Assembly (NCBI RefSeq): GCF_038446665.1
Contig: NZ_CP151802.1
Location: 868,001 to 932,000, forward strand
Origin: Lysobacter sp. FW306-1B-D06B
GTDB taxonomy: Bacteria; Pseudomonadota; Gammaproteobacteria; Xanthomonadales; Xanthomonadaceae
Length of the DNA: 64,000 bases
Direction of reading: 5' to 3'
Shown: positions 1-64,000 of the stretch, piece by piece
Numbering within the stretch: the stretch's first letter is position 1
Layout of the letters: every line of letters starts with the position of its first letter
Program-made: the position numbers and the translations under genes
The notes under the pieces: generated by a model
Told to the model about the DNA's origin: nothing
What the model saw: only the letters and a program-made list of their open reading frames with translations
Databases searched by the model: none

Positions 1-292
1 GCTGCTCAACGTCGTCGGTTCGACGTGCCTGCTGGTGTGGACGATCTCACTGCTTTCGCAGCTGATCCTGCGTCGCCGTGCGGATCGCGCCGGTACGCCG
101 CTGCCGTTCCGCATGCGCGGCTTTCCGTGGCTGACGGTCGCCGCGCTGGCGATCCTGGCGTTGATCTTCGCGCTACTGCTGTCGTCGGCCGATACGCGCG
201 CGCAGTTCCTGTCGATGGCGGCGCTCACCGCAGGCATCGCACTGGCGAGTGAACTGGCGCGGCGTTACCGGAAAAAGCGCGCGACGGGGTGA
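1..292 (+). CDS. amino-acid permease, C-terminal fragment
   Basis: Only the last ~96 codons are inside the window (frame from base 2). The visible part has two hydrophobic segments, split by a basic loop containing RRRADRAGTPLPFRMRGFPW, and ends in the cytoplasmic tail ARRYRKKRATG. This loop-plus-helix pattern is usual at the end of amino-acid permeases of the APC superfamily (AAT/GABA-permease type), proton-coupled inner-membrane uptake systems. The substrate cannot be told from this piece. It is followed by a strong hairpin, so it is probably the last gene of its transcript and converges with amtB. Confidence 0.7.
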   Translation, partial: LLNVVGSTCLLVWTISLLSQLILRRRADRAGTPLPFRMRGFPWLTVAALAILALIFALLLSSADTRAQFLSMAALTAGIALASELARRYRKKRATG

Positions 293-308
293 GCCGTCGC
301 GCGCTGCC

Positions 309-343
309 GTGGCGTGCGCGGGAGGGGTTACGCACGCCACTTT
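309..343 (+). terminator. hairpin after the permease
   Basis: Perfect 10-bp stem GTGGCGTGCG (309-318) / CGCACGCCAC (331-340) followed by TTT. It lies between convergent genes and probably ends the permease transcript; it may also stop amtB transcription from the other side. Confidence 0.6.
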
Positions 344-362
344 GCCTCGGTGCTCTACTGCA

Positions 363-1775
363 TCAGTTCTCGTAGGCGGACTCGCCGTGCGAGGTGATGT
401 CCAGGCCCTCGCGTTCGGATTCCTCCGGCACGCGCAGTCCGACGGTGTACTTCACGATCAGGAACGCGACCAGCGCGACCACGCCGGAAACCACCACCGT
501 CACCAGCACGCCCTGCAACTGGATCCACACCTGCGAGGCGATGCTGTATTCGGGCAGTGCGGTTTCGGTGACGTAATCCCAGATGCCCGCGCCGCCCAGC
601 GAGGGCGAAGCGAAAACGCCGGTGAGCAACGCGCCGAGGATGCCGCCCACGCCGTGCACGCCGAACACGTCCAGCGCATCGTCCGCGCCGAGCAGGCGCT
701 TGAGCCCGTTCACGCCCCACAGGCACACCGCGCCAGCGAGCGCGCCGATGATCAGCGCACCGCACAGACCGACGAAGCCGGCCGCGGGCGTGATCGCCAC
801 CAGCCCCGCGACCGCGCCCGACGCCGCACCCAGCATCGACGGCTTGCCCTTGCTGATCCACTCCACCGCCGTCCAGCCCAGCACCGCCGCGGCCGTCGCC
901 AGGAACGTGTTGACGAACGCCTGTGCGGCCACCGCGTTGGCTTCCAGCGCGGAGCCCGCGTTGAAGCCGAACCAGCCCACCCACAGGATCGAGGCGCCCA
1001 CCATCGTCTGCGTCAGGTTGTGCGGCTTGATCGCCTCACGCCCGTAACCCACGCGCTTGCCGATCACGTATGAGCCGACCAGGCCCGCGATCGCCGCATT
1101 GATGTGCACCACGGTGCCGCCCGCGAAGTCGAGCGCGCCCTTCGCGAACAGGAAGCCCGACTGCGCCAGCACGCCCGGCACGGCGTCGTTGTCGGTGAAC
1201 GCGTCCGGTCCCGGGAAGAACCACACCATGTGGGCCATCGGCGTGTAGGCGAAGGTGAACCACAGCACGGTGAACAGCATCACGCCGGCAAACTTCACCC
1301 GTTCGGCGAACGCGCCGATGATCAGCGCACAGGTGATGCACGCGAACGCGCCCTGGAACACGAAGAACACCAGCTCGGGAATGTAGACGCCCTTGGTGAA
1401 CGTCGCGCCCATCGCGGTGGCGTCCAGTCCCTTCGCGAACACGCGGTCGAAGCCGCCGATGAACGGATTGCCCGCAGTGAAGGCCAGCGAATAGCCGTAC
1501 AGCGCCCATAGCACCGCCACCAGCGAGAACACGAGCAGGCACTGCATCAGCACCGACAACACGTTCTTGCTGCGCACCAGACCGCCGTAGAACAGCGCGA
1601 GCCCGGGCAGGGTCATGAAGATCACCAGTGCCGCGCAGACGAGCAGCCAGGCGACGTCGCCTTTGTTGGCCGTCGGCGCGGCGGCAGCTGCGGTGTCTTG
1701 GGCGAGGGCGAGCGCGGGTGTGGCGAGCGCGAAGAGCATGGACAGGCAGGCCGCGAGGCGAGACCCGCGGAACAT
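363..1775 (-). CDS. amtB: ammonium transporter AmtB
   Basis: Inner-membrane ammonium/ammonia channel of the Amt/MEP/Rh family. The protein begins with a signal-like segment (MFRGSRLAACLSML...ALALAQ), then the family hallmark FMTLPGLALFYGGLVRSKN, and about eleven membrane helices follow. The C-terminal region has the conserved DDALDVFGVHGVGGILGALLTG, which includes a pore histidine, and a cytoplasmic tail that PII usually contacts. It lies downstream of glnK, the standard partner, with an interspersed repeat between them. The open frame runs further upstream to 2003, but residues before this start are translated repeat sequence and were discarded. An ATG at 1808 is an alternative start; neither has a clear ribosome binding site. 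Length (~470) is normal. Confidence 0.95.
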   Translation of the reverse strand: MFRGSRLAACLSMLFALATPALALAQDTAAAAAPTANKGDVAWLLVCAALVIFMTLPGLALFYGGLVRSKNVLSVLMQCLLVFSLVAVLWALYGYSLAFTAGNPFIGGFDRVFAKGLDATAMGATFTKGVYIPELVFFVFQGAFACITCALIIGAFAERVKFAGVMLFTVLWFTFAYTPMAHMVWFFPGPDAFTDNDAVPGVLAQSGFLFAKGALDFAGGTVVHINAAIAGLVGSYVIGKRVGYGREAIKPHNLTQTMVGASILWVGWFGFNAGSALEANAVAAQAFVNTFLATAAAVLGWTAVEWISKGKPSMLGAASGAVAGLVAITPAAGFVGLCGALIIGALAGAVCLWGVNGLKRLLGADDALDVFGVHGVGGILGALLTGVFASPSLGGAGIWDYVTETALPEYSIASQVWIQLQGVLVTVVVSGVVALVAFLIVKYTVGLRVPEESEREGLDITSHGESAYEN

Positions 1776-1826
1776 GTCGACGGCGCGACGGCGGTCGGTT
1801 GCCGACATCGCCGCAGTGCCCATCTC

Positions 1827-1941
1827 GTCATCCCCGCGCACGCGGGGATCCAGTGCCTTGATGCGTGTCACGTCGTGTCTCCCTTCGGATGCATGGATGG
1901 GTGGATCGAAGTCGCTGGATTCCCGCGTTCGCGGGAATGAC
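1827..1941. repeat. interspersed palindromic repeat (GTCATCCCCGCG family), copy 1
   Basis: About 115 bp bounded by inverted arms: GTCATCCCCGCGCACGCGGG on the left and CCCGCGTTCGCGGGAATGAC on the right. The same arms occur at 56603-56702, in damaged form at 19354-19438, and as a lone hairpin at 51072-51097. It resembles the short non-coding repeats common in Xanthomonadaceae genomes. It sits between glnK and amtB. Confidence 0.8.
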
Positions 1942-1986
1942 GGATCGGGCGCCGGAAGGGTCGGGAGATGGCTCATGTCGGCCACC

Positions 1987-3133
<1,147 letters not shown>

Positions 3134-3315
3134 GACGCAGGCTCCTCATAAGCGGTGGCCCCTCCCCGGTCATTGCTTCGTGCTCTTGCCACGCGGGCGT
3201 GTGTGGTCGATTCCCGCGTGTTTTCCGGGACGAACTCGCCTTGCGGCGGGCGCGGCCCGTCGTTTTGGTTTCCCTCACTGGTTGTGGTGGTGGTGCGGTG
3301 CTGCTGTCGTGGGTG

Positions 3316-3771
3316 CTACACGGCCCGCGTCATGAAGACGCTGTTCGGATCGTCCTTGTAGTCCGCGAACGGACCGCACGACTGAAAGCCGAAGCGCGCG
3401 TACAGGCGTCGCGCCGGCTCGAAGCCCTGCATAGAGCCGGTTTCCAGGCTCAGTTGTCGATAGGTGCGGCGATCGGCCTCGGTGACGATGTGCGCCAGCA
3501 TCGCGGCCGCCACCCCCTTGCGGCGGTGCCGGGATGCGGTGCGCATCGACTTGATCTCGCCGTGCGTGCCGTCGAGCTGTTTCAACGCGCCGCAGCCGAC
3601 GAGTTCATCGTCCTGCCATGCCGACCAGAAAGTGATGTCCGGCGTCTTCAGGCCGTCGAGGTCGAGCGCATGGATGCTTTCCGGCGGAGACAGCTGCGCC
3701 ATGCCCTGCAGGTGCTCCTGCAGCAGCGCGACGACAGCGGGATGATCGAGACCGCCGGTGCGGATCTCCAT
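3316..3771 (-). CDS. GNAT family N-acetyltransferase
   Basis: 151-residue single-domain acetyltransferase. The acetyl-CoA binding motif A is visible as SMRTASRHRRKGVAAAMLAHIV (the RRKGVA loop corresponds to the Q/RxxGxG/A pyrophosphate loop), followed by the motif-B-like LYARFGFQSCGPFADY. The sequence resembles small stand-alone GNATs (PsiE/YsnE-like). The substrate is unknown. It sits between glnA and the porin group, transcribed in the same direction as both, with its own gap on each side. Confidence 0.88.
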   Translation of the reverse strand: MEIRTGGLDHPAVVALLQEHLQGMAQLSPPESIHALDLDGLKTPDITFWSAWQDDELVGCGALKQLDGTHGEIKSMRTASRHRRKGVAAAMLAHIVTEADRRTYRQLSLETGSMQGFEPARRLYARFGFQSCGPFADYKDDPNSVFMTRAV

Positions 3772-3831
3772 CGCGAATCTCCTTCGGACCGTGGTGTTGC
3801 CAAGGACGGTGTTGCCGAAAGCGGTACTGCC

Positions 3832-3868
3832 GAACGAACGCGGCCCGGAGCATTCGCCCCGGGCCGCG
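3832..3868 (-). terminator. glnA terminator hairpin
   Basis: Stem GCGGCCCGG (3840-3848) / CCGGGCCGC (3859-3867) just beyond the glnA stop, followed on the minus strand by GTTCGTTCG. Good stem, weak T tract. Confidence 0.55.
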
Positions 3869-3874
3869 GCTGGA

Positions 3875-5284
3875 TCAGATCGTGTAGTACATCTGGTACT
3901 CGAGCGGGTGCGTCGCGGCGCGGAAGCGCGTGACTTCCTGCATCTTCAGCGCGATGTAGCCGTCGATGAAGTCGTCGGTGAACACGCCGCCGGCCTTGAG
4001 GAAGTCGCGATCCTTGTCGAGGGCTTCCAGCGCCTGGTCGAGGCTGTGGCAGACGGTCGGGATGTTCTTCTCTTCTTCCGGCGGCAGGTCGTACAGGTCC
4101 TTGTCGCTCGGTGCACCCGGGTCGATCTGGTTCTTGATGCCGTCAAGGCCGGCCATCATCAGCGCGGCGAAAACCAGGTAGCCGGAGTTCATCGGATCCG
4201 GGAAACGGATCTCGATGCGGCGCGCCTTCGGATTGGCCACGTACGGAATGCGGCAGGAGGCCGAACGGTTGCGGGCCGAGTAGGCCAGCATCACCGGCGC
4301 TTCGTAGCCCGGCACCAGGCGCTTGTACGAGTTCGTCGTCGAGTTGGCGAAGGCGTTGATCGCACGGGCGTGCTTGAAGATGCCGCCGATGTACCACAGC
4401 GCCATCTGCGACAGGCCGCCGTAGCCGTCGCCGGAGAACAGGTTCACGCCGCCCTTGGCCAGCGACTGGTGCACGTGCATGCCGCTGCCGTTGTCGCCGA
4501 CGATCGGCTTGGGCATGAAGGTCGCGGTCTTGCCGTTGCGGTGGGCGACGTTCTTGATGACGTACTTCATCGTCAGCAGCTCGTCGGCCTTCTTCACCAG
4601 CGAGTTGAACTTGGTGCCGATCTCGCACTGGCCGGCGTTGGCCACTTCGTGGTGGTGCACTTCCACTTCCATGCCGACCTGTTCCAGCGTCTTGCACATC
4701 TCGGCGCGGATGTCGTGCAGCGTGTCCAGCGGCGCGACGGGGAAGTAGCCGCCCTTCACCATCGGACGGTAGCCGGTGTTGCCGCCGTCGTATTCACGGC
4801 CGGAATTCCAGTGCGCTTCTTCCGAGTCGATGTGGAAGAAGGTGTGGCCCATGTCGTTGGCGAAGCGGACCGAATCGAAGATGAAGAACTCCGGCTCGGG
4901 GCCGAAGAACGCCTGGTCGGCGATGCCGCTGGCCTTGAGATAGGCCTCGGCGCGCTTGGCGACGCCGCGCGGGTCGCGCGAGTAGGCCTGCATGGTGGCC
5001 GGGTCGAGGATGTCGCAGGTCAGCACCAGCGTCGGATCGGCGGTGAACGGGTCCAGGAAGGCGGTGCTGGCATCGGGCAGCAGCACCATGTCGGACTCGT
5101 TGATGCCCTTCCAGCCGCTGATGGACGAGCCGTCGAACATCTTGCCGTCTTCGAACAGGCTCGGTTCCACGATCGACTTCGGGAAGGTGACGTGGTGCTG
5201 CACGCCGCGCATGTCCACGAAGCGCAGGTCGACGAACTCGACCTTATGGTCCTTGATGAGCTTTTCTACGTGTTCGATCGACAT
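3875..5284 (-). CDS. glnA: type I glutamine synthetase
   Basis: Glutamate-ammonia ligase of 469 residues, the normal size of the dodecameric GSI-beta enzyme. Visible are the N-terminal beta-grasp domain ([21 protein letters not shown]), the metal-ligand/latch region [10 protein letters not shown], the ATP/glutamate site [11 protein letters not shown], and the adenylylation loop with Tyr398 in [10 protein letters not shown]. The adenylylation site marks it as controlled by GlnE. A GGAG lies five bases before the ATG. Upstream is a sigma-54-type promoter (5360-5376) and two NtrC-like sites, so nitrogen-limited expression is likely. A hairpin terminator follows directly, so it is probably monocistronic. 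Confidence 0.98.
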
Positions 5285-5292
5285 GGGGACTC

Positions 5293-5322
5293 CGGGATTT
5301 GAGATTCGGGATTCGGGATTGG
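5293..5322 (-). repeat. CGAATCC heptamer remnant in the glnA leader
   Basis: On the glnA coding strand there are two adjacent CGAATCC-type units and degenerate neighbours (AATCCCGAATCCCGAATCTC), ending 8 bases before the ATG. Same unit as the long array at 19448-19580. Confidence 0.7.
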
Positions 5323-5359
5323 AAAAAGCCGGCCGCGCGGGCGGTGACGGGATTACTTA

Positions 5360-5376
5360 CGCATGGGTCGTGCCAA
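5360..5376 (-). promoter_or_regulatory. sigma-54 promoter of glnA
   Basis: Read on the minus strand: TTGGCACGACCCATGCG. The -24 element TTGGCACG is perfect and GG and GC are separated by exactly 10 bases, as RpoN requires; the -12 element is ATGC instead of TTGC. Expected transcript start is near 5349, about 65 bases before the glnA ATG. Confidence 0.75.
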
Positions 5377-5436
5377 CTTCTACGATCGGCTAACACCTTG
5401 ATTCAACTAGAGCGTGGCTCCGACCGGGCGTCTGTT

Positions 5437-5453
5437 TGCACCAAATCGATGCA
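5437..5453. promoter_or_regulatory. NtrC-like enhancer site 1
   Basis: TGCACCAAATCGATGCA, close to the NtrC consensus TGCACY-N5-RGTGCA. Located about 70 bp upstream of the sigma-54 promoter of glnA and about 130 bp upstream of uppP on the other strand. Confidence 0.55.
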
Positions 5454-5467
5454 ACCGGTGTGACGGT

Positions 5468-5484
5468 TGCGTCAAGGTGGTGCG
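5468..5484. promoter_or_regulatory. NtrC-like enhancer site 2
   Basis: TGCGTCAAGGTGGTGCG has the same 6-5-6 layout as site 1 and lies 31 bp from it centre to centre, about three helical turns. Tandem phased sites fit an NtrC enhancer. Confidence 0.45.
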
Positions 5485-5549
5485 TCCATGGCCATCCGGT
5501 ATGCTGCGCCGTTCCGCGCTCGCCGTCAGCGAGACGCACCGCGTTTTTG

Positions 5550-5572
5550 CGAATCCCCAATCCCGAATCCCC
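5550..5572 (+). repeat. CGAATCC heptamer remnant before uppP
   Basis: CGAATCCCCAATCCCGAATCC lies 7 bases before the uppP ATG, on the coding strand, as in the leaders of glnA, nagA and the AAA ATPase. Confidence 0.65.
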
Positions 5573-5579
5573 CAGCCCC

Positions 5580-6434
5580 ATGACAGACCTGCTCGCCGCC
5601 CTGCTGCTCGGCATCATCGAAGGCATCACCGAGTTCCTGCCGATCTCCAGCACCGGCCACCTGCTCATCGCCGAGCGCTGGCTCGGGCATCGCAGCGATC
5701 TGTTCAACATCTCCATCCAGGCCGGCGCGATCCTCGCGGTGGTGCTGATCTACCGCCAGCGCCTGTGGGACCTGGCGATGGGCTTCCTGGGCAAGCGCGC
5801 GCTGGCCGAGCACAGCCCGGCGGGCATGCCGATGGACGCGGCCGAAGCGCGCGACTACGCCTTCAAGCTGGCCGTGGCCTTCGGCATGACAGCGGTGCTG
5901 GGCGTGATCGTGAAGAAGCTCGGCTTCGAGCTGCCCGATGAAGTGACGCCGATCGCCTGGGCGCTGGTGCTGGGCGGCGTGTGGATGATCGCGGCCGAGC
6001 ATTTCGCGGCCAAGCGCGCGGCCGTGCTGGGCGAGCGCACGACGATCACCTGGACGGTGGCGATCCTGGTCGGCATCGCGCAGGTGGTGGCGGGCGTGTT
6101 CCCGGGCACGTCGCGCTCGGGCGCGACGATCTTCGTGGCGCTGCTGGCCGGCACGACCTCGCGCGCGGCGGCGACGGAGTTCGCGTTCCTGGTCGGCATC
6201 CCGACGATGTTCGCCGCCACCGCCTACGAGCTGGTGAGCGTGCTGCACAACGGCGAAGCCGCGCACGAGGACTGGGCCGCGCTGGGCGTGGCCTTCGTCG
6301 CCTCGGCGATCACCGCCTTCATCTCGGTGAAGTGGCTGCTGCGCTACATCCAGAGCCACCGCTTCACGGCGTTCGCGATCTACCGCTTCATCCTCGGCGC
6401 GGTGCTGCTGTACCTGATGCCGGCCGGAAGCTGA
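5580..6434 (+). CDS. uppP: undecaprenyl-diphosphatase
   Basis: BacA/UppP-type integral membrane phosphatase (284 residues) that recycles undecaprenyl diphosphate to the monophosphate carrier used for peptidoglycan and other surface polymers. Both signature loops are present: EGITEFLPISSTGHLLI near residues 14-30 and FPGTSRSGATI near 174-184. Several hydrophobic helices surround them. An open frame runs on upstream, but that part contains heptamer repeats and lacks family similarity, so the ATG at 5580 (MTDLLAALLLGII) was chosen. It is divergent from glnA and shares its regulatory gap. Confidence 0.96.
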   Translation: MTDLLAALLLGIIEGITEFLPISSTGHLLIAERWLGHRSDLFNISIQAGAILAVVLIYRQRLWDLAMGFLGKRALAEHSPAGMPMDAAEARDYAFKLAVAFGMTAVLGVIVKKLGFELPDEVTPIAWALVLGGVWMIAAEHFAAKRAAVLGERTTITWTVAILVGIAQVVAGVFPGTSRSGATIFVALLAGTTSRAAATEFAFLVGIPTMFAATAYELVSVLHNGEAAHEDWAALGVAFVASAITAFISVKWLLRYIQSHRFTAFAIYRFILGAVLLYLMPAGS

Positions 6435-6461
6435 CGGGGTTTTCTGAACGGGGTGTGTTTC

Positions 6462-6484
6462 CGGGGTGGAGAAGCTTCACCCCG
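6462..6484 (+). terminator. weak hairpin after uppP
   Basis: Stem CGGGGTG (6462-6468) / CACCCCG (6478-6484) between uppP and the next gene; no T tract, so its role is uncertain. Confidence 0.3.
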
Positions 6485-6534
6485 TCCTAAGCGCCGGTCC
6501 GTTTCCATGGGTCGCCTTTTTTCAGGAGAGCCCC

Positions 6535-7374
6535 ATGAAGCGATTCGCCCTGTTGACCCTGTCCGTCGCGCTGGCCGCCTGCGCGCGCGCGCCGCAGGAA
6601 CCGCCGGCCTCGCCCGCCGCCACGCCGGCGGCGACCACGCCCGCCACGCCTGCCGCACCGACGGCCGCGATCGACACCGCCGTGCTCGGCGGCCATCACT
6701 GGGTGCTCGACAACGCCGTCGATGCAAAGGGCCAGCGCATCGACGCCCTGTTCGCCCGCGCCGACAAGCCACTGCGCCTGAACTTCGTCGACGGACGCGT
6801 CGCGGTGGAGAACAGCTGCAACCGCATGAGCGGGCGCTACACGCTCGACGGCGCGACGCTGACGCTGGGCGACATGGCCTCGACGATGATGGCCTGCACC
6901 GACCCGAAGCTCATGGCGCTGGACGGCGCGGTTGGCGAGCACCTGAAGGGCGCACTCACGGCCGCGCTGCAATCCGGCGCGACACCGGTGCTGACGCTGA
7001 CCGGCGCGAACGGCGACGCCTTCACCCTGCGCGGTGAACCCACCGCGCAAACGCGCTTCGGTGGCCCGGGCGAAACGGTGTTCCTCGAAGTCGCCGCGCA
7101 GCCCAAGCCGTGCAGCCACCCGCTGATTCCGAACAAGCAGTGCCTGCAGGTGCGCGAAGTGCACTTCGACGAGAAGGGCCTGCGCACGGGCACGCCGGGC
7201 GACTGGCAGCCGCTGTTCCAGGACATCGAAGGTTTCGAGCACGTCGCCGGCACGCGCAACGTCGTGCGCGTGAAGCGCTATGCGATCCAGAACCCGCCGG
7301 CCGACGCGCCGTCGCAGGCGTATGTGCTCGACATGGTGGTGGAGAGCGACGTGTCCGAGGCGCCTCGCCCTTGA
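6535..7374 (+). CDS. META-domain / DUF4377 lipoprotein
   Basis: 279-residue predicted lipoprotein. The signal ends in a lipobox (SVALAAC, Cys near residue 17) followed by an Ala/Pro/Thr-rich linker to about residue 50. A META (HslJ-like) domain follows, with the hallmark NSCNRMSGRYTLDGATLTLGDMASTMMAC. The C-terminal half (FLEVAAQPKPCSHPLIPNKQCLQVREV onward) is a DUF4377 domain with paired cysteines. HslJ relatives are linked to envelope stress and novobiocin resistance; no enzymatic activity is known. AGGAGAG lies just before the chosen ATG. Longer in-frame starts upstream would bury the signal peptide. Confidence 0.88.
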   Translation: MKRFALLTLSVALAACARAPQEPPASPAATPAATTPATPAAPTAAIDTAVLGGHHWVLDNAVDAKGQRIDALFARADKPLRLNFVDGRVAVENSCNRMSGRYTLDGATLTLGDMASTMMACTDPKLMALDGAVGEHLKGALTAALQSGATPVLTLTGANGDAFTLRGEPTAQTRFGGPGETVFLEVAAQPKPCSHPLIPNKQCLQVREVHFDEKGLRTGTPGDWQPLFQDIEGFEHVAGTRNVVRVKRYAIQNPPADAPSQAYVLDMVVESDVSEAPRP

Positions 7375-7382
7375 GGCGTGCC

Positions 7383-7414
7383 GTGTGACCCGGCGCGTTG
7401 CGCCCGGGTCACAC
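7383..7414. terminator. bidirectional hairpin
   Basis: GTGTGACCC-GGCGC stem (7383-7396) pairs with GCGCC-GGGTCACAC (7400-7414) with one bulged base. It lies between two convergent genes; no strong T tract on either side. Confidence 0.5.
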
Positions 7415-7431
7415 GCCAGGTGCGCGGGCGC

Positions 7432-8058
7432 TCAGCCCGTGACCGACGCGTTGAGCGAATAGGTGCCGTACATCGCCACCTCGTCGAGCACGTGTCCGTG
7501 CATCGCGCGTTGCACGTCGCCGGCGGTGAAGCGTTCCGGCAAGTCGAGGCGTTCGACGTCGAGCGCGTACAGACGGAAGAAGTAGCGGTGCAGGCGCAGG
7601 TCGTTCGGCGGCGGGAACGGGCCGTCGTAGCCGCGCCAGTCGCCGGCCATCGAGGCATCGCCGGCGAACCATCCGGTGTAATCGTTCAGGCCCTGGCGCG
7701 CGCCGGCCGGGCCGGACGGGTTCTGCTTGCCGTGCGGGACGACGCCGTCGCTGCAGCTGCCGGCGGAGATTTCGCGCACATCGGCGGGGATGTCCGCCAT
7801 CGCCCAATGCGTGAAGTCCGCGCGCGGCTGGTCGGCGGGGATTTCAACGCCCGGCTTGCCGACCATCTCGGCAACCGTCGGCACGTCCGGGTCGATGCAC
7901 AGCAGGGCGAAGGACTTCGTGCCGGCCGGCACGCCGTCCCAGGCCAGGTGCGGATTGCGGTTGGGCGCGAAGCCGAAGCCGTCGGCGGTGGGCTGGCCGG
8001 CGGCGAACTCCGCCGGCAGGCGCTCGCGGTGCTGGAAGCTGTTGCTGCGGATCTGCAT
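7432..8058 (-). CDS. PEBP / YbhB-YbcL family protein
   Basis: 208-residue protein of the phosphatidylethanolamine-binding (Raf kinase inhibitor-like) family. Family features are FGFAPNRNPHLAWDGVPAGTKSFALLCIDPDVP near the N-terminus, a DFTHWAMADIPADV block, and GYDGPFPPPNDLRLHRYFFRLYALD, which carries the conserved anion-pocket histidine. Bacterial members are cytoplasmic or periplasmic and of uncertain function; no signal peptide is seen here. The start at 8058 has GGAG at the right distance; the open frame continues upstream to 8121 without similarity. Confidence 0.9.
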   Translation of the reverse strand: MQIRSNSFQHRERLPAEFAAGQPTADGFGFAPNRNPHLAWDGVPAGTKSFALLCIDPDVPTVAEMVGKPGVEIPADQPRADFTHWAMADIPADVREISAGSCSDGVVPHGKQNPSGPAGARQGLNDYTGWFAGDASMAGDWRGYDGPFPPPNDLRLHRYFFRLYALDVERLDLPERFTAGDVQRAMHGHVLDEVAMYGTYSLNASVTG

Positions 8059-8093
8059 GGGTTTCTCCGGGTGACGCATCGAACGGTAGCGTG

Positions 8094-8119
8094 GCGCGGG
8101 GGTGGTGAGTCCCCCGCGC
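8094..8119 (-). terminator. hairpin downstream of the TPR/sulfotransferase-like gene
   Basis: Perfect 9-bp stem GCGCGGGGG (8094-8102) / CCCCCGCGC (8111-8119). No T tract. Confidence 0.4.
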
Positions 8120-8138
8120 ATCCGGGGGGAACCCGGAC

Positions 8139-10211
8139 TTACTCCGCCGGATAGCCCAGCCGCTGCGCGAGCGGGGTGAGCAGCTCGAACTCGTTGGCCA
8201 GCGTGTCGCGGAAGCGGCGCCAGTGGCCGGGCTCGAAGCGCACCGGGCCCAACTCGTTCTGCCGCGCGACCGCGACGCCGATCTGCAGCGCGTCGGCGAT
8301 CGCCTGGGCGATGCCATTGGCGTCCTGCGCGATGTCGTCGAGCTTGATCAGGCGGTGTGGGAACAGGTCCTGCTCGTGCAGATCGGCGATCTGCGCCAGG
8401 TTCGCGGCGAGCCAGCGCGCGGCCTCGTCGGGCGAGGGCAGCGCCAGCGGCACCGGCGAGCCGAAGGCCAGCCAGTCCACCAGCATGTCGCGCGGGTCAC
8501 GCAGCGCGACCATCAACACGGCCTCGGGCAGGTGCGCGCGCAGGGCGAGCAGCAGCGCGTTGTCCCACCACAGCAGCCAGTCGAAGACGTTGCCGTCCTG
8601 GATGCCGCGGCTCGGCAGCGCGGCGCGCCACAGGCTGATCATGTACGCCGGGTCGAGCGTGCCGTCGAGAAGTCCCGGCACCGTCGTGTAGCGCTGCAGC
8701 GGGTCGTTCGGCGGCTGCGCGCCGAAGCGGTCCGCACGCAGCGGCGCACCGGCCTGGTCGAAGGTGAGCGCGATGCGCTCCACCAGCGAACCCGGCGGAC
8801 CCCACAGCAGCAGCACCGCACCGGCCGGGTCCGGCAGCGGCGCCATGTCGGGCCACTGCGGGGCACCGACGCTGATCTCCGGCAAAGGCAGGCGTTGATC
8901 GACGACTTCGGCGTGCAGCTCGGCCCAGGTCGCAACGGCGGCATCGGGCTGACCGGCGATGTCGAAGCAGCGACCGAGCAGCTGTCGCAGCGCGCGCTTC
9001 ACGCCGGCATCCGGCGCCTGCGCGAGCAGGCTTTCCACGCGCTCCACGGCGGCGTCGGGATCGCGCTGCAGCAGGGCGTCGATGATGCGCAGCTCGGCCT
9101 GGGTGTGGCCCGGCTGCAGTTCGGCGATGCGGCGGGCGATGGCCTCGGCCTGTTCGGATTCGCCGACGCGATCGTGCAGCGTGGCCTGCGCTTCGAGCGC
9201 GGGGACGAAATCCGGCATCGCCGCGCGCCAGCGCTCGATCACCTTGCGCGATTCCTCGCTGGCGAATTCCTCGAACAGCAGTCGCGCGCGCCACAGGTCC
9301 GCCGACGCCACGTGTTCTTCCAGTGCGGCATCCAGCGTCGTGCGCGCTTCCTCGAAGCGCTCCGTGCGGCGCCAGGCCTCCAGAAGCGGCAGCACGTTGC
9401 GACGATCCTGGGGGTCGGCGGCGAAGGTCTGGCTCAGCAGTTCCAGGGCGCGCTCGTTGCGGCCGGCTTCCAGCTCCAGCTCGCCGACCATGCGCTGCAT
9501 CGCCACGGTGACGTCGCCGCTTTCCAGCAGCGGAGCGAGTTCGTCGGCGGCATCGGCCGGACGGCCCTGGCGACGGACCAGGTCGGCGACGAGCAAGCGC
9601 AGCGGGCGCGAGGTCGGGTCCTGTTCGAGCTGGCCGCGGAAGGCCTGTTCGGCGAAGGCGAAATGGCCCTTGGCGAGGTAGGCGAAGCCCAGCGCATGGC
9701 GCAGTTGCGCGTCGCCCGGTGCGCGTTCGGCGGCGGCGCTGATGATGGACAGGGCGCGGTCGGCGTCGCCGCGGCGAATCGCCAGGCCACCTTCGAGCGC
9801 AGCGATGTGCGGATGGTCCGGCGCGATGCGCGAGGCGGTGCGCGACAGGCGGGCGGCTTCGTCCAGATCGCCGCGCGCCAGCGCCAGGTGGCCCTGGATG
9901 ATGTAGGCCGGGAACTGGTTCGGGTCCAGGCCGGTGGTGCGGGCAAGCGCCGCCTGTGCTTCGTCGAGCTGGCGCTCGTGCAGCAGCAGGCCGGCGCGTT
10001 CGAGGTGGAGCGTGGCGTCTTCCGGCGCCAGGGCGATGGCCTGGTCGATCGCGGCCAGCGCGCCTTCGCGGTCACCGCCCAGGCGCAGGCCGGCGGCCAG
10101 CAGGCGGTGCGAGGTGGCGTCCTGCGGCTGCGCGGCGATGGCCTCGCGGGCGGTGGCGATTGCGTCGGCGGCGTCGCCGCGGCGCAGGGCCTCGATGATG
10201 GATTCGTGCAT
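8139..10211 (-). CDS. TPR protein with sulfotransferase-like C-terminus
   Basis: 690-residue cytoplasmic protein. Residues ~1-440 are tandem tetratricopeptide repeats (A-x-x-LGxxxxAL... with the P32-type ends LAPEDA, LDPNQF, AAQPQDA). The last ~230 residues resemble a sulfotransferase fold: the 3'-phosphate PAPS motif is recognisable as ALRDPRDMLVDWLAF, and a later LIKLDDI segment fits. The usual 5'-phosphosulfate loop (RSGT-type) is replaced by LLLWGPPGSLVERI, so catalysis is doubtful. Fusions of TPR arrays to sulfotransferase domains are common in Xanthomonadaceae. The substrate or partner is unknown. Confidence 0.8.
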   Translation of the reverse strand: MHESIIEALRRGDAADAIATAREAIAAQPQDATSHRLLAAGLRLGGDREGALAAIDQAIALAPEDATLHLERAGLLLHERQLDEAQAALARTTGLDPNQFPAYIIQGHLALARGDLDEAARLSRTASRIAPDHPHIAALEGGLAIRRGDADRALSIISAAAERAPGDAQLRHALGFAYLAKGHFAFAEQAFRGQLEQDPTSRPLRLLVADLVRRQGRPADAADELAPLLESGDVTVAMQRMVGELELEAGRNERALELLSQTFAADPQDRRNVLPLLEAWRRTERFEEARTTLDAALEEHVASADLWRARLLFEEFASEESRKVIERWRAAMPDFVPALEAQATLHDRVGESEQAEAIARRIAELQPGHTQAELRIIDALLQRDPDAAVERVESLLAQAPDAGVKRALRQLLGRCFDIAGQPDAAVATWAELHAEVVDQRLPLPEISVGAPQWPDMAPLPDPAGAVLLLWGPPGSLVERIALTFDQAGAPLRADRFGAQPPNDPLQRYTTVPGLLDGTLDPAYMISLWRAALPSRGIQDGNVFDWLLWWDNALLLALRAHLPEAVLMVALRDPRDMLVDWLAFGSPVPLALPSPDEAARWLAANLAQIADLHEQDLFPHRLIKLDDIAQDANGIAQAIADALQIGVAVARQNELGPVRFEPGHWRRFRDTLANEFELLTPLAQRLGYPAE

Positions 10212-10293
10212 GGACGGCTCGGATCAGGCGAAAACCGCGATTGTAGCGGTATGTCCGACCGTGCCCGCCGCTGTGTGCTGGGCGGTGTCCGCA

Positions 10294-10312
10294 GCCCCGC
10301 GCACGGCGGGGC
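10294..10312 (-). terminator. hairpin after the exported hypothetical gene
   Basis: Stem GCCCCGC (10294-10300) / GCGGGGC (10306-10312), directly beyond the stop codon of the next upstream gene on the minus strand; no T tract. Confidence 0.35.
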
Positions 10313-10317
10313 AGGCG

Positions 10318-10815
10318 TCAGCGAATGAAGGGCGGCCGTGCCTGCATGCGCGGACCCGGGCCCATCGGGCCGTAGCCCTCCCAGGCAGGGTAGTAGCCCG
10401 GCCCGAACAGGGCTCCCTCACTGCGACCGACGTTGATGTCGATGTTGACGTGGCTCGCGTCGCCTTCGTCATCGATGTAGGTCTTGTCGAGGTTGATGTT
10501 GGCGGCCTGCCAGTTGGCGTTGCCGGTCCGGCTGGAGTAACCGATGCCGGCCTCGACGCTGCCGTGCACGCGCCAGTCGTTGGGGTCGTCGCCTTGCGCG
10601 CTCCGAAGCGTGGTGCGTCGGCCGTGGTCGCCGTACCAGCTGCCCGGCGGATCGTTGCGATAGCTCACGTCCGGATCGGTGCTGGTGAAGCCGATGCGCT
10701 GCTGCGGCACGCTCAGGTCCAGCGCAGCCGCATCGACATCGTCCTGCGCCATCGCCGCCGTGCACAGGCTCAGGCCGGTCGCGAACAGGACGGCACGCAG
10801 GGGGGAGCGCTTCAT
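10318..10815 (-). CDS. exported hypothetical protein
   Basis: 165-residue protein that I do not recognise. A signal peptide is clear (MKRSPLRAVLFATGLSLCTAAMAQ, cleavage after AMAQ). The mature part is acidic and polar, with DPDVSYRNDPPGSWYGDHGRR, a Gly-rich GSVEAGIGYSSRTGNANWQA strand-like segment, and a Pro/Gly/Met-rich tail (GYGPMGPGPRMQARPPF). That composition fits a periplasmic or outer-membrane associated protein. The in-frame region before 10815 lacks a signal sequence and was left out. It is downstream of the YheT-type hydrolase gene on the same strand. Confidence 0.65.
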   Translation of the reverse strand: MKRSPLRAVLFATGLSLCTAAMAQDDVDAAALDLSVPQQRIGFTSTDPDVSYRNDPPGSWYGDHGRRTTLRSAQGDDPNDWRVHGSVEAGIGYSSRTGNANWQAANINLDKTYIDDEGDASHVNIDINVGRSEGALFGPGYYPAWEGYGPMGPGPRMQARPPFIR

Positions 10816-10937
10816 GGCAGGTCTCGATGGACGGGCGAACGACGCGTCGCCGACTTCGACGCTATCAACGCGCGCTTGAATGCGCGCTGTCGGCAACCGG
10901 GCATTTTTGTGTCATCCACGACACACGCACTTCGCGA

Positions 10938-11927
10938 TCAGGCCAGCGCCTTGCCGATGCGGCGCGCGATCCAGCGTTCCGCGAAACCATCCAGCTTCGC
11001 GCTTTCCAGGAAGCCGCAATGCCCGCCCCAGGGCGAGATCTCCACCTGGGCGCTGTCCGGAAGTTGCAGCTTGCGGAAGCCGTCCACCGGGATCACCGGG
11101 TCGTCTTCGGCCATCAGGATGCTTGCCGGCACCTGCAGCGAGGCGAGGCGGTGGTCGGCGATGGAGTAGCCGTCGAAGTAACTCTCCAGGGTGCCGAATT
11201 CGGTGTGGCGTTCGACCATCCATTGCGTGAGCGGGCGCATGCGCAGGCCCAGCACCTGGTCGTCGAAGGCGTGCGTCTGCGGGAACAGCTCGCGCTTGCG
11301 CGCCAGCGAGCCGCGCCACTTGCGCTCGAAGTACCACAGGTACACCGGCAGCCCCTGCTCCATCGACTCCATCGTCCGTGCCGGATCCAGCACCGGGCAG
11401 ACGGCCGCGACGTGCTCCAGGCGCACGCCGGCGCTGGGCGCGCGCAGCGCCAGGCGCAGCGCGAAGTTGCCGCCGAGCGAGTAACCGGCCACCGCCATCG
11501 GCCGGTCCGGATACAGCTTCGCGACCGCCGCCGCCGCCCGCACCACTTCGTCGATGCGGTTGGAGTGGAACAGCCCCTCGTTCAGATGGTGCGTATTGCC
11601 GTGGTCGCGGAAGTTGAGGCGGAAGACTTCGAAGCCTTCGCGCAGCAGCTGCACCGCGGTGAGCCGCATGTAGCTGGAATCGACGCTGCCTTCCCAGCCG
11701 TGCAGCAGCAGCACCAGGCCGCGCGAGGGACGCTCGGGCAGGGTGGAATGCACGCCCTGCAGGCGTACGCCTTCGCCGGCGTCGACGGTGTGGAGGGTGC
11801 TGACCGCATTCAGGTCCGCGAGACTGCGCTCGCCATGTCGGCGACGCAGTGGACTGGAACCCAGCACCGATTGGACATGCGCATTGCGCAGCCAGCGGGG
11901 CGGAGAGTAGTCGGAGGCGGTCAGCAT
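10938..11927 (-). CDS. YheT-family alpha/beta hydrolase
   Basis: About 329-residue alpha/beta-fold hydrolase of the YheT/EMB8 group. The N-terminal SPPRWLRNAHVQSVLGSSPLRR is typical of this family. The nucleophile elbow is GYSLGG, the acid lies in MAEDDPVIPV, and the histidine in WGGHCGF. The oxyanion region is LLHGWEGS. Members are esterases of uncertain natural substrate, probably cytoplasmic. ATG at 11927 is preferred; an ATG four codons upstream (11939) is equally open. It follows the acyltransferase gene on the same strand, with a short gap. Confidence 0.9.
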   Translation of the reverse strand: MLTASDYSPPRWLRNAHVQSVLGSSPLRRRHGERSLADLNAVSTLHTVDAGEGVRLQGVHSTLPERPSRGLVLLLHGWEGSVDSSYMRLTAVQLLREGFEVFRLNFRDHGNTHHLNEGLFHSNRIDEVVRAAAAVAKLYPDRPMAVAGYSLGGNFALRLALRAPSAGVRLEHVAAVCPVLDPARTMESMEQGLPVYLWYFERKWRGSLARKRELFPQTHAFDDQVLGLRMRPLTQWMVERHTEFGTLESYFDGYSIADHRLASLQVPASILMAEDDPVIPVDGFRKLQLPDSAQVEISPWGGHCGFLESAKLDGFAERWIARRIGKALA

Positions 11928-11993
11928 GCCTGGGACCATAGCCGTACGGAATCGAGTGCTCGCACTAGTGCCTTACACCCAAGAACGTGAAGT

Positions 11994-12800
11994 TCAGCTC
12001 GTCATGGCCGCGATGATGCGCGAGCGCGCAGTCTCGGCGATGCGGCGACGGCCGTCGGTCTCGCCGGGCAGGATCGGCTCGAGGAAATGCACCTCGGCCA
12101 GCCGTGGCGGTTCGCCCAGCAGACGCAGGAAATTGGCCAGGAAGCTCTCGCCCGGCTGGAAGGCCACGACGTGCTGGGCATCGCCGTGCTCGCCGTAGCG
12201 CAGCGCGACCGGCTGCACCGGCACGCCGGCCTCGACGGCGGCCAGGAAAATGCGGGCGTGGAAGGGGCCGATCTCGCGTCCGCCGCGCGTGCCGCCTTCG
12301 GGGAACACGCCGACCGAGCGGCCTTCACGCAGCCGGCCCAGCATCTCGTGCAGCACGCCGCCGAGCGATTCGGTGCTGCCGCGCGCGTGGAAGATCGTCT
12401 CGCCGCGTGAGGCCAGCCAGCCCACGACCGGCCAGCTGGCGATTTCGCGCTTGGCGACGAAGCCCATCATGCGCTGGCTGTGCAGGGTCTCGATGTCGAT
12501 CCAGCTGACGTGGTTGGCGACGAACATCGCCGCGCCCGGCAGCGGCGTGCCGACGCGACGCAGGCGGAAGCCGAAGATCCACATCAGCCCGGCGGACCAG
12601 GCGCGGATGGCGCGATGCTCCAGCGGCTCATCGCCCACGCGCACGTTCTCCAGGAACGGCACGGCGGTGAGCAGCGTCAGCGGCAGGTCGACGAACACGT
12701 GCCACAGCAGCAGCGGCACGCGGACAAGGTAACGGAGCGCGCGCGCGGCGGGCGCCGTGGTCGGCGCCGTCGCGCCGGCGTGGGGAGACGGCGCATTCAT
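11994..12800 (-). CDS. PlsC-like lysophospholipid acyltransferase
   Basis: 268-residue membrane-associated acyltransferase. Motif I NHVSWIDIETL (NHxxxxD catalytic pair), motif II near GETIFHARGS and motif III FPEGGTRGG are all present; one or two hydrophobic helices near residues 25-60 anchor it. The family transfers fatty acyl groups to lysophosphatidic acid or, in some members, to ornithine lipids; which applies here is not shown by the sequence. ATG 12800 begins MNAPSPHAGA; an in-frame ATG at 12842 is possible. Divergence from canonical plsC and the genomic setting make a secondary acyltransferase plausible. Confidence 0.88.
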   Translation of the reverse strand: MNAPSPHAGATAPTTAPAARALRYLVRVPLLLWHVFVDLPLTLLTAVPFLENVRVGDEPLEHRAIRAWSAGLMWIFGFRLRRVGTPLPGAAMFVANHVSWIDIETLHSQRMMGFVAKREIASWPVVGWLASRGETIFHARGSTESLGGVLHEMLGRLREGRSVGVFPEGGTRGGREIGPFHARIFLAAVEAGVPVQPVALRYGEHGDAQHVVAFQPGESFLANFLRLLGEPPRLAEVHFLEPILPGETDGRRRIAETARSRIIAAMTS

Positions 12801-12912
12801 TGATGCACGATACCTAAGCACCGCCGCGGCGACCAGCGCCATGAGCGGGATGCGTCGATGCGTCCAGACAGGTTCCGCAATGCGCCGCGCGCATGCGCCT
12901 TCGCGACACGAC

Positions 12913-13359
12913 TCACGGGCGCGCGATCACCGCCACCGTCAGCCGCGAGATGCACACCAGCTTGCCGCGCTCGTCCTCGATGCGGATCTCCCACACCTGC
13001 GTGCGACCGCCCACGTGCAGCGGCCGCGCGGTGCCGGTGACATGGCCCTCGCGCACGCCGCGCAGGTGGTTGGCGTTGATCTCGATGCCGACGCAGGCCT
13101 CGTCCTCGCCCACGCACTGCATCGCGGCGCTGCTGCCCAGCGTTTCGGCGAGCAGCACGGAGGCGCCGCCGTGGAGCAGGCCGTAAGGCTGATGGGTGCG
13201 GTGATCGACCGGCATGGTGGCGCGGATGAAGTCGTGGCCGACTTCGGTGAACACGATGCCCAGCGGCTCCATCGCCGTGTTGCGCGACATCGCGTTGAGG
13301 GCGGCCAGATCCGGCGGAGTGCGGAACGGCGAACGGGGGGCGGTGGGGGCGTCGCTCAT
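12913..13359 (-). CDS. PaaI-type hotdog thioesterase
   Basis: 148-residue hotdog-fold acyl-CoA thioesterase. The active-site segment is HQPYGLLHGGASVLLAETLGSSAA, with the catalytic acid in LAETLGS and the HGG loop that binds the thioester. It resembles the EntH/MenI/YbdB branch acting on aromatic or hydroxybenzoyl-CoA esters, but the substrate is not fixed by sequence. Its ATG overlaps the TGA of a possible 47-codon frame upstream (ATGA). No strong ribosome binding site is seen, which leaves room for coupled translation. Confidence 0.9.
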   Translation of the reverse strand: MSDAPTAPRSPFRTPPDLAALNAMSRNTAMEPLGIVFTEVGHDFIRATMPVDHRTHQPYGLLHGGASVLLAETLGSSAAMQCVGEDEACVGIEINANHLRGVREGHVTGTARPLHVGGRTQVWEIRIEDERGKLVCISRLTVAVIARP

Positions 13360-13499
13360 GCGGCCACTTTAGCGAGGCCGGGGAATAAAAGGGGCCCGGC
13401 AGTCAGTGCGTCGTTACGGAGAGAATCCGACGCACCGGCTCCGGGCCAGGGGGAATGGGGGATGGTTTCGATGGACTGGGGTTCGATCGGTTCCTGCAT
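13356..13499 (-). CDS. possible 47-codon small ORF coupled to the thioesterase
   Basis: ATG at 13499 with AGGA seven to ten bases upstream opens a frame for a 47-residue peptide (starts MQEPIEPQSIETIPHSP, ends LFPGLAKVAA). Its TGA overlaps the thioesterase ATG as ATGA. I recognise no family. Against it: it spans the hairpin at 13384-13447 and has no paralogue here, so it may be only a leader or chance. Confidence 0.22.
   Translation of the reverse strand: MQEPIEPQSIETIPHSPWPGAGASDSLRNDALTAGPLLFPGLAKVAA
13384..13447 (-). terminator. branched hairpin after the small-protein pair
   Basis: On the minus strand GGCCCGG pairs with CCGGGCC (13441-13447 / 13393-13399) and an inner TGCGTCG pairs with CGACGCA (13407-13413 / 13428-13434), then CCCCTTTTATT. 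It lies between the small-protein genes and the thioesterase start, so it could end the small-protein transcript or act as a leader structure for the thioesterase. Confidence 0.45.
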
Positions 13500-13589
13500 G
13501 GGTCCTGCTACGGGAGACGAGGTGTTGCCGGACGAGTTGTTCTTGGCGCCGGGGGAAGCGCGGTCAGGCGCTGGGCCTGGAGGACGCCG

Positions 13590-13775
13590 TCATGCGCAGC
13601 GGAAACGCGGCTGCATCCAGTCCTGGGCGTAGTGGCGGCTGGTGGCGTAGCCGCTGCTGTTGCCGTAGCCCACGCCGAAGTCGCGTTCGCGATGGACGTG
13701 ACGCACCGGCAGCGGAATGACGACGTTCGCGCGCGGGGCGGAGGGGGAGGTCGGGATGGCACGGAAGGCGTTCAT
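13590..13775 (-). CDS. small conserved-block protein, copy 2
   Basis: 61-residue protein that I do not recognise. The N-terminal half (MNAFRAIPTSPSAPRANVV...) is Ser/Pro/Ala-rich. The C-terminal half carries the block shared with the neighbour at 13810: HRERDFGVGYG, then SSGYA, an R-x-Y, a Trp and the end PRFRCA. It has no signal peptide or membrane segment; it is basic and aromatic-rich. AGGAC nine or so bases before the ATG matches the layout of copy 1. Comparing the two copies over the 17 codons from the shared His through GYA, five differences are silent and one changes an amino acid, which supports real translation under selection. Confidence 0.65.
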   Translation of the reverse strand: MNAFRAIPTSPSAPRANVVIPLPVRHVHRERDFGVGYGNSSGYATSRHYAQDWMQPRFRCA

Positions 13776-13809
13776 GGCGGTGTCCTGGAATTCGGTACTG
13801 CGTGGTGAA

Positions 13810-13998
13810 TCAGGCAAAGCGGAAGCGCGGCGGCGCCCACTCGGTCGTGTAGCGGCGGTTGCTGGCATAGCCACTGCTGGTGCCGTAGCCGACGCCGAAA
13901 TCGCGTTCGCGGTGGTTGCGCGACGGGGCGTTCATCAGGGCCAGCGGGGAAACCGGAGCGGACTTGGCGGACGGGGCGAAAGTGGTGAGGGCGTTCAT
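13810..13998 (-). CDS. small conserved-block protein, copy 1
   Basis: 62-residue paralogue of the product at 13590-13775, 34 bp upstream of it in the same direction. Residues 29-39 are HRERDFGVGYG, followed by SSGYA (41-45), RRY, W and the end PPRFRFA. The first 28 residues are Ala/Ser/Pro-rich and barely resemble copy 2. AAGGA precedes the ATG at a suitable distance. The perfect-arm palindrome at 14036-14055 lies about 40 bases upstream and could be its operator. No modification enzyme, transporter or regulator is adjacent, so a RiPP precursor is possible but unsupported. Function unknown. Confidence 0.68.
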   Translation of the reverse strand: MNALTTFAPSAKSAPVSPLALMNAPSRNHRERDFGVGYGTSSGYASNRRYTTEWAPPRFRFA

Positions 13999-14035
13999 GG
14001 CGGGGTCCTTCGTGGGGGTGGGTTACTGCCTCGGT

Positions 14036-14055
14036 GTGTTGGTAAAGTACAACAC
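14036..14055. promoter_or_regulatory. palindrome upstream of the small-protein pair
   Basis: GTGTTGGTAAAGTACAACAC: 6-bp perfect arms GTGTTG/CAACAC, and a nested GTA-AAG-TAC. About 40 bp before the first small-protein ATG. It looks like an operator for a dimeric repressor. The rest of 14056-14300 shows no gene I can support. Confidence 0.4.
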
Positions 14056-14308
14056 CAGATCTATTCCGCCATGGGCCATAAGTCACCCCACCGAAGACCT
14101 ATCTGACGGGGCACGGCCGGAGCCGGAACTTGCTGATATAGATGGACATTTCGGCGCTACCGTTGCCATGACTGATGGCAGGGGTGCGGCCTGGGCCCAC
14201 GCGGACACGCCTCGCGGTCGCCAGCTGGGACGAGAGGGAGGGTGAAGACCGTCACATTCAGGAAGGTGACTGCGCTCGTCCGCATGGGGGGCGGAGCGGC
14301 CAGTGCGC

Positions 14309-14337
14309 AAAAACGCCCCGGGCGGCCGAGCCCGGGG
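14309..14337 (-). terminator. rho-independent terminator of the sixA-yceI-pld operon
   Basis: On the minus strand CCCCGGGC (14337-14330) pairs with GCCCGGGG (14323-14316), then CG and TTTTT (14313-14309). A classical strong terminator about 70 bases beyond the phospholipase-D-like stop codon. Confidence 0.85.
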
Positions 14338-14406
14338 GCCGGCGCGAGCACGCGAGGAAGGGGATTCCGCCCGTTGTCCGGGGGCGGCGAGCCCCTCAAT
14401 CGCCGA

Positions 14407-16452
14407 TCAGAGGATCGGCGCCAGCCCCGCGCCGAACGCGGTGAAGATCCGCGTCGTGATGCCCTTCAGGCCCGTCGACACTTCGGGGAAGTCGCCCACC
14501 GGTTGGTAGCACGCGCGGAAATCGGGATTGCTGGGCAGCAGGGGCTGCGGGCAGTCCGGCCCGGGCACGAACTCGTAGCTGGTGGCGTAGCGCATCGGCC
14601 ACAGGTCCAGCACGGGCATCGCCTCGAACATCTTGCCGATCGAATAGTTGAGCCCGGAAAACACCGGCGGCTTGTCGCGCCGCGCGATCACCCACGAGTT
14701 CGCCGGCGCGATGTCGCGATGGATGCTCGCGCGCAGTGCCTGCGCGAACGCGCGGTCCTCGATCACCACCGCGCTCTCGGTGTTGTAGTGATCGCCGCGC
14801 GGATCGAAGTTGTGCGTACCGACCACGCCGATGCGGCCGTCGATCACCATCGACTTGGCGTGCAGGCCGATGCGCACGCCCGCGCGCTGCAGCGGCACCG
14901 GCTGGTTCGCGCCACGCGAGCTGTAGCGCAGCGCGCTGTACTCGCGCGACAGGGCGCGGCGGTACTGGTCGCGCTCCAGCGCGCTGCGGCGGTCGTAACG
15001 CTCGCGCAGTTCGCGGTGGGTCTGGCTCAGGTCCTGCGGCGGCGGTTGCGACGGACTTGCCGCAGATGCCACGGTGCCGCCGCTTTCGCCCTTCAGCGCG
15101 CGGCTGGCGGAGAGGGACGCCGGGTCGGCGGCCGAATCCTCGTCGAACCCCAGGTCCGGCAGTTCCGCGCCGGTGGCGGCGATGTCGATCGGCGCATCTT
15201 CCGGGAACGGCTTGTACTCGAAGATGTTGAAGCCGAACTCGCGCAGGTAGCGGCGCTTGTACTTGTACGACAGCGCGTAGGCGATGAACGCATCCGTCGC
15301 CGCCAGGCTGTTGGTGGACACGATGATCTTCGGCCGCTCGTCGAACGGGCGCTCGTGCAGCTGGCGGAACATGTCCTGCGCGGCGTCGGAGAGAACGAGG
15401 TACGGCGTCTGCAGCACCACTTCCTCGCGCGCCGATTCGATCAGGCTGCGCAGCGAGCCCGAAGCCACCGCCTGCTGGTCGGCGTTGACGGCCTGGTGCT
15501 TCTCCGGCGTGTCGGAGATGTAGCGCACGTGGCCCACGCGGATCGCCTGCGACACCAGGCGCTGTTCGATCAACGCACTGTCGGCGGCATCGCGCAGCAT
15601 CGCCTGCGCGCGCTGCGGGCGCTCGAAATGCGCAGGCGGCAGCGCCGGCACGCCGGCGGTCAGCAGCCAGCCGCCGACGTCGTCGAGGCGTTCCACCGGC
15701 GTGCTGCGGCGGTCGTTCCAGAACAGTGCGAAGTCATCGCGCATGACGTGCGCGACGGGGCCGGCGACGAGCAGGTCGCGGTCGCGGAAGTTGTACTCGT
15801 CGTCCCAGTCGTAATAGTCGTCCTGGTAATTGCGCCCGCCGGTGATGCCGACCGCGCCGTCCACCAGCAGCAGCTTGGTGTGCATGCGCTGGTTGAGCGT
15901 GCGCCAGCAGCAGGCCGCCGCCAGCGCGTATTGCGGGTAGCTGATCTGCGCACGACCCAACACGGGGCTGTACAGCTTCAACTCGAAATTGACGTGCGCG
16001 CCGGCCAGCGCGGCCAGGGTTTCCACGTGCTTAAGCGCGGCGAGCTGGTCGATCAGCACGCGCACGCGCACGCCGCGGCGCGCGGCGGCGAGGAGTTCGT
16101 CCAGCACGAGCCGGCCGGCGTCGTCCTCGTCGAAGATGTAGGTCTGCAGGTCGATGGCGGTGGTCGCGCTGCGGATCAGGTTGACGCGCGCGAGCAGGGC
16201 GTCGGGGCCGCGGTCCAGGATCAGCGCGTAATGCACCGGCGCCTCTGGAGTGGACTGCGCGAAGGCGCGAGCGGCCAGGTCGCGCAGTGGCGAACGCTGG
16301 GCGCACGCGTCCATGCGCGTGCCATCCACCTGGGTGGAGCGCGCCTGCACCACCGTTTCCGTGGCGCGGTCACGCTGGGCGCCGGACAGCGAGGCGCAGG
16401 CGCCAAGCGCCAGCGACAGCACGGCCACGCCGATCCGCACAATCGCTCTCAC
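14407..16452 (-). CDS. phospholipase D family lipoprotein
   Basis: 681-residue predicted lipoprotein with two PLD catalytic motifs. A GTG start at 16452 gives a signal ending in the lipobox LALGAC (Cys19). The first HKD motif is HTKLLLVDGAVGITGGRN (His191), the second HAKSMVIDGRIGVVGTHNFDPRGD in the C-terminal third. Between them is a Ser/Ala/Gly-rich stretch. The layout matches cardiolipin-synthase-like or PLD-type phosphodiesterases exposed to the periplasm. The GTG overlaps the yceI stop (GTGA), so translation is probably coupled. An ATG-initiated longer frame begins at 16575 inside yceI and was rejected because it hides the lipobox. A strong terminator follows. Confidence 0.9.
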   Translation of the reverse strand: MRAIVRIGVAVLSLALGACASLSGAQRDRATETVVQARSTQVDGTRMDACAQRSPLRDLAARAFAQSTPEAPVHYALILDRGPDALLARVNLIRSATTAIDLQTYIFDEDDAGRLVLDELLAAARRGVRVRVLIDQLAALKHVETLAALAGAHVNFELKLYSPVLGRAQISYPQYALAAACCWRTLNQRMHTKLLLVDGAVGITGGRNYQDDYYDWDDEYNFRDRDLLVAGPVAHVMRDDFALFWNDRRSTPVERLDDVGGWLLTAGVPALPPAHFERPQRAQAMLRDAADSALIEQRLVSQAIRVGHVRYISDTPEKHQAVNADQQAVASGSLRSLIESAREEVVLQTPYLVLSDAAQDMFRQLHERPFDERPKIIVSTNSLAATDAFIAYALSYKYKRRYLREFGFNIFEYKPFPEDAPIDIAATGAELPDLGFDEDSAADPASLSASRALKGESGGTVASAASPSQPPPQDLSQTHRELRERYDRRSALERDQYRRALSREYSALRYSSRGANQPVPLQRAGVRIGLHAKSMVIDGRIGVVGTHNFDPRGDHYNTESAVVIEDRAFAQALRASIHRDIAPANSWVIARRDKPPVFSGLNYSIGKMFEAMPVLDLWPMRYATSYEFVPGPDCPQPLLPSNPDFRACYQPVGDFPEVSTGLKGITTRIFTAFGAGLAPIL

Positions 16453-17054
16453 GGCGTCGTCGCCTCGACCAGGCGCACCCGCAGCATGAAACGCACCCGG
16501 TCGACGAGCGCGAACTGCCAGCCGTCCAGGCCGTAGTCGTCGCGGCTGATGCTGCCGCTGGCGAGGACGTCGCAATCGGTGCCGGGACGCTCGCAGTTCG
16601 CGTCGGAGAGGTAGAACGTCTCCATGCGCGTCACGCCGTGCATCGAAAGCCGCCCGCGCATGCGCCCGCCGGTCTGGATGAGCGTGTCGGGGTGCGGGTC
16701 GGAGACGAATTCGATGTAGGGGTAGCGTTGCGCATCAAAGAAACTCGGGCCGCGCGCGAGCGCGGTGTAACGATCGGAACCGGCGACGATCACCTCGGCG
16801 GTGCGCAGCACGATGCGCACGCGGTGACGGCCGTCGGCCAGGGTGCTGACCTCACCCTCGTACTGCGGGAACACGCCCGACACGCGCTGACCCCAGCGCG
16901 TGCGCAGTTCGAAGCCGAAGCGGGTGTAGGCCGGGTCGAACGAACGCTTGCCCGTCACTTCGGCGACATCGGCCGGCCCCTGTGCCCAGGCCGGCCAGAG
17001 GGCCAGCAGGCACAGCAGCAGTAGACAGGCTATGCGCGGCGTGCGTTCCCTCAC
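16449..17054 (-). CDS. YceI family periplasmic protein
   Basis: About 201 residues with a signal peptide (RTPRIACLLLLCLLALWPAWAQ). The mature part follows the YceI lipocalin-like pattern: FDPAYTRFGFELRTRWGQRVSGVFPQYEG, then RYPYIEFVSD, RLSMHGVTR and CDVLASGSISRDDYGLD. YceI proteins bind isoprenoid or other apolar ligands in the periplasm. A GTG at 17054 overlaps the sixA TGA as GTGA, the same junction type as at its own 3' end; a GTG two codons earlier (17060) is also possible. Middle gene of a coupled three-gene operon. Confidence 0.9.
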   Translation of the reverse strand: MRERTPRIACLLLLCLLALWPAWAQGPADVAEVTGKRSFDPAYTRFGFELRTRWGQRVSGVFPQYEGEVSTLADGRHRVRIVLRTAEVIVAGSDRYTALARGPSFFDAQRYPYIEFVSDPHPDTLIQTGGRMRGRLSMHGVTRMETFYLSDANCERPGTDCDVLASGSISRDDYGLDGWQFALVDRVRFMLRVRLVEATTP

Positions 17055-17527
17055 GGCCACCAGAAGGCGCTGAGCTGGGCGACGCCCGGCTCAAGGCTGA
17101 CGCCGGCCGGCACGCTCAGCACCGCGATCCCGGACGGCGGCATGCCGCGATAGTCGCCGGACTGGCCGCTGTGCAGCAGCGCTGCCAGCCGCTCCAGTCC
17201 GGGATTGTGGCCGACCAGCATGAGCCGCTCGACCTCGCCGTGCGCATCGGCCAGCGAGATCAGCGTGCCCGGCGTGGCCTCGTAGATCGACGGTTCGATG
17301 CGCTGGTCGACGTAGCCGATGGCGGCCAGCACGGCTTCCAGCGTCTCGCGCGTGCGCCGCGAGGGCGAGCACAGCACGCAGTCGGGGATCAGATTGTTCT
17401 CCGCCAGCCAGCGGCCGGCCGCCTCGGCCTCGGCCAGGCCTTCGGCGGAGAGCGGGCGGTCCAGGTCGGCCTGCCCATTGCTGGCGGGTTCGGCGTGGGC
17501 GTGTCGTAGCAGGATCAGTTCACGCAT
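17051..17527 (-). CDS. sixA: SixA-type histidine phosphatase
   Basis: 158-residue member of the histidine phosphatase superfamily. The catalytic RHA motif is at LILLRHAHAEP near the N-terminus, RRTRETLEAVL carries the second arginine, and the C-terminal catalytic histidine is in LMLVGHNPGLERLA. Size and motif spacing match SixA, which in E. coli removes phosphate from the phosphotransferase protein NPr; other substrates are possible. It is the first gene of a sixA-yceI-phospholipase D unit, in which each stop overlaps the next start. Confidence 0.88.
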   Translation of the reverse strand: MRELILLRHAHAEPASNGQADLDRPLSAEGLAEAEAAGRWLAENNLIPDCVLCSPSRRTRETLEAVLAAIGYVDQRIEPSIYEATPGTLISLADAHGEVERLMLVGHNPGLERLAALLHSGQSGDYRGMPPSGIAVLSVPAGVSLEPGVAQLSAFWWP

Positions 17528-17578
17528 GCGCGCGCGGCTCCGGGTCGCTGGGGTGAGGCGGGTTCAAGGACCGCCATT

Positions 17579-17596
17579 ATCACGTAACGACGTGAT
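17579..17596. repeat. short palindrome between the ParA-like gene and sixA
   Basis: ATCACGTAACGACGTGAT: 7-bp perfect arms with a 4-base loop, three bases beyond the ParA-like stop codon and ~50 bp upstream of sixA. Could be a weak terminator or an operator for sixA. Confidence 0.35.
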
Positions 17597-17599
17597 GGC

Positions 17600-18232
17600 T
17601 CAGCCTTTCTTCAACCACTTGAGCAAAGGCTGCCAATCGTCCTGGTGCTCGCGCACCTGCACGGAGTGGTAGTCGAACAGACTTTTTCCCAGTCCGGTCA
17701 GCACGACGTACGCCTGGCTGTCGCGCAGCTGCGCCACGACCGGGTACGGCCAGGCGGCCAGCAGTTCCAGCGCCTGCTGTGAGGCGTTGGTCCACGGCTT
17801 GAGCTTGTTGCCCACCAGTCCGACCCGCAGCTGGCCCTTGCGCACCCGCGGGTGCCGCGCGAGGGAGTCCAGGAACGGCACCGTCGCCTCGATGTCCAGC
17901 GCGGAGGGCTGCACCGGGACGATGACGGCGTCGGCCTCTTCGAGGAACACGTCGAGATCGTCGGCCATCGAGCCCGCCGGCGCATCGATCACGAGCCGCT
18001 GGGTGTCGTCGGGCAACTGCTTGCGCCACGCCTTGCGGCGGGTGCCGTCGAGCGGCAGCACGGCACTTTCCAGCCCGGCCCGGCGCTGGGCCCAACGGGT
18101 GGAGGATTCCTGTGGATCGGCATCGACCAGCGCGGTGCGCAGGCCTTCCAGTGCCGACTGTGCGGCGAGGTGCGTGGCGATCGTGGTCTTGCCCACGCCA
18201 CCTTTGGAACTGGCCACCAGCACGGTCTTCAT
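17600..18232 (-). CDS. orphan ParA-family ATPase
   Basis: 210-residue cytoplasmic ATPase of the ParA/MinD class. The deviant Walker A is ASSKGGVGKTTIATHLAAQ (residues ~7-25), the switch region ALVDADPQESSTRWAQRR, and the Walker-B-like strand RLVIDAPAGS. No N-terminal DNA-binding domain and no adjacent parB were found, so it is an orphan (ParC/MipZ-like in size) that may position a protein complex rather than a chromosome. ATG 18232 begins directly at the strand leading into the P-loop, as expected. The open frame extends far upstream antisense to another gene and was trimmed. Confidence 0.9.
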   Translation of the reverse strand: MKTVLVASSKGGVGKTTIATHLAAQSALEGLRTALVDADPQESSTRWAQRRAGLESAVLPLDGTRRKAWRKQLPDDTQRLVIDAPAGSMADDLDVFLEEADAVIVPVQPSALDIEATVPFLDSLARHPRVRKGQLRVGLVGNKLKPWTNASQQALELLAAWPYPVVAQLRDSQAYVVLTGLGKSLFDYHSVQVREHQDDWQPLLKWLKKG

Positions 18233-18357
18233 GCGGACTCCCCTCTGGATGGAAGCCGCAGCGTACACGGGGTGGGCCGACGGAACCATGCGTGGTGCGG
18301 CCGGGTGCGCCCTCCGCCGCGGCAGGTTCAGCTGTGGGTGAAGCCCGCGCCCGGGCG

Positions 18358-19269
18358 TCAGGCCCCGGCGCCCCAGGCGGCCCAAAGCGGCAATGTCGCC
18401 AGCGACAGCAGCAGCCCGTACCCGACCATCGCCGCCGCCAGGCGCGGCGCCAGCCCATGGACGATGGCCAGCGCGCCGGCGGTGACCATCGACGGCATCG
18501 CGGCCTCCAGCACGGTGACGCGCGCCATCGGACCGTGCAGGCCCAGCAGCGGCACCAGCAGCAGGGCCAGCGCGGGCATCACCGCAAGCTTCAGTACGAG
18601 GCCGACCGCCAGCGGCTTGAGTTCGTCGCGCGGCAGGGCGAAGCGCACCGACAGGCCGATGGTCAGCATCGCCAGCGGCAGCAGGGCATCGGACAGGCGT
18701 TGCAGTCCGTTCGCAAGCCAGCCCGGCGGGTCGGCCGGCATCACCGTGAAACCCGCCCCGAGCGCCCACAGCGGCGGGAACTTCGCCACGCGCAACGCCA
18801 TCTCGCGCCATGACGGCGCGTGCTCGCCGCCGTAATGCGCCAGCGTCCACAAGCCGAAGGTGGACAGCACCAGGAAGGTGCCGAACTGGTCGTAGACCAC
18901 GGCGTAAGGCAGCGCATGCTCGCCGATCAGCGCACGCGTCAGCGGATAGCCGAGGAAGCTGGTATTGCCCAGCGCGACGGTGAGCATCAGCACGGCGGTC
19001 TCGTCGCGCCGGAACTTCAGCCAGCGCGACAGCGCGCCCACCGCCGCCACGGTTACGCCCAGCAGCAGCCACGGCACGGCGATCACGCCCAGCAGCGCCG
19101 GTTCCAGATGCAGTTGCGGCACGTAGCGCAGCACCGCCGCCGGCAGGCAGACATAGAGCACGACCAGGTTCAGCGTGCGCGCGGCATCGCCGGGCAGCAC
19201 GCGCAGGCGCTGGAAGAGGTAGCCCAGCGCGAGCATGAGCAGCACGAGGGCGAAGGCGTCGAAAGCCAT
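18358..19269 (-). CDS. AEC family transporter
   Basis: 303-residue integral membrane protein with about ten hydrophobic helices in two repeats of five. The N-terminal ALGYLFQRLRVLPGDAARTLNLVVLYVCLPAAVLRYV and the mid-helix LTVALGNTSFLGYPLTRALIG (the GNT-xFLG-P motif) are typical of the auxin-efflux-carrier/malate permease family. Bacterial members move malate, malonate or other carboxylates; the substrate is not evident. It is divergent from the AAA ATPase gene across a repeat-rich gap, and in line with the ParA-like gene. Confidence 0.9.
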   Translation of the reverse strand: MAFDAFALVLLMLALGYLFQRLRVLPGDAARTLNLVVLYVCLPAAVLRYVPQLHLEPALLGVIAVPWLLLGVTVAAVGALSRWLKFRRDETAVLMLTVALGNTSFLGYPLTRALIGEHALPYAVVYDQFGTFLVLSTFGLWTLAHYGGEHAPSWREMALRVAKFPPLWALGAGFTVMPADPPGWLANGLQRLSDALLPLAMLTIGLSVRFALPRDELKPLAVGLVLKLAVMPALALLLVPLLGLHGPMARVTVLEAAMPSMVTAGALAIVHGLAPRLAAAMVGYGLLLSLATLPLWAAWGAGA

Positions 19270-19353
19270 GGGGTGGGGCGCATTGCGGGGGCGACCACTG
19301 TAAAAGCGGCGGCGGGGATAAGGAATGGCGGGTGGATCGCCCTACGTAATGCC

Positions 19354-19438
19354 GTCATCCCCGCGCAGGTCAGCCGCGACATGCTCTCCGGAGAGTGTGA
19401 GCCTCCCGCAGTTGGATTCCCGCCTGCGCGGGAATGAC
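19354..19438. repeat. interspersed palindromic repeat (GTCATCCCCGCG family), damaged copy
   Basis: The right arm (GATTCCCGCCTGCGCGGGAATGAC) is intact but the left arm has lost its own inner hairpin after GTCATCCCCGCGCAGG. Related to 1827-1941 and 56603-56702. Confidence 0.7.
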
Positions 19439-19447
19439 ATGCTCTTG

Positions 19448-19580
19448 CGAATCCCGAATCCCGAATCCCGAATCCCGAATCCCGAATCCCGAATCCCGAA
19501 TCCCGAATCCCGAATCCCGAATCCCGAATCCCGATTCCCGATTCCCGATTCCCGATTCCCGATTCCCGATTCCCGATTCC
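19448..19580 (+). repeat. compound heptanucleotide tandem array
   Basis: Nineteen uninterrupted 7-bp units: twelve CGAATCC (19448-19531) followed by seven CGATTCC (19532-19580). It ends 65 bases before the ATG of the AAA ATPase gene. Together with 19354-19438 it fills the 376-bp gap between the AEC transporter and the ATPase. The long frames through it (repeating GNRESGI/GIRDSGF) are artefacts of a unit length that is not a multiple of three. Confidence 0.95.
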
Positions 19581-19645
19581 CGAACCCGGCCCGCGCCGCC
19601 CCATCCCCTATCATCCACGCACCGACACGGACGCCCTCAAGCACG

Positions 19646-21133
19646 ATGACCGACCTGCAGGACCTCACCGCGCTGATCCGCGCCAACACCCCGCTCATCG
19701 TCATCGAGACCCGCGACGAAGCCCGCGTGGTCGAGCTGTTCCGTCAGGCGCTCATGCACGTGTGGCGCGCGCTGCACCGCTGGTCGATCACCGAAGGGCT
19801 GCGACGCATCGACCTGGACCGCGAGGACGAGGCCGAGATCGCGCCCGATGCCTCCAACACGCTGCAGGCGATCCGCAACGCCGACCAGCGCGGCATCTAC
19901 GTGCTGCTCGATTTCCACCCGTACCTGGGCTACGCCGGCACGCAGCGCCAGTTGCGCGACATCCTGCAGCGCCGCGACTGTCAGCCGCATGTGCTGGTGC
20001 TGGTGGGCCACAAGGTCGAACTGCCGGCGGAACTGGATTCGCTCGCCGTTCGCTACACGCCGCGCCTGCCCGACGCCAACGCGCTGCTCAAGCTGGTGCG
20101 CGAGGAAGCGGAGAACTACGCGCGCGAGAACGGCGGCCGTCGCGTCGAAGTGGACGGCGAGGCGGTGAAGCAGATCGTGCGCAATCTGCGCGGCCTCGAT
20201 CCGATCGACGCGCGCCGCATCGCGCGCCAGCTGATCTTCAGCGACGGCGCGCTCGGCCCGGACGACCTTCCCGCGCTGGCGAAGCTGAAGTTCGAGCTGC
20301 TCAACCGCAGCGGCCATCTGCATTACGAATACGACACCGCGCGCATGGACGACGTAGCGGGCGCCTCGCGCTTCAAGCGCTGGGTGCAGCAGCGTCGCGA
20401 CGTGTTCGTCAGCGGCGACGCGCCGGCGGGCCTCGATCCGCCGAAGGGCGTGCTGCTGCTCGGCGTGCAGGGCTGCGGCAAGTCGATGCTCGCCAAAGCG
20501 GTCGCCGCCGGCTTCGGCGTGCCGCTGGTGCGGCTGGACTTCGGCACGCTGTACGACAAGTTCCACGGCGAGACCGAGAAGAACCTGCGCGCCGCGCTGT
20601 CCTCGGCCGAACAGTTGGAACCGTGCGTGCTGTGGATCGACGAGATCGAGAAGGGCCTGGCCGGCGACGGCGGCGACAGCGACGGCGGTGTCTCGCGGCG
20701 CGTGCTCGGCTATCTGCTGACGTGGATGGCCGAACGCAAGTCGCGCGTGTTCCTCGTCGCCACCGCGAACCAGATCGACGCGCTGCCGCCCGAGCTGCTG
20801 CGCAAGGGACGCTTCGACGAGATCTTCTTCGTCGACCTGCCCAACGCCGCCGCGCGCGAGCAGCTGTTCGCACTGCACCTGCGTCGCCGCGCGCTGGATG
20901 CAGCGTCGTTCGACCTGTCGGGGTTGTCGGCCGCGAGCGATGGCTTCTCCGGCGCGGAGATCGAGCAGGCCATCGTCGCCTCGCTCTATGCCGCGCATGC
21001 GGCGAAGGCGCCGCTCAACGACTTCCTGCTGCGCGCGGAACTGAAGCAGACGCGTCCGCTCTCGGTGCTGATGGCCGAGCGCGTGCACGAGCTGCGCGAG
21101 TGGGCGCAGGGAAGGACGGTTCCGGCGGACTGA
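19646..21133 (+). CDS. Ycf46-like AAA ATPase
   Basis: 495-residue cytoplasmic AAA+ protein. The N-terminal ~230 residues (LTALIRANTPLIVIETRDEARVVELF onward) form the non-catalytic half seen in Ycf46 proteins. The AAA module has Walker A GVQGCGKS (273-280), Walker B VLWIDEIEK (328-336), sensor 1 ATANQ and an Arg-finger region ELLRKGRFDEIFFVDLP, as in FtsH/proteasomal-type AAA domains. No protease domain or membrane helix is present. Ycf46 is linked to CO2 use in cyanobacteria, but its role in proteobacteria is unknown. The heptamer array upstream may affect its expression. Confidence 0.88.
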   Translation: MTDLQDLTALIRANTPLIVIETRDEARVVELFRQALMHVWRALHRWSITEGLRRIDLDREDEAEIAPDASNTLQAIRNADQRGIYVLLDFHPYLGYAGTQRQLRDILQRRDCQPHVLVLVGHKVELPAELDSLAVRYTPRLPDANALLKLVREEAENYARENGGRRVEVDGEAVKQIVRNLRGLDPIDARRIARQLIFSDGALGPDDLPALAKLKFELLNRSGHLHYEYDTARMDDVAGASRFKRWVQQRRDVFVSGDAPAGLDPPKGVLLLGVQGCGKSMLAKAVAAGFGVPLVRLDFGTLYDKFHGETEKNLRAALSSAEQLEPCVLWIDEIEKGLAGDGGDSDGGVSRRVLGYLLTWMAERKSRVFLVATANQIDALPPELLRKGRFDEIFFVDLPNAAAREQLFALHLRRRALDAASFDLSGLSAASDGFSGAEIEQAIVASLYAAHAAKAPLNDFLLRAELKQTRPLSVLMAERVHELREWAQGRTVPAD

Positions 21134-21206
21134 GCATGACCTACGGGCCGCGCGAGCGGGCCCCGGCGCGCTCCAGCATGGCGGCAGTCCACGCGGAGCT
21201 CCGTCG

Positions 21207-22352
21207 ATGCGACCGATCCAGGGATTCCAAGCCGGCCTGCTTGCCGCCGCGTTGGTGCTGGCGGGCGCGCTGTCCGCCGCTCCGTCCGCCGACGTGCCCG
21301 CGCGCCCCACGGCCGAGGACGGCTACTTCCAGACGATCGTCCGCGTCGACGACGGTGTCTGGCTGATCGCGCAACCGCAGCCGTTCCACATACAGCCGAT
21401 CGGCAACGTCGTGGTCATCGAACAGTCCGATGGTCTGGTGCTGGTCGACGCCGGCGGTTCGCCCGGCGCGGGCCGGCGCATCGTCGAGCTGGTGCGCTCG
21501 GTCAGCGACAAGCCAGTGAAGGCGGTGGCGATCACCCACTGGCATGGCGACCACGTGCTCGGTCTGTCGGCGATCGCGCAGGCGTGGCCGACGACGGAGA
21601 TCGTCGCCACCGATGTCACCGATGCGCATTTGCGCGGGCGCTCCATGAAGGCCTATCCGAAAGGCGCGCCGGATGCGGCATTGCAGGCTGCGTTCGACGC
21701 GCGCCTGGACGGCGCCGAGACCTTCCTGCGCGACACGCTCGCCAAGCCCGGCCTGTCCGAGCGCGAGCGCGCGGGTTTCGAAGCCTCGCACCGCCTGTTC
21801 GCGCAGTACCGCCAGGACACGCGCGGCCTCGTGCTCGCATTGCCGACGCGCACGTTCGGCGATTCGCTGCGGCTGGACGACGGCCTGCGTCCGGTCGAGC
21901 TGCTGCACCCGGGCCGCGGCAACACCGACGGCGATCTCGTCGCGTGGCTGCCGCGCCAGCGCGTGCTGGCGACGGGCGATCTGCTCGTCGCGCCGATTCC
22001 CTTCGGCTTCAACGCCTATCCGGCGGATTGGCAGGCCACGCTGCGCGCGCTGGAAGCGAAGCGGCCGGCGGTGTGGATCCCCGGCCACGGTGCGCCGATG
22101 CGCGACAGCGCGTACGCCGGGCGCGTCATCGCGCTGATCGGCCACACGCGCGACGCAGTAGCACCACTGGCGAAGCAGGGCACGAGCATGGAAGAAGCGA
22201 AGAAGCGCGTCGACCTCTCGGCAGACCGCGCGGTGTTCGTCGGCGACGACCCTTGGCTGACGCGCTGGTTCGATCGCTACTGGACGCAGCCCTTCACCGA
22301 TGCGGCGTACCGGGAAGCGAAAGGGCAGCCGATCGAGCAGGGCGAAGGCTGA
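21207..22352 (+). CDS. exported metallo-beta-lactamase fold hydrolase
   Basis: 381-residue MBL-fold enzyme with a signal peptide (GFQAGLLAAALVLAGALSAAPSA). The zinc motif is THWHGDHVLG (HxHxDH), the later metal ligands lie in LLHPGRGNTDGD, ATGDLL and IPGHGAP. The architecture resembles periplasmic MBL proteins of the SoxH/quinoprotein-relay type; the substrate is not clear and beta-lactam hydrolysis should not be assumed. GGAG precedes the ATG. It lies just after the ATPase gene on the same strand and is convergent with the next gene, ending one base before its stop. Confidence 0.88.
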   Translation: MRPIQGFQAGLLAAALVLAGALSAAPSADVPARPTAEDGYFQTIVRVDDGVWLIAQPQPFHIQPIGNVVVIEQSDGLVLVDAGGSPGAGRRIVELVRSVSDKPVKAVAITHWHGDHVLGLSAIAQAWPTTEIVATDVTDAHLRGRSMKAYPKGAPDAALQAAFDARLDGAETFLRDTLAKPGLSERERAGFEASHRLFAQYRQDTRGLVLALPTRTFGDSLRLDDGLRPVELLHPGRGNTDGDLVAWLPRQRVLATGDLLVAPIPFGFNAYPADWQATLRALEAKRPAVWIPGHGAPMRDSAYAGRVIALIGHTRDAVAPLAKQGTSMEEAKKRVDLSADRAVFVGDDPWLTRWFDRYWTQPFTDAAYREAKGQPIEQGEG

Positions 22353-23996
22353 TCACACCGCCGCAAGGTCGAACGAAATGCTGATCCGCTCGCCTTCGCC
22401 GGCATAGGGCAGGGTGCGGTGGAACAGGTACGACGGAAACAGCAGCAGCGTGCCGACCTGCGGGCGCACGCGGCGCAGCGCGGTGTCGGGCGGCGACGGG
22501 AGGTTGGCGAAAGGTCGGCCGAATTCGATCCAGCCCGCGTGCGTGGCGTCGTCGTCGCCGATCGCCGGCGGCAGTTCGACGTAATACGCGCCGGAGAGCC
22601 ACGAATCCTCGTGGATGTGCGTGTCGATGAAGCCGCGTTCGGCGGCCTGCGTCGCCCAGACGTGCATGCGATAGCGCGCGGGCACGTTGCGCAGGAACAC
22701 ATCCTCCTCACCCGATGCGGCGTCGCCCGCGCGCGCTTCACGGCAGCGCGCGAGGAACGCATCGATCGCCTCGCGCAGCCGTTGCTCGAAACCGACGATG
22801 GCCGGCGTGCGATCGGCGAGCAGATCACCGCTGAGATACGCATTGCGCGCCGCCAGCCCCGCCGGTTCCCAGCGCTGCTGGCTGTGGCGGCGGATGTCGT
22901 CGGCGAGCGCGACGTGAAAGGCGTCCGCGTCTGCAAAGCCCTCCGGCGTCGGCAGCGCGATCGCGTGCACATGACGATGCAGGCCCAGCCACTGCGTCGC
23001 GCGCGCCGCATCGTCCTGCGCCATCGCAACGCCCAGGTGCGCGATCGCGCGCTGGTCGTCGGGCGCCTGGCGAAGCGCATGGGCGAGCGTCGTGCGCGCC
23101 GCGTCCGCGCGGTCGTCGTGCAGCAGCGCGATGCCGTGCTGGCGGCGCAGCAGCGGCGACTCGACGCCGGCATCGAGCGCGTGCGCGTAGACCCTCACCG
23201 CTTCATCGGTCTTGCGATTGAGCTGCAACTGCTCGCCCAGCGTGTTCACGGTTTCGACGTCGCCCGGTGCGAGTTCCAGCGCGCGTCGCGCGTAGGCTTC
23301 GGCGCCGGCGGCGTCGCCGAGCTTGCGCGCAAGGATCGCCGCGTTGCGATGGGCTTCGGCCAGTGACGGATCGAGCCGTAACGCGTGCAGCGCATGCTGC
23401 AGACCCTCCTGCAGCGATTCGCGATCGAACAGGTTGGATTGCAGTGCGGCCAGCGCCTGGTGCGTGCTCGCATCGTTCGGGCGAAGGCCCAGCGCGTTGC
23501 GCGCAGCAGCGATCGCGGCGACGTAGTCCTGCTGCTTGCCGTGTGCGGCGGCGAGGTTGTTCCAGGCTTCGGTCCAGTCCGGCTTGAGTCGCGCGGCGAC
23601 TTCGAAACCCTGCGCCGCCTGCGCGTGATCGCCCGCGAGGAACGCCGCGGTGCCGTAGCGGAACGCCGCGCGCGGTTCCTGCGGCAAGCGTTGCATGGCC
23701 AGATGCAGCGAGGCCATCGCGGCGCCGTGCTCGCCCGCGTGCAACTGCATCGTGCCCAGGTCGAGCGCGGTGGCGCCGTCGTCGGGTCGCAGCGCGAGGG
23801 CGCGCTGCAACGCGGCGCGGCAACCGGCCGCATCGCCCAGCGCCTGCAGCGACATCGCGTACAGGCGCCATGCATCGAAGGAATCCTGCGCGTGGCGCAA
23901 CGCCGTTTCGCAGTCGGCGCGCGCGGGCGCCGGTTGTCCCTGCTGCAGCGCGAGCCACGCGCGTCGCAGCAGGGCGGTGACGTCGGCGCCGCTCAC
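22353..23996 (-). CDS. TPR protein with 2OG-Fe(II) oxygenase domain
   Basis: 547 residues. Residues 1-~310 are tetratricopeptide repeats (ADCETALRHAQDSFDAWRLYAMSLQALGD, LKPDWTEAWNNLAAAHGKQQDYVAA). The last ~200 residues form a double-stranded beta-helix oxygenase of the TIGR02466 type: iron ligands in DTHIHEDSWLSGAYYVELP and in YLFHRTLPYAG, and the 2-oxoglutarate arginine in GERISISFD. A GTG start at 23996 has GGAGG nine bases upstream. It follows ggt on the same strand, with a gap of 15 bp, so the two are probably co-transcribed. The hydroxylation target is unknown. Confidence 0.87.
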   Translation of the reverse strand: MSGADVTALLRRAWLALQQGQPAPARADCETALRHAQDSFDAWRLYAMSLQALGDAAGCRAALQRALALRPDDGATALDLGTMQLHAGEHGAAMASLHLAMQRLPQEPRAAFRYGTAAFLAGDHAQAAQGFEVAARLKPDWTEAWNNLAAAHGKQQDYVAAIAAARNALGLRPNDASTHQALAALQSNLFDRESLQEGLQHALHALRLDPSLAEAHRNAAILARKLGDAAGAEAYARRALELAPGDVETVNTLGEQLQLNRKTDEAVRVYAHALDAGVESPLLRRQHGIALLHDDRADAARTTLAHALRQAPDDQRAIAHLGVAMAQDDAARATQWLGLHRHVHAIALPTPEGFADADAFHVALADDIRRHSQQRWEPAGLAARNAYLSGDLLADRTPAIVGFEQRLREAIDAFLARCREARAGDAASGEEDVFLRNVPARYRMHVWATQAAERGFIDTHIHEDSWLSGAYYVELPPAIGDDDATHAGWIEFGRPFANLPSPPDTALRRVRPQVGTLLLFPSYLFHRTLPYAGEGERISISFDLAAV

Positions 23997-24011
23997 GTCA
24001 GCGCCTCCATC

Positions 24012-25712
24012 TCAGTAGCCCGCGGCCTGGCCGTCCTTGCGCGATTCGCTGGCGCCGATGTAGCCGCCGTTCGGATTGACCATGATCGCCTGGTAGCCGC
24101 CGTACGGGCCGAGCGCGAAACGCACCGAATGGCCCATGCCCATCAACGCGCGCACCGTCTCGTACGGGAAGCCGGTTTCCAGATCGAGTTCGCCGCCATC
24201 TTCCATCGCGGTCGCCTGGCCCGCCGGCTCCGTGCTGCCGTCGTGCTGGATGCGCGGCGCGTCGCCGGCTTCCTGCAGGTTCATGCCGAAATCGACCAGG
24301 TTCATGATGATCTGCGCGTGGCCCTGCGGCTGCATCGCGCCGCCCATCACGCCGAAGCTCAGCCACGGCTTGCCGTTCTTCGTCGCGAAGGCGGGGATGA
24401 TGGTGTGGAACGGACGCTTGCCCGGCGCGAAGGAATTGGGATGACCTTCCTTCAGCACGAACTGCTCGCCGCGGTCCTGAAAGATGAAGCCCAGTCCGGG
24501 CGGCGCCATGCCGCTGCCCATGCCGCGGTAGTTGGACTGGATCAGCGAGACCATCATTCCGTCCGCATCGGCGACGGTCATGTAGATGGTGTCGCCTTCG
24601 TTGAGCTGCGGGATCACGCCGGGCTCGACCGCCTTGGCGGCCTTGTCCATCGAGATCAGCTTGCCGCGCTCGCGTGCGTAGTCCTTCGAGATCAGCCTGG
24701 CCACCGGCGTCTTGTAGAAATCCGGATCGGCGTAGGACGCGGCGCGGTCGGCGAAGGCGAGCTTCTTGGCTTCGGCGAACAGGTGCACGTGCTCGGGGCT
24801 TCCGAAGCCGTAGGACTTCAGGTCGTAGGGTTCGAGCAGGTTGAGGATCTGCAGCGCGGCGATGCCCTGGCCGTTGGGCGGCAGTTCCCACACGTCGACG
24901 CCGCGGTAGTTGGTGCTGACCGGCTCGATCCACTCGCCCTTGTGCGAGGCGAGGTCGTCGTAGCTCAGGAAACCGCCGTTGGCCTTGAAGTAGGCGTCGA
25001 TGGTGCGCGCAATGTCGCCCTTGTAGAACGCGTCGCGGCCGCCGTTGGCGATCTTTTCCAGGGTGCTGGCGAGGTTGGGGTTCTTCCACATCTCGCCGGT
25101 GCGCGGGCCGCGCTTCCCGTCGACCGTGAACTGCTCGGTGAAGCCCGGCCACTTCGACAGCGTCGGCACGCTGCGGCCCCAGTAGTACGCGATGACCTCG
25201 TGCACCGGATGGCCTTCGCGCGCGTAGCGGATGGCCGGGGCGAGGTCGTCCTTCATCGGCTTGCGGCCGAAGCGGTCGTGCAGGGCGAACCATGCGTCGA
25301 CCGTGCCCGGCACGGTGACCGGCAGCGGGCCGTGCGGCGGGATGTCCTTCAGGCCGCGGCGCTGGAACTCGGCCAGCGTCAGCGACTTGGGCGAACGGCC
25401 CGAGCCGTTGTAGCCGTAGAGCTTCTTCGTTTTCGGGTCCCACACGATCGCGAACAGATCGCCGCCGACGCCGTTGCCCGTGGGCTCCATCAGGCCGAGC
25501 GCGGCGTTGGCGGCGATGGCCGCGTCCACCGCGCTGCCGCCGGCCTTCATCACGTCCAGCGCGATCTGCGTGGTCAGCGGGTGCGAGGTGGCGGCGATCG
25601 CATGCGGTGCGTACACCTCGCTGCGGGTAGCGAAAAGCTTTCCGGTGATGCGATCGGCGCACATGGCGGTGAACGGCAGGCTCAGCAGGGCAGCGGTGAA
25701 CAGCAGGCGCAT
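24012..25712 (-). CDS. ggt: gamma-glutamyltransferase
   Basis: 566-residue precursor of the Ntn-hydrolase gamma-glutamyltranspeptidase, which cleaves glutathione and other gamma-glutamyl compounds in the periplasm. A signal peptide (MRLLFTAALLSLPFTAMCA) is followed by the large subunit. The autoprocessing site is NEGDTIYMTVADADGMMVS with Thr375 as nucleophile. Downstream, SNYRGMGSGMAPPGLGFIFQDRG and GVMGGAMQPQGHAQIIMNLVDFGMNLQEAGDAPRIQH are conserved small-subunit segments. Length is normal. It is upstream of the TPR/oxygenase gene in a likely two-gene unit, behind a terminator that separates it from the TPR protein at 25889. Confidence 0.95.
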   Translation of the reverse strand: MRLLFTAALLSLPFTAMCADRITGKLFATRSEVYAPHAIAATSHPLTTQIALDVMKAGGSAVDAAIAANAALGLMEPTGNGVGGDLFAIVWDPKTKKLYGYNGSGRSPKSLTLAEFQRRGLKDIPPHGPLPVTVPGTVDAWFALHDRFGRKPMKDDLAPAIRYAREGHPVHEVIAYYWGRSVPTLSKWPGFTEQFTVDGKRGPRTGEMWKNPNLASTLEKIANGGRDAFYKGDIARTIDAYFKANGGFLSYDDLASHKGEWIEPVSTNYRGVDVWELPPNGQGIAALQILNLLEPYDLKSYGFGSPEHVHLFAEAKKLAFADRAASYADPDFYKTPVARLISKDYARERGKLISMDKAAKAVEPGVIPQLNEGDTIYMTVADADGMMVSLIQSNYRGMGSGMAPPGLGFIFQDRGEQFVLKEGHPNSFAPGKRPFHTIIPAFATKNGKPWLSFGVMGGAMQPQGHAQIIMNLVDFGMNLQEAGDAPRIQHDGSTEPAGQATAMEDGGELDLETGFPYETVRALMGMGHSVRFALGPYGGYQAIMVNPNGGYIGASESRKDGQAAGY

Positions 25713-25822
25713 GGACGGTGCTTCTTGGGACGAAGTCGCATCCTAACGCGGCCTTCACGCGGCGGGGCGTGCCGGAAGGCGGGGCGGCCGTCAACGCGCC
25801 GCAGCGGCAAAGGCTGTCCCAC

Positions 25823-25853
25823 AACGAAGAACCCCTCTCGCGGGAGAGGGGTT
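25823..25853 (-). terminator. rho-independent-like terminator
   Basis: Perfect 10-bp stem AACCCCTCTC (25830-25839) / GAGAGGGGTT (25844-25853), with CTTCGTT following on the minus strand. It ends the transcript of the TPR protein upstream of ggt. The stem matches the end of the repeat element at 36073-36219. Confidence 0.7.
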
Positions 25854-25888
25854 CAAAGGTACGGCGGTGTATGGACGCGGGCGCGGTA

Positions 25889-26518
25889 TCAGGGCCAGCG
25901 GGGCGGGTTCGCGGCCCAGGCGGCCTGGACTTCGGACAGGAGGGTCCGGTCGGCGTCGCTCCAGTCCGGCAGCAGGCGGGCGAACTGCGCGGTGGTGTTC
26001 CACTGCTGCGGCTCGCTGCGCACGGCGGCGGCGTACCACTGCACGGCTTCGTCCTTGCGGCCCATCGACCACAGCGAGAGCGCCAGCGTCGGCGGCATCC
26101 ACGACGCGGTGACGCTGCGCGATTCCACCAGCGCACGCCACTGTGCGAACGCACCTTCGAAGTCGCCGGTGCGGTACAGGTCCCAGCCGTAGTTCCAGAC
26201 CACGGCGCGCCACAGGCTGTCGCTGCGGTCGATCGCCGACAGAGCGCGCGCGTAGAGCTGCTTGCCCAGGTCGATGCGACCGGCGGCCATCGCCAGATGC
26301 GCGAGCTGCGCGACTTCGGCCTTGGCGTGCGGGTTGCGCTCGATGGCCTTGGCCAGCTTCTGCGCGGCAACATCGCCCGTTTCGCGCACGGCGACGACGG
26401 GCTTGAGCGTGTTGGCGTCGGCGTCGAAGTAGAACTCCGCCGGACGCGGCAGGCTTTGCGCCGACGCGGCGCCGGTGACGGCCAGCAGGGCCGTCGCGAA
26501 AAGAGTGCGACTGAACAT
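25889..26518 (-). CDS. exported TPR-like protein
   Basis: 209-residue protein with a signal peptide (MFSRTLFATALLAVTGAASAQ). The mature part is helical with tetratricopeptide-like repeats (LAKAIERNPHAKAEVAQLAHLAMAAGRIDLGKQLYARAL, YGWDLYRTGDFEGAFAQWRALV, ALSLWSMGRKDEAVQWYAAAV). This suggests a periplasmic scaffold; no partner is evident. AGGGGGA lies before the ATG. Upstream in-frame sequence to 26737 runs into the repeat at 26650-26763 and is not coding. Confidence 0.8.
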   Translation of the reverse strand: MFSRTLFATALLAVTGAASAQSLPRPAEFYFDADANTLKPVVAVRETGDVAAQKLAKAIERNPHAKAEVAQLAHLAMAAGRIDLGKQLYARALSAIDRSDSLWRAVVWNYGWDLYRTGDFEGAFAQWRALVESRSVTASWMPPTLALSLWSMGRKDEAVQWYAAAVRSEPQQWNTTAQFARLLPDWSDADRTLLSEVQAAWAANPPRWP

Positions 26519-26649
26519 GTGGTGGATCCCCCTGTGCAACGCAGCAATCCTAACCCGTACTGGGCCGGGATCGAGGCGTTTGAACTTGCCGATTAGGGTT
26601 ATCGGCCGGGCGGGGGAAAGCCGAAGCCCCGCCCCCGCCGTGCTCTTGC

Positions 26650-26763
26650 TCCTCCCCCTGCGTGCAGGGGAAGGTTGGGTAGTCAGGCGAGACCGCGCCG
26701 AGCTCGCCGCGTTGCGGCTTCGCGTACCCCTCCCCAACCCTCCCCTGCACGCAGGGGAGGGAG
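26650..26763. repeat. interspersed inverted-repeat element (CTCCCC...GGGGAGG family), copy 1
   Basis: About 114 bp. Outer arms CCTCCCCCTGCGTGCAGGGG and CCCCTGCACGCAGGGGAGGG fold back on themselves; the centre contains GCCGAGCTCGCCGC-TGCGGCTTCGC. The same element is at 38932-39047. Here it lies downstream of the hexosaminidase stop codon. Confidence 0.8.
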
Positions 26764-26782
26764 TAGGACTTGTGGGAGGCGC

Positions 26783-29167
26783 TCAGCGCGCCGCCGGCAG
26801 CAGCGTCACCTCGTCCACGACCCACATCGGGTTGTACTCGCCCGAGGCGAAGGTGAAGCACAGGTCGTGGCGGCCGGCCTGCGTCGGCAGCGGCGCCTCC
26901 AGCGTGGTCAGGCCGGCGGACTTGCGAGCCGGGGCCAGCGGCAGGACGGCGATCGGCTCGCCTTCGCAGCTGCCCAGGCGGACTTCGAGCGCGCCGCCTT
27001 CGATCTTCGCCGGACGCGTCACCACCAGCTTGGCGTCCTTCCAGAGCTGGAAGTTGTGCGGCAGCTGGCCGACGCGGACCTGCAGCGTGGCGATGCCGTC
27101 CAGCGGCGCGTCGTCGTAGATCCAGCACGGGTCGAAGACGTCGGCCGTGAGCAGCTGGCGCTCGCCGTCCGCCTGCGCCGGTGCGTCGTCCTCCATGCGC
27201 AGGAGCAGATCGCCCTTGCACGCGCGCAACCGGTTGCTGCTGCGCGCGAGCACGCTGCGCGTATCGAGTGCGAACGTGCGCGTCGCCGCCAGCGCGCGAC
27301 CGTCGACATAGGCGTTCGCCTTCACCGTCGTCGGCAGCGGCAGTTCCAGCGGATGCGTGTACTGCGGCGATTGCGCGGTCGGCTCGCTGCCGTCCAGCGT
27401 GTAACGAAGCACGCCGAAGTTGGTCTGGTTCGACAACGCCAGCGTCGCCTTCCCGTCGGCCGCCGGCTGCGGGGTGAAGCGCACGGCGAACGCACTGTCG
27501 GCCGCGTCGAAGCCGGTCAGCCGGTAGCGCTGCGTTTCAAAGGCCATGCGTTGCAGGAAATCGTTCCAGTCCTTGCGGTCGTCCGGCGTCCACGTCGCTT
27601 CGGCCAGCGCGGCGGCGCGCGGGAACAGGCCGCGTTCCACGCGCTGCTGCGTGCGGTGGTGCTCGGTCCACAGGTTGCCCTGCGCACCGAGCACATGCTT
27701 GGCTTGCTCCGCATTGAGCTGCACCGGCACGACCTGGAAGTCGTACACGCTCTTGAGCGAGATCACGTCCGCGCGGCCCGGCGTTTCATCGGCGGCGTCG
27801 CTCTGGATGTGGTTGAGGTAGAGCGCCGGCGAGGGCGACAGCACGACGTCGTGACCGGCACGCGCCGCTTCGATCGCACCGTCCGTGCCGCGCCAGGACA
27901 TCACGGTCGCATCGGCCGGCGGGCCGCCTTCGAGGATCTCGTCCCAGCCCAGCAGGCGCTTGCCGTGGCCTTCGATGTACTTGCCCAGGCGGCCCATGAA
28001 CCAGGTCTGCAACTGCATCTCGTCCTTGAGGCCCAGCTCGTTCTTCTTCGCCTGCACGGCCGGCGACGCCTGCCACTGGTCCTTCGCCGCCTCGTCGCCG
28101 CCCAGGTGGATGTACTTGCCCGGGAACAGCGGCATCACTTCATCCAGCACGTTCTCCAGGAACTTGAACGTGCCGTCGTCCACGTTGAACAACCACGTGT
28201 GGATGCCCCAGTCCGGCGACACCGACGGCGCCTTGCCGGTCACGCCCAGCTCGGGATACGACGCGATGGCGGCCTGCGCGTGGCCGGGAAGGTCGATCTC
28301 GGGCACGACGGTGATGTAGCGATCGGCGGCGTACTTCACGACGTCGCGGATCTCGTCCTGCGTGTAGAAGCCGCAATACGGCTTCGGCTTGCCCTTCGCA
28401 TCGACGCCGGCCGCGCCGGCCGGAATGCGGCAGCCGCCGACCTCCGTGAGCTTGGGGTACTGCTTGATCTGGATGCGCCAACCCTGGTCGTCGGTGAGAT
28501 GCCAGTGGAAGGTGTTGAGCTTGTGCAGCGCCATCTGGTCCAGCACTTCCTTCACTTCGTCGGGCGTGCGGAAGTGGCGCGCGACATCGAGCATCACGCC
28601 ACGCCAGCCGAAGCGCGGTGCGTCTTCGATGCGCTGCGCGGCGATGGACGCCTCGCCCTGCGCGCCATCGGCGAGCAGTTGCCACAGCGTCACCGCGCCG
28701 TAGAACAGGCCGGCCGGCGCGCGTGCGCTGACCTTCACGCCCTGCGGCGTGATGTCGACCACGTAGGCCTCGTCGCCCGCGGGCGCGATGGCCGGGTCGA
28801 TCGCGAACACGACGGCGGCGCCGTCGCCCGCACCGCCGACCTGCGGGGTGAAGCCGCGCGCCTGCTGCACGCGCGCCGCGAAATCATGGGCGATGCGGGT
28901 CGCTTCGGCGTTGTCGCCTGCGACCGCGATGCGCGCCTGCGGACCGAACACGAAGCGGCCTTCGCGCGCTTCCACCTTCGCCGGGCGCGGGATCACCGGC
29001 GTCGCGGCGGCGCTGGCCGAGAGGGCCGTCGTCGAAGCTTCACCACCAGCCGGCGCCGCCGTCGCGGGCTTGGCCGCCTCGGGTGCCGGAGCGCCATCGC
29101 GCTGGCAGGCCGCCATTCCCATCACCAGCGCCACGCTCGCGGCGCCCAGTACGAATTGCCGTTTCAT
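26783..29167 (-). CDS. beta-N-acetylhexosaminidase lipoprotein (GH20)
   Basis: 794-residue family 20 glycosidase that releases GlcNAc from chitooligosaccharides or glycans. The signal ends in a lipobox (LVMGMAAC), so it is membrane-anchored. An N-terminal GH20b domain (VIPRPAKVEAREGRFVFG) precedes the TIM barrel, with RGVMLDVARHFRTPDEVKEVLDQMALHKLNTFHWHLTDDQGWR and the catalytic Asp-Glu pair in YIHLGGDEAA. A C-terminal beta-rich region (after ~residue 540) includes a chitobiase-like segment LRYTLDGSEPT. ATG 29167 has AGGGA upstream. It lies downstream of the TonB receptor gene, from which it is separated by a hairpin, within a GlcNAc catabolic cluster. Confidence 0.95.
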   Translation of the reverse strand: MKRQFVLGAASVALVMGMAACQRDGAPAPEAAKPATAAPAGGEASTTALSASAAATPVIPRPAKVEAREGRFVFGPQARIAVAGDNAEATRIAHDFAARVQQARGFTPQVGGAGDGAAVVFAIDPAIAPAGDEAYVVDITPQGVKVSARAPAGLFYGAVTLWQLLADGAQGEASIAAQRIEDAPRFGWRGVMLDVARHFRTPDEVKEVLDQMALHKLNTFHWHLTDDQGWRIQIKQYPKLTEVGGCRIPAGAAGVDAKGKPKPYCGFYTQDEIRDVVKYAADRYITVVPEIDLPGHAQAAIASYPELGVTGKAPSVSPDWGIHTWLFNVDDGTFKFLENVLDEVMPLFPGKYIHLGGDEAAKDQWQASPAVQAKKNELGLKDEMQLQTWFMGRLGKYIEGHGKRLLGWDEILEGGPPADATVMSWRGTDGAIEAARAGHDVVLSPSPALYLNHIQSDAADETPGRADVISLKSVYDFQVVPVQLNAEQAKHVLGAQGNLWTEHHRTQQRVERGLFPRAAALAEATWTPDDRKDWNDFLQRMAFETQRYRLTGFDAADSAFAVRFTPQPAADGKATLALSNQTNFGVLRYTLDGSEPTAQSPQYTHPLELPLPTTVKANAYVDGRALAATRTFALDTRSVLARSSNRLRACKGDLLLRMEDDAPAQADGERQLLTADVFDPCWIYDDAPLDGIATLQVRVGQLPHNFQLWKDAKLVVTRPAKIEGGALEVRLGSCEGEPIAVLPLAPARKSAGLTTLEAPLPTQAGRHDLCFTFASGEYNPMWVVDEVTLLPAAR

Positions 29168-29210
29168 CGATCCCTCACTTTCATTCGGCTGGCGTCTTCG
29201 CGACGCCGGA

Positions 29211-29240
29211 AACAAACGGGCCCGGCAATGACCGGGCCCG
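29211..29240 (-). terminator. terminator/attenuator between the TonB receptor and hexosaminidase genes
   Basis: Perfect 9-bp stem CGGGCCCGG (29217-29225) / CCGGGCCCG (29232-29240) followed on the minus strand by TTTGTT. It could cut most transcripts after the receptor gene and let a fraction enter the hexosaminidase gene. Confidence 0.7.
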
Positions 29241-29285
29241 CTTGTGGATCACACCTCTACCGCACGGTAGATCAGTACTTGGCCG

Positions 29286-32078
29286 TTAGTACTTGAACCT
29301 GAAATTCAGATAGTACTGGCGACCGTTCTCGTACACCGAACGCGGGCGGTCCCGGTTCTCGGCGAAGTAGGTGGTCTTGGGGTTGTTGAGGTTCATCGCA
29401 TCAAGACTTAGCGACAGGTTCTCGTTGATCGTCCAGCCCACCGAGGCCGAGAGACTGCCAATGCTGTCCTGCCAGAAGGCCGAGGCACGGTCCAGACCGC
29501 TGAAGAACTGGTCACGCCACGTGTAGTTCACGCGGGCGTTGAACTTCTCGTTCTCGAACCAGCCACCGATGTTGAAGGTGTTCTCCGAGGTGCCCAGCAT
29601 CGGCTGCGGGTTGCCCAAGTTGTCTTCAGCGTCCGTGTCGCCGTCGGCGTAGGTGTAGTTGGCGAACATGCCGAAGTAGTCGCTCAGCGGCTGCTCCCAC
29701 GCCAGCTCGAAGCCCTTGACCTTGGCGCCGGAGTTGAACGGGATCGTGACGTCGTAGTCGACCATGCGACCCGGAGGCGGGTTGTTGGAGTCGATCGTCA
29801 GATACTGCTGACGCACGCGCGTCAGCGCGACGTAGTTGTCGATGTCCATGTAGAACACACCGGCCGACATCAACGAACGCTCACCGTAGTACCACTCGAA
29901 CGTGAGGTCGAGGTTGGTCGACAGGATCGGCTCCAGGTTCGGATTGCCGCCCGTACCGCTGCCGACGCCGCCGACGGTGGCGGGCGGGAGCAGCGACACG
30001 GCGCCGGCCAGCGCGGAGTAATCCGGGCGCGTCAGCGTGCGCGAGGCAGCTGCACGCAGCACCATCTCGTCGTTGAGGTTGTACTTGATGTTCGCGCTGG
30101 GCAGCCAGTCGTTGTACGTGTTTTTCGTGAGCACGGTCTTGAACGGACCGAACAGCGACGTGGTGATGGCTTCCGGGTCGTTGGCCGAGGTGTTCACGTA
30201 GTTGGTGACTTCGTCCTCCGTGCGCACGAAACGAATGCCGAAGTTGCCGTCCCAACGGTCGCCGGAGAAGTTCAGCTGAGCGTAGGCCGCGGAGCTACGC
30301 TCTTCCAGGCCGTAAGCGCCCGGGAAGTAGAAGCGCGTGACGGGATCGCGGTTGGTGAAACGGTTGAAATCGGCGAGCTGTCCCGGCGAGAAGTACCAGA
30401 TGTCGCGCGGGAAGTTGGCACCGATGCCTTGGGCGAAGTCGCTGGGATAGTTGGAGAACCCCTGCGGCCAATTGGCCGCGTCGAACGGCGACTGCGAGCC
30501 CGGCGGGCACGACGGGTCGACCTGGCCGTTGACCAGACATGCCGGGCCCTGCGCGGTGACCTGGTCCAGGTTGCGCTCGTGCTTCGCGTCGCGGACACCG
30601 AATTCGAGCGACTTCAGCACGCCGCCGTCGAAGAAGTAGGTGCCGTCGATCTGCGCCCAATCCTCCTTGTCTTCCACGTCGATGTCCTGGAAGCCGAAGA
30701 TCCAGTCCAGGCGGTAGTCGACGTTGGGAACGCCCGGCGCCGCGGTGTTGGTCGCGCCAAGATTCCACGAAGCCGCGCCCGGTCCGTAGATGGTCCAGCC
30801 AGCGGCGCTGTTGAGCGCGGTATCCCACTCAGCCACGTCCTGCACCGGCGTCTTGCCGTGGCCCTCGGACGTGCCGGCCTCGGCGGACAGTTTGAAGCGC
30901 TCGCTCACGTCCCACTTGCCGCCCAGGGAGAAGTACTCCGTGTTCGACTCGGCACCCGGACGCGAGATCTGGTCGTAGATGCCCGAGACGTTGGCCGGAT
31001 CCGCGCCTGGAGTCGGAGCGAACTGTGCGTTCACCAGCGTGTTGTTGCGCACCACGTAGCCTGGCAGCGGAGCGCGACCGGCACCCTGGCCGAGGATGCG
31101 TGCACCCCACAGCATGTAGTTGCGGTTGTAGTTGTCGGCTTCCAGGTCGGAACGGAAGTAGTTGGCCTCGATCTCGGTGGAGTCGGTCGGCTTGAACTGC
31201 AGCGACACCATGCCGCCCGTGCGCTTGCGCTCCTGCTCGAACAACGCCGAGCCGATCAGCGTCGGGTAGTAGACGCCGGCCAGGTCGGGGTTGCTAAGTG
31301 CGACCGGCGAGCCCGCTGCGATCTGCTCGTAGCCCAGCAGCTCCTGTCCGTCGCGGCGCAGGTGGCGCTCTTCGCTGAAGGCCTGGACGGTGATGCCGAA
31401 GCTGCCGTCCTGGTTCTTGTAGTTGCCCAGCACCGAGATCTGCGGGTCCGTCTTGCTCGGGTTGTCGGCATACACGGCGCCAACGGAGCCGAAGATGCTG
31501 AAGCCGGTGTCGAAATTGAGCGGGTTGCGCGTGATCAGGTCGACGGTGCCGACGGCACCACCTTCCACCAGCTTGGCTTCCGACGACTTGCGCACCACGA
31601 CCTTGTCGACCAGCTCGGACGGCAGCAACGAGTAGCTGACGCTGCGACCGACGGTACCGGTCTGGTTCAGCACGAACCAGTCGCCGCTGGCGATGTTGTG
31701 CCCGTCGATCAGCGTCTGGGTGAAGCTCGGGCTCGTGCCGCGCATGCTGACGCGATCGTTCTCGTCGAACGCACCCTCGTTCGCGCTCGCGGCGCTGATG
31801 TTCACGCCGGACACGCGCGAGAGGGAGTCAGCCACGTTCTTGTCGGGCATTTTGCCGATGTCTTCGGACGTGATGACTTCCACGCGACCCACGTCATCGC
31901 GCTTGGTCTCAAGCGACTGCTCGATCGCCCCGCGGATGCCGCGGACGACGACGGAGTCCAGGTCGGTGGCGTCCTGTGAAGCGGTGGTCTGCGGTGCGGC
32001 CTCCTGGGCCTGCACGCCTGCGGCGAAGCTCAGTGCGAACACGATGCTGGCCGATAGTGCGGTCTTGCGAAGTTTCAT
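29286..32078 (-). CDS. TonB-dependent receptor, chito-oligosaccharide type
   Basis: 930-residue outer-membrane receptor. Signal peptide MKLRKTALSASIVFALSFAAGVQA, then a TonB-box-like DLDSVVVRGIRGAIEQSLETKR. The plug is of the Xanthomonas/Caulobacter type (VEVITSEDIGKMPDKNVADSL, SPSFTQTLIDGHNIASGDWF, VVVRKSSEAKLVEGGAVGTVDLITRNPL). The 22-strand barrel ends with the aromatic YYLNFRFKY. The neighbours (GH20 hexosaminidase, glucokinase, NagP-type permease) make uptake of GlcNAc oligomers across the outer membrane the likely role. GGGAGGGAGA precedes the ATG; the frame before it is not receptor-like. Confidence 0.93.
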   Translation of the reverse strand: MKLRKTALSASIVFALSFAAGVQAQEAAPQTTASQDATDLDSVVVRGIRGAIEQSLETKRDDVGRVEVITSEDIGKMPDKNVADSLSRVSGVNISAASANEGAFDENDRVSMRGTSPSFTQTLIDGHNIASGDWFVLNQTGTVGRSVSYSLLPSELVDKVVVRKSSEAKLVEGGAVGTVDLITRNPLNFDTGFSIFGSVGAVYADNPSKTDPQISVLGNYKNQDGSFGITVQAFSEERHLRRDGQELLGYEQIAAGSPVALSNPDLAGVYYPTLIGSALFEQERKRTGGMVSLQFKPTDSTEIEANYFRSDLEADNYNRNYMLWGARILGQGAGRAPLPGYVVRNNTLVNAQFAPTPGADPANVSGIYDQISRPGAESNTEYFSLGGKWDVSERFKLSAEAGTSEGHGKTPVQDVAEWDTALNSAAGWTIYGPGAASWNLGATNTAAPGVPNVDYRLDWIFGFQDIDVEDKEDWAQIDGTYFFDGGVLKSLEFGVRDAKHERNLDQVTAQGPACLVNGQVDPSCPPGSQSPFDAANWPQGFSNYPSDFAQGIGANFPRDIWYFSPGQLADFNRFTNRDPVTRFYFPGAYGLEERSSAAYAQLNFSGDRWDGNFGIRFVRTEDEVTNYVNTSANDPEAITTSLFGPFKTVLTKNTYNDWLPSANIKYNLNDEMVLRAAASRTLTRPDYSALAGAVSLLPPATVGGVGSGTGGNPNLEPILSTNLDLTFEWYYGERSLMSAGVFYMDIDNYVALTRVRQQYLTIDSNNPPPGRMVDYDVTIPFNSGAKVKGFELAWEQPLSDYFGMFANYTYADGDTDAEDNLGNPQPMLGTSENTFNIGGWFENEKFNARVNYTWRDQFFSGLDRASAFWQDSIGSLSASVGWTINENLSLSLDAMNLNNPKTTYFAENRDRPRSVYENGRQYYLNFRFKY

Positions 32079-32208
32079 TGCTCTCCCTCCCACGGGTTGA
32101 TATACGACTCCGCAGTGCCGGTTCTTGCTCGCCGGCGTTACAGAGCCCGTTTCCTGGCCTGCGCGCATGAACGCGCGGCCGTATTTCGTGTGCGATGTCC
32201 CACGACGC

Positions 32209-33267
32209 TCACGCGCCGTCCTGCGACAGGTGTTCCAGGTACCAGGTGGCTGCGCCGATCACGCCCAGGCGCTCGTTCTCGATCAGGCGCACCGGCACGC
32301 GCTCGAGCGCGGCGTGCATCACGCCCTTGTCCAGCAATCGCGCATGGAACGCGCTGTGCGGCAGGAAATCCTTCAGCTGCGGCAGGATGCCGCCGGCGAT
32401 GAACACCGCTTTCGCGCTGCTCACGGTGATCAGGTCGCCGATCACGCTGCCCAGCAATGCGCAGAACGTCAGCACCGCTTCGCGTGCCGGCGCATCGCCG
32501 TGACGCGCGGCGTCGGTGATCGCGGCCGGTGCGCGCAGGCCCGCTTCCAGGCCATCCAGCGCGCAGATCGCGTCGTACAGGTTCACCAGGCCCGGGCCGG
32601 AGACGAAACGCTCGGTCGGCACGTGCGAGAAACCGCGCTGGCGCGTCCATTCCAGCATCGCTGTCTCGCGCGCGTTGCCCGGCGCGAAGGCGATCTGTCC
32701 GGCTTCGGTCGGCAGCACGACGGTGCCGCCGTGGTGCGGGATGCGAACGGCCGCGCCCAGGCCGGTGCCCGGGCCCACCACGAGCACGGGGCCGTGCGTG
32801 GCGGCGCTCACGCCGGGCGTGAGCAGCAGCGAATCGGCCGGATCCATGCACTGTGCGGCGTGGGCGGCGGCCTGGAAATCGTTGATGTAGTGCAGTTCGG
32901 TCAGGTGCAGTTCGCTGCGCAACTGCGACAGCGAGATGCGCCAGGGCAGGTTGGCGTTGACGACGACGTCGTCCAGCACCACGCCGGCCGAGGCGATCGT
33001 GACGCGGTCGATGCCCGCGCATGCGCCATGGCTGCCGATGAAGTCGGCCAGGATCGCGGCCAGGCTCGGGTAGTCGGCGCACACGTATTTGCGGTGCGCC
33101 AGCACCACGACGGCGGATTCGTCCTGCCCGCCCGGACGGACCAGGCCGACGCGGGTGTGGGTGCCGCCCACGTCGGCGGCAAGGAAGCGGGGTTCCACCT
33201 GGGTCAGCGGCGGCACGGCGCTCACCCGCAGACGCCGCGCAGGGACTGCGCGCTCGCGGACAGGCAT
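32209..33267 (-). CDS. glk: glucokinase
   Basis: 352-residue sugar kinase of the bacterial glucokinase (Glk, PF02685) family. The phosphate-binding loop is FLAADVGGTHTRVGLV, the sugar-binding segment YINDFQAAAHA, and the second nucleotide loop VVGPGTGLGAAV; PTEAGQIAFAP and AVFIAGGILPQLKDF follow. A short basic N-terminal extension precedes the family's usual start. ATG 33267 was taken; a GTG at 33330 is also open. In this cluster it probably phosphorylates glucose and/or GlcNAc delivered by the divergent permease. A LacI-type palindrome (33357-33370) lies just upstream. Confidence 0.92.
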   Translation of the reverse strand: MPVRERAVPARRLRVSAVPPLTQVEPRFLAADVGGTHTRVGLVRPGGQDESAVVVLAHRKYVCADYPSLAAILADFIGSHGACAGIDRVTIASAGVVLDDVVVNANLPWRISLSQLRSELHLTELHYINDFQAAAHAAQCMDPADSLLLTPGVSAATHGPVLVVGPGTGLGAAVRIPHHGGTVVLPTEAGQIAFAPGNARETAMLEWTRQRGFSHVPTERFVSGPGLVNLYDAICALDGLEAGLRAPAAITDAARHGDAPAREAVLTFCALLGSVIGDLITVSSAKAVFIAGGILPQLKDFLPHSAFHARLLDKGVMHAALERVPVRLIENERLGVIGAATWYLEHLSQDGA

Positions 33268-33356
33268 GGCCGGGCTGGTGCTTCCTTCGTATCCCACTGC
33301 ATGGTTCCTCCGCTCACCGCCGGCTCCCACCGACGCGGCCGAGATTGGCGCGGGCC

Positions 33357-33370
33357 TGACAACGTTGTCA
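33357..33370. promoter_or_regulatory. LacI-type operator 1
   Basis: Perfect 14-bp palindrome TGACAACGTTGTCA with the central CG typical of LacI-family operators. It is about 90 bp upstream of glk, in the 324-bp gap to the divergent permease. The LacI-family gene at 35009 is the obvious candidate regulator. Confidence 0.75.
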
Positions 33371-33513
33371 ACCGAAAGTTATGAAATTGTCAGAAACACC
33401 AATAACGGCTCCGACGAACGGCAGATTTTGCTGCGTCGCAGCAGGAAGAAAACGCTTGCGCAGGGCCGTCCTTATGACTTTTGGCCCGTGCTCTGGCTTG
33501 CGGACACGAGTTG

Positions 33514-33527
33514 TGACAACGTTGCGC
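33514..33527. promoter_or_regulatory. LacI-type operator 2 (imperfect)
   Basis: TGACAACGTTGCGC keeps the left half and centre of operator 1; in wider context TTG-GACAACGTTG-CAA is symmetric. It lies about 65-80 bp before the permease ATG. Confidence 0.6.
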
Positions 33528-33591
33528 CAACGGATGTCGTGCAGGTCAACCCACGCCATCCCCGAACGCATTCCTTGGGAGGGGAATCCGC

Positions 33592-34902
33592 ATGTCCATG
33601 TCCACGACCGCCGCCTCGCGCAGCCACTACGGCTCCATCGCGATCATCGGCGCGCTGTTCTTCATCTTCGGCTTCGTCACCTGGCTCAACGGCCCGCTGA
33701 TCGCGTTCGCGCAGCTGGCCTTCAACGTCAGCGAAAGCCTGGCGTTCCTGATCCCCAGCGCGTTCTACATCTCGTACTTCTGCCTTGCGTTGCCGTCGTC
33801 CTGGATCCTCAAGAAGACCGGCATGAAGAAGGGCATGGCGCTGGGCCTGTTCCTGATGGCGGTGGGCGCGGTGGTGTTCGGCCAGTACACGACGCAGCGC
33901 GTGTACGGCGGCGCGGTCGCGGGCATCTTCGTGATCGGCGCGGGCCTGGCGATCCTGCAGACCGCGGTGAATCCCTACATCTCCATCCTCGGCCCGATCG
34001 AGGGCGCCGCGCAGCGCATCGCGGTGATGGGCATTTGCAACAAGGTGGCCGGCATCCTCGCGCCGCTGGTCATCGGCACGCTGGTGATGCACGGCATGGG
34101 CGACCTGTCGGCGCAGGTGGCCAACGCCGATGCGGCGACGAAGGAGCAGCTGCTCAACGAGTTCGCCTCGCGCATCCACGATCCCTACATGTTCATGGCG
34201 GGGCTGCTGGCGCTGCTGGCGGTGGGCATCCTGTTCTCGCCGCTGCCGGAAATCAAAGCCGAGGAAGTCAACGCCGACAGCGACACCGGCGCCACGCGCA
34301 AGACCAGCCTGTTCCAGTTCCCGCACGTGTGGCTGGGCGCGCTGTGCATCTTCGTGTACGTGGGCGTGGAAGTGATGGCCGGCGATGCGATCGGCACCTA
34401 CGGCCTGGGCTTCGGCCTGCCGCCGGACAGCACCAAGTTCTTCACCTCCTTCACTCTGTTCGGCATGTTGCTGGGCTACGTGGTGGGCCTGATCGCGATC
34501 CCGCGCTTCATCTCGCAGGAGCGCTACCTCACGTTCTCCGCCGTGCTCGGCGCACTGCTGGCGATCGGCGCGTTCCTCACCAAGGGCTACGTCTCGGTGG
34601 GCTTCGTCGCCGCGCTGGGATTCGCCAACGCGATGATGTGGCCGGCGATCTTCCCGCTGGCGATCCAGGGGCTGGGCCGCTTCACCGAGTACGGCTCGGC
34701 GCTGCTGATCATGGGCATCGCCGGCGGCGCGGTGATCCCGCAGCTGTTCGTGCACCTCAAGCAGGTCTACGACTTCCAGCTGGTGTTCGTCGTGCTGATG
34801 GTGCCGTGCTACCTGTACATCCTGTATTTCGCGATGCGCGGGCACCGTGCCGGGCAGCGGCACGACGTGGTCAACGGCGCGGCGGCATCGCAGCACAGTT
34901 GA
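33592..34902 (+). CDS. NagP/FucP-type sugar MFS permease
   Basis: 436-residue inner-membrane proton symporter of the FHS (FucP) branch of the major facilitator superfamily. N-terminal features are IGALFFIFGFVTWLNGPLIAF (TM1) and an ISYFCLALPSSWILKKTGMKKGM loop; LAILQTAVNPYISILGP in TM4 is a signature of glucose/galactose and GlcNAc transporters of this branch. Twelve helices are expected. GGGAGGGG precedes the ATG. Position between a divergent glk and a LacI regulator, with a GlcNAc catabolic set downstream, supports GlcNAc (or glucose) uptake. Confidence 0.92.
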   Translation: MSMSTTAASRSHYGSIAIIGALFFIFGFVTWLNGPLIAFAQLAFNVSESLAFLIPSAFYISYFCLALPSSWILKKTGMKKGMALGLFLMAVGAVVFGQYTTQRVYGGAVAGIFVIGAGLAILQTAVNPYISILGPIEGAAQRIAVMGICNKVAGILAPLVIGTLVMHGMGDLSAQVANADAATKEQLLNEFASRIHDPYMFMAGLLALLAVGILFSPLPEIKAEEVNADSDTGATRKTSLFQFPHVWLGALCIFVYVGVEVMAGDAIGTYGLGFGLPPDSTKFFTSFTLFGMLLGYVVGLIAIPRFISQERYLTFSAVLGALLAIGAFLTKGYVSVGFVAALGFANAMMWPAIFPLAIQGLGRFTEYGSALLIMGIAGGAVIPQLFVHLKQVYDFQLVFVVLMVPCYLYILYFAMRGHRAGQRHDVVNGAAASQHS

Positions 34903-35008
34903 TTGCGCAACGACAAAACCACGCCGACCGCCCAACCACACGCCACCGCACGTCATTCACTTCGACGGTGCCGGTGGTTAGGCTAGTCGCACTTTCCCGA
35001 CGGCAGTG

Positions 35009-36064
35009 ATGTCGGAACCACGCGAGGCCCAGGTGCGCAGACCCACGATCAAAGACGTCGCCGAGCGCGCCGAGGTGTCGCTCAAGACCGTCTCGCGCGT
35101 CATCAACGACGAACCCAGCGTCCAGGCCAGCACGCGCGAACGCGTGCGGGTGGCGATCGCCGAACTGGGCTACCAGCCCGATCCCTCGGCGCGCAGCCTG
35201 CGCAGCGCGCAGCCGTATGCGCTCGGGCTGGTGTACGACAACCCGAACCCGTACTACGTCATCGCCGTGCAGAACGGCGTGCTGCAGGTGTGCCGCGAAA
35301 CCGGCTACGGATTGCAGATCCATCCCTGCGACTCCTCGTCGAAGAACCTTGCTGCCGAGCTCATCGACCTGGTGCAGCACTCGCGCCTGGCCGGGCTGGT
35401 GCTCGCGCCGCCGATGTCCGAACGCAACGAGCTGGTCACCGAACTGGTCGCGCACGGCATCCATCTGGTGCGCATCGTCTCCGCTGCGGCCGATCCGCAG
35501 GACGGCAGCGCCTGCGTGTACGTCGACGACCGCGACGCCGCCTACGACATCACCGAGCACCTGATCCAGCTCGGCCATACGCGCGTCGGTTTCCTGTGGG
35601 GCGGCAAGTCGCACGGCTCTTCGTGGGAACGCTACAAGGGCTACGAGGACGCGCTGCGCGAGTACGGCATCCCGCTCGACGCCGATCTGGTGGTGGAAGG
35701 CGACTATTCGTTCGACGACGGCTTCCGCGGCGCACGCCGCCTGCTGGCGCTGCCGGATCGTCCGACGGCCATCTTCGGCAGCAACGACGAGATCGCGGCG
35801 GGCGTGCTCGCCGCGGCCAAGTCCAGTGGCATGAACGTGCCCTACGACCTGTCGATCGCCGGCTTCGAGGACAGCCCGTTCTCCAAGCAGAGCTGGCCCG
35901 CGCTGACCACGGCCAAGCAGGCCACGCAGGAAATCGCGCGCCACGCGGCACTGCGCCTGTTGCAGGAGATCCGCGAGCACGCGCCCAAGGCCGTGCCGAA
36001 CGAGGGCTTCAGCCCGGAGCTGGTGGTACGCGGATCGACCGCGCCGCCGCGGCCGAAGGTGTGA
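35009..36064 (+). CDS. LacI-family transcriptional regulator (NagQ-like)
   Basis: About 351 residues. The N-terminal HTH reads RPTIKDVAERAEVSLKTVSRVINDEPSVQ, the hinge helix PDPSARSLRSAQ, and the sugar-binding core has LGLVYDNPNPYYV at its start and AGFEDSPFSKQSWPALTT near its end. The ATG is at 35009; a GTG at 35006 or 35033 would also work. It follows the permease by ~100 bp. The palindromes at 33357 and 33514 are its likely operators. In Xanthomonads a LacI regulator of this place controls GlcNAc uptake genes; that assignment here is by context. Confidence 0.88.
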   Translation: MSEPREAQVRRPTIKDVAERAEVSLKTVSRVINDEPSVQASTRERVRVAIAELGYQPDPSARSLRSAQPYALGLVYDNPNPYYVIAVQNGVLQVCRETGYGLQIHPCDSSSKNLAAELIDLVQHSRLAGLVLAPPMSERNELVTELVAHGIHLVRIVSAAADPQDGSACVYVDDRDAAYDITEHLIQLGHTRVGFLWGGKSHGSSWERYKGYEDALREYGIPLDADLVVEGDYSFDDGFRGARRLLALPDRPTAIFGSNDEIAAGVLAAAKSSGMNVPYDLSIAGFEDSPFSKQSWPALTTAKQATQEIARHAALRLLQEIREHAPKAVPNEGFSPELVVRGSTAPPRPKV

Positions 36065-36072
36065 GGTGATTC

Positions 36073-36219
36073 CTTCTCCCTCCGGGAGAAGGTGCCCGAA
36101 GGGCGGATGAGGGGGGACGAAGCGGCATCGTTCACTCTCGCAGCGCAGTGCCATTCCGGTGGTTTGGCGTTCCCGCTGCGTTGCCCCTCACCCCAACCCC
36201 TCTCCCGGCGGGAGAGGGG
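36073..36219. repeat. interspersed repeat (TTCTCCC...GGGAGAGGGG family)
   Basis: Left end CTTCTCCCTCCGGGAGAAGG with GTGCCCGAAGGGCGGATGAGGG, right end CCCCTCACCCCAACCCC plus TCTCCCGGCGGGAGAGGGG. Both ends fold as hairpins. It fills most of the 233-bp gap after the LacI gene. Confidence 0.7.
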
Positions 36220-36297
36220 CTCCAGCAACCGGCCTCACGGCAGCGAAACGACCCCAATGCTCTGCTACGCAGCCGGGCGCATCGATTGGGGCCGACC

Positions 36298-37614
36298 ATG
36301 AACGCGAGTCCGCAGTTCGCATCCGTGCTGCACGAGCCGGGCATCGCCCGGCTGCTTGAACAGGACCAGGCGCTGGTCGCCCTCGGCCGCAAGGTCTGCG
36401 TGCTCAAGGCCATCGGCTGGCCCGCCTCGATGGAGACGCGGTTCCTGGAACAGTGGCGCCAGGGCCGGCCGGAACTGCCGCAGCCGACCACCGTGCCGGT
36501 GGACCTGTCGGACACCATCGCCGGCCTGCACGCGCTCATGCACGAGATCGACCGCCGCCATCCCGTCGGCCGCTGGCTGTACAAGACCGCATGGAGCTAC
36601 GCCGTCGCCGCGCGCATGCTCGGCGCGATCGGCACGCCGGAGTTCACGCGCTGCTCGGCGCTGCTGTACGGGCGGCCCGACTACCGCTACCGCAGCCAGG
36701 ACATCACCAACGTCGACGGCGCGCGCGAAGTGCTGACCATCACCGACGAGCTGATCGACAGCCGCCTGCTGCCCGACGTGCCGGCCGACATTCCGGCGGA
36801 GGACTTCGCGCAGCGTCTGCGCGCGCGCATCGATCCGTTCTTCAATCACGACGAAGTGAAGGTGGTGCTCGACCCGGAGCTGCCTTCCAAGGCCACGGCC
36901 GGTAGCCGCCGCATCACCCTGCGCTCCACCGCGATGTTCTCCGAGCGCGACCTCAACCAGCTGGTCGAGCACGAAGCCTTCATCCACACCGCGACGCTGC
37001 TCAACGGCATCCACCAGCCGCACCTGCATGCACTTGGCATCGGCGCGCCGCGCACCACGCGCGTGCAGGAAGGGCTGGCGACCTTCTCCGAGATCGTCAC
37101 CGGCGCGCTCGACATCGCGCGCCTGCGCCGCATCGCGCTGCGCGTGGTGATGGTGAAGCAGGCGCTGGACGGCGCGGACTTCATCGAAGTGTTCAAGGGC
37201 TTCCTCGAAGCCGGGCAGACCGAGCGCGAGAGCTATTGCAGCGCGCAGCGCGTGTTCCGCGGCGGCGACGTGCGCGGCGGCGTGTGCTTCACCAAGGACG
37301 GTGCGTATCTGGAAGGCGTGATGCTGATCCACGTCTTCGTGCGCAAGGCGCTGCAGGAAGGCCGCGCCGACCTGCTGCCGATGCTGTTCGCCGGCCGCCT
37401 CACCACCGCCGACGTGATCGAACTGGCGCCCTACCGCGACAACGGCCTCATCGCGCCGCCGCTGTACGTGCCGCCGTGGGCGCGCGACCCGCAACGCGTG
37501 CTGGCGACGATGGCCTTCTCCACCGCGGTGCAGCGCCTGCGCCTGGACCGGTTGGACCTGCAGCGCTTCGTGGCGTTCGAGGACGAGCTGATCGAGGAAT
37601 CAGGAATACCGTGA
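36298..37614 (+). CDS. QEGLA-motif protein (DUF1704, MATCAP-like metallopeptidase)
   Basis: 438-residue cytoplasmic protein of the DUF1704/TIGR02421 family. The HExxxH zinc motif is visible in LVEHEAFIHTATLLNG and the naming motif in RTTRVQEGLATFSEIVTG, which supplies the third ligand Glu. The family is related to eukaryotic tyrosine carboxypeptidases of the MATCAP type; the bacterial substrate is unknown, and the database name 'flavohemoglobin expression-modulating' has weak support. The ATG at 36298 starts MNASPQFASVL; the longer frame to 36148 crosses the repeat. It follows the LacI gene in the same direction. Confidence 0.87.
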   Translation: MNASPQFASVLHEPGIARLLEQDQALVALGRKVCVLKAIGWPASMETRFLEQWRQGRPELPQPTTVPVDLSDTIAGLHALMHEIDRRHPVGRWLYKTAWSYAVAARMLGAIGTPEFTRCSALLYGRPDYRYRSQDITNVDGAREVLTITDELIDSRLLPDVPADIPAEDFAQRLRARIDPFFNHDEVKVVLDPELPSKATAGSRRITLRSTAMFSERDLNQLVEHEAFIHTATLLNGIHQPHLHALGIGAPRTTRVQEGLATFSEIVTGALDIARLRRIALRVVMVKQALDGADFIEVFKGFLEAGQTERESYCSAQRVFRGGDVRGGVCFTKDGAYLEGVMLIHVFVRKALQEGRADLLPMLFAGRLTTADVIELAPYRDNGLIAPPLYVPPWARDPQRVLATMAFSTAVQRLRLDRLDLQRFVAFEDELIEESGIP

Positions 37615-37830
37615 TCCCCAGCATGGCGGCCCGTGCGATCCGGGCCACATGGCCTGCCTCGCGACGGCCCCGCGTTTGCATCCAAGCCCGGCGCGGCCAC
37701 CCGACCCACGCTGCGGATCCCCCAACGTCGGGCCTTCTGGCGAGCGCCCGACGGCCATCCCCGACATGCCCCGCGACATGCCCTGAAGCCGGACGCCCCG
37801 CTCGCTTCCACGAGTAGGGAGGTTCCAATC

Positions 37831-38196
37831 ATGAAACATCTCACCGCGACGGCCCTCGCCGTCGCTTGCGCCGCACTGTGCGTATCGGCCGTGTCGGCGC
37901 AGGACCTCGTCACGGCCGCAGGCAAGAACGCCAAGGTCGTCCTGGACAACGACGAAGTGCGCGTGATCGAACTCAACATGCCGGCCGGCGCCAGCACAGG
38001 TGTGCACACGCACACGACGGACCAGCTCGTCGTCTTCCTCACCGGCGGCAAGGCCAAGCAGACGAACGAGGACGGCACCACGAAAGAGATGGAGCGCAAA
38101 CCGGGCGAAGTGGTCTGGAGCGGCCCCGTCACGCACGACACGTTGAACGAGAGCGGCAAGCCCGTCAGGACGCTCGTGATCGAGCTGAAGAAGTAA
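37831..38196 (+). CDS. exported cupin-domain protein
   Basis: 121-residue single-domain cupin with a signal peptide (MKHLTATALAVACAALCVSAVSAQ). The cupin motif 1 is MPAGASTGVHTHTTDQLVVFLTGG with two metal-ligand histidines and motif 2 is PGEVVWSGPVTHDTLNESG. AGGGAGG precedes the ATG. A metal-binding periplasmic role is likely; no substrate can be named. The 216 bp before it contain no gene I can support. It is convergent with eda. Confidence 0.85.
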   Translation: MKHLTATALAVACAALCVSAVSAQDLVTAAGKNAKVVLDNDEVRVIELNMPAGASTGVHTHTTDQLVVFLTGGKAKQTNEDGTTKEMERKPGEVVWSGPVTHDTLNESGKPVRTLVIELKK

Positions 38197-38254
38197 CGGC
38201 GTCGACGCGCGACGAAGGCAGGGACGCCTTCGCCGCCGTCGTGTGGTGTCGCCC

Positions 38255-38881
38255 TCAGGCGCGCAGCAGCGTCGCCGCGCGCGCGAGCGCTTCGATCGCG
38301 CCCCATTCCTCCGCCGCCACCAGGCGCGACGGCGTCAGCCACGAACCGCCGACGCAGGCGACGTTGGGCGTGGCCAGGTAATCGCGTGCGTTGTGCGCGC
38401 CGATGCCGCCCGTGGCGCAGAAGCGGATCTCCGGCAGCGGGCCGTGCAGCGAACGCAGCGCCGGCGCGCCGCCGGCGGCTTCGGCGGGGAAGAACTTCTG
38501 GAAGATGAAGCCGTGCTCGGACAGCGTCATCGCCTCGCTGGCGGTGCCTGCGCCGGGCAGCCACGGCAGCGGGCCGTCCTTCGCGGCGGCGATCAGGTCG
38601 GGCGTCGAGCCCGGCGAAACGGCGAAGCGTGCGCCCGCGGCCTGCGCATCCAGGAGATCCTGTGGCTTGCGCACGGTGCCGACGCCGACGATGGCGCCGT
38701 CGACTTCATTGGCGATCGCGCGCACTGCATCCAGAGCCGCGCGCGTGCGCAGCGTGATCTCGATGGCGGGAATGCCACCGGCCACCAGCGCGCGCGCAAG
38801 CTTCACGGCGTGCTTCGCGTCTTCGATCACCACCACCGGCATCACCGGGGCGACGTGCAATACGGATTCCAGCAGGCCCAC
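38255..38881 (-). CDS. eda: KDPG aldolase
   Basis: 2-dehydro-3-deoxy-6-phosphogluconate aldolase, last step of the Entner-Doudoroff pathway (KDPG to pyruvate and glyceraldehyde-3-P). 208 residues with [36 protein letters not shown] (catalytic Glu in EITLRT), [26 protein letters not shown] and the Schiff-base lysine in [14 protein letters not shown]. The start is a GTG at 38881 with GGAG at a good distance; an open frame further upstream runs through a repeat. It is last in zwf-pgl-edd-eda, separated from edd by the repeat at 38932-39047. Confidence 0.95.
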
Positions 38882-38931
38882 TTCTCTTCTCCAATTGGGT
38901 ATGTGTGTTGTGTCGGATGAAGCCTTCTTGC

Positions 38932-39047
38932 CCCTCCCCCTGCGTGTAGGGGAGGTTGGGAGGGGTGTGAGGCGCGACAGCGCTGAGCTCGCCGCGGTGC
39001 GGCTTCGCAACCCCTCCCCAACCCTCCCTTGCAAGCAGGGGAGGGAG
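38932..39047. repeat. interspersed inverted-repeat element (CTCCCC...GGGGAGG family), copy 2
   Basis: Same element as 26650-26763, with the shared centre GCTGAGCTCGCCGC-GTGCGGCTTCGCAACCCC. It lies inside the ED operon, between the edd stop and the eda GTG, and can fold as long terminal stems. Confidence 0.85.
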
Positions 39048-39056
39048 TTCAAAAAA

Positions 39057-40883
39057 CTAAGCACCAGGATTGAAAATCCCGCCCCCCAGATGCGCTGGCG
39101 CCGCCGCCTGGCGGAACACCGCGAACAACTCCCGCCCCATGCCGAAATGACTCGGCGTGAGATCGGTCGTGGCGTTCTCGCGCGAATCCCATTCTTCCGC
39201 CGGCACATGCACTTCCAGCGTGCCGGCGACTGCGTCCACGCGCACGATGTCGCCATCGCGCAGCTTCGCCAGCGGCCCGCCCACGGCGGCTTCCGGGCTG
39301 ATGTGGATCGCCGCGGGCACCTGGCCCGACGCGCCGGACATGCGGCCGTCGGTCACCAGTGCGACGCGATGACCGCGCTTCTGCAGCACGCTGAGCGTGG
39401 GCGTGAGCTGGTGCAGCTCCGGCATGCCATTCGCATGCGGGCCCTGGAAACGCACGACCACCACCACGTCGCGATCGAGCTCGCCGCGCTCGAATGCCGC
39501 CTTCACCTGCGGCTGATCGGAGAACACGCGCGCCGGTGCTTCGATGATCCAGCGATCTTCCGGCACCGCCGACACCTTGATCGCCGCCGTGCCGAGCGGC
39601 CCGTGCAGCACGCGCAGGCCGCCGTCGGGACGGAACGGCTCGGCCACCGGACGCAGGACCGTGGGATCGCCGCTGCGTCCGGTGGCCGGTACGAAATCGA
39701 CACGCTGTTCCGGCGCAAGCCTGGCTTCCACGCGATAGCGCGCAAGGCCCGGGCCCGCGACGGTTTCGACGTCGCCGTGCAGCAGGCCCGCGTCGAGCAG
39801 TTCGCCGATGAGGAAGCCCAGGCCGCCCGCCGCGTGGAAATGGTTCACGTCGGCGCTGCCGTTGGGATACACGCGCGCCAGCAGCGGCACGACGGAGGAG
39901 AGCGCGTCGAAGTCTTCCAGGCGCAGCTCGATGCCCGCGGCCGCGGCAATCGCGATGAGATGCAGCAGATGGTTGGTCGAGCCGCCCGTGGCGTGCAGGC
40001 CGATCACGCCATTGACGATCGCGCGCTCGTCGACGATGCGGCCGATCGGCCGGTAGTCGTCGCCGAGCGCCGTGATCTGCACGACACGGCGCGTGGCCTC
40101 GGCCGTGAGCGCATCGCGCAGCGGGTTGTCGGGATTGACGAAACTGGAGCCGGGCAGGTGCAGGCCCATCAGTTCCATCAGCATCTGGTTGGAATTGGCC
40201 GTGCCGTAGAACGTGCACGTGCCTGGGCCGTGGTAGCTCTGCGCCTCGGCTTCGAGCAGTTCCTCGCGCGTCGCTTCGCCGACGGCGTAACGCTGACGCA
40301 CGCGCGACTTCTCGTCGTTCGGCAGGCCCGACGTCATCGGGCCGGCGGGCACGAAGATCGCGGGCAAATGGCCGAAACTCAGCGCGCCGATGAGCAGGCC
40401 CGGAACGATCTTGTCGCACACGCCCAGGTACAGCGCGGCATCGAACATGTCGTGCGAGAGCGCGACCGCCGTGGACAGCGCGATCACTTCACGCGAGAAC
40501 AGCGACAGCTCCATGCCGGCGCGGCCCTGCGTCACGCCGTCGCACATCGCCGGAACGCCGCCGGCGACCTGCGCGGTTGCGCCGACGCTGCGCGCGGTGT
40601 TCTTGATCAGGAACGGAAAGCGCTCCAGCGGCTGGTGCGCGGAGAGCATGTCGTTGTAGGCGTTGACGATGCCGATGTTCGCGCAATGGCCGGCGCGCAG
40701 CGCGTCCTTGTCGCTGCCGCACGCGGCGAAGCCGTGGGCGAGGTTGCCGCACGAGAGCGTGGCTCGGTGCGGGCCACGGCCGCAGGCGGCATCGATGCGC
40801 GCCAGGTAGTCGGCGCGACGCTGCGCACTGCGCTTGCGGATGCGCTCGGTGACGTCGGCGATGACGGGATGCAGGTTGGACAT
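39057..40883 (-). CDS. edd: phosphogluconate dehydratase
   Basis: 608-residue dehydratase of the IlvD/Edd family, converting 6-phosphogluconate to KDPG with an iron-sulfur cluster. Conserved pieces are [70 protein letters not shown] (two cluster cysteines) and [28 protein letters not shown] (third cysteine). The C-terminal half has [27 protein letters not shown] 40883 lies four bases after the pgl stop, so the genes are tightly linked. Length is normal. Confidence 0.97.
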
Positions 40884-40887
40884 CGAA

Positions 40888-41643
40888 CTACGGACTCCAG
40901 TACAGCAGCGGCACCACCGGCGCACCGGACAGCACCGAGCGGATCGGCAGCGTCGAACGCGGATCGCGTGCGGCGTTGTCGAGCACGTCGCGCTTCTTCG
41001 CGCCTTCGATGTGCAGGTACAGCGACGGCGCGGTGAAGATCGCGCTGAGCGTGAGCGTCATGCGCGGTTCCGGCGCGGCGGCGCTGCGGATGGCCAGCAC
41101 GGGTGCACGGCCGCTGGGTTGCAGGCCGATATCGCGACGCGCGAGATCGGGGAACAAGGAAGCGACGTGTCCGTCTTCGCCCATGCCGAGGACGACCACG
41201 TCGAGCGGCAGCGCCTCGTTGGCGACCTGGCTGAGCACGGGAAGCAGTGCGGCCTCGGGCGTCGACGTCGGCCGCCGCAAGGGCAGCAGTTGCGCCTGCG
41301 CGGCGGCGCCCTGGAACAGCGTCTCGCGCAGCAGGCGTTCGTTCGAACGCGGATGGTCGGGTGCGACCCAGCGGTCGTCGACCGGCACGACGGTGACATG
41401 CGCCCAGTCGAGCGTCTGCTTCGACAGCTCGCTCAGGAACGCGCGCGGCGTGGTGCCGCCGGACACCGCCAGGCGCGCGGCGCCGCGGCGCGCGATCGCG
41501 CCGCGCAGGTCGGCGGCGACGGCTTTCGCCAGCGCGACGGCGAGTTCCGACTTGTCGTCGAAGAGGTGTTCGCGAACGGGCAACGGATCAGGTGTCAGCA
41601 CGGTCAATCGCTCCGCCAATGCGCTTTTAGACAGCGTCCTCAT
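40888..41643 (-). CDS. pgl: 6-phosphogluconolactonase
   Basis: 251-residue DevB/SOL-type lactonase related to glucosamine-6-phosphate isomerases, hydrolysing 6-phosphogluconolactone. Typical segments are [54 protein letters not shown] and [20 protein letters not shown] with the catalytic His of GEDGH. It overlaps the end of zwf by 17 bp and is followed four bases later by edd, so translation is likely coupled. Confidence 0.96.
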
Positions 41644-43075
41644 GCCACGTCCTTCCGTCGCGTTCGATCAGGGCCACGGCTGCACTGGGTCCCCAGCTGC
41701 CCGCGGTATAGGGTTTGGGTGCTTCGGCGCTGGCTTCCCACGCGGCGCGGATCGGATCGATCCACGCCCATGCGGCTTCCACTTCGTCGCGGCGCATGAA
41801 GAGCATCGGATTGCCGCGCACCACGTCCATCAGCAGACGCTCGTACGCTTCGGGTTGGCGGCCGCCGAAGGTCTCGGCGAAGCTCAGGTCCATCGGCACG
41901 CGGCGCAGGCGCAGTCCGCCCGGGCCAGGAATCTTGTTCATCAGCCACAGCTTCACGCCTTCGTCGGGCTGCAGGCGGATGACGAGCTGGTTCTGCGAGA
42001 TGGGTTCATCGCCGAAGATCGAATACGGGACCTTGCGGAACGTCACCACGATCTCCGACATGCGCTCGGCCAGCCGCTTGCCCGTGCGCAGATAGAACGG
42101 CACGCCGGCCCAGCGCCAGTTGCGCACTTCGGCCTTGAGCGCGACGAAGGTTTCCGTGCGCGAATCGGTGGCGCCCAGTTCCTCGGGATAGCCCGGCACC
42201 GGGCGGCCTTCGACCGCGCCGGCGCGGTACTGGCCGCGCACGGTGACGTGCGAGGTCGTGCCGTTCTCGATGGGCTTGAGCGAATGCAGCACCTTGAGCT
42301 TCTCGTCGCGGATCGCATCGGCGGCGAGCGAGGACGGCGGTTCCATCGCGACCAGGCACAGCAGCTGCAACATGTGGTTCTGCACCATGTCGCGCAGCGC
42401 ACCGGACTTGTCGTAGTAGCTGGCGCGGCGCTCCAGGCCCACGGTCTCGGCCACGGTGATCTGCACGTGGTCGATGTGCTCGGCCTTCCACAGCGGCTCG
42501 AACAACGCGTTGCCGAAGCGCAGCGCCGTGAGGTTCTGGACCGTTTCCTTGCCCAGGTAATGGTCGATTCGATAGATCTGCGACTCGGCGAACACCTGGC
42601 CGAGCGCGTCGTTGATGGCGGCGGCGCTGGCGCGGTCGTGGCCGATGGGCTTTTCCACCACCACGCGCGTGTTCGCGCCGGTCAGTCCGTGCGCCTGCAA
42701 CCGTGCGCCCACGCTGCCGAACAGGTCGGGGCCGACGGCGAGGTAGAACACGCGCACGCGCGATTCGTCGTTGAGTTCGCCCGCCAGCTCGCCCCAGCCG
42801 CCATCGGCCTGCAGGTCGATGCGGCGGTAGTGCAGCAGCTGCAGGAACGGTTCCAGCGCGGTCGGCGCGCGCATGTCGAAGGAGAGGTGCTTCTGCAGCG
42901 CCTCGCGTACACGCTCGCGGTACGCCTCGTCGCTCTGGCTGTCGCGGGCGAGCGCGTAGATGCGCGTGCCGGCGACGATCTGGCCGTCGACGTAGCGATG
43001 GAACAGGGCCGGCAGCAGCTTGCGCAGGGCGAGGTCGCCGGTGCCGCCGAAGATGATCAGGTCGAAAGGCGCCAT
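41627..43075 (-). CDS. zwf: glucose-6-phosphate dehydrogenase
   Basis: 482-residue NADP-type glucose-6-phosphate 1-dehydrogenase, entry to the ED and oxidative pentose phosphate routes. The coenzyme loop is APFDLIIFGGTGDLALRKLLPAL and the substrate/catalytic site RIDHYLGKETVQNLTALRFGN. ATG 43075 matches the family N-terminus; a GTG at 43096 has GGAG upstream and would add seven residues. First gene of zwf-pgl-edd-eda. Three ATACCA half-sites (43136-43164) lie 60-90 bp upstream, facing the GntR-family gene on the other side of the gap. Confidence 0.97.
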   Translation of the reverse strand: MAPFDLIIFGGTGDLALRKLLPALFHRYVDGQIVAGTRIYALARDSQSDEAYRERVREALQKHLSFDMRAPTALEPFLQLLHYRRIDLQADGGWGELAGELNDESRVRVFYLAVGPDLFGSVGARLQAHGLTGANTRVVVEKPIGHDRASAAAINDALGQVFAESQIYRIDHYLGKETVQNLTALRFGNALFEPLWKAEHIDHVQITVAETVGLERRASYYDKSGALRDMVQNHMLQLLCLVAMEPPSSLAADAIRDEKLKVLHSLKPIENGTTSHVTVRGQYRAGAVEGRPVPGYPEELGATDSRTETFVALKAEVRNWRWAGVPFYLRTGKRLAERMSEIVVTFRKVPYSIFGDEPISQNQLVIRLQPDEGVKLWLMNKIPGPGGLRLRRVPMDLSFAETFGGRQPEAYERLLMDVVRGNPMLFMRRDEVEAAWAWIDPIRAAWEASAEAPKPYTAGSWGPSAAVALIERDGRTWHEDAV

Positions 43076-43135
43076 CGGCGCGATGGAGGCGGTCACGGAG
43101 CGCTCCGGAAGGGGTAGGTTTTCAAGACCACAGGC

Positions 43136-43164
43136 ATACCAGTGAAGATACCAGTCCGATACCA
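43136..43164. promoter_or_regulatory. GntR-type half-sites before zwf
   Basis: ATACCAGT at 43136-43143 and 43148-43155, and ATACCA at 43159-43164 (part of ACCACTGGT). Spacings are 12 and 11 bp, about one helical turn. ACTGGTAT, the complement, occurs twice before the GntR gene. Confidence 0.6.
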
Positions 43165-43363
43165 CTGGTGCAAATGGGGCTAAAGGCCGCGATGAACGGC
43201 GGGGACGCGGGGCGGCTTCACCCGATATTCCTGCAATTTCATGCGGTTGAAGTTACGGCGGCGCGAAATCCGACTGCGGGGAGCGCGCCTCGGGCCTTCA
43301 TTCGACTTTGGTCGTACCGCCAGGTGCCGCCGGTCTGCTCCCGCCGTGGCATCCGTTGCCGTA

Positions 43364-43382
43364 ACTGGTATCTGACTGGTAT
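43364..43382. promoter_or_regulatory. GntR-type half-sites before the GntR gene
   Basis: ACTGGTATCTGACTGGTAT: two ACTGGTAT units 11 bp apart, ending 11 bases before the GntR start codon, so binding would block the gene's own start. The half-site resembles the left half of known NagR/DasR operators (ACTGGTCTAGACCAGT type). Confidence 0.62.
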
Positions 43383-43393
43383 TCTCCCCGGCC

Positions 43394-44137
43394 ATGCAGG
43401 ACTATCTGGTCAACGAGTTCCACCGCCAGGCGGACGCCCGACGCGCCCCGGCCTACCAGCACCTGCGCCGAACGCTGCAGCACGCGATCGAAAACGGCGA
43501 ACTCACGCCCGGCCAGGCCCTGCCCAGCGAGCGCGAGCTGACCAAGCTGCTCGACCTGTCGCGCGTCACCGTGCGCAAGGCCATCTCCGGTCTCGTTGCC
43601 GACGGGTTGCTCATGCAGCGCCAGGGTTCGGGCACGTTCGTGGCCGAGCGCATCGTCAAGTCGTTCTCCAAGCTCACCAGCTTCACCGACGATCTGCGCG
43701 CGCGCGGGCTGGATCCGAAGTCGCGTTTCATCGAGCGCGGCATCGGCGAAGTCACGCCCGATGAAGCCATGGCGCTGAACCTGTCGCCCGGCGCGCAGGT
43801 GGTGCGCTATTACCGCCTGCGCATCGCCGACGACATGGCGCTGGCGCTGGAGCGCACCGTCGTGCCGCAGACCGTGCTGCCGGATCCGAATCTGGTCGAG
43901 AACTCGTTGTACGAGACCTTCCAGAAGATGGGCCTGCGCCCCACGCGCGCGCTGCAGCGCCTGCGCGCGATCGCCTTCGATGCCGAGCAGGCGCGGCTGA
44001 TGAACCTGCCCGAAGGCAGTCCCGGCCTCTTCATCGAACGGCGCACCTTCCTCGACGACGGCCGCGTCGTCGAATACACCCGATCCTTCTACCGCGGCGA
44101 TGCCTACGACTTCGTTGCCGAACTCCAGAGCGAGTAA
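43394..44137 (+). CDS. GntR/HutC-family regulator (NagR-like)
   Basis: 247-residue repressor. The N-terminal winged helix is APAYQHLRRTLQHAIENGELTPGQALPSERELTKLLDLSRVTVRKAISGLVADGLLMQRQGSGTFV; the C-terminal UTRA ligand domain begins near SFTDDLRARGLDPKSRF and contains VVRYYRLRIADDMALALERTVVP. NagR/YvoA/DasR proteins of this type sense GlcN6P or GlcNAc6P. The gene leads straight into the GlcN6P isomerase and nagA genes, which supports the NagR identity. Own operator-like repeats lie at the start codon. Confidence 0.92.
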   Translation: MQDYLVNEFHRQADARRAPAYQHLRRTLQHAIENGELTPGQALPSERELTKLLDLSRVTVRKAISGLVADGLLMQRQGSGTFVAERIVKSFSKLTSFTDDLRARGLDPKSRFIERGIGEVTPDEAMALNLSPGAQVVRYYRLRIADDMALALERTVVPQTVLPDPNLVENSLYETFQKMGLRPTRALQRLRAIAFDAEQARLMNLPEGSPGLFIERRTFLDDGRVVEYTRSFYRGDAYDFVAELQSE

Positions 44138-44141
44138 TCCC

Positions 44142-45206
44142 TTGAGCGAACCGTCGAACGAAAGCGTCGCACTCACCGCTTCGGCCACGCGCATGCATGT
44201 CGAGGCGCAGGAAGCCGCCGACGCCATCGCGCGGCAGTTCGCCGCGAACGCGCCGGTCATCGACGCACTGGTGCAGCGCCTGAAGCAGTCGCCGCCGGCG
44301 TTCATCGTCACCTGCGCGCGCGGCAGTTCCGACCATGCCGCCACCTACGGGAAGTACCTGTTCGAAACCACGCTGGGGCTGGTGACGGCTTCGGCCTCGC
44401 CGTCCGTGGGCTCGGTGTATGCGGTGCGCCCGCATTTGCAGGGCGCGCTGTTCATCGCGATCTCGCAGTCGGGCAAGAGCCCGGACCTGGTGCGCAATGC
44501 CGAGATCGCACGCGCCGGTGGCGCGCTGGTCGTGGCGCTGGTGAATGTCGAGGACTCGCCGCTGGCGCAGATCGCCGATACGGTGATTCCGCTGCGCGCC
44601 GGCCCCGAGAAGAGCGTGGCGGCAACGAAGAGTTATCTGTGTTCGCTGGCCGCGCTGCTGCAACTCGCCGCGCGCTGGAGCGGCGACGCGAAGCTGCTCG
44701 CCGCGGTCGACGCCTTGCCCGATGCGCTGCGCGAAGCGTGGAAGCAGGACTGGTCGCCGCTGGTGGAAGGCTTGAAGGACGCGCGCAACCTGTTCGTCGT
44801 CGGCCGCGGGCTGGGCCTGGGCGCGGCGCAGGAAGCGGCGCTGAAGTTCAAGGAAACCTGCGGCCTGCACGCCGAAGCGTTCTCCTCGGCGGAAGTGAAG
44901 CACGGGCCGATGGCGATCGTCGGGCCGGGCTTCCCGGTGCTGGCCTTCGCGCAGGATGACGACACCGGCAGCGGTACCGCCGCGGTCGCCGAGGAATTCC
45001 GCGCGCGCGGCGCGCCGGTGTGGCTGACCTGGCCCGGCGCGGTCGCACGCGAAGGCGTGCTGCCGATGCCGCTGGCGCCGCACCCTGCGTGCACCCCGCT
45101 GCTGGCCGTTCAGAGTTTCTACAAGGCGGTGAATGCGCTGGCGGTCACGCGTGGCCACAATCCGGACGTGCCGCCGCATCTGAACAAGGTGACGGAGACG
45201 GTGTGA
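44142..45206 (+). CDS. SIS-domain glucosamine-6-phosphate deaminase (NagB-II)
   Basis: About 354 residues with two SIS domains, like the isomerase half of GlmS. Visible are TCARGSSDHAATYGKYLFE (sugar-phosphate loop), ISQSGKSPDLVRNAEIARAGGALVVALVN, EKSVAATKSYLCSLAAL and the second domain VGRGLGLGAAQEAALKFKETCGLHAEAFSSAEVKHGP. No glutaminase domain is present. This is the non-homologous deaminase/isomerase that replaces NagB in many proteobacteria, making fructose-6-P from GlcN6P. The start is uncertain: TTG at 44142, four bases after the GntR stop, fits the operon; ATG 44100 (overlapping) and ATG 44193 are alternatives. Confidence 0.9.
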   Translation: MSEPSNESVALTASATRMHVEAQEAADAIARQFAANAPVIDALVQRLKQSPPAFIVTCARGSSDHAATYGKYLFETTLGLVTASASPSVGSVYAVRPHLQGALFIAISQSGKSPDLVRNAEIARAGGALVVALVNVEDSPLAQIADTVIPLRAGPEKSVAATKSYLCSLAALLQLAARWSGDAKLLAAVDALPDALREAWKQDWSPLVEGLKDARNLFVVGRGLGLGAAQEAALKFKETCGLHAEAFSSAEVKHGPMAIVGPGFPVLAFAQDDDTGSGTAAVAEEFRARGAPVWLTWPGAVAREGVLPMPLAPHPACTPLLAVQSFYKAVNALAVTRGHNPDVPPHLNKVTETV

Positions 45207-45258
45207 AACCGTGATTCCGGATTCGCGATTGGTCAGGCGAAGGCCGATCAGCGCGCCC

Positions 45259-45283
45259 CGAATCCCGAATCTCTAATCCCGAG
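45259..45283 (+). repeat. CGAATCC heptamer remnant in the nagA leader
   Basis: CCGAATCCCGAATCTCTAATCC on the coding strand, ending 6 bases before the nagA ATG. A partly reversed copy (GATTCCGGATTCGCGATT) lies at 45212-45229. Confidence 0.65.
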
Positions 45284-45289
45284 ATCGCC

Positions 45290-46426
45290 ATGACCACGAT
45301 TGCCTTCACCCACGGCCGCATCCTCACCGAACGCGGTTTCGAGACCGACCTCAGCGTGCTCGTCGAGGACGGCCACATCGTCGCTGTGCTCCCCGGCCCG
45401 CCGCCGAAGGACGCGCAGGTGGTGGATCTTGCGGGTCGTTATCTCGTGCCGGGATTCATCGACACGCAGGTCAACGGCGGCGGCGACGTGCTGCTCAACG
45501 ACGAGCCCACGGTCGAAGGCCTGCGCCGCATCGCCGCCGCGCATCGCAAGTACGGCACCACCGGCATGCTGCCGACGCTGATCAGCGACGACGTCGAAGT
45601 GATGCGCCGCGCCATCGACGCCACCCGCGAAGCGATCGCGCAGAAGGTGCCGGGCGTGCTCGGCGTGCACCTGGAAGGGCCGTACCTCAACGCCGCACGC
45701 AAGGGCGTGCACGATCCGTCGAAGTTCCACACGCCCGATGCGGGCGAACTCGATCTGGTCGCCTCGCTCGGGAACGACGGCATCACGCTCGTCACGCTGG
45801 CGCCGGAACGCTTCGATGCCGCGACGTTGCAGGCACTGGCCGCACGCGGCGTCATCATCGCCGCCGGCCACACCGCTGCGACCTACGAACAACTGCGCGA
45901 CGCGTTCGCGCACGGCATCACCGGCGTGACGCACCTGTTCAACGCGATGACGCCGATGAACTCGCGCGAACCCGGCGCGGTCGGCGCGGCGCTGGAGAAC
46001 GCCGACGCGTGGTGCGGCCTGATCGTCGACGGCTTCCACGTGCACGACGCGACGCTGCGCGTGTCCATCGCCGCGCGCCCGCGCGGAAAGATGATGCTGG
46101 TAACCGACGCGATGCCGCCGGTGGGCGGCGAGCGCGAGGCGTTCTCGCTGTACGGCGTGGAGATGATCTGCCGCGACGGCCAGTGCACCACCGCCGACGG
46201 CACGCTGGCCGGCTCGGCGCTCGACATGGCCTCGGCCGTGCGCAACACCGTGCAGCGCCTCGGCCTGCCGCTGGACGAGGCGTGCCGCATGGCGTCGCAG
46301 TACCCGGCCGACTTCATCGGCCTGGGCGGCGAGCTGGGGCGGATCGCGCCGGGCTACCGGGCGGACCTGGTCGTGCTCGACGAGGACCTGAAGGTGCAGG
46401 GCACCTGGATTGCCGGGAAGGCGTGA
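45290..46426 (+). CDS. nagA: N-acetylglucosamine-6-phosphate deacetylase
   Basis: 378-residue amidohydrolase converting GlcNAc6P to GlcN6P. Metal and substrate residues are visible in VPGFIDTQVNGGGDVL, GVHLEGPYLNAARKGVHD (metal Glu), IAAGHTAATYEQ, GVTHLFNAMTPMNSREPG and the catalytic aspartate of LVTDAMPPVGG. Length is normal. It is third in the GntR-deaminase-nagA unit. The leader has heptamer repeats, and the last unit merges into the GAG that may serve as ribosome binding site. The downstream gap (46427-46722) holds a repeat element and a promoter. Confidence 0.97.
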   Translation: MTTIAFTHGRILTERGFETDLSVLVEDGHIVAVLPGPPPKDAQVVDLAGRYLVPGFIDTQVNGGGDVLLNDEPTVEGLRRIAAAHRKYGTTGMLPTLISDDVEVMRRAIDATREAIAQKVPGVLGVHLEGPYLNAARKGVHDPSKFHTPDAGELDLVASLGNDGITLVTLAPERFDAATLQALAARGVIIAAGHTAATYEQLRDAFAHGITGVTHLFNAMTPMNSREPGAVGAALENADAWCGLIVDGFHVHDATLRVSIAARPRGKMMLVTDAMPPVGGEREAFSLYGVEMICRDGQCTTADGTLAGSALDMASAVRNTVQRLGLPLDEACRMASQYPADFIGLGGELGRIAPGYRADLVVLDEDLKVQGTWIAGKA

Positions 46427-46439
46427 ATCCAGTGATCCC

Positions 46440-46516
46440 GTAGCCCGGGTAAGGCGAAGCCGCCCCCGGGGATTTCTGCCTGCCGCGCCCCGGGTGCGCT
46501 CCGCTTACCCGGGCTA
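46440..46516. repeat. inverted-repeat element (GTAGCCCGGGTAAG family), copy 1
   Basis: 77 bp bounded by GTAGCCCGGGTAAG and its complement CTTACCCGGGCTAC, with CCCCGGG motifs inside. A second 77-bp copy is at 50497-50573. It lies downstream of nagA. Confidence 0.85.
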
Positions 46517-46607
46517 CTTGTTCGGGAGTGTGGCGTCCATGCTGAACAGGCAACGTCACCTCCCGACGCTCTCCGGCACCCCGCGTCCGGGCCGGACTGG
46601 GACGGGC

Positions 46608-46616
46608 TGCTATAAT
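46608..46616 (+). promoter_or_regulatory. extended -10 promoter before the oxidoreductase gene
   Basis: TGCTATAAT, a perfect -10 box with an extended TGN. No matching -35 is evident 17 bp upstream. About 105 bp before the ATG at 46723. Confidence 0.5.
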
Positions 46617-46722
46617 TCCGAGTCTTTGCTCGGCACTTTCGACCTCGCGGCCCGCCGGCCGTGAGGCCCGGCGCCGGGCGTTCGCAGCCACCTCCGCGGT
46701 CCCCGCCGCGCCGGAGCCACGC

Positions 46723-49700
46723 ATGACCAGCACCGCCGAACTCAGCTCGCCGTCCTCGGCGAACACCGCGCTCACCAACTCCGTGCTCGACGCCGACTAC
46801 ACGCTCGAACACAAGTACAGCCGCGAGAAGGGCCGCATCTATCTGTCCGGCGTGCAGGCGCTGGTGCGACTGCCGCTGATGCAGCGCCTGCGCGATGAAG
46901 CGCTGGGCCTGAACACCGCCGGCTTCATCTCCGGCTATCGCGGTTCGCCGCTGGGCGGTTTCGACCTGGAGCTGTGGCGCGCGCGCAAGTTCCTCGAGAA
47001 CGCCGGCGTGAAGTTCACGCCCGGTCTCAACGAAGACCTCGGCGCGACGATGGTCTGGGGCACGCAGCAGACCAACCTGTTCCCCGGCGCGAAAGTGCAG
47101 GGCGTCTACGGCATGTGGTACGGCAAGGGCCCGGGCGTGGACCGCACCGGCGACGTGTTCAAGCACGCCAATGCGGCCGGCACCTCGCAGTTCGGCGGCG
47201 TGCTCGCGCTCGCGGCGGACGACCATGCCTGCCGTTCCTCGACGCTGCCGCACGGTTCGGAAGACGAATTCGTCAGCGCGATGATGCCGATCCTCAACCC
47301 GGCCGGCGTGCAGGACATCCTCGACATGGGCCTGGTCGGCTGGGCGATGTCGCGCTACACCGGCCGCTGGGTCGGCTTCAAGACGATCGCCGAAACCGTG
47401 GAGTCGTCGGCCTCGGTCGACGTCGATCCCATGGCCACGCGCATCGTGCTGCCGGAAGATTTCGAGATGCCGGAAGGCGGGCTCAACATCCGCTGGCCGG
47501 ATCCGCCGATGAACCAGGAAATGCGCCTGCACAAGTACGCGGTGAAGGCCGCGCAGGCGTTCGCGCGGGCCAACAACATCGACCGCGTCGTCATCGATTC
47601 GCCGCGTGCGCGCCTTGGCATCGTCACCACCGGCAAGTCCTACCTCGATGTGCTGCAGGCGCTGGAATACCTCGGCCTGGACGAGCAGGCGTGCGCGGAC
47701 CTGGGCATCCGCGTCTACAAGGTGGGCATGACCTGGCCGCTGGAGCCGGTGGGCATCACCAAGTTCGCGCAGGGCCTTGAGGACATCGTCGTCGTCGAGG
47801 AAAAGCGCGCCTTCATCGAGCGCCAGATGAAGGAGTACATGTACAACTGGAGCGGCCAGCGCCCGTCCATCGTCGGCAAGTACGACGAAAGCGGCGAGTG
47901 GATCCTGCCCTCCACCGGCGAACTCACGCCCGCGACCATCGCCGGCGTCATCGGCCGTCGCATCCAGCGCTTCCACGATTCCGAACACATCCGCAACGTC
48001 ATGGCATGGATGGCGGAGAAGGAATCCGAACTCGCCCTGCCGCGCGCGCAGTTCCCGCGCGTGCCGCATTACTGCTCGGGTTGCCCGCACAACATCTCCA
48101 CCGTCGTGCCGGAAGGTTCGCGCGCGCTGGGCGGCATCGGTTGCCATTACATGGTGACGTGGATGGACCGCAGCACCGACACCTTCACCCACATGGGCGG
48201 CGAAGGCGTGACGTGGTCGGGCCAGGCGGCGTTCACCGAAACGCCGCACGTGTTCCAGAACCTGGGCGACGGCACGTACTTCCATTCGGGCTCGCTGGCG
48301 ATCCGCCAGTCGGTCGCGACCGGCGTCAACATCACCTACAAGATTCTCTACAACGACGCAGTGGCGATGACCGGCGGCCAGCCGGTGGACGGCACGCTGT
48401 CGGTGCCGCAGATCGCGCACCAGGTGCGCAGCGAAGGCGTGCAGACGATCATCCTCGTCTCCGACGACATCGCGAAGTGGAGCAAGCGCGAGATCTTCCC
48501 GGGCGACATGGAATTCCATGACCGCAAGGAACTGGACAACGTGCAGAAGCGCCTGCGCGAGATCAAGGGCACCTCCGTGCTGATCTACGACCAGACCTGC
48601 GCCACCGAGAAGCGTCGCCGCCGCAAGCGCGGCAAGATGGTCGATCCGCAGAAGCGCGTGATGGTCAACTCGCTCGTGTGCGAAGGCTGCGGCGATTGCG
48701 GCAAGAAGTCGTTCTGCGTTTCCGTGCTGCCGAAGGAAACCGAGTTCGGCCGCAAGCGCGAGATCGACCAGAGCAACTGCAACAAGGATTACAGCTGCGT
48801 CAACGGCTTCTGCCCGAGCTTCGTGACGGTGGAAGGCGGCGGCCTGCGCAAGAAGAAGGGCTCCGGCGCGAAGGATCGCCTCGCCGATCTCCCGATGCCG
48901 AAGGTCGCCACCGATCTCTCGCAGCCCTGGAACATCCTGATCACCGGCGTCGGCGGCACGGGCGTGGTCACCATCGGCGCGCTGCTCGGCATGGCCGGCC
49001 ATCTGGAAGGCAAGGGTTCTTCCGTGCTCGACCAGACGGGCCTGGCGCAGAAGGGCGGCGCGGTCACCACGCACATCCGTATCGCGAAGTCGCCGGACGA
49101 CATCCACGCCGTGCGCATCGCCGCGGGCGAGGCGGACCTGGTGATCGGTTGTGACATGGTCGTCGTCAACGACTACTGGGCGCTGTCGAAGGTGCGCGCG
49201 GGCCGTTCCAACGTCGTGCTCAACAGCTACGAAGCGATGCCGGGCACGTTCACCACGCGTCCGGACATGCAGTTCCCGGCGGCCGACATCATCTCCGCGG
49301 TGAAGGTCGCGCTGGGCGGCAACGATCCGCACGTCGTCGATGCGACGCAGCTGGCGACCGCGCTGATGGGCGATGCCATCGCGACGAACCTGTTCATCCT
49401 CGGCTACGCGTGGCAGCAGGGCCTGGTGCCGCTGTCGATGGATTCGCTGATGCGCGCCATCGAGCTCAATGGCGCCGCGATCGAGATGAACAAGACCGCG
49501 TTCGCGTGGGGCCGCCTGGCGGTGATCGATCCGAACGCCGTCGCCGAAGCCGCCGGCCTGATCCGCAACGCGCCGACGCAGGCCGAGGCCACGCCGCACG
49601 AGTTGCCGATGCTCTCGCCGGGCCCGTGGGAAAGCACCGAGTGGGGCGCGACCTCCGCGCCGCGCTCCACGCGCAAGGAAGACGAACTGCGCCACGTGCC

Positions 49701-50412
49701 CGCGCACGGCAGCGCCGACAACGTCGCCTTCCTGCCGCTGGACGATGCGCGCCTGTCGCGTTCGCTGGACGAAGTGGTCGAGCGTCGCACCAAGTTCCTC
49801 ACCGAGTACCAGGACGCCGCGTACGCCAAGCGTTACAGCGATTTCGTCGCGCGCGTGCACGCGGCCGAGCGCAACGTCGCCGGCACGACCGATCTCACCG
49901 AGGCCGTCGCGCGTTACGCGTTCAAGCTGATGGCCTACAAGGACGAGTACGAGGTCGCGCGCCTGTACACCAGTGGCGATTTCCAGCGGAAGCTGGAGCA
50001 GCAGTTCGACGGAGACTACAAACTCAAGTTCCACCTCGCGCCGCCGCTGCTGGCGAAGAAGGATGCGCAGGGCCGCCTGATCAAGCAGGAATTCGGCCCG
50101 TGGGTGTTCACCGCGTTCAAGTGGCTGGCGAAGCTGCGCTTCCTGCGCGGCGGCACGTTCGACATCTTCGGCAAGACCGAGGAGCGCAAGATGGAGCGCC
50201 AGCTGATCGAGGACTACTTCAGGACGATCGAAGGCCTGCTCGGCAAGCTCGACCGTTCCAACGTGGACCTCGCGGCGGAGATCGCGTCGATTCCGGAGCA
50301 CATCCGCGGCTACGGCCACGTCAAGGAAGACCACCTGCACAAGGCCAAGGCGCGCGAAGCGGAGCTGCTGAAGGAATGGAGCAATCCGTTGCGGATCGTG
50401 AAGGTGGCGTAA
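46723..50412 (+). CDS. fused indolepyruvate ferredoxin oxidoreductase
   Basis: 1229-residue single-chain 2-oxoacid:ferredoxin oxidoreductase that decarboxylates aryl-pyruvates (or related 2-oxoacids) to acyl-CoA. The N-terminal part is the pyrimidine-binding half (FISGYRGSPLGGFDLELW), followed by the thiamine-diphosphate half (CSGCPHNISTVVP, GGIGCHYMVTWMDR, MGGEGVTWSGQAAF). Cysteine clusters for Fe-S binding are in LVCEGCGDCGKKSFCVSV and NCNKDYSCVNGFCPSF. The gamma domain starts at NILITGVGGTGVVTIGALLG and a DUF6537-type tail ends the protein. Such fusions are typical of aerobic proteobacteria. It is monocistronic, with an extended -10 promoter and a terminator. Confidence 0.93.
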   Translation: MTSTAELSSPSSANTALTNSVLDADYTLEHKYSREKGRIYLSGVQALVRLPLMQRLRDEALGLNTAGFISGYRGSPLGGFDLELWRARKFLENAGVKFTPGLNEDLGATMVWGTQQTNLFPGAKVQGVYGMWYGKGPGVDRTGDVFKHANAAGTSQFGGVLALAADDHACRSSTLPHGSEDEFVSAMMPILNPAGVQDILDMGLVGWAMSRYTGRWVGFKTIAETVESSASVDVDPMATRIVLPEDFEMPEGGLNIRWPDPPMNQEMRLHKYAVKAAQAFARANNIDRVVIDSPRARLGIVTTGKSYLDVLQALEYLGLDEQACADLGIRVYKVGMTWPLEPVGITKFAQGLEDIVVVEEKRAFIERQMKEYMYNWSGQRPSIVGKYDESGEWILPSTGELTPATIAGVIGRRIQRFHDSEHIRNVMAWMAEKESELALPRAQFPRVPHYCSGCPHNISTVVPEGSRALGGIGCHYMVTWMDRSTDTFTHMGGEGVTWSGQAAFTETPHVFQNLGDGTYFHSGSLAIRQSVATGVNITYKILYNDAVAMTGGQPVDGTLSVPQIAHQVRSEGVQTIILVSDDIAKWSKREIFPGDMEFHDRKELDNVQKRLREIKGTSVLIYDQTCATEKRRRRKRGKMVDPQKRVMVNSLVCEGCGDCGKKSFCVSVLPKETEFGRKREIDQSNCNKDYSCVNGFCPSFVTVEGGGLRKKKGSGAKDRLADLPMPKVATDLSQPWNILITGVGGTGVVTIGALLGMAGHLEGKGSSVLDQTGLAQKGGAVTTHIRIAKSPDDIHAVRIAAGEADLVIGCDMVVVNDYWALSKVRAGRSNVVLNSYEAMPGTFTTRPDMQFPAADIISAVKVALGGNDPHVVDATQLATALMGDAIATNLFILGYAWQQGLVPLSMDSLMRAIELNGAAIEMNKTAFAWGRLAVIDPNAVAEAAGLIRNAPTQAEATPHELPMLSPGPWESTEWGATSAPRSTRKEDELRHVPAHGSADNVAFLPLDDARLSRSLDEVVERRTKFLTEYQDAAYAKRYSDFVARVHAAERNVAGTTDLTEAVARYAFKLMAYKDEYEVARLYTSGDFQRKLEQQFDGDYKLKFHLAPPLLAKKDAQGRLIKQEFGPWVFTAFKWLAKLRFLRGGTFDIFGKTEERKMERQLIEDYFRTIEGLLGKLDRSNVDLAAEIASIPEHIRGYGHVKEDHLHKAKAREAELLKEWSNPLRIVKVA

Positions 50413-50446
50413 GGCGTGGCGTGATGCGCCGGCGCATGCGTGAAGG

Positions 50447-50468
50447 ACCCCGCTTCGGCGGGGTTTTT
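50447..50468 (+). terminator. rho-independent terminator of the oxidoreductase gene
   Basis: Stem ACCCCGC / GCGGGGT with the stable TTCG loop (50447-50464), followed by TTTT. Confidence 0.9.
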
Positions 50469-50496
50469 CATTTGCGTCGCCGCGAACGCAAGTCTC

Positions 50497-50573
50497 GTAG
50501 CCCGGGTAAGCGCAGCCGGGACGGCGGCCGCCGCAAACCTGCCCCGGGTGCACCTTCGGCTCACCCGGGCTAC
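50497..50573. repeat. inverted-repeat element (GTAGCCCGGGTAAG family), copy 2
   Basis: 77 bp from GTAGCCCGGGTAAG to CACCCGGGCTAC, the same element and length as 46440-46516. The two copies bracket the oxidoreductase gene. Confidence 0.85.
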
Positions 50574-50673
50574 ATCCCAGGGCTCTTCATGCGTGGCTTC
50601 GCAATGGGCCCGCACCGGGCCTTCAGCTCTGCTGACACTGCGCTGTCAGCAGCCCGCGCGCGACAATGCGCCC

Positions 50674-51096
50674 ATGGACACTGCGCGTCTGAAACGCTTC
50701 TGCGCCTCCTTCCCCGCGGCGAAGGAGGTCCTGCACGGCGAGCCGTCGAACATCCTCGTCTATTCGGTCGGCGGCAAGACGTTCGCGTACTTCAAGACCA
50801 GCCAGCCCGAACGCTGGCGCTTCAGCTTCCGCGCCACGCCCGAGCGCTTCGTCGAACTCACCGACCAGCCGGGTATCAAACCCGCGCGATGGATGGGGCG
50901 CTGGTACTGGGTGACGGTCGTCGATGTGCGCCGCGTGCCGGAGGACTATCTGCGCGAGCTGGTGACGTGGTCGTATCAGCGTGCGTTTGGAACGCTGAGC
51001 AGGAAGCGGCGACGGGAGCTGGTGGGTGAGGAGGCCTCGGAAGAGGGCTGGCCGCGCACGCACCTCGCACCGTCATCCCGGCGAAGGCCGGGATGA
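50674..51096 (+). CDS. MmcQ/YjbR family protein
   Basis: 140-residue protein of the MmcQ/YjbR (CyaY-like fold) family. Conserved positions are ARLKRFCASFPAAKEVLHGEPSNILVYSVGGKTFAYF, SFRATPERFVELTDQPGIKPARWMGRWYWVTV and LVTWSYQRAFGTLSRKRRREL. The family is proposed to bind DNA, but no function is established. The last ~12 residues and the stop codon come from a small repeat hairpin (51072-51097), so the native C-terminus may have been changed by repeat insertion. The frame upstream of 50674 crosses another repeat and was excluded. Confidence 0.85.
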   Translation: MDTARLKRFCASFPAAKEVLHGEPSNILVYSVGGKTFAYFKTSQPERWRFSFRATPERFVELTDQPGIKPARWMGRWYWVTVVDVRRVPEDYLRELVTWSYQRAFGTLSRKRRRELVGEEASEEGWPRTHLAPSSRRRPG

Positions 51097-51097
51097 C
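51072..51097. repeat. single-hairpin copy of the GTCATCCC repeat family
   Basis: GTCATCCCGGCG-AAG-GCCGGGATGAC, a 26-bp perfect-arm hairpin related to the arms of the repeats at 1827 and 56603. It supplies the stop codon of the MmcQ/YjbR gene. Confidence 0.75.
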
Positions 51098-51150
51098 GTT
51101 AGAGAAGGGCGAGGTGAACGGAGGCGAGGATGCCTGGCTCCAAACGCCAT

Positions 51151-51182
51151 AAACAACAACGCCGGCGCAAGGCCGGCGTTGT
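51151..51182 (-). terminator. terminator of the porin-MHS transporter operon
   Basis: Perfect 11-bp stem ACAACGCCGGC (51156-51166) / GCCGGCGTTGT (51172-51182), followed on the minus strand by TGTTT. Confidence 0.8.
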
Positions 51183-51205
51183 CGCATTTCAACCAACCAC
51201 CACCC

Positions 51206-52873
51206 TCAATCGTTCGCGGTGATGTCCACGTCCTTCGTCTCGCGCAGGAACAGCGAGCCGATCACGAACGTCATCAGCGCGATGATGATCGGGTACCACA
51301 GGCCGTAATACATGTTGCCGGTGGCCGCGACCAGGGCAAAGGCGATCGTCGGCAGGAAGCCGCCGAACCAGCCGTTGCCGATGTGGTACGGCAGCGACAT
51401 CGAGGTGTAGCGGATGCGCGTGGGGAACAGCTCCACCAGCCACGCGGCGATCGGCCCGTAGACCATCGTCACGTAGAGCACCAGGATGACCAGGATCAAC
51501 AGCACCATCGGCTTGTTGATGCGCGCCGGATCGGCCTTCTCCGGATAACCGCCGGCCGTCAGCGCCTTCTTCAGTTCCGCGCCGAAGGCATCGGTCTTGG
51601 CCTTGCTGTCTTCCTTGGAGAGCCCAGCGCCTTCGAAGCCACCGACTTCCACCGCGCCGACGGTGATCCGCGCGACGCTGCCCTGCGGCGCCGGCTGGAT
51701 CGTGTACGGCACGCCGGCCTTGGCCAGCGCAGCGGTGGCGATGTCGCACGAGTTGGTGAAGACCTTCTTGCCCACCGGATCGAACTGGAACGAGCACGTC
51801 GCCGGATCGGCATGCACCACGGCCGGGGCGTTGGTGCTGGCCTCGGCGATGGCCGGGTTCGCGTAGTGCGTGAGGGCCTTGAACAGCGGGAAGTAGGTCA
51901 GCGCGGCGATGAGGCAGCCCGCCATGATGATCTTCTTGCGCCCGATCTTGTCGCTGAGCCAGCCGAACACGATGAAGAACGGCGTGCCGATGGCGAGCGC
52001 GGCGGCGATCAGCAGCCACGTGGTAGTGGCGTCCACCTTCAACGACTGCGTCAGGAAGTACATCGCGTAGAACTGGCCCGCGTACCACACCACCGCCTGG
52101 CCGGCGGTCGCACCCAGCAGCGCCAGCAGCACGATCTTGCCGTTCTTGGAGAAGAAGCTCTCGGTGATCGGCGCCTTGGACTGCTTGCCCTCGGCCTTCA
52201 TCTGCTGGAAAAGCGGCGACTCGTTGAGCTGCATGCGGATCCACACCGACACGCCTAGCAGGATGATCGACAGCAGGAACGGAATGCGCCAGCCCCAGCG
52301 TTCGAACTCTTCCGTGCCCAGGTAGGTGCGCACGCCTAGGATCACCAGCAGCGACAGGAACAGGCCGATCGTCGCGGTGGTCTGGATGAAGCTCGTATAC
52401 AGGCCGCGCTTGCCGTGCGGTGCGTGCTCGGCCACGTACGTCGCCGCGCCGCCGTACTCACCACCCAGCGCCAGGCCCTGCAGCAAGCGCAGGACGATGA
52501 GGATGGCCGGTGCGGCGAAACCGATCGACGCATAGTTGGGCAGGATGCCGACGAGGAAGGTCGACAGGCCCATGATGACGATGGTGACCAGGAACGTGTA
52601 CTTGCGACCGATCATGTCGCCGATGCGGCCGAAGAAGATCGCGCCGAACGGGCGTACCGCGAAGCCCGCCGCGAAGGCGAGCAGCGCGAAGATGAAGGCG
52701 CTGGTTTCGTTCAGGCCGCTGAAGAACTGCTTGGCGATGATCGCCGCGAGCGAGCCGTACAGATAGAAGTCGTACCACTCGAACACGGTGCCCAGGCTGG
52801 ACGCGAAGATGACCTTCTTGTGCCCTTGCGTCAGCGGTACGTCTTTGGAGCTGTTTGCGGTGATGGTGGACAC
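51206..52873 (-). CDS. MHS-type MFS transporter
   Basis: 555-residue inner-membrane symporter of the metabolite:H+ symporter (ProP/KgtP/ShiA) branch. Signatures are SSLGTVFEWYDFYLYGSLA in TM1, RPFGAIFFGRIGDMIGRKYTF in the 2-3 loop and LLQGLALGGEYGGAATYVAEHAP. A polar insertion of ~115 residues (338-453, with Cys360 and Cys376) breaks the C-terminal helix bundle, which makes the protein longer than ProP; similar insertions exist in other long MHS proteins. It starts 12 bp after the porin stop, so the two are co-transcribed. Position next to acs and CrbR suggests uptake of acetate or another carboxylate. Confidence 0.9.
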   Translation of the reverse strand: MSTITANSSKDVPLTQGHKKVIFASSLGTVFEWYDFYLYGSLAAIIAKQFFSGLNETSAFIFALLAFAAGFAVRPFGAIFFGRIGDMIGRKYTFLVTIVIMGLSTFLVGILPNYASIGFAAPAILIVLRLLQGLALGGEYGGAATYVAEHAPHGKRGLYTSFIQTTATIGLFLSLLVILGVRTYLGTEEFERWGWRIPFLLSIILLGVSVWIRMQLNESPLFQQMKAEGKQSKAPITESFFSKNGKIVLLALLGATAGQAVVWYAGQFYAMYFLTQSLKVDATTTWLLIAAALAIGTPFFIVFGWLSDKIGRKKIIMAGCLIAALTYFPLFKALTHYANPAIAEASTNAPAVVHADPATCSFQFDPVGKKVFTNSCDIATAALAKAGVPYTIQPAPQGSVARITVGAVEVGGFEGAGLSKEDSKAKTDAFGAELKKALTAGGYPEKADPARINKPMVLLILVILVLYVTMVYGPIAAWLVELFPTRIRYTSMSLPYHIGNGWFGGFLPTIAFALVAATGNMYYGLWYPIIIALMTFVIGSLFLRETKDVDITAND

Positions 52874-52885
52874 GGTCGTTGCCCC

Positions 52886-54361
52886 TTAGAAGTTGTACTT
52901 CACGTGCGTCTGCAGGCGATTGAGGTCGCCGCGGTCGCCGTTCTCGAGTTCACGCTGGCCCCAGATCAGCTCCGCACCGACATCGAGCTTGGGCAGCGGC
53001 GTGTAGATCAGGTTCAAGTGCGCCGACTGCGCGCCCTTGGTGATGCCAAGGCCAGTGAAGTCCGTGTCCTGGTCGTACTCGGCGCGCGAGTAGAACAGGT
53101 TCGTGCGCAGCTTCGGACTGAAGACATGGCGCCAGCCGACGAAGCCGGCGATGACGTCGATGTTGTCCAGGCCGCGGTTCGGGTTGGTGTCCGGCGCATC
53201 GAGCACGGCGTCGTTGTTGAGCGCCAGGCCGAGGTAACGGCCGATGCCGCTGCCGCCGGTGATCATGTAGCGGATGTCGTCGTTCTTGCCGAGGTTGAAC
53301 TTGCCCGAGACGCTCAGGCCGTAGCCGGTGCTCTCGTCTTCCACGGCCGGACGCGCCGGCGCGGTCGGCGTGGCGGCGACGCCGGCGGCCTGGTACTTCA
53401 GCTGCCGGACCAGGCCCGCGATGCCGAAGTGGCCCCAATCACCCTTGAGCGTGTAGCGCCCGGTGAAATCGGGCATCGGACCGTCGTCGCCGGCGACCTG
53501 CGCCATGTTGCCGTTGAACGGCGTGAACACCGTTTCCGGGTTCTCCATCGAGAACGACCACGGACCGTTGGTGTAACGCACCTGCGCCTGGCGCACGAAC
53601 ACCGTGCCTTCCGTCGGGCCGAGGAAGTCGACCGTGTCGGGCAGCGCGGCGGTGTCCTGGAAGTTGCTCCAGGTCTGGCCGGCCAGCCAGTTGTTCCATT
53701 GCACGTACGCCTGGCGCAGCGTGAGCGCGTAGGTGTTGGTGGCGATCTCGTTGCCGGTGAAGGCAGTGCTGCCGCCGCCGAACAGGTCGAACTCCAGGTA
53801 CGCCTTGAGCTTGTCGCCGCTGTCCAGGTCGGTGTCGGCGCCGAACCAGAAGCGCGAGAAGTTCACGCCCATGTCGGTGTCGGTGCCGCCTTCGGCCAGA
53901 TGCCCGCCGCCGACCGGAATCGCCTTGGGCACGTAAAACAGGCGACCGACCGTGCCGTCGGGAATGTCGCCGTCGTTGGTGTCGGTGACCGAGGCGTCCA
54001 GCTTGATGAAGCCGCCGTAGTAGAAACGCGTCCCGGGGTTCGCGTTCGGCGTGATCGTCGTGGTCTGGATCGGCTGCACCTTCGGAGCACCCGCCGTTGC
54101 CGTGGCCGGTGCGGCCGGTGTCGCCGGCGCGGCGGCCTGCGCGGTCTTCACTTCGCTGATCTGGCTCTGCTGCTGTTGCTGCTGCGCCACCAGCTGCTGG
54201 ACCATCGCTTCGAGCTGGGCGACACGCGCCTCCAGCTCCTTTTCTTTCGCCGTTTGCGCGAAGGCCATCCCCGGCAACGCCAGCGCGACCAGCAATGCGG
54301 CGGCGAGCGGGCGGCGACGGGGCGTCGCGGCCTTCGACGTCGTGGCAATGCTTGCGGACAT
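52886..54361 (-). CDS. DcaP-like trimeric porin
   Basis: 491-residue outer-membrane porin. The signal peptide ends at ALPGMAFAQ. A coiled coil follows directly (EKELEARVAQLEAMVQQLVAQQQQQQSQISEV), as in DcaP-type porins, where it forms a periplasmic trimer stalk. The barrel begins near TRFYYGGFIKLDASVTDTNDG and ends on Phe (LQTHVKYNF). DcaP relatives carry dicarboxylates and other small acids. GGGAGGGG lies before the ATG. First gene of a porin-MHS transporter operon that is divergent from acs across 243 bp, in which ACGTCTA-like elements occur but no operator is certain. Confidence 0.88.
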   Translation of the reverse strand: MSASIATTSKAATPRRRPLAAALLVALALPGMAFAQTAKEKELEARVAQLEAMVQQLVAQQQQQQSQISEVKTAQAAAPATPAAPATATAGAPKVQPIQTTTITPNANPGTRFYYGGFIKLDASVTDTNDGDIPDGTVGRLFYVPKAIPVGGGHLAEGGTDTDMGVNFSRFWFGADTDLDSGDKLKAYLEFDLFGGGSTAFTGNEIATNTYALTLRQAYVQWNNWLAGQTWSNFQDTAALPDTVDFLGPTEGTVFVRQAQVRYTNGPWSFSMENPETVFTPFNGNMAQVAGDDGPMPDFTGRYTLKGDWGHFGIAGLVRQLKYQAAGVAATPTAPARPAVEDESTGYGLSVSGKFNLGKNDDIRYMITGGSGIGRYLGLALNNDAVLDAPDTNPNRGLDNIDVIAGFVGWRHVFSPKLRTNLFYSRAEYDQDTDFTGLGITKGAQSAHLNLIYTPLPKLDVGAELIWGQRELENGDRGDLNRLQTHVKYNF

Positions 54362-54604
54362 GATTCCCCTCCCAAAGGAACGCCGGGCCCGATGCTCGGC
54401 TCCAGCGAGCCTGCTGGGCCATCGCACTGCACAACCATTCCCCATTGGTCGTAGACGCAGCCCCGGCGCGGTGCTTTACGACTAACGTCTAAACCCCGCC
54501 GGATGAGGCTTAACAGCGAATGCGGCACACTGGCGTGCCGGCCGCCCGCGCGGCGGCGGGAATGCCCTTCGCCCATGACTTCGACGCTGTCCCGGAGCAC
54601 GCCA

Positions 54605-56557
54605 ATGAACCACCCCGCCACCGTCTATCCGATCGATCCGGACTTCGCCGCCAAGGCCCGCGTCACGCGCGAGGACTACGAGCGCCAGTACGCCGAATCG
54701 GTGAAGGATCCGGAGGCGTTCTGGGGCAAGGTCGCCAAACGGCTGGACTGGTTCGTCGCGCCCACGAAGATCAAGGATGTCAGCTACAACCTCGATGATT
54801 TCCACATCCGCTGGTACGAGGACGGCGAGCTCAACGCCAGCGTCAACTGCCTGGACCGCCACCTCGCCGAACGCGGCGACAAGACCGCGCTGATCTTCGA
54901 GGCCGACGATCCGGCCAAGCCCGCCGAGCACGTCACCTACCGCCAGCTGCACGAGCGCGTGTGCAAGCTCGCCAACGCGCTGCGCTCGCTGGGCGTGCGC
55001 AAGGGCGATCGCATCACGATCTACCTGCCGATGATCCCGCAGGCCGTGGTGGCGATGCTCGCCTGCGCACGCGTCGGCGCGATCCACTCGGTGGTGTTCG
55101 GCGGTTTCGCGCCGCAGTCCATCGCCGACCGCGTCGCCGACTGCCAGAGCAAGCTCATCATCACCGCCGACGAAGGCCTGCGCGGCGGCAAGAAGGTGCC
55201 GCTGAAGGCGAATGTGGACGCTGCGTTGAAGATGCCCGGCACCAACACGGTCGAGACCGTGCTCGTCGTGCGCCACACCGGCTCGGCGGTGGACATGCAG
55301 ATGCCGCGCGACCGCTGGTATGACGCTGTCGTCGACGACCAGCCGGCCGAATGCGCACCCGAACGCATGAACGCGGAAGACCCGTTGTTCATCCTCTACA
55401 CCTCCGGTTCCACCGGCAAACCCAAGGGCGTGCTGCACACCACCGGCGGTTATCTCGCCTACGCCAGCTACACGCACGAGACGGTGTTCGACCTGCGCGA
55501 GGACGACATCTACTGGTGCACCGCCGACGTCGGCTGGGTCACCGGCCACAGCTACATCGTCTACGGCCCGCTGGCCAACGGCGCCACCGCGCTGGTGTTC
55601 GAAGGCGTGCCGAACTACCCGAGCGTGTCGCGCTTCTGGGAAGTGATCGACAAGCACAAGGTCACGATCTTCTACACCGCGCCCACCGCGATCCGCGCGC
55701 TGATGCGCGACGGCGACGAGCCGGTGCAGAAGACTTCGCGCGCCTCGCTGCGCCTGCTGGGCACCGTGGGCGAGCCGATCAATCCGGAGGCGTGGCGCTG
55801 GTATTACGAAGTGGTCGGTGATTCACGCTGCCCCATCGTCGACACGTGGTGGCAGACGGAAACCGGCGGCATCCTCATCACGCCGCTGGCGGGTGCGATC
55901 GACCTCAAGCCCGGTTCCGCGACCAAGCCCTTCTTCGGCATCCAGCCCGCGCTGGTCGACGCCAACGGCACGCGCCTGGAAGGCGAGGCCGAGGGCAACC
56001 TGGTGCTGCTGGATTCCTGGCCGGGCCAGATGCGCACCGTTTACGGTGACCATCAACGCTTCATCGATACCTACTTCCGCACGTACCCGGGCACGTACTT
56101 CACCGGCGACGGCTGCCGTCGCGACGCCGACGGCTATTACTGGATCACCGGCCGCGTGGACGACGTCATCAACGTCTCCGGCCACCGCATCGGCACGGCG
56201 GAAGTGGAAAGCGCGCTGGTCTCGCATCCGAAGGTCGCCGAGGCGGCGGTGGTCGGCTTCCCGCACGACATCAAGGGGCAGGGCATCTACGCCTACGTGA
56301 CGCTGATCGCCGGCGAGGCGCCGACCGATGAACTGCACAAGGAGCTGATCGCGCACGTGCGCAAGGAGATCGGCCCCATCGCCACGCCGGACCATCTGCA
56401 ATGGGCGCCGGGCCTGCCGAAGACGCGTTCGGGCAAGATCATGCGCCGTATCCTGCGCAAGATCGCCGAGAACGCGCCGGATCAGTTGGGCGACACCAGC
56501 ACGCTGGCGGACCCCAGCGTGGTGGAATCGCTGGTGAAGGAACGGCGCGTGCCGTGA
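54605..56557 (+). CDS. acs: acetyl-CoA synthetase
   Basis: 650-residue AMP-forming acetate-CoA ligase, the high-affinity route for acetate assimilation. Core motifs are [19 protein letters not shown] (P-loop A3), [33 protein letters not shown] (A5) and [31 protein letters not shown] (A8). The acetylatable lysine is in the C-terminal [21 protein letters not shown] precedes the ATG; ATG 54575 is an alternative. The nearby CrbR (next gene) and CrbS (60149-63604) are the known two-component control of acs in other gammaproteobacteria. Confidence 0.97.
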
Positions 56558-56602
56558 GGCGCGGCTGACGATTCTGCGCAGACAGCGTATCTGGCACGCT
56601 GC

Positions 56603-56702
56603 GTCATCCCCGCGAAGGCGGGGATCCAACTCGAACCGCGTCACACCCGCCGGAGAGCGGAGTCGACTCTGATACCTGGATTCCCGCCTTCGCGGGAATG
56701 AC
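56603..56702. repeat. interspersed palindromic repeat (GTCATCCCCGCG family), copy 3
   Basis: 100 bp: left arm GTCATCCCCGCGAAGGCGGG, right arm CCCGCCTTCGCGGGAATGAC, each a hairpin. It lies between acs and the response regulator, ending 11 bases before the latter's ATG. Confidence 0.85.
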
Positions 56703-56713
56703 GAGCCAACCCC

Positions 56714-57382
56714 ATGCCCACACTCCTCATCGCCGACGACCACCCGCTGTTCCGCGAAGCCCTGCGCGGCGCGGTCGCGCGCGTGCTGCCCGACGCGCAG
56801 CTGCGCGAGGCCGACAGCGTCGAGGCGCTCTACACGCTGGTCGAAGCCGAGCCGGACGCCGACCTGCTCCTGCTCGACCTCAACATGCCCGGCGCGCAGG
56901 GCTTCAGCGCGCTGGTGCACCTGCGCGCGCTGCATCCGCAGCTGCCCATCGTGGTGGTGTCCGCGCGCGAGGAACCCACGGTGATGCGTCGCGCGCTCGA
57001 CCACGGTGCGGTCGGCTTCATTCCAAAATCCGCCGACGCGGCGACGCTGGGCGAAGCCATCACGCGCGTGCTCGACGGCGACCGCTGGGCGCCGGCGGTG
57101 GCGTTGTCCGCGCCGGCCGCGCATGCCGACGAGCACGACGCCGCGCAACGCCTGCGCGACCTCACGCCGCAGCAGTTCCGCGTGTTGCAGATGCTCGGCG
57201 CGGGTCTGCTCAACAAGCAGATCGGCTACGAGCTGGGCGTGTCGGAGGCCACCGTGAAGGCGCACGTCACCGCGATCCTGCGCAAGCTCGGCGCCAGCAA
57301 CCGCACCCAGGCGGTGCTGATCGCAGGCCGCCTCGCGCTGGACCCCAGCGCGATCGTGCCCCCGCCCGAAGAAGTCGACTGA
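56714..57382 (+). CDS. crbR: NarL/LuxR-type response regulator (CrbR-like)
   Basis: 222 residues. The receiver domain has the acidic pocket IADDHPLFREAL, phospho-acceptor Asp55 in LLLLDLNMPG, and Lys in FIPKSA. The C-terminal LuxR HTH is LTPQQFRVLQMLGAGLLNKQIGYELGVSEATVKAHVTAILRKLGASNRTQAVL. It follows acs by ~150 bp, with a repeat in between. In Vibrio and Pseudomonas a regulator of this type (CrbR) acts with an SLC5-linked kinase to switch on acs; the matching kinase gene is at 60149. The name is by context and architecture. Confidence 0.88.
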   Translation: MPTLLIADDHPLFREALRGAVARVLPDAQLREADSVEALYTLVEAEPDADLLLLDLNMPGAQGFSALVHLRALHPQLPIVVVSAREEPTVMRRALDHGAVGFIPKSADAATLGEAITRVLDGDRWAPAVALSAPAAHADEHDAAQRLRDLTPQQFRVLQMLGAGLLNKQIGYELGVSEATVKAHVTAILRKLGASNRTQAVLIAGRLALDPSAIVPPPEEVD

Positions 57383-57430
57383 CCCGCTCCGCGACGGCGC
57401 CTTGCCCGCCCCGGGTGTAGGCTCCGCACC

Positions 57431-58255
57431 ATGCGCCCGTCGCGCCCCATCGCCGCATTGCGCCCCTTCGTGCAGGCCGTCTGGTCGCGTGAGGCTTCCT
57501 TGCATGTGGCGCCGCATCGCGAACACGTACTGCCGTCCGGCACGATGCACCTGTCGGTTCGCCTCGACGCGCCGTTGCGGCTCTATCGCGATGCGTCCGA
57601 TGCGCACGGCCGATGCGCGGGTACGGCGACGCTGGCCGGGGCACGCGACGGCTTCTACGCGAAACACGTCGATGGCGCTGCGTCCGTCGGCGCGGTACTG
57701 CGTCCCGGTGCGATGCAGGCGCTGTTCGGTTGCGATGCCGATGCACTGCAAGGGCAACACGTCGCGCTCGAAGACCTGTGGAATCCGCTCGACGTGGAGC
57801 GCCTGCGCGATCGCCTGGCGTGCGCGGACGGTGCAGAGCACCGGGCGATCGTGCTGCAGCAGGCGCTGCTTGCGCAGGTGCGGCCGATCCGCGCCATGCA
57901 TCCGGCCATCGCCCGCGCGATGCAGACGTTGCGTCAAGGTCGGCTCGTGCGCGAGACCGTGGCCGACAGCGGCCTCAGCCATCGCCATTTCCTCCTGCGC
58001 TTCCGCGCCGCGACGGGGCTGTCGCCGAAGGAGTACGCGCGCGTCCTGCGCTTCCGGCGCGCGCTCGCGCTGATGCCGGAGCGCGCGCTCGCCGACGTCG
58101 CGTTCGCCGCCGGCTACAGCGATCAGGCGCACCTGGGGCGCGAATTCCGTGCGCTCTCGGGACTTACGCCGCAGACATACCGGGCCGGCAATCCGGCCGG
58201 TGGCCGCCACGTTGAGGTCAATTTCCTTCAAGACCGTAGCGGAACCGCGCGATAG
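57431..58255 (+). CDS. AraC-family transcriptional regulator
   Basis: 274 residues. The N-terminal ~150 residues (RPIAALRPFVQAVWSREASLHVAPHREHVLPSGTMHLSVRLD) are the DUF6597 sensor-like domain; the C-terminal part is the double HTH, with ETVADSGLSHRHFLLRFRAATGLSPKEYARVLRFRRAL and ADVAFAAGYSDQAHLGREFRALSGLTPQTYR. The VOC protein gene follows 30 bp later on the same strand, and this pairing of AraC with a glyoxalase-like protein is common, so it probably controls that gene. No ligand is known. Confidence 0.92.
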   Translation: MRPSRPIAALRPFVQAVWSREASLHVAPHREHVLPSGTMHLSVRLDAPLRLYRDASDAHGRCAGTATLAGARDGFYAKHVDGAASVGAVLRPGAMQALFGCDADALQGQHVALEDLWNPLDVERLRDRLACADGAEHRAIVLQQALLAQVRPIRAMHPAIARAMQTLRQGRLVRETVADSGLSHRHFLLRFRAATGLSPKEYARVLRFRRALALMPERALADVAFAAGYSDQAHLGREFRALSGLTPQTYRAGNPAGGRHVEVNFLQDRSGTAR

Positions 58256-58285
58256 CGTGGGCCACCTTCATTGCGGAGACCGACC

Positions 58286-58729
58286 ATGAGCACCCGTGAG
58301 CTGTTCGCGTACCTGTGCGTGCCCGATGCCGATGCGGCCGTCGCGTTCTATCGCGAGGTCTTCGACGCGCAGGAAACACTGCGCCTGGTCGACAGCGGCG
58401 GACGCGTGGGGCATGTCGAAGTCACGCTGGCCGGCACCACGCTGATGCTGTGCGAGCCGTACCCCGAGTACGGCATCGCGCCGCCGCAGGCGTCGGCACC
58501 GTCGTGCGTCACATTGCATGTGCATGTGGACGACGCCGATGCGGTGATCGCGCGCGCCCTGGCCCGCGGCGGCGAGTTGGTGATGCCTGCGCGCGACCAG
58601 TTCTACGGCGAGCGCTCCGGCGTGGTGCGCGACCCTGCGGGCCATCGCTGGAACATCGGCCACAGCATCGAGGACGTGACCGCACAGGAGATGCAGCGGC
58701 GTTTCGTCGCGCTCACCGAGCCGTGCTGA
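58286..58729 (+). CDS. VOC (glyoxalase/bleomycin-resistance fold) protein
   Basis: 147-residue PhnB-like VOC protein with the paired beta-alpha-beta-beta-beta modules: LFAYLCVPDADAAVAFYREVFDAQETLRLVDSGGRVGHVEVTLAGTTLMLCEPYPEYG and VHVDDADAVIARALARGGELVMPARDQFYGERSGVVRDPAGHRWNIGHS. The final His/Glu positions allow a metal site. Function in this sub-branch is not established. GGAG precedes the ATG. Likely in one unit with the AraC regulator. Confidence 0.9.
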   Translation: MSTRELFAYLCVPDADAAVAFYREVFDAQETLRLVDSGGRVGHVEVTLAGTTLMLCEPYPEYGIAPPQASAPSCVTLHVHVDDADAVIARALARGGELVMPARDQFYGERSGVVRDPAGHRWNIGHSIEDVTAQEMQRRFVALTEPC

Positions 58730-58816
58730 CCCACGCATCCCGCTGAACCGCAGCCTGCACCGATCACGTCCGATCCACGCCGTCTGGCGTACTGCTGCAG
58801 ACCGATTCCGTAGCGG

Positions 58817-60145
58817 ATGCGCGCCGTGAATGCCGTGAGAAAAGCCATCGCCTTCGCACTGTTTGCAAGCCTGGCCGGCTGCGGCGGTGAGGCCCAACTG
58901 CGTGGCGGCGAAGACACCGGGAAGAAGCCGACGCTCGCGGCGCCGGAATCCTCCGCGATTCCCACCGTGCACATCGCGCCCGCGAAGGGATGGGGCGTGG
59001 GCGAGATGCCGGTGCCGGCCGCGGGCCTTGAAGTGAAGGAATTCGCGAGCGGCCTGGATCACCCGCGCTGGCTGTACGTGCTGCCCAACGACGATGTGCT
59101 GGTCGCCGAGAGCAACGCACCGCCGGGCAAGCGTGGCATCGGCGGGATCAAGGGCAAGGTGATGGGATCGGTGATGAAGCGTGCCGGCTCCGGCGTGCCC
59201 AGCGCGAACCGAATCACGTTGCTGCGCGATGCCGACGGCGATGGCGTCGCGGAAACGCGCTCTGTCTTCGCGCAGGGACTCAACTCGCCCTTCGGCATGG
59301 CGCTCGTCGGCGACACGTTGTACGTGGCCAATGCCGATGCGCTGGTGAGATTCGCGTACACCACGGGGCAGCAGCAGGCCAGCGCCGCCCCGCAGAAGGT
59401 GCTCGACCTGCCCGGCAGCGGGGACCAGCTCAACCATCACTGGACCAAGAGCCTGGTGGCCTCTGCGGACGGCAAGCAGCTGTTCGTCGGGGTGGGCTCC
59501 AACAGCAACATCGCCGACAACGGGATGGAGGCGGAGATCGACCGCGCCGCCGTGCTCGTCATCGATCCGGCCACGGGCTCGCGGCGCGTGTTCGCGAGCG
59601 GGCTGCGCAATCCCGTTGGATTGGCATGGGAGCCGAACACCGGCGCCCTGTGGGCCGTGGTGAACGAGCGCGACGAACTGGGCAGCGATCTGGTGCCCGA
59701 CTACCTCACGCGCGTGGATGCCGATGCGTTCTACGGCTGGCCTTACAGCTACTGGGGCCAGCACGTCGACGCGCGCGTGAAGCCGCAGAAGCCGGACCTG
59801 GTGGCGCGTGCGCGCGTGCCGGATCTCGCGCTGGGTTCGCACGTGGCGCCGCTGGGGCTGACCTTCGCGCGCGGGCAGAAACTGGGCGACGGTTACGCCG
59901 ACGGCGCCTTCGTCGGCTTGCACGGCTCCTGGAACCGCAAACCGCTGTCGGGCTACAAGGTGGTCTTCGTGCCGTTCGCGAATGGACAACCCCGCGGCAC
60001 GATGGTGGACGTGCTCACCGGCTTCCTCGATGCGCAGGAGAACGCGCGCGGTCGCCCGGTCGGCGTGGCGATCGCACGCGACGGTGCGCTGCTGGTCGCC
60101 GACGACGTCGGCAACGCCGTGTGGCGCGTGAGTGCTTCGCGCTGA
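58817..60145 (+). CDS. PQQ-type sugar dehydrogenase lipoprotein (sorbosone dehydrogenase family)
   Basis: 442-residue predicted periplasmic lipoprotein (lipobox SLAGC, Cys ~22). The six-bladed propeller of soluble-glucose/sorbosone dehydrogenases is suggested by [110 protein letters not shown] and [21 protein letters not shown]. These families oxidise aldoses with PQQ. It is convergent with crbS, and only three bases separate their stop codons. Whether PQQ is made by this organism cannot be told here. Confidence 0.87.
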
Positions 60146-60148
60146 GGG

Positions 60149-63100
60149 TCACACCTGCACGGCCTGACGCTGCGCGGCGAGGAAGGCGCGCAGCGAGGCC
60201 GGTTTCACGGGCTTGGTGAGCACGCGGCAGTTATGCTCGCGCGCGGCGAGCTTGAGCGCGTCGCTGCCGTCGCCGGTCAGCAACGCGGCGGGCAGAGGAC
60301 GTCCGCATTGCGAACGCAGCGCATCGATCACGCCGAGCCCATCGAGACGGTCGTGCAGGTGATAGTCCACCAGCGCCACGTCCGGATGCTCGGACAACAG
60401 CGCCAGCGCTTCGTCGGCATTGGCGGCGGTGAGCGGCACCACGCCCCAGCGTTGCAGCAGACTGCGCATGCCGTCGAGGATCTCGCGATCGTTGTCCACG
60501 CACAGCACGCGCAGTCCGGCCAATGAATCGCCGCCCATCACCAGGTGCGGCTCGGGCGTCGGCGCGGCGTACATCGCGCGTCCGAAGGGCACGGTGATCG
60601 AGAACACGCTGCCGATGTTGACGCGCGATCGCACGCGCAACGGGTGTTCGAGCGTGCGCGCGACGCGTTGGCAGATCGACAGGCCCAGGCCGAGGCCGCG
60701 CTCGCCCGCAGTGCTGGGCTGCTCGAAGCGGCGGAACTCGTCGAAGATCTGCGACAGGTGATGCTCGGAAATCCCGGGCCCCGTATCCCACACCTGCAAT
60801 TCCACCGCGCCATCGCGCACGCGAGCGGCGATCAGCACGCCGCCTTCGCGCGTGTAGCGCAACGCGTTGGCCAGGAAGTTCTGCAGCGCACGCCGCAGCA
60901 GGCGGCGGTCACTGCGCACCGGACGCGGTGTGTCCGGCGCGCGCACGCGCAGTTGCAGACCACGGCTGGCGGCCACCGGCGCGTACTGCGCCACGAGCTC
61001 GCGCAGAAGCTCGTTGACGTCGAAGTCGGTGATCTCGATGCGCAGTGCGCCGGCATCCAGGCGCGAGATGTCGAGCAGACCGTCGAGCAGGTCCTCGGCG
61101 GCGCGCAGCGAGGCGTCGACGCGTTCGGCCAGGTGCGCCTGCTCCACGGCGTCCGGCGTCTCGCGAAGCGCGCTTGCGAACAGCCGTGCGGCGTTTAGCG
61201 GTTGCAGCACGTCGTGGCTGATCGCGGCGAGGAAGCGCGTCTTGGACTGCTGCGCCGCTTCGGCTTCGCGCGTGCGCAGTTCCACGCGCTGCTCCAGCGT
61301 TTCGTTGACTTCGCGCAGGCCCTGTTCGGCGCGCTTGTAGTCGGTGACGTCGCTGTAGGTGGTGACGTAGCCGCCGGGCAGCGGGCGACCGCGCATTTCG
61401 ATCACCTGTCCGTTGGCGCGCACGCGTTCGAACACATGCGGCGCGCCGGCGCGCAGGTGGGCGAGGCGACGACGCACCTGGTCCTCGATGCTGCCCGGTC
61501 CCATTTCGCCACGCTCGGCATTCCAGCGGATGAGGTCGTTCACCGGCCGTCCGACATAGAGCATGCCGTCGGGGTACTCGAACAGCTCCTGATAACGCCG
61601 GTTCCAGGCGACCAGGCGCATCTCCGCGTCGACCACGCTCACGCCCTGGCTGATGTTTTCCAGCGTGGTGGAAAGGATCTGGCGGTTGAAGCGCAGCTCC
61701 TGGTTCGCTTCGTCGAGCAGCGCGACCACTTCGCCCAGCTCCATGCCCGAGCCGCGCAACGCGGTGGTGAGCGTGAGGCGCGCCGACGCCGCGCCGATCG
61801 CGGAGGCGAGCAGGCGCTCGGTGAATTGCGCGAGCGCGCGGTCGGCGGGTTGTTCGGGCTGCCATGCGCGGCCCTGTTGCTGGGCGTATTCCTCGAATGC
61901 ACGACGCGCATGGCGCTCGCCGACGATGCGCTCGGCCAGCGCGAGCAGTTCGCCGCCGCGAACGCTGCCGGCCCAGCCACCGGGACCGAGCGCGGGGCGC
62001 TGCACGTAGGGATCGAGGAAGGGCGCGGCGAGCAGCTGCTCCTGCAGTCGCGGGCGCTGTCGCACCGACACGAAGAGGAACACGCCGACATTGAACAGCA
62101 GCGACCAGAACGTACCGTGCGTGAGCGGATCCCACCCGTGCAGACCGAACAGCTGCTCCGGCCGCAGCCAGTCCACGCCGAGCGGGCCCTGCTCGATCCA
62201 GCCGCTGCCAAACCAGCCACCGCGCGCCAGCGCCGGCAACAGCAGCGTGTAGAGCCACAGCACCGTGCCCGCGAACAGACCGGCGAATGCGCCCGAACGG
62301 CTCGCGCCCCGCCAGTACAGGCCGCCGATCAGCGCCGGCGCGAACTGCGCCACCGCCGCGAACGCCAGCAGTCCGTGCTGCGCGAGCGTGTCCTCGCCTT
62401 CGGCGTAGTAGGCCGAGCCGCGGTGATAGCCGTAGGCCATCATCGCCAGCACGAAGATCGTGATGCGACGCACCCACAGCACCTGCTTGTCGATGCCCTG
62501 GCTCTCGTGCAGTGCACCGCCGCGCAGCAGCAGCGGCATGACCAGATCGTTGCTCACCATCGTCGCCAGCGCCACGCTGGCGACGATCACCATGCCCGTG
62601 GCCGCGGAGAACCCGCCGATGTACACGATCAGCGCCAGCGTCTCCTGTTGCAGCGCGAGCGGCAGGGCGAGCACGTAGGTGTCCGGCGATGCACCGCTGC
62701 CGGCGAGCAGCGATTGCCCCGCCAGCGTGATCGGCACCACCAGCAGCGAGATCAGCACCAGGTAACCGCCGAACAGCCAGCGGGCCGGGCGCAGGTCGGA
62801 CGGGTCCTGGCATTCGACCACCGCGACGTGGAACTGGCGCGGCAGGCAGACGATGGCGGTGAAGGCCAGCAGCGTCTGCGCGACGAATCCCGCCGGCAGC
62901 CCCGGCGCCATCACCACCGGCGCGGCCTGCACCATGCGTTCCATCAGGTTGCCCGTGCCCGGCAGGTGCATCAGCGCGAACAGGCCGATGGCGAGGAAGG
63001 CCAGCAGCTTCACCAGCGATTCCAGCGCGATCGCCAGGACCATGCCGCGATGGTGCTCGGTCGCGTCGATCTGGCGTGTGCCGAACAAGATCGCGAACGC

Positions 63101-63604
63101 CGCCAGCAGCAGCGCCACGTAGAACGCGGGGTCCGAGAGCAGCCCCGCATCGCTGGGGACGTCGGCCAACACCTCCACGCTCATCGCCACCGCTTTGAAC
63201 TGCAGTGCGACGTACGGGACAGCCGCGGTCAACGCCACCGACGCGACCAGCGCCGCCAGCCCCGGTGCACGGCCGTATCGCGAGGAGAGGAAGTCGGCGA
63301 TGGAAACGATGCGGTGCTCGCCGGAAATCAGCACCAGCCGCTCCAGGATCCGCCAGCCGAAGGCCAGCATCAGCAGCGGCCCCAGGTAGATCGGCAGGAA
63401 GCCCAGGCCCGTGCGCGCGGCCGTGCCCACCGCGCCGTAGAACGTCCACGAGGAGCAGTACACCGCCAGCGCGAGCGAATAGACGGCCGGCCGCAGCCAG
63501 CGCGCGCGCGGCGTGGTCTCGCGCTGGTCGCCGAAATAGGCGACCGCGAACAGCACGCCGACGTAGCCCGCCGACACCAGCAGCAGAATCCAGCCCGGAA
63601 TCAC
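60149..63604 (-). CDS. crbS: SLC5-linked hybrid histidine kinase (CrbS-like)
   Basis: 1151-residue inner-membrane sensor. Residues 1-~515 are a sodium/solute symporter (SLC5) module with about thirteen helices (YCSSWTFYGAVGTAARTGLGFLPIYLGP, SVALTAAVPYVALQFKAV, YIGGFSAATGMVIVASVALATMVSNDLVMPLLLR). A linker leads to a PAS domain (~640-760), then HisKA with phospho-His797 in FLAAISHDVLQPLNAARLF, HATPase (ALQNFLANALRYTREGG, WDTGPGIS, GLGLGLSIC) and a receiver with Asp1080 (ALVDYHLHDRLDG). The start is GTG 63604. The kinase-permease layout is that of CrbS, which senses or transports acetate and signals to CrbR. Confidence 0.92.
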   Translation of the reverse strand: MIPGWILLLVSAGYVGVLFAVAYFGDQRETTPRARWLRPAVYSLALAVYCSSWTFYGAVGTAARTGLGFLPIYLGPLLMLAFGWRILERLVLISGEHRIVSIADFLSSRYGRAPGLAALVASVALTAAVPYVALQFKAVAMSVEVLADVPSDAGLLSDPAFYVALLLAAFAILFGTRQIDATEHHRGMVLAIALESLVKLLAFLAIGLFALMHLPGTGNLMERMVQAAPVVMAPGLPAGFVAQTLLAFTAIVCLPRQFHVAVVECQDPSDLRPARWLFGGYLVLISLLVVPITLAGQSLLAGSGASPDTYVLALPLALQQETLALIVYIGGFSAATGMVIVASVALATMVSNDLVMPLLLRGGALHESQGIDKQVLWVRRITIFVLAMMAYGYHRGSAYYAEGEDTLAQHGLLAFAAVAQFAPALIGGLYWRGASRSGAFAGLFAGTVLWLYTLLLPALARGGWFGSGWIEQGPLGVDWLRPEQLFGLHGWDPLTHGTFWSLLFNVGVFLFVSVRQRPRLQEQLLAAPFLDPYVQRPALGPGGWAGSVRGGELLALAERIVGERHARRAFEEYAQQQGRAWQPEQPADRALAQFTERLLASAIGAASARLTLTTALRGSGMELGEVVALLDEANQELRFNRQILSTTLENISQGVSVVDAEMRLVAWNRRYQELFEYPDGMLYVGRPVNDLIRWNAERGEMGPGSIEDQVRRRLAHLRAGAPHVFERVRANGQVIEMRGRPLPGGYVTTYSDVTDYKRAEQGLREVNETLEQRVELRTREAEAAQQSKTRFLAAISHDVLQPLNAARLFASALRETPDAVEQAHLAERVDASLRAAEDLLDGLLDISRLDAGALRIEITDFDVNELLRELVAQYAPVAASRGLQLRVRAPDTPRPVRSDRRLLRRALQNFLANALRYTREGGVLIAARVRDGAVELQVWDTGPGISEHHLSQIFDEFRRFEQPSTAGERGLGLGLSICQRVARTLEHPLRVRSRVNIGSVFSITVPFGRAMYAAPTPEPHLVMGGDSLAGLRVLCVDNDREILDGMRSLLQRWGVVPLTAANADEALALLSEHPDVALVDYHLHDRLDGLGVIDALRSQCGRPLPAALLTGDGSDALKLAAREHNCRVLTKPVKPASLRAFLAAQRQAVQV

Positions 63605-63683
63605 GTAAGGCCCGCCTCGCAGGTAGACATGGCGAGTGTAGAACGCCGGCGTCGGCCAGGCGCGGCCCCGGCGCCCGGCCGCC

Positions 63684-64000
63684 CTACATCAGCGAATCGG
63701 CCAGCCGCGCCATGCCCTCCACGCTGCGGTGCCAGCGCGGCCGGCGGCGCCAGTCGTGCAGGTCCAGCCACTGGGCGTCGGCGAGGTAATCGCGCTCCAC
63801 CTCGTGCAGGCGCGCCACCACGGCGGGGTCGTAGCACAGCAGGCCGGCCTCGGCGTTGAGCGCAAAGGAACGGAAATCGAGGTTGATCGAACCGATCAGC
63901 GCCACCTCGTCGTCCACGCTCAGGTGCTTGGCGTGCAGGAAGTGCGGCCGGTACAGCGCGATGCGCACGCCGGCCTTGAGCAGCTCGTCGTAGTACGAAC
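63684..64000 (-). CDS. cardiolipin-synthase-like protein, C-terminal part
   Basis: The gene runs off the right edge of the window; about 105 C-terminal codons are visible. They contain YYDELLKAGVRIALYRPHFLHAKHLSVDDEVALIGSINLDFRSFALNAEAGLL, with a PLD-type HxKxxxxD motif (HAKHLSVDD) and the GSxNLD/RSF segment typical of the second HKD site of cardiolipin synthase A. The tail is VERDYLADAQWLDLHDWRRRPRWHRSVEGMARLADSLM. It likely joins phosphatidylglycerol units to cardiolipin at the inner membrane. It lies 79 bp upstream of crbS on the same strand. Confidence 0.88.
   Translation of the reverse strand, partial: SYYDELLKAGVRIALYRPHFLHAKHLSVDDEVALIGSINLDFRSFALNAEAGLLCYDPAVVARLHEVERDYLADAQWLDLHDWRRRPRWHRSVEGMARLADSLM

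Follow-up and report, generated by a model that had tools for sequence, protein, structure and literature searches.

The window, a stretch of 64,000 nucleotides from Lysobacter sp. FW306-1B-D06B, contains two adjacent small genes on the minus strand, named here copy A and copy B. They are separated by a spacer of 34 nt, and each is preceded by an AGGA box located 7 nt from the ATG codon. The locus comprises the following features.

14407..16494, minus strand: cardiolipin-synthase-like PLD protein, upstream neighbour (PF13091, E 2.5e-30; start codon not fixed)
14316..14337, minus strand: terminator-like hairpin after the PLD gene (pattern scan, two overlapping matches versus 0.3 expected)
14006..14009, minus strand: AGGA ribosome-binding site of copy A (from sequence)
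13810..13998, minus strand: copy A, first gene of the pair, ATG start, 62 aa (ORF and translation)
13783..13786, minus strand: AGGA ribosome-binding site of copy B (from sequence)
13590..13775, minus strand: copy B, second gene of the pair, ATG start, 61 aa (ORF and translation)
12913..13359, minus strand: hotdog thioesterase, downstream neighbour (TIGR00369, 133 bits, cut-off 36.6)
11994..12842, minus strand: PlsC/OlsA-like acyltransferase, downstream neighbour (PF01553, E 3.9e-23)
10938..11939, minus strand: alpha/beta hydrolase, downstream neighbour (PF00561, E 3.4e-17)

An earlier note on this DNA had described the two reading frames of 62 and 61 codons as an unnamed family of small proteins under coding selection, with AGGA-type sites equidistant from ATG, diverged N-terminal halves, and five silent changes against one replacement over the 17 codons that run from the common His through GYA. 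The frames and the sites are as described, and the codon count is exact. The stretch counted is the most favourable part, since all 34 codons shared by A and B give 7 silent and 10 replacement codons; the pN/pS ratio of the core between the two copies is 0.42. The note had also named a comparison of genomes as a check. Between species (12 chosen genomes, 66 pairs, Nei-Gojobori), the core pN/pS is 0.25 for A and 0.18 for B, as coding selection predicts, and that of the N-terminal parts is 0.84 and 0.65, consistent with the divergence noticed before. By these ratios, only the C-terminal half of the proteins is strongly constrained, and the N-terminal halves evolve almost freely. The substitution patterns show A and B to be coding and conserved, that is, real proteins. 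The nearest named locus is that of Lysobacter sp. MMG2, whose A and B proteins are identical to those of the window.

Homologues of the PLD protein, which itself scores below the NCBIfam equivalog cut-offs, occur in 58 of 80 loci, those of the thioesterase in 60, of the acyltransferase in 61 and of the alpha/beta hydrolase in 58, and their order around the small genes is mostly kept; the flanks fetched for these counts were 6 kb or less, and the 80 loci are not independent samples. As far as these homologies indicate, the small genes sit in a conserved lipid-metabolism cluster. The hairpin after the PLD gene suggests that they are probably transcribed apart from it, and with a terminator between the PLD gene and the pair, the neighbours may be conserved for other reasons. 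The earlier note had listed conserved neighbours among its checks, and had held that the neighbours of the pair decide nothing about its role. This second statement finds no support: the lipid-metabolism cluster is kept, a putative YtrA-type operator lies at the promoter, and the conserved block matches the tail of DUF1232/YkvA proteins, as described below.

The small-protein family

With copy A as the query, 197 proteins were found at E<=1e-3 among 200 candidates, and a profile of 37 sequences gave 2780 matches among 7995 candidates scored. The family is found mainly in Lysobacteraceae. In the profile search over this bacterial family, another check named beforehand, 236 of 395 genomes have a match at E<=1e-3, spread over 42 of 54 genera, and 159 have none. 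This count takes in either form, the small gene or the tail of a long protein considered in the next section. The number of genomes with small genes is therefore below 236, as at least one genome (G039) has a tailed long protein only. At the order level 34 of 299 genomes matched at E<=1e-5, three of them outside the family, and at the class level the only match at E<=1e-6 among 369 genomes was the window's own. Of 112 stretches, 85 were confirmed and 80 kept as named loci. These come from Lysobacter, Luteimonas, Thermomonas, Vulcaniibacterium, Arenimonas and Aquimonas, and include metagenome-assembled genomes, one of them labelled Cupriavidus. The small genes are often arranged in tandem, with up to three copies at the loci read, so that the copy-number variation the note wanted looked for does occur.

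The residues ERDFG, GYG and SSGY, as well as one Tyr and one Phe, are invariant in the 37 members. The C-terminal end has the form F-x-x-x in all 188 family matches listed (the best-scoring set, and thus biased), and in 180 of 186 matches listed SSGY is followed by 18 residues to the C-terminus. The conserved block of 33 residues contains 5-6 Arg, no Lys, 6-7 aromatic and 3 acidic residues. The block or a part of it is duplicated inside one protein in P0034, L037:5624-5818 and L041:6197-6391 (for example GYGRSSGYGRSSGYG).

Homologues are thus plentiful, and the family is unnamed, as the note had it. A match was accepted at the curated cut-off, or at E<0.001 where no cut-off exists; on these terms neither A nor B belongs to a Pfam, NCBIfam or PADLOC family. 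In PHROG five families were each matched by one of the 37 members, the best at E 0.018 (threshold E<0.001). The PDB searched by sequence gave no match for the small-protein profile. A low-complexity protein of the same genome, BON-like by eye, gave a match at G000:C1:3073136-3073216 (E 0.0013), which was taken as chance. Literature listings on YtrA in Lysobacter, DUF1232/YkvA, HpaR1 and X. citri YtrA show no work about the gene pair.

The earlier guess of a peptide signal found no favour: no export signal or hydrophobic stretch is seen by eye in A or B, and no maturation gene is present among the four neighbours scanned. A RiPP precursor was rejected too, as it has a conserved leader and a variable core, whereas here the C-terminus is conserved and the N-terminus variable.

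The conserved block and the tail of DUF1232/YkvA proteins

The profile search of the fetched loci returned a second kind of match, formed by the last ~37 residues of a protein of ~204 aa. This protein has the PF06803 (DUF1232) domain in its middle, as seen in the four proteins scanned. When the tail only was used as query, and candidates were restricted to 0.55-1.75 times the length, 77 of 77 candidates were returned, all of them annotated PF06803; all 77 long matches retrieved, again a best-scoring and hence biased set, have F four residues from the end. The profile-profile alignment (hhalign) of 81 small and 41 long proteins gives a probability of 99.2 and E 3.3e-19, and runs through both C-termini. 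This alignment shows that the shared block and the C-terminal tail of the DUF1232/YkvA protein are homologous down to the final residue. The domain itself has no match in A or B (E<=5) or in any of the 37 members (E<=1).

The tailed DUF1232 gene is present in 20 of the 80 named loci. Several loci have the operator, the small gene and the tailed DUF1232 gene in a row. Five others (L056, L068, L079, L082, L086) have the tailed gene and no small gene; homologues of the PLD and acyltransferase genes are still present there, and therefore the long gene occupies the same locus. The DUF1232 copy of the window's genome is located elsewhere, and its tail has diverged. Among 20 hand-picked genomes, the full-length tailed protein was found in three of ten that have small genes (G000, G028, G101) and in none of the nine that have neither; G039 has it without a small gene. 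As seven of the ten genomes with small genes lack the full-length tailed protein, the small proteins are independent of the long one. Two adjacent DUF1232-like paralogues lacking the tail were also observed (L116 351-1118 and 1273-1941, minus strand; G000:C1 about 2236944-2238345). They end in FRVS and FRVH, and resemble the fixed FRxx end of the family.

In AlphaFold2 predictions copy A has no fold (pLDDT 59, pTM 0.16). The long protein is modelled with seven helices (pLDDT 77, pTM 0.74), and its tail has pLDDT 37-62, falling below 50 at residues 178-190. These models suggest that the block is a conserved disordered stretch, in the small and long proteins alike. Foldseek with the long-protein model gave nothing usable against the PDB (best E 1.8), and the long-protein profile matched a single designed protein among the PDB sequences (E 0.35).

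The promoter and the candidate YtrA regulon

The region upstream of copy A contains three candidate regulatory elements.

14069..14085, minus strand: second conserved promoter block, putative activator site, TGACTTATGGCCCATGG (best match in the genome)
14044..14049, minus strand: putative -10 element TACTTT, inside the operator (TAnnnT)
14033..14056, minus strand: putative YtrA operator, a GGTG-N16-CACC palindrome, GGTGTTGTACTTTACCAACACACC

An excerpt of PMC6746942, citing Zhou 2017, attributes the motif GGTG-N16-CACC to a YtrA-like regulator of X. citri. Of 75 loci, 65 have the exact form no more than 420 nt ahead of their first small gene and 71 have a relaxed form, so that ten loci lack the exact form and four even the relaxed one. 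All 892,630 fetched bases contain 91 exact sites, 26 of them elsewhere. The bare motif of eight bases is unspecific, as 26 other sites imply of the order of 120 per such genome. The extended operator pattern is rare, unlike the bare motif: for the strict pattern GGTGTTGTANNNTACCAACACACC, the operator is the sole match at <=3 mismatches in the 4.24-Mb genome.

By eye, the stretches upstream of first genes share the second block and the palindrome, and those upstream of second genes, such as copy B, have neither. At the five loci with the tailed DUF1232 gene alone, no operator was found within 1.8 kb upstream of that gene. Judging by these five loci, the operators accompany the small gene. In two Luteimonas loci, L036 and L048, the operator was not found upstream of a small gene and a tailed DUF1232 gene, and regulation seems lost there.

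A TAnnnT hexamer occupies positions 8-13 of the operator in all 71 loci aligned. A search for a sigma-70 promoter with a -35 box had no match in 13300-14420. In 49 of the 71 loci the operator is preceded, at a distance of 28-30 bases, by the sequence TGACYTNNGGCNCA; the remaining 22 have variants of it that can be recognised by eye. With both strands counted, the 892,630 fetched bases contain 52 matches to TGACYTNNGGCNCA in total. If transcription starts 7 nt after the -10 element, the centre of this second block is at about -40. A centre near -40 is the place of a class II activator. The location of the block at the place of the missing -35 box makes it, more tentatively than the operator, a candidate activator site. 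In the window's own genome the consensus pattern of the block matches the window site with one mismatch and one other site with two. At <=3 mismatches there are 26 matches versus 32 for the reversed control, and thus no gene co-regulated through the second block was found. Rfam has no match at E<=1 in 13000-14600, and therefore no known RNA element is present in this region.

The relaxed extended pattern, at <=2 mismatches, occurs at two places only in the same genome. One is the small-gene promoter, and the other (G000:C1:2623446-2623469) precedes the ytrA-ABC operon. This operon encodes a GntR protein of YtrA size (122 aa, PF00392, E 7.6e-15), beside it an ABC ATPase (PF00005, E 7.8e-21) and then, by eye, an ABC permease. 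The operon begins with a gene (L178:6509-6919, minus strand) for a protein of 136 aa with an export-like N-terminus, which has no Pfam family over the cut-off. The inner bases of the two operators differ (AACTATAACACC in the ytrA promoter versus TACCAACACACC in the small-gene promoter), and a -10-like hexamer is located at a comparable place inside both.

A YtrA orthologue was found in 42 of 44 hand-picked genomes, including 22 of the 24 among them that were chosen for having no operator match; the genomes of the two that lack it are 76 and 82% complete. As it is found in 42 of 44 genomes, its presence cannot be correlated with the loss of the operator. A site of the form GGTGTNNTACNTTACTACCACACC is present in all 12 genomes without small genes that were searched. 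In six of them the downstream DNA was read, and a gene with an export-like start follows the site; one such gene was translated and contains TLxxVQVRPSA repeats, and the other five were read by eye. Thus the second YtrA target seems to differ between genera, and the gene with the export-like start is apparently the alternative one. At the loci in question (L171 and L173-L177; also L179:6103-6564, minus strand), GGTG-N16-CACC has another inner sequence. The six promoters and the ytrA promoter have TTGNNN 16-17 nt before the -10 element, by eye, and no second block. Around position 1501, L170 and L172 have a weaker site of similar shape (GGTGTTGTAGGAAACTACCCCACC and similar sequences). The gene behind it shows, by eye, a CxxCH motif like that of c-type cytochromes, and could be one more target of YtrA in certain genera.

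According to excerpts of the respective publications, the YtrA site of B. subtilis is located before two operons, its own and ywoBCD (PMC8060467), and the ytr operon is induced by inhibitors of the lipid II cycle and promotes cell-wall synthesis, a consistent role in drug survival not being confirmed (PMC12772383). HpaR1 of X. campestris is mentioned together with YtrA in a review (PMC7831014, excerpt), and binds over the core of the gumB promoter, activating gumB (PMC4730234, excerpt). Thus members of the YtrA/HpaR1 group are not always repressors.

Possible role of the small proteins

Taken together, A and B would form a bicistronic pair; each protein consists of a fast-evolving N-terminal stretch and the conserved C-terminal block. 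Transcription would start just upstream of A, from a -10 element inside an operator of YtrA, a GntR-family regulator, which would repress the pair together with its own ABC-transporter operon. Such repression, with the -10 element inside the operator, has good support. An activator acting at the conserved block by the missing -35 box would be needed as well. Release of YtrA would then supply free copies of a disordered tail rich in arginine and aromatic residues. Less firmly than repression, it may be proposed that these copies take part in envelope or lipid homeostasis as linear interaction modules; they would bind the partner of the DUF1232 tail, be it a protein or an anionic lipid, yet act without the DUF1232 protein. 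In short, the pair probably encodes YtrA-repressed, activator-dependent microproteins that offer a disordered interaction tail in free form and are tied to envelope or lipid homeostasis.

Another possibility, which we consider rather unlikely, is direct action on the membrane: a cationic aromatic peptide would bind anionic phospholipids, e.g. cardiolipin, and alter packing at the inner face of the envelope under stress, with no protein partner. The composition of the 33-residue block would suit this role, as would the conserved position beside the cardiolipin-synthase-like PLD and acyltransferase genes and a regulator of envelope type. However, the order of residues kept position by position and the fixed C-terminus are more than a bulk membrane peptide needs, and no helix is predicted in the block.

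It is improbable that the small proteins are dominant decoys titrating the partner of the tailed DUF1232 protein. The tail homology is exact, and the row of operator, small gene and tailed DUF1232 gene at several loci would agree with such a scheme. However, a pure DUF1232 decoy is unlikely, as a full-length tailed DUF1232 protein is missing from seven of the ten genomes tested that have small genes; moreover, in the window's genome the copy lies elsewhere and its tail has diverged. We see a similarly small chance that the block, with its Tyr/Gly/Ser and Arg residues, is a low-complexity segment that binds nucleic acids or forms condensates, which corresponds to the structural or nucleic-acid-binding roles considered in the earlier note. 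Its predicted disorder agrees with this, and GYGxSSGY with Arg-rich flanks is reminiscent of the Tyr/Arg stickers known in general. However, neither the regulation nor the neighbourhood points to nucleic acids, and the near-invariant spacing of SSGY from the C-terminus is unlike that of low-complexity segments.

Least probable is that the conserved element belongs to a different regulator whose site fits GGTG-N16-CACC by coincidence, as the eight fixed bases, the 26 other chance sites and the different inner bases might suggest. Against this, one of the two extended-pattern places in the genome is the ytrA operon promoter, the -10-like hexamer is comparably placed in both sites, and in genomes that lack small genes a similar site is retained upstream of another gene.

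The preferred reading, that of YtrA-repressed tail microproteins, can be compared with several known systems. As in B. subtilis and X. citri, there would be a YtrA-type repressor with an ABC operon, and the few extended-pattern sites of the window's genome belong to this operon and an unrelated gene. The motif is that of X. citri (PMC6746942, excerpt) and the number of targets is that of B. subtilis YtrA, with ytrGABCDEF and ywoBCD (PMC8060467, excerpt); however, the B. subtilis operators have the form AGTGTA-N13-TACACT (same excerpt). Another difference is that the second target in the window's genome would be a tandem of small tail proteins with an extra promoter block. The small protein YtrG of the B. 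subtilis ytr operon is also under YtrA, as A and B would be, but it is a transmembrane protein encoded inside that operon (PMC12772383, excerpt), whereas A and B have no hydrophobic stretch by eye and are encoded at a separate locus.

The tailed subset of DUF1232/YkvA (PF06803) shares with A and B the homologous tail and its fixed end, and at five loci the long gene is found among the same neighbours; unlike it, A and B lack the DUF1232 domain. Microproteins are single-domain decoys, known mainly from plants and animals. A and B resemble them in being small proteins made of one segment of a larger one; however, this segment is a disordered tail rather than a folded domain, and interference is only hypothetical here. 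One may go further and tentatively consider, as possible but below even chances, that the output of an envelope-stress regulon consists of tandem tail-only microproteins. The tail would have separated from a DUF1232/YkvA protein, multiplied into tandem copies and come under a YtrA operator and a dedicated activator site, and the microproteins would act in trans without the parent across much of the bacterial family.

The regulation of the pair is well supported by sequence, and the molecular function proposed for A and B is inferred. The hypothetical gene pair belongs to a widespread and apparently precisely regulated family of microproteins built from the tail of an uncharacterised protein, and a repressor of known type probably controls it. 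Little is understood about the second targets of YtrA-type regulators; this family would be a widespread candidate target with a sharply defined operator and an additional conserved block in its promoter. It would also provide a bacterial case of a conserved disordered tail that exists in two forms, attached to a domain and as free tandem copies, and the small proteins may serve as a handle on the uncharacterised DUF1232/YkvA proteins and on the conserved lipid-gene locus.
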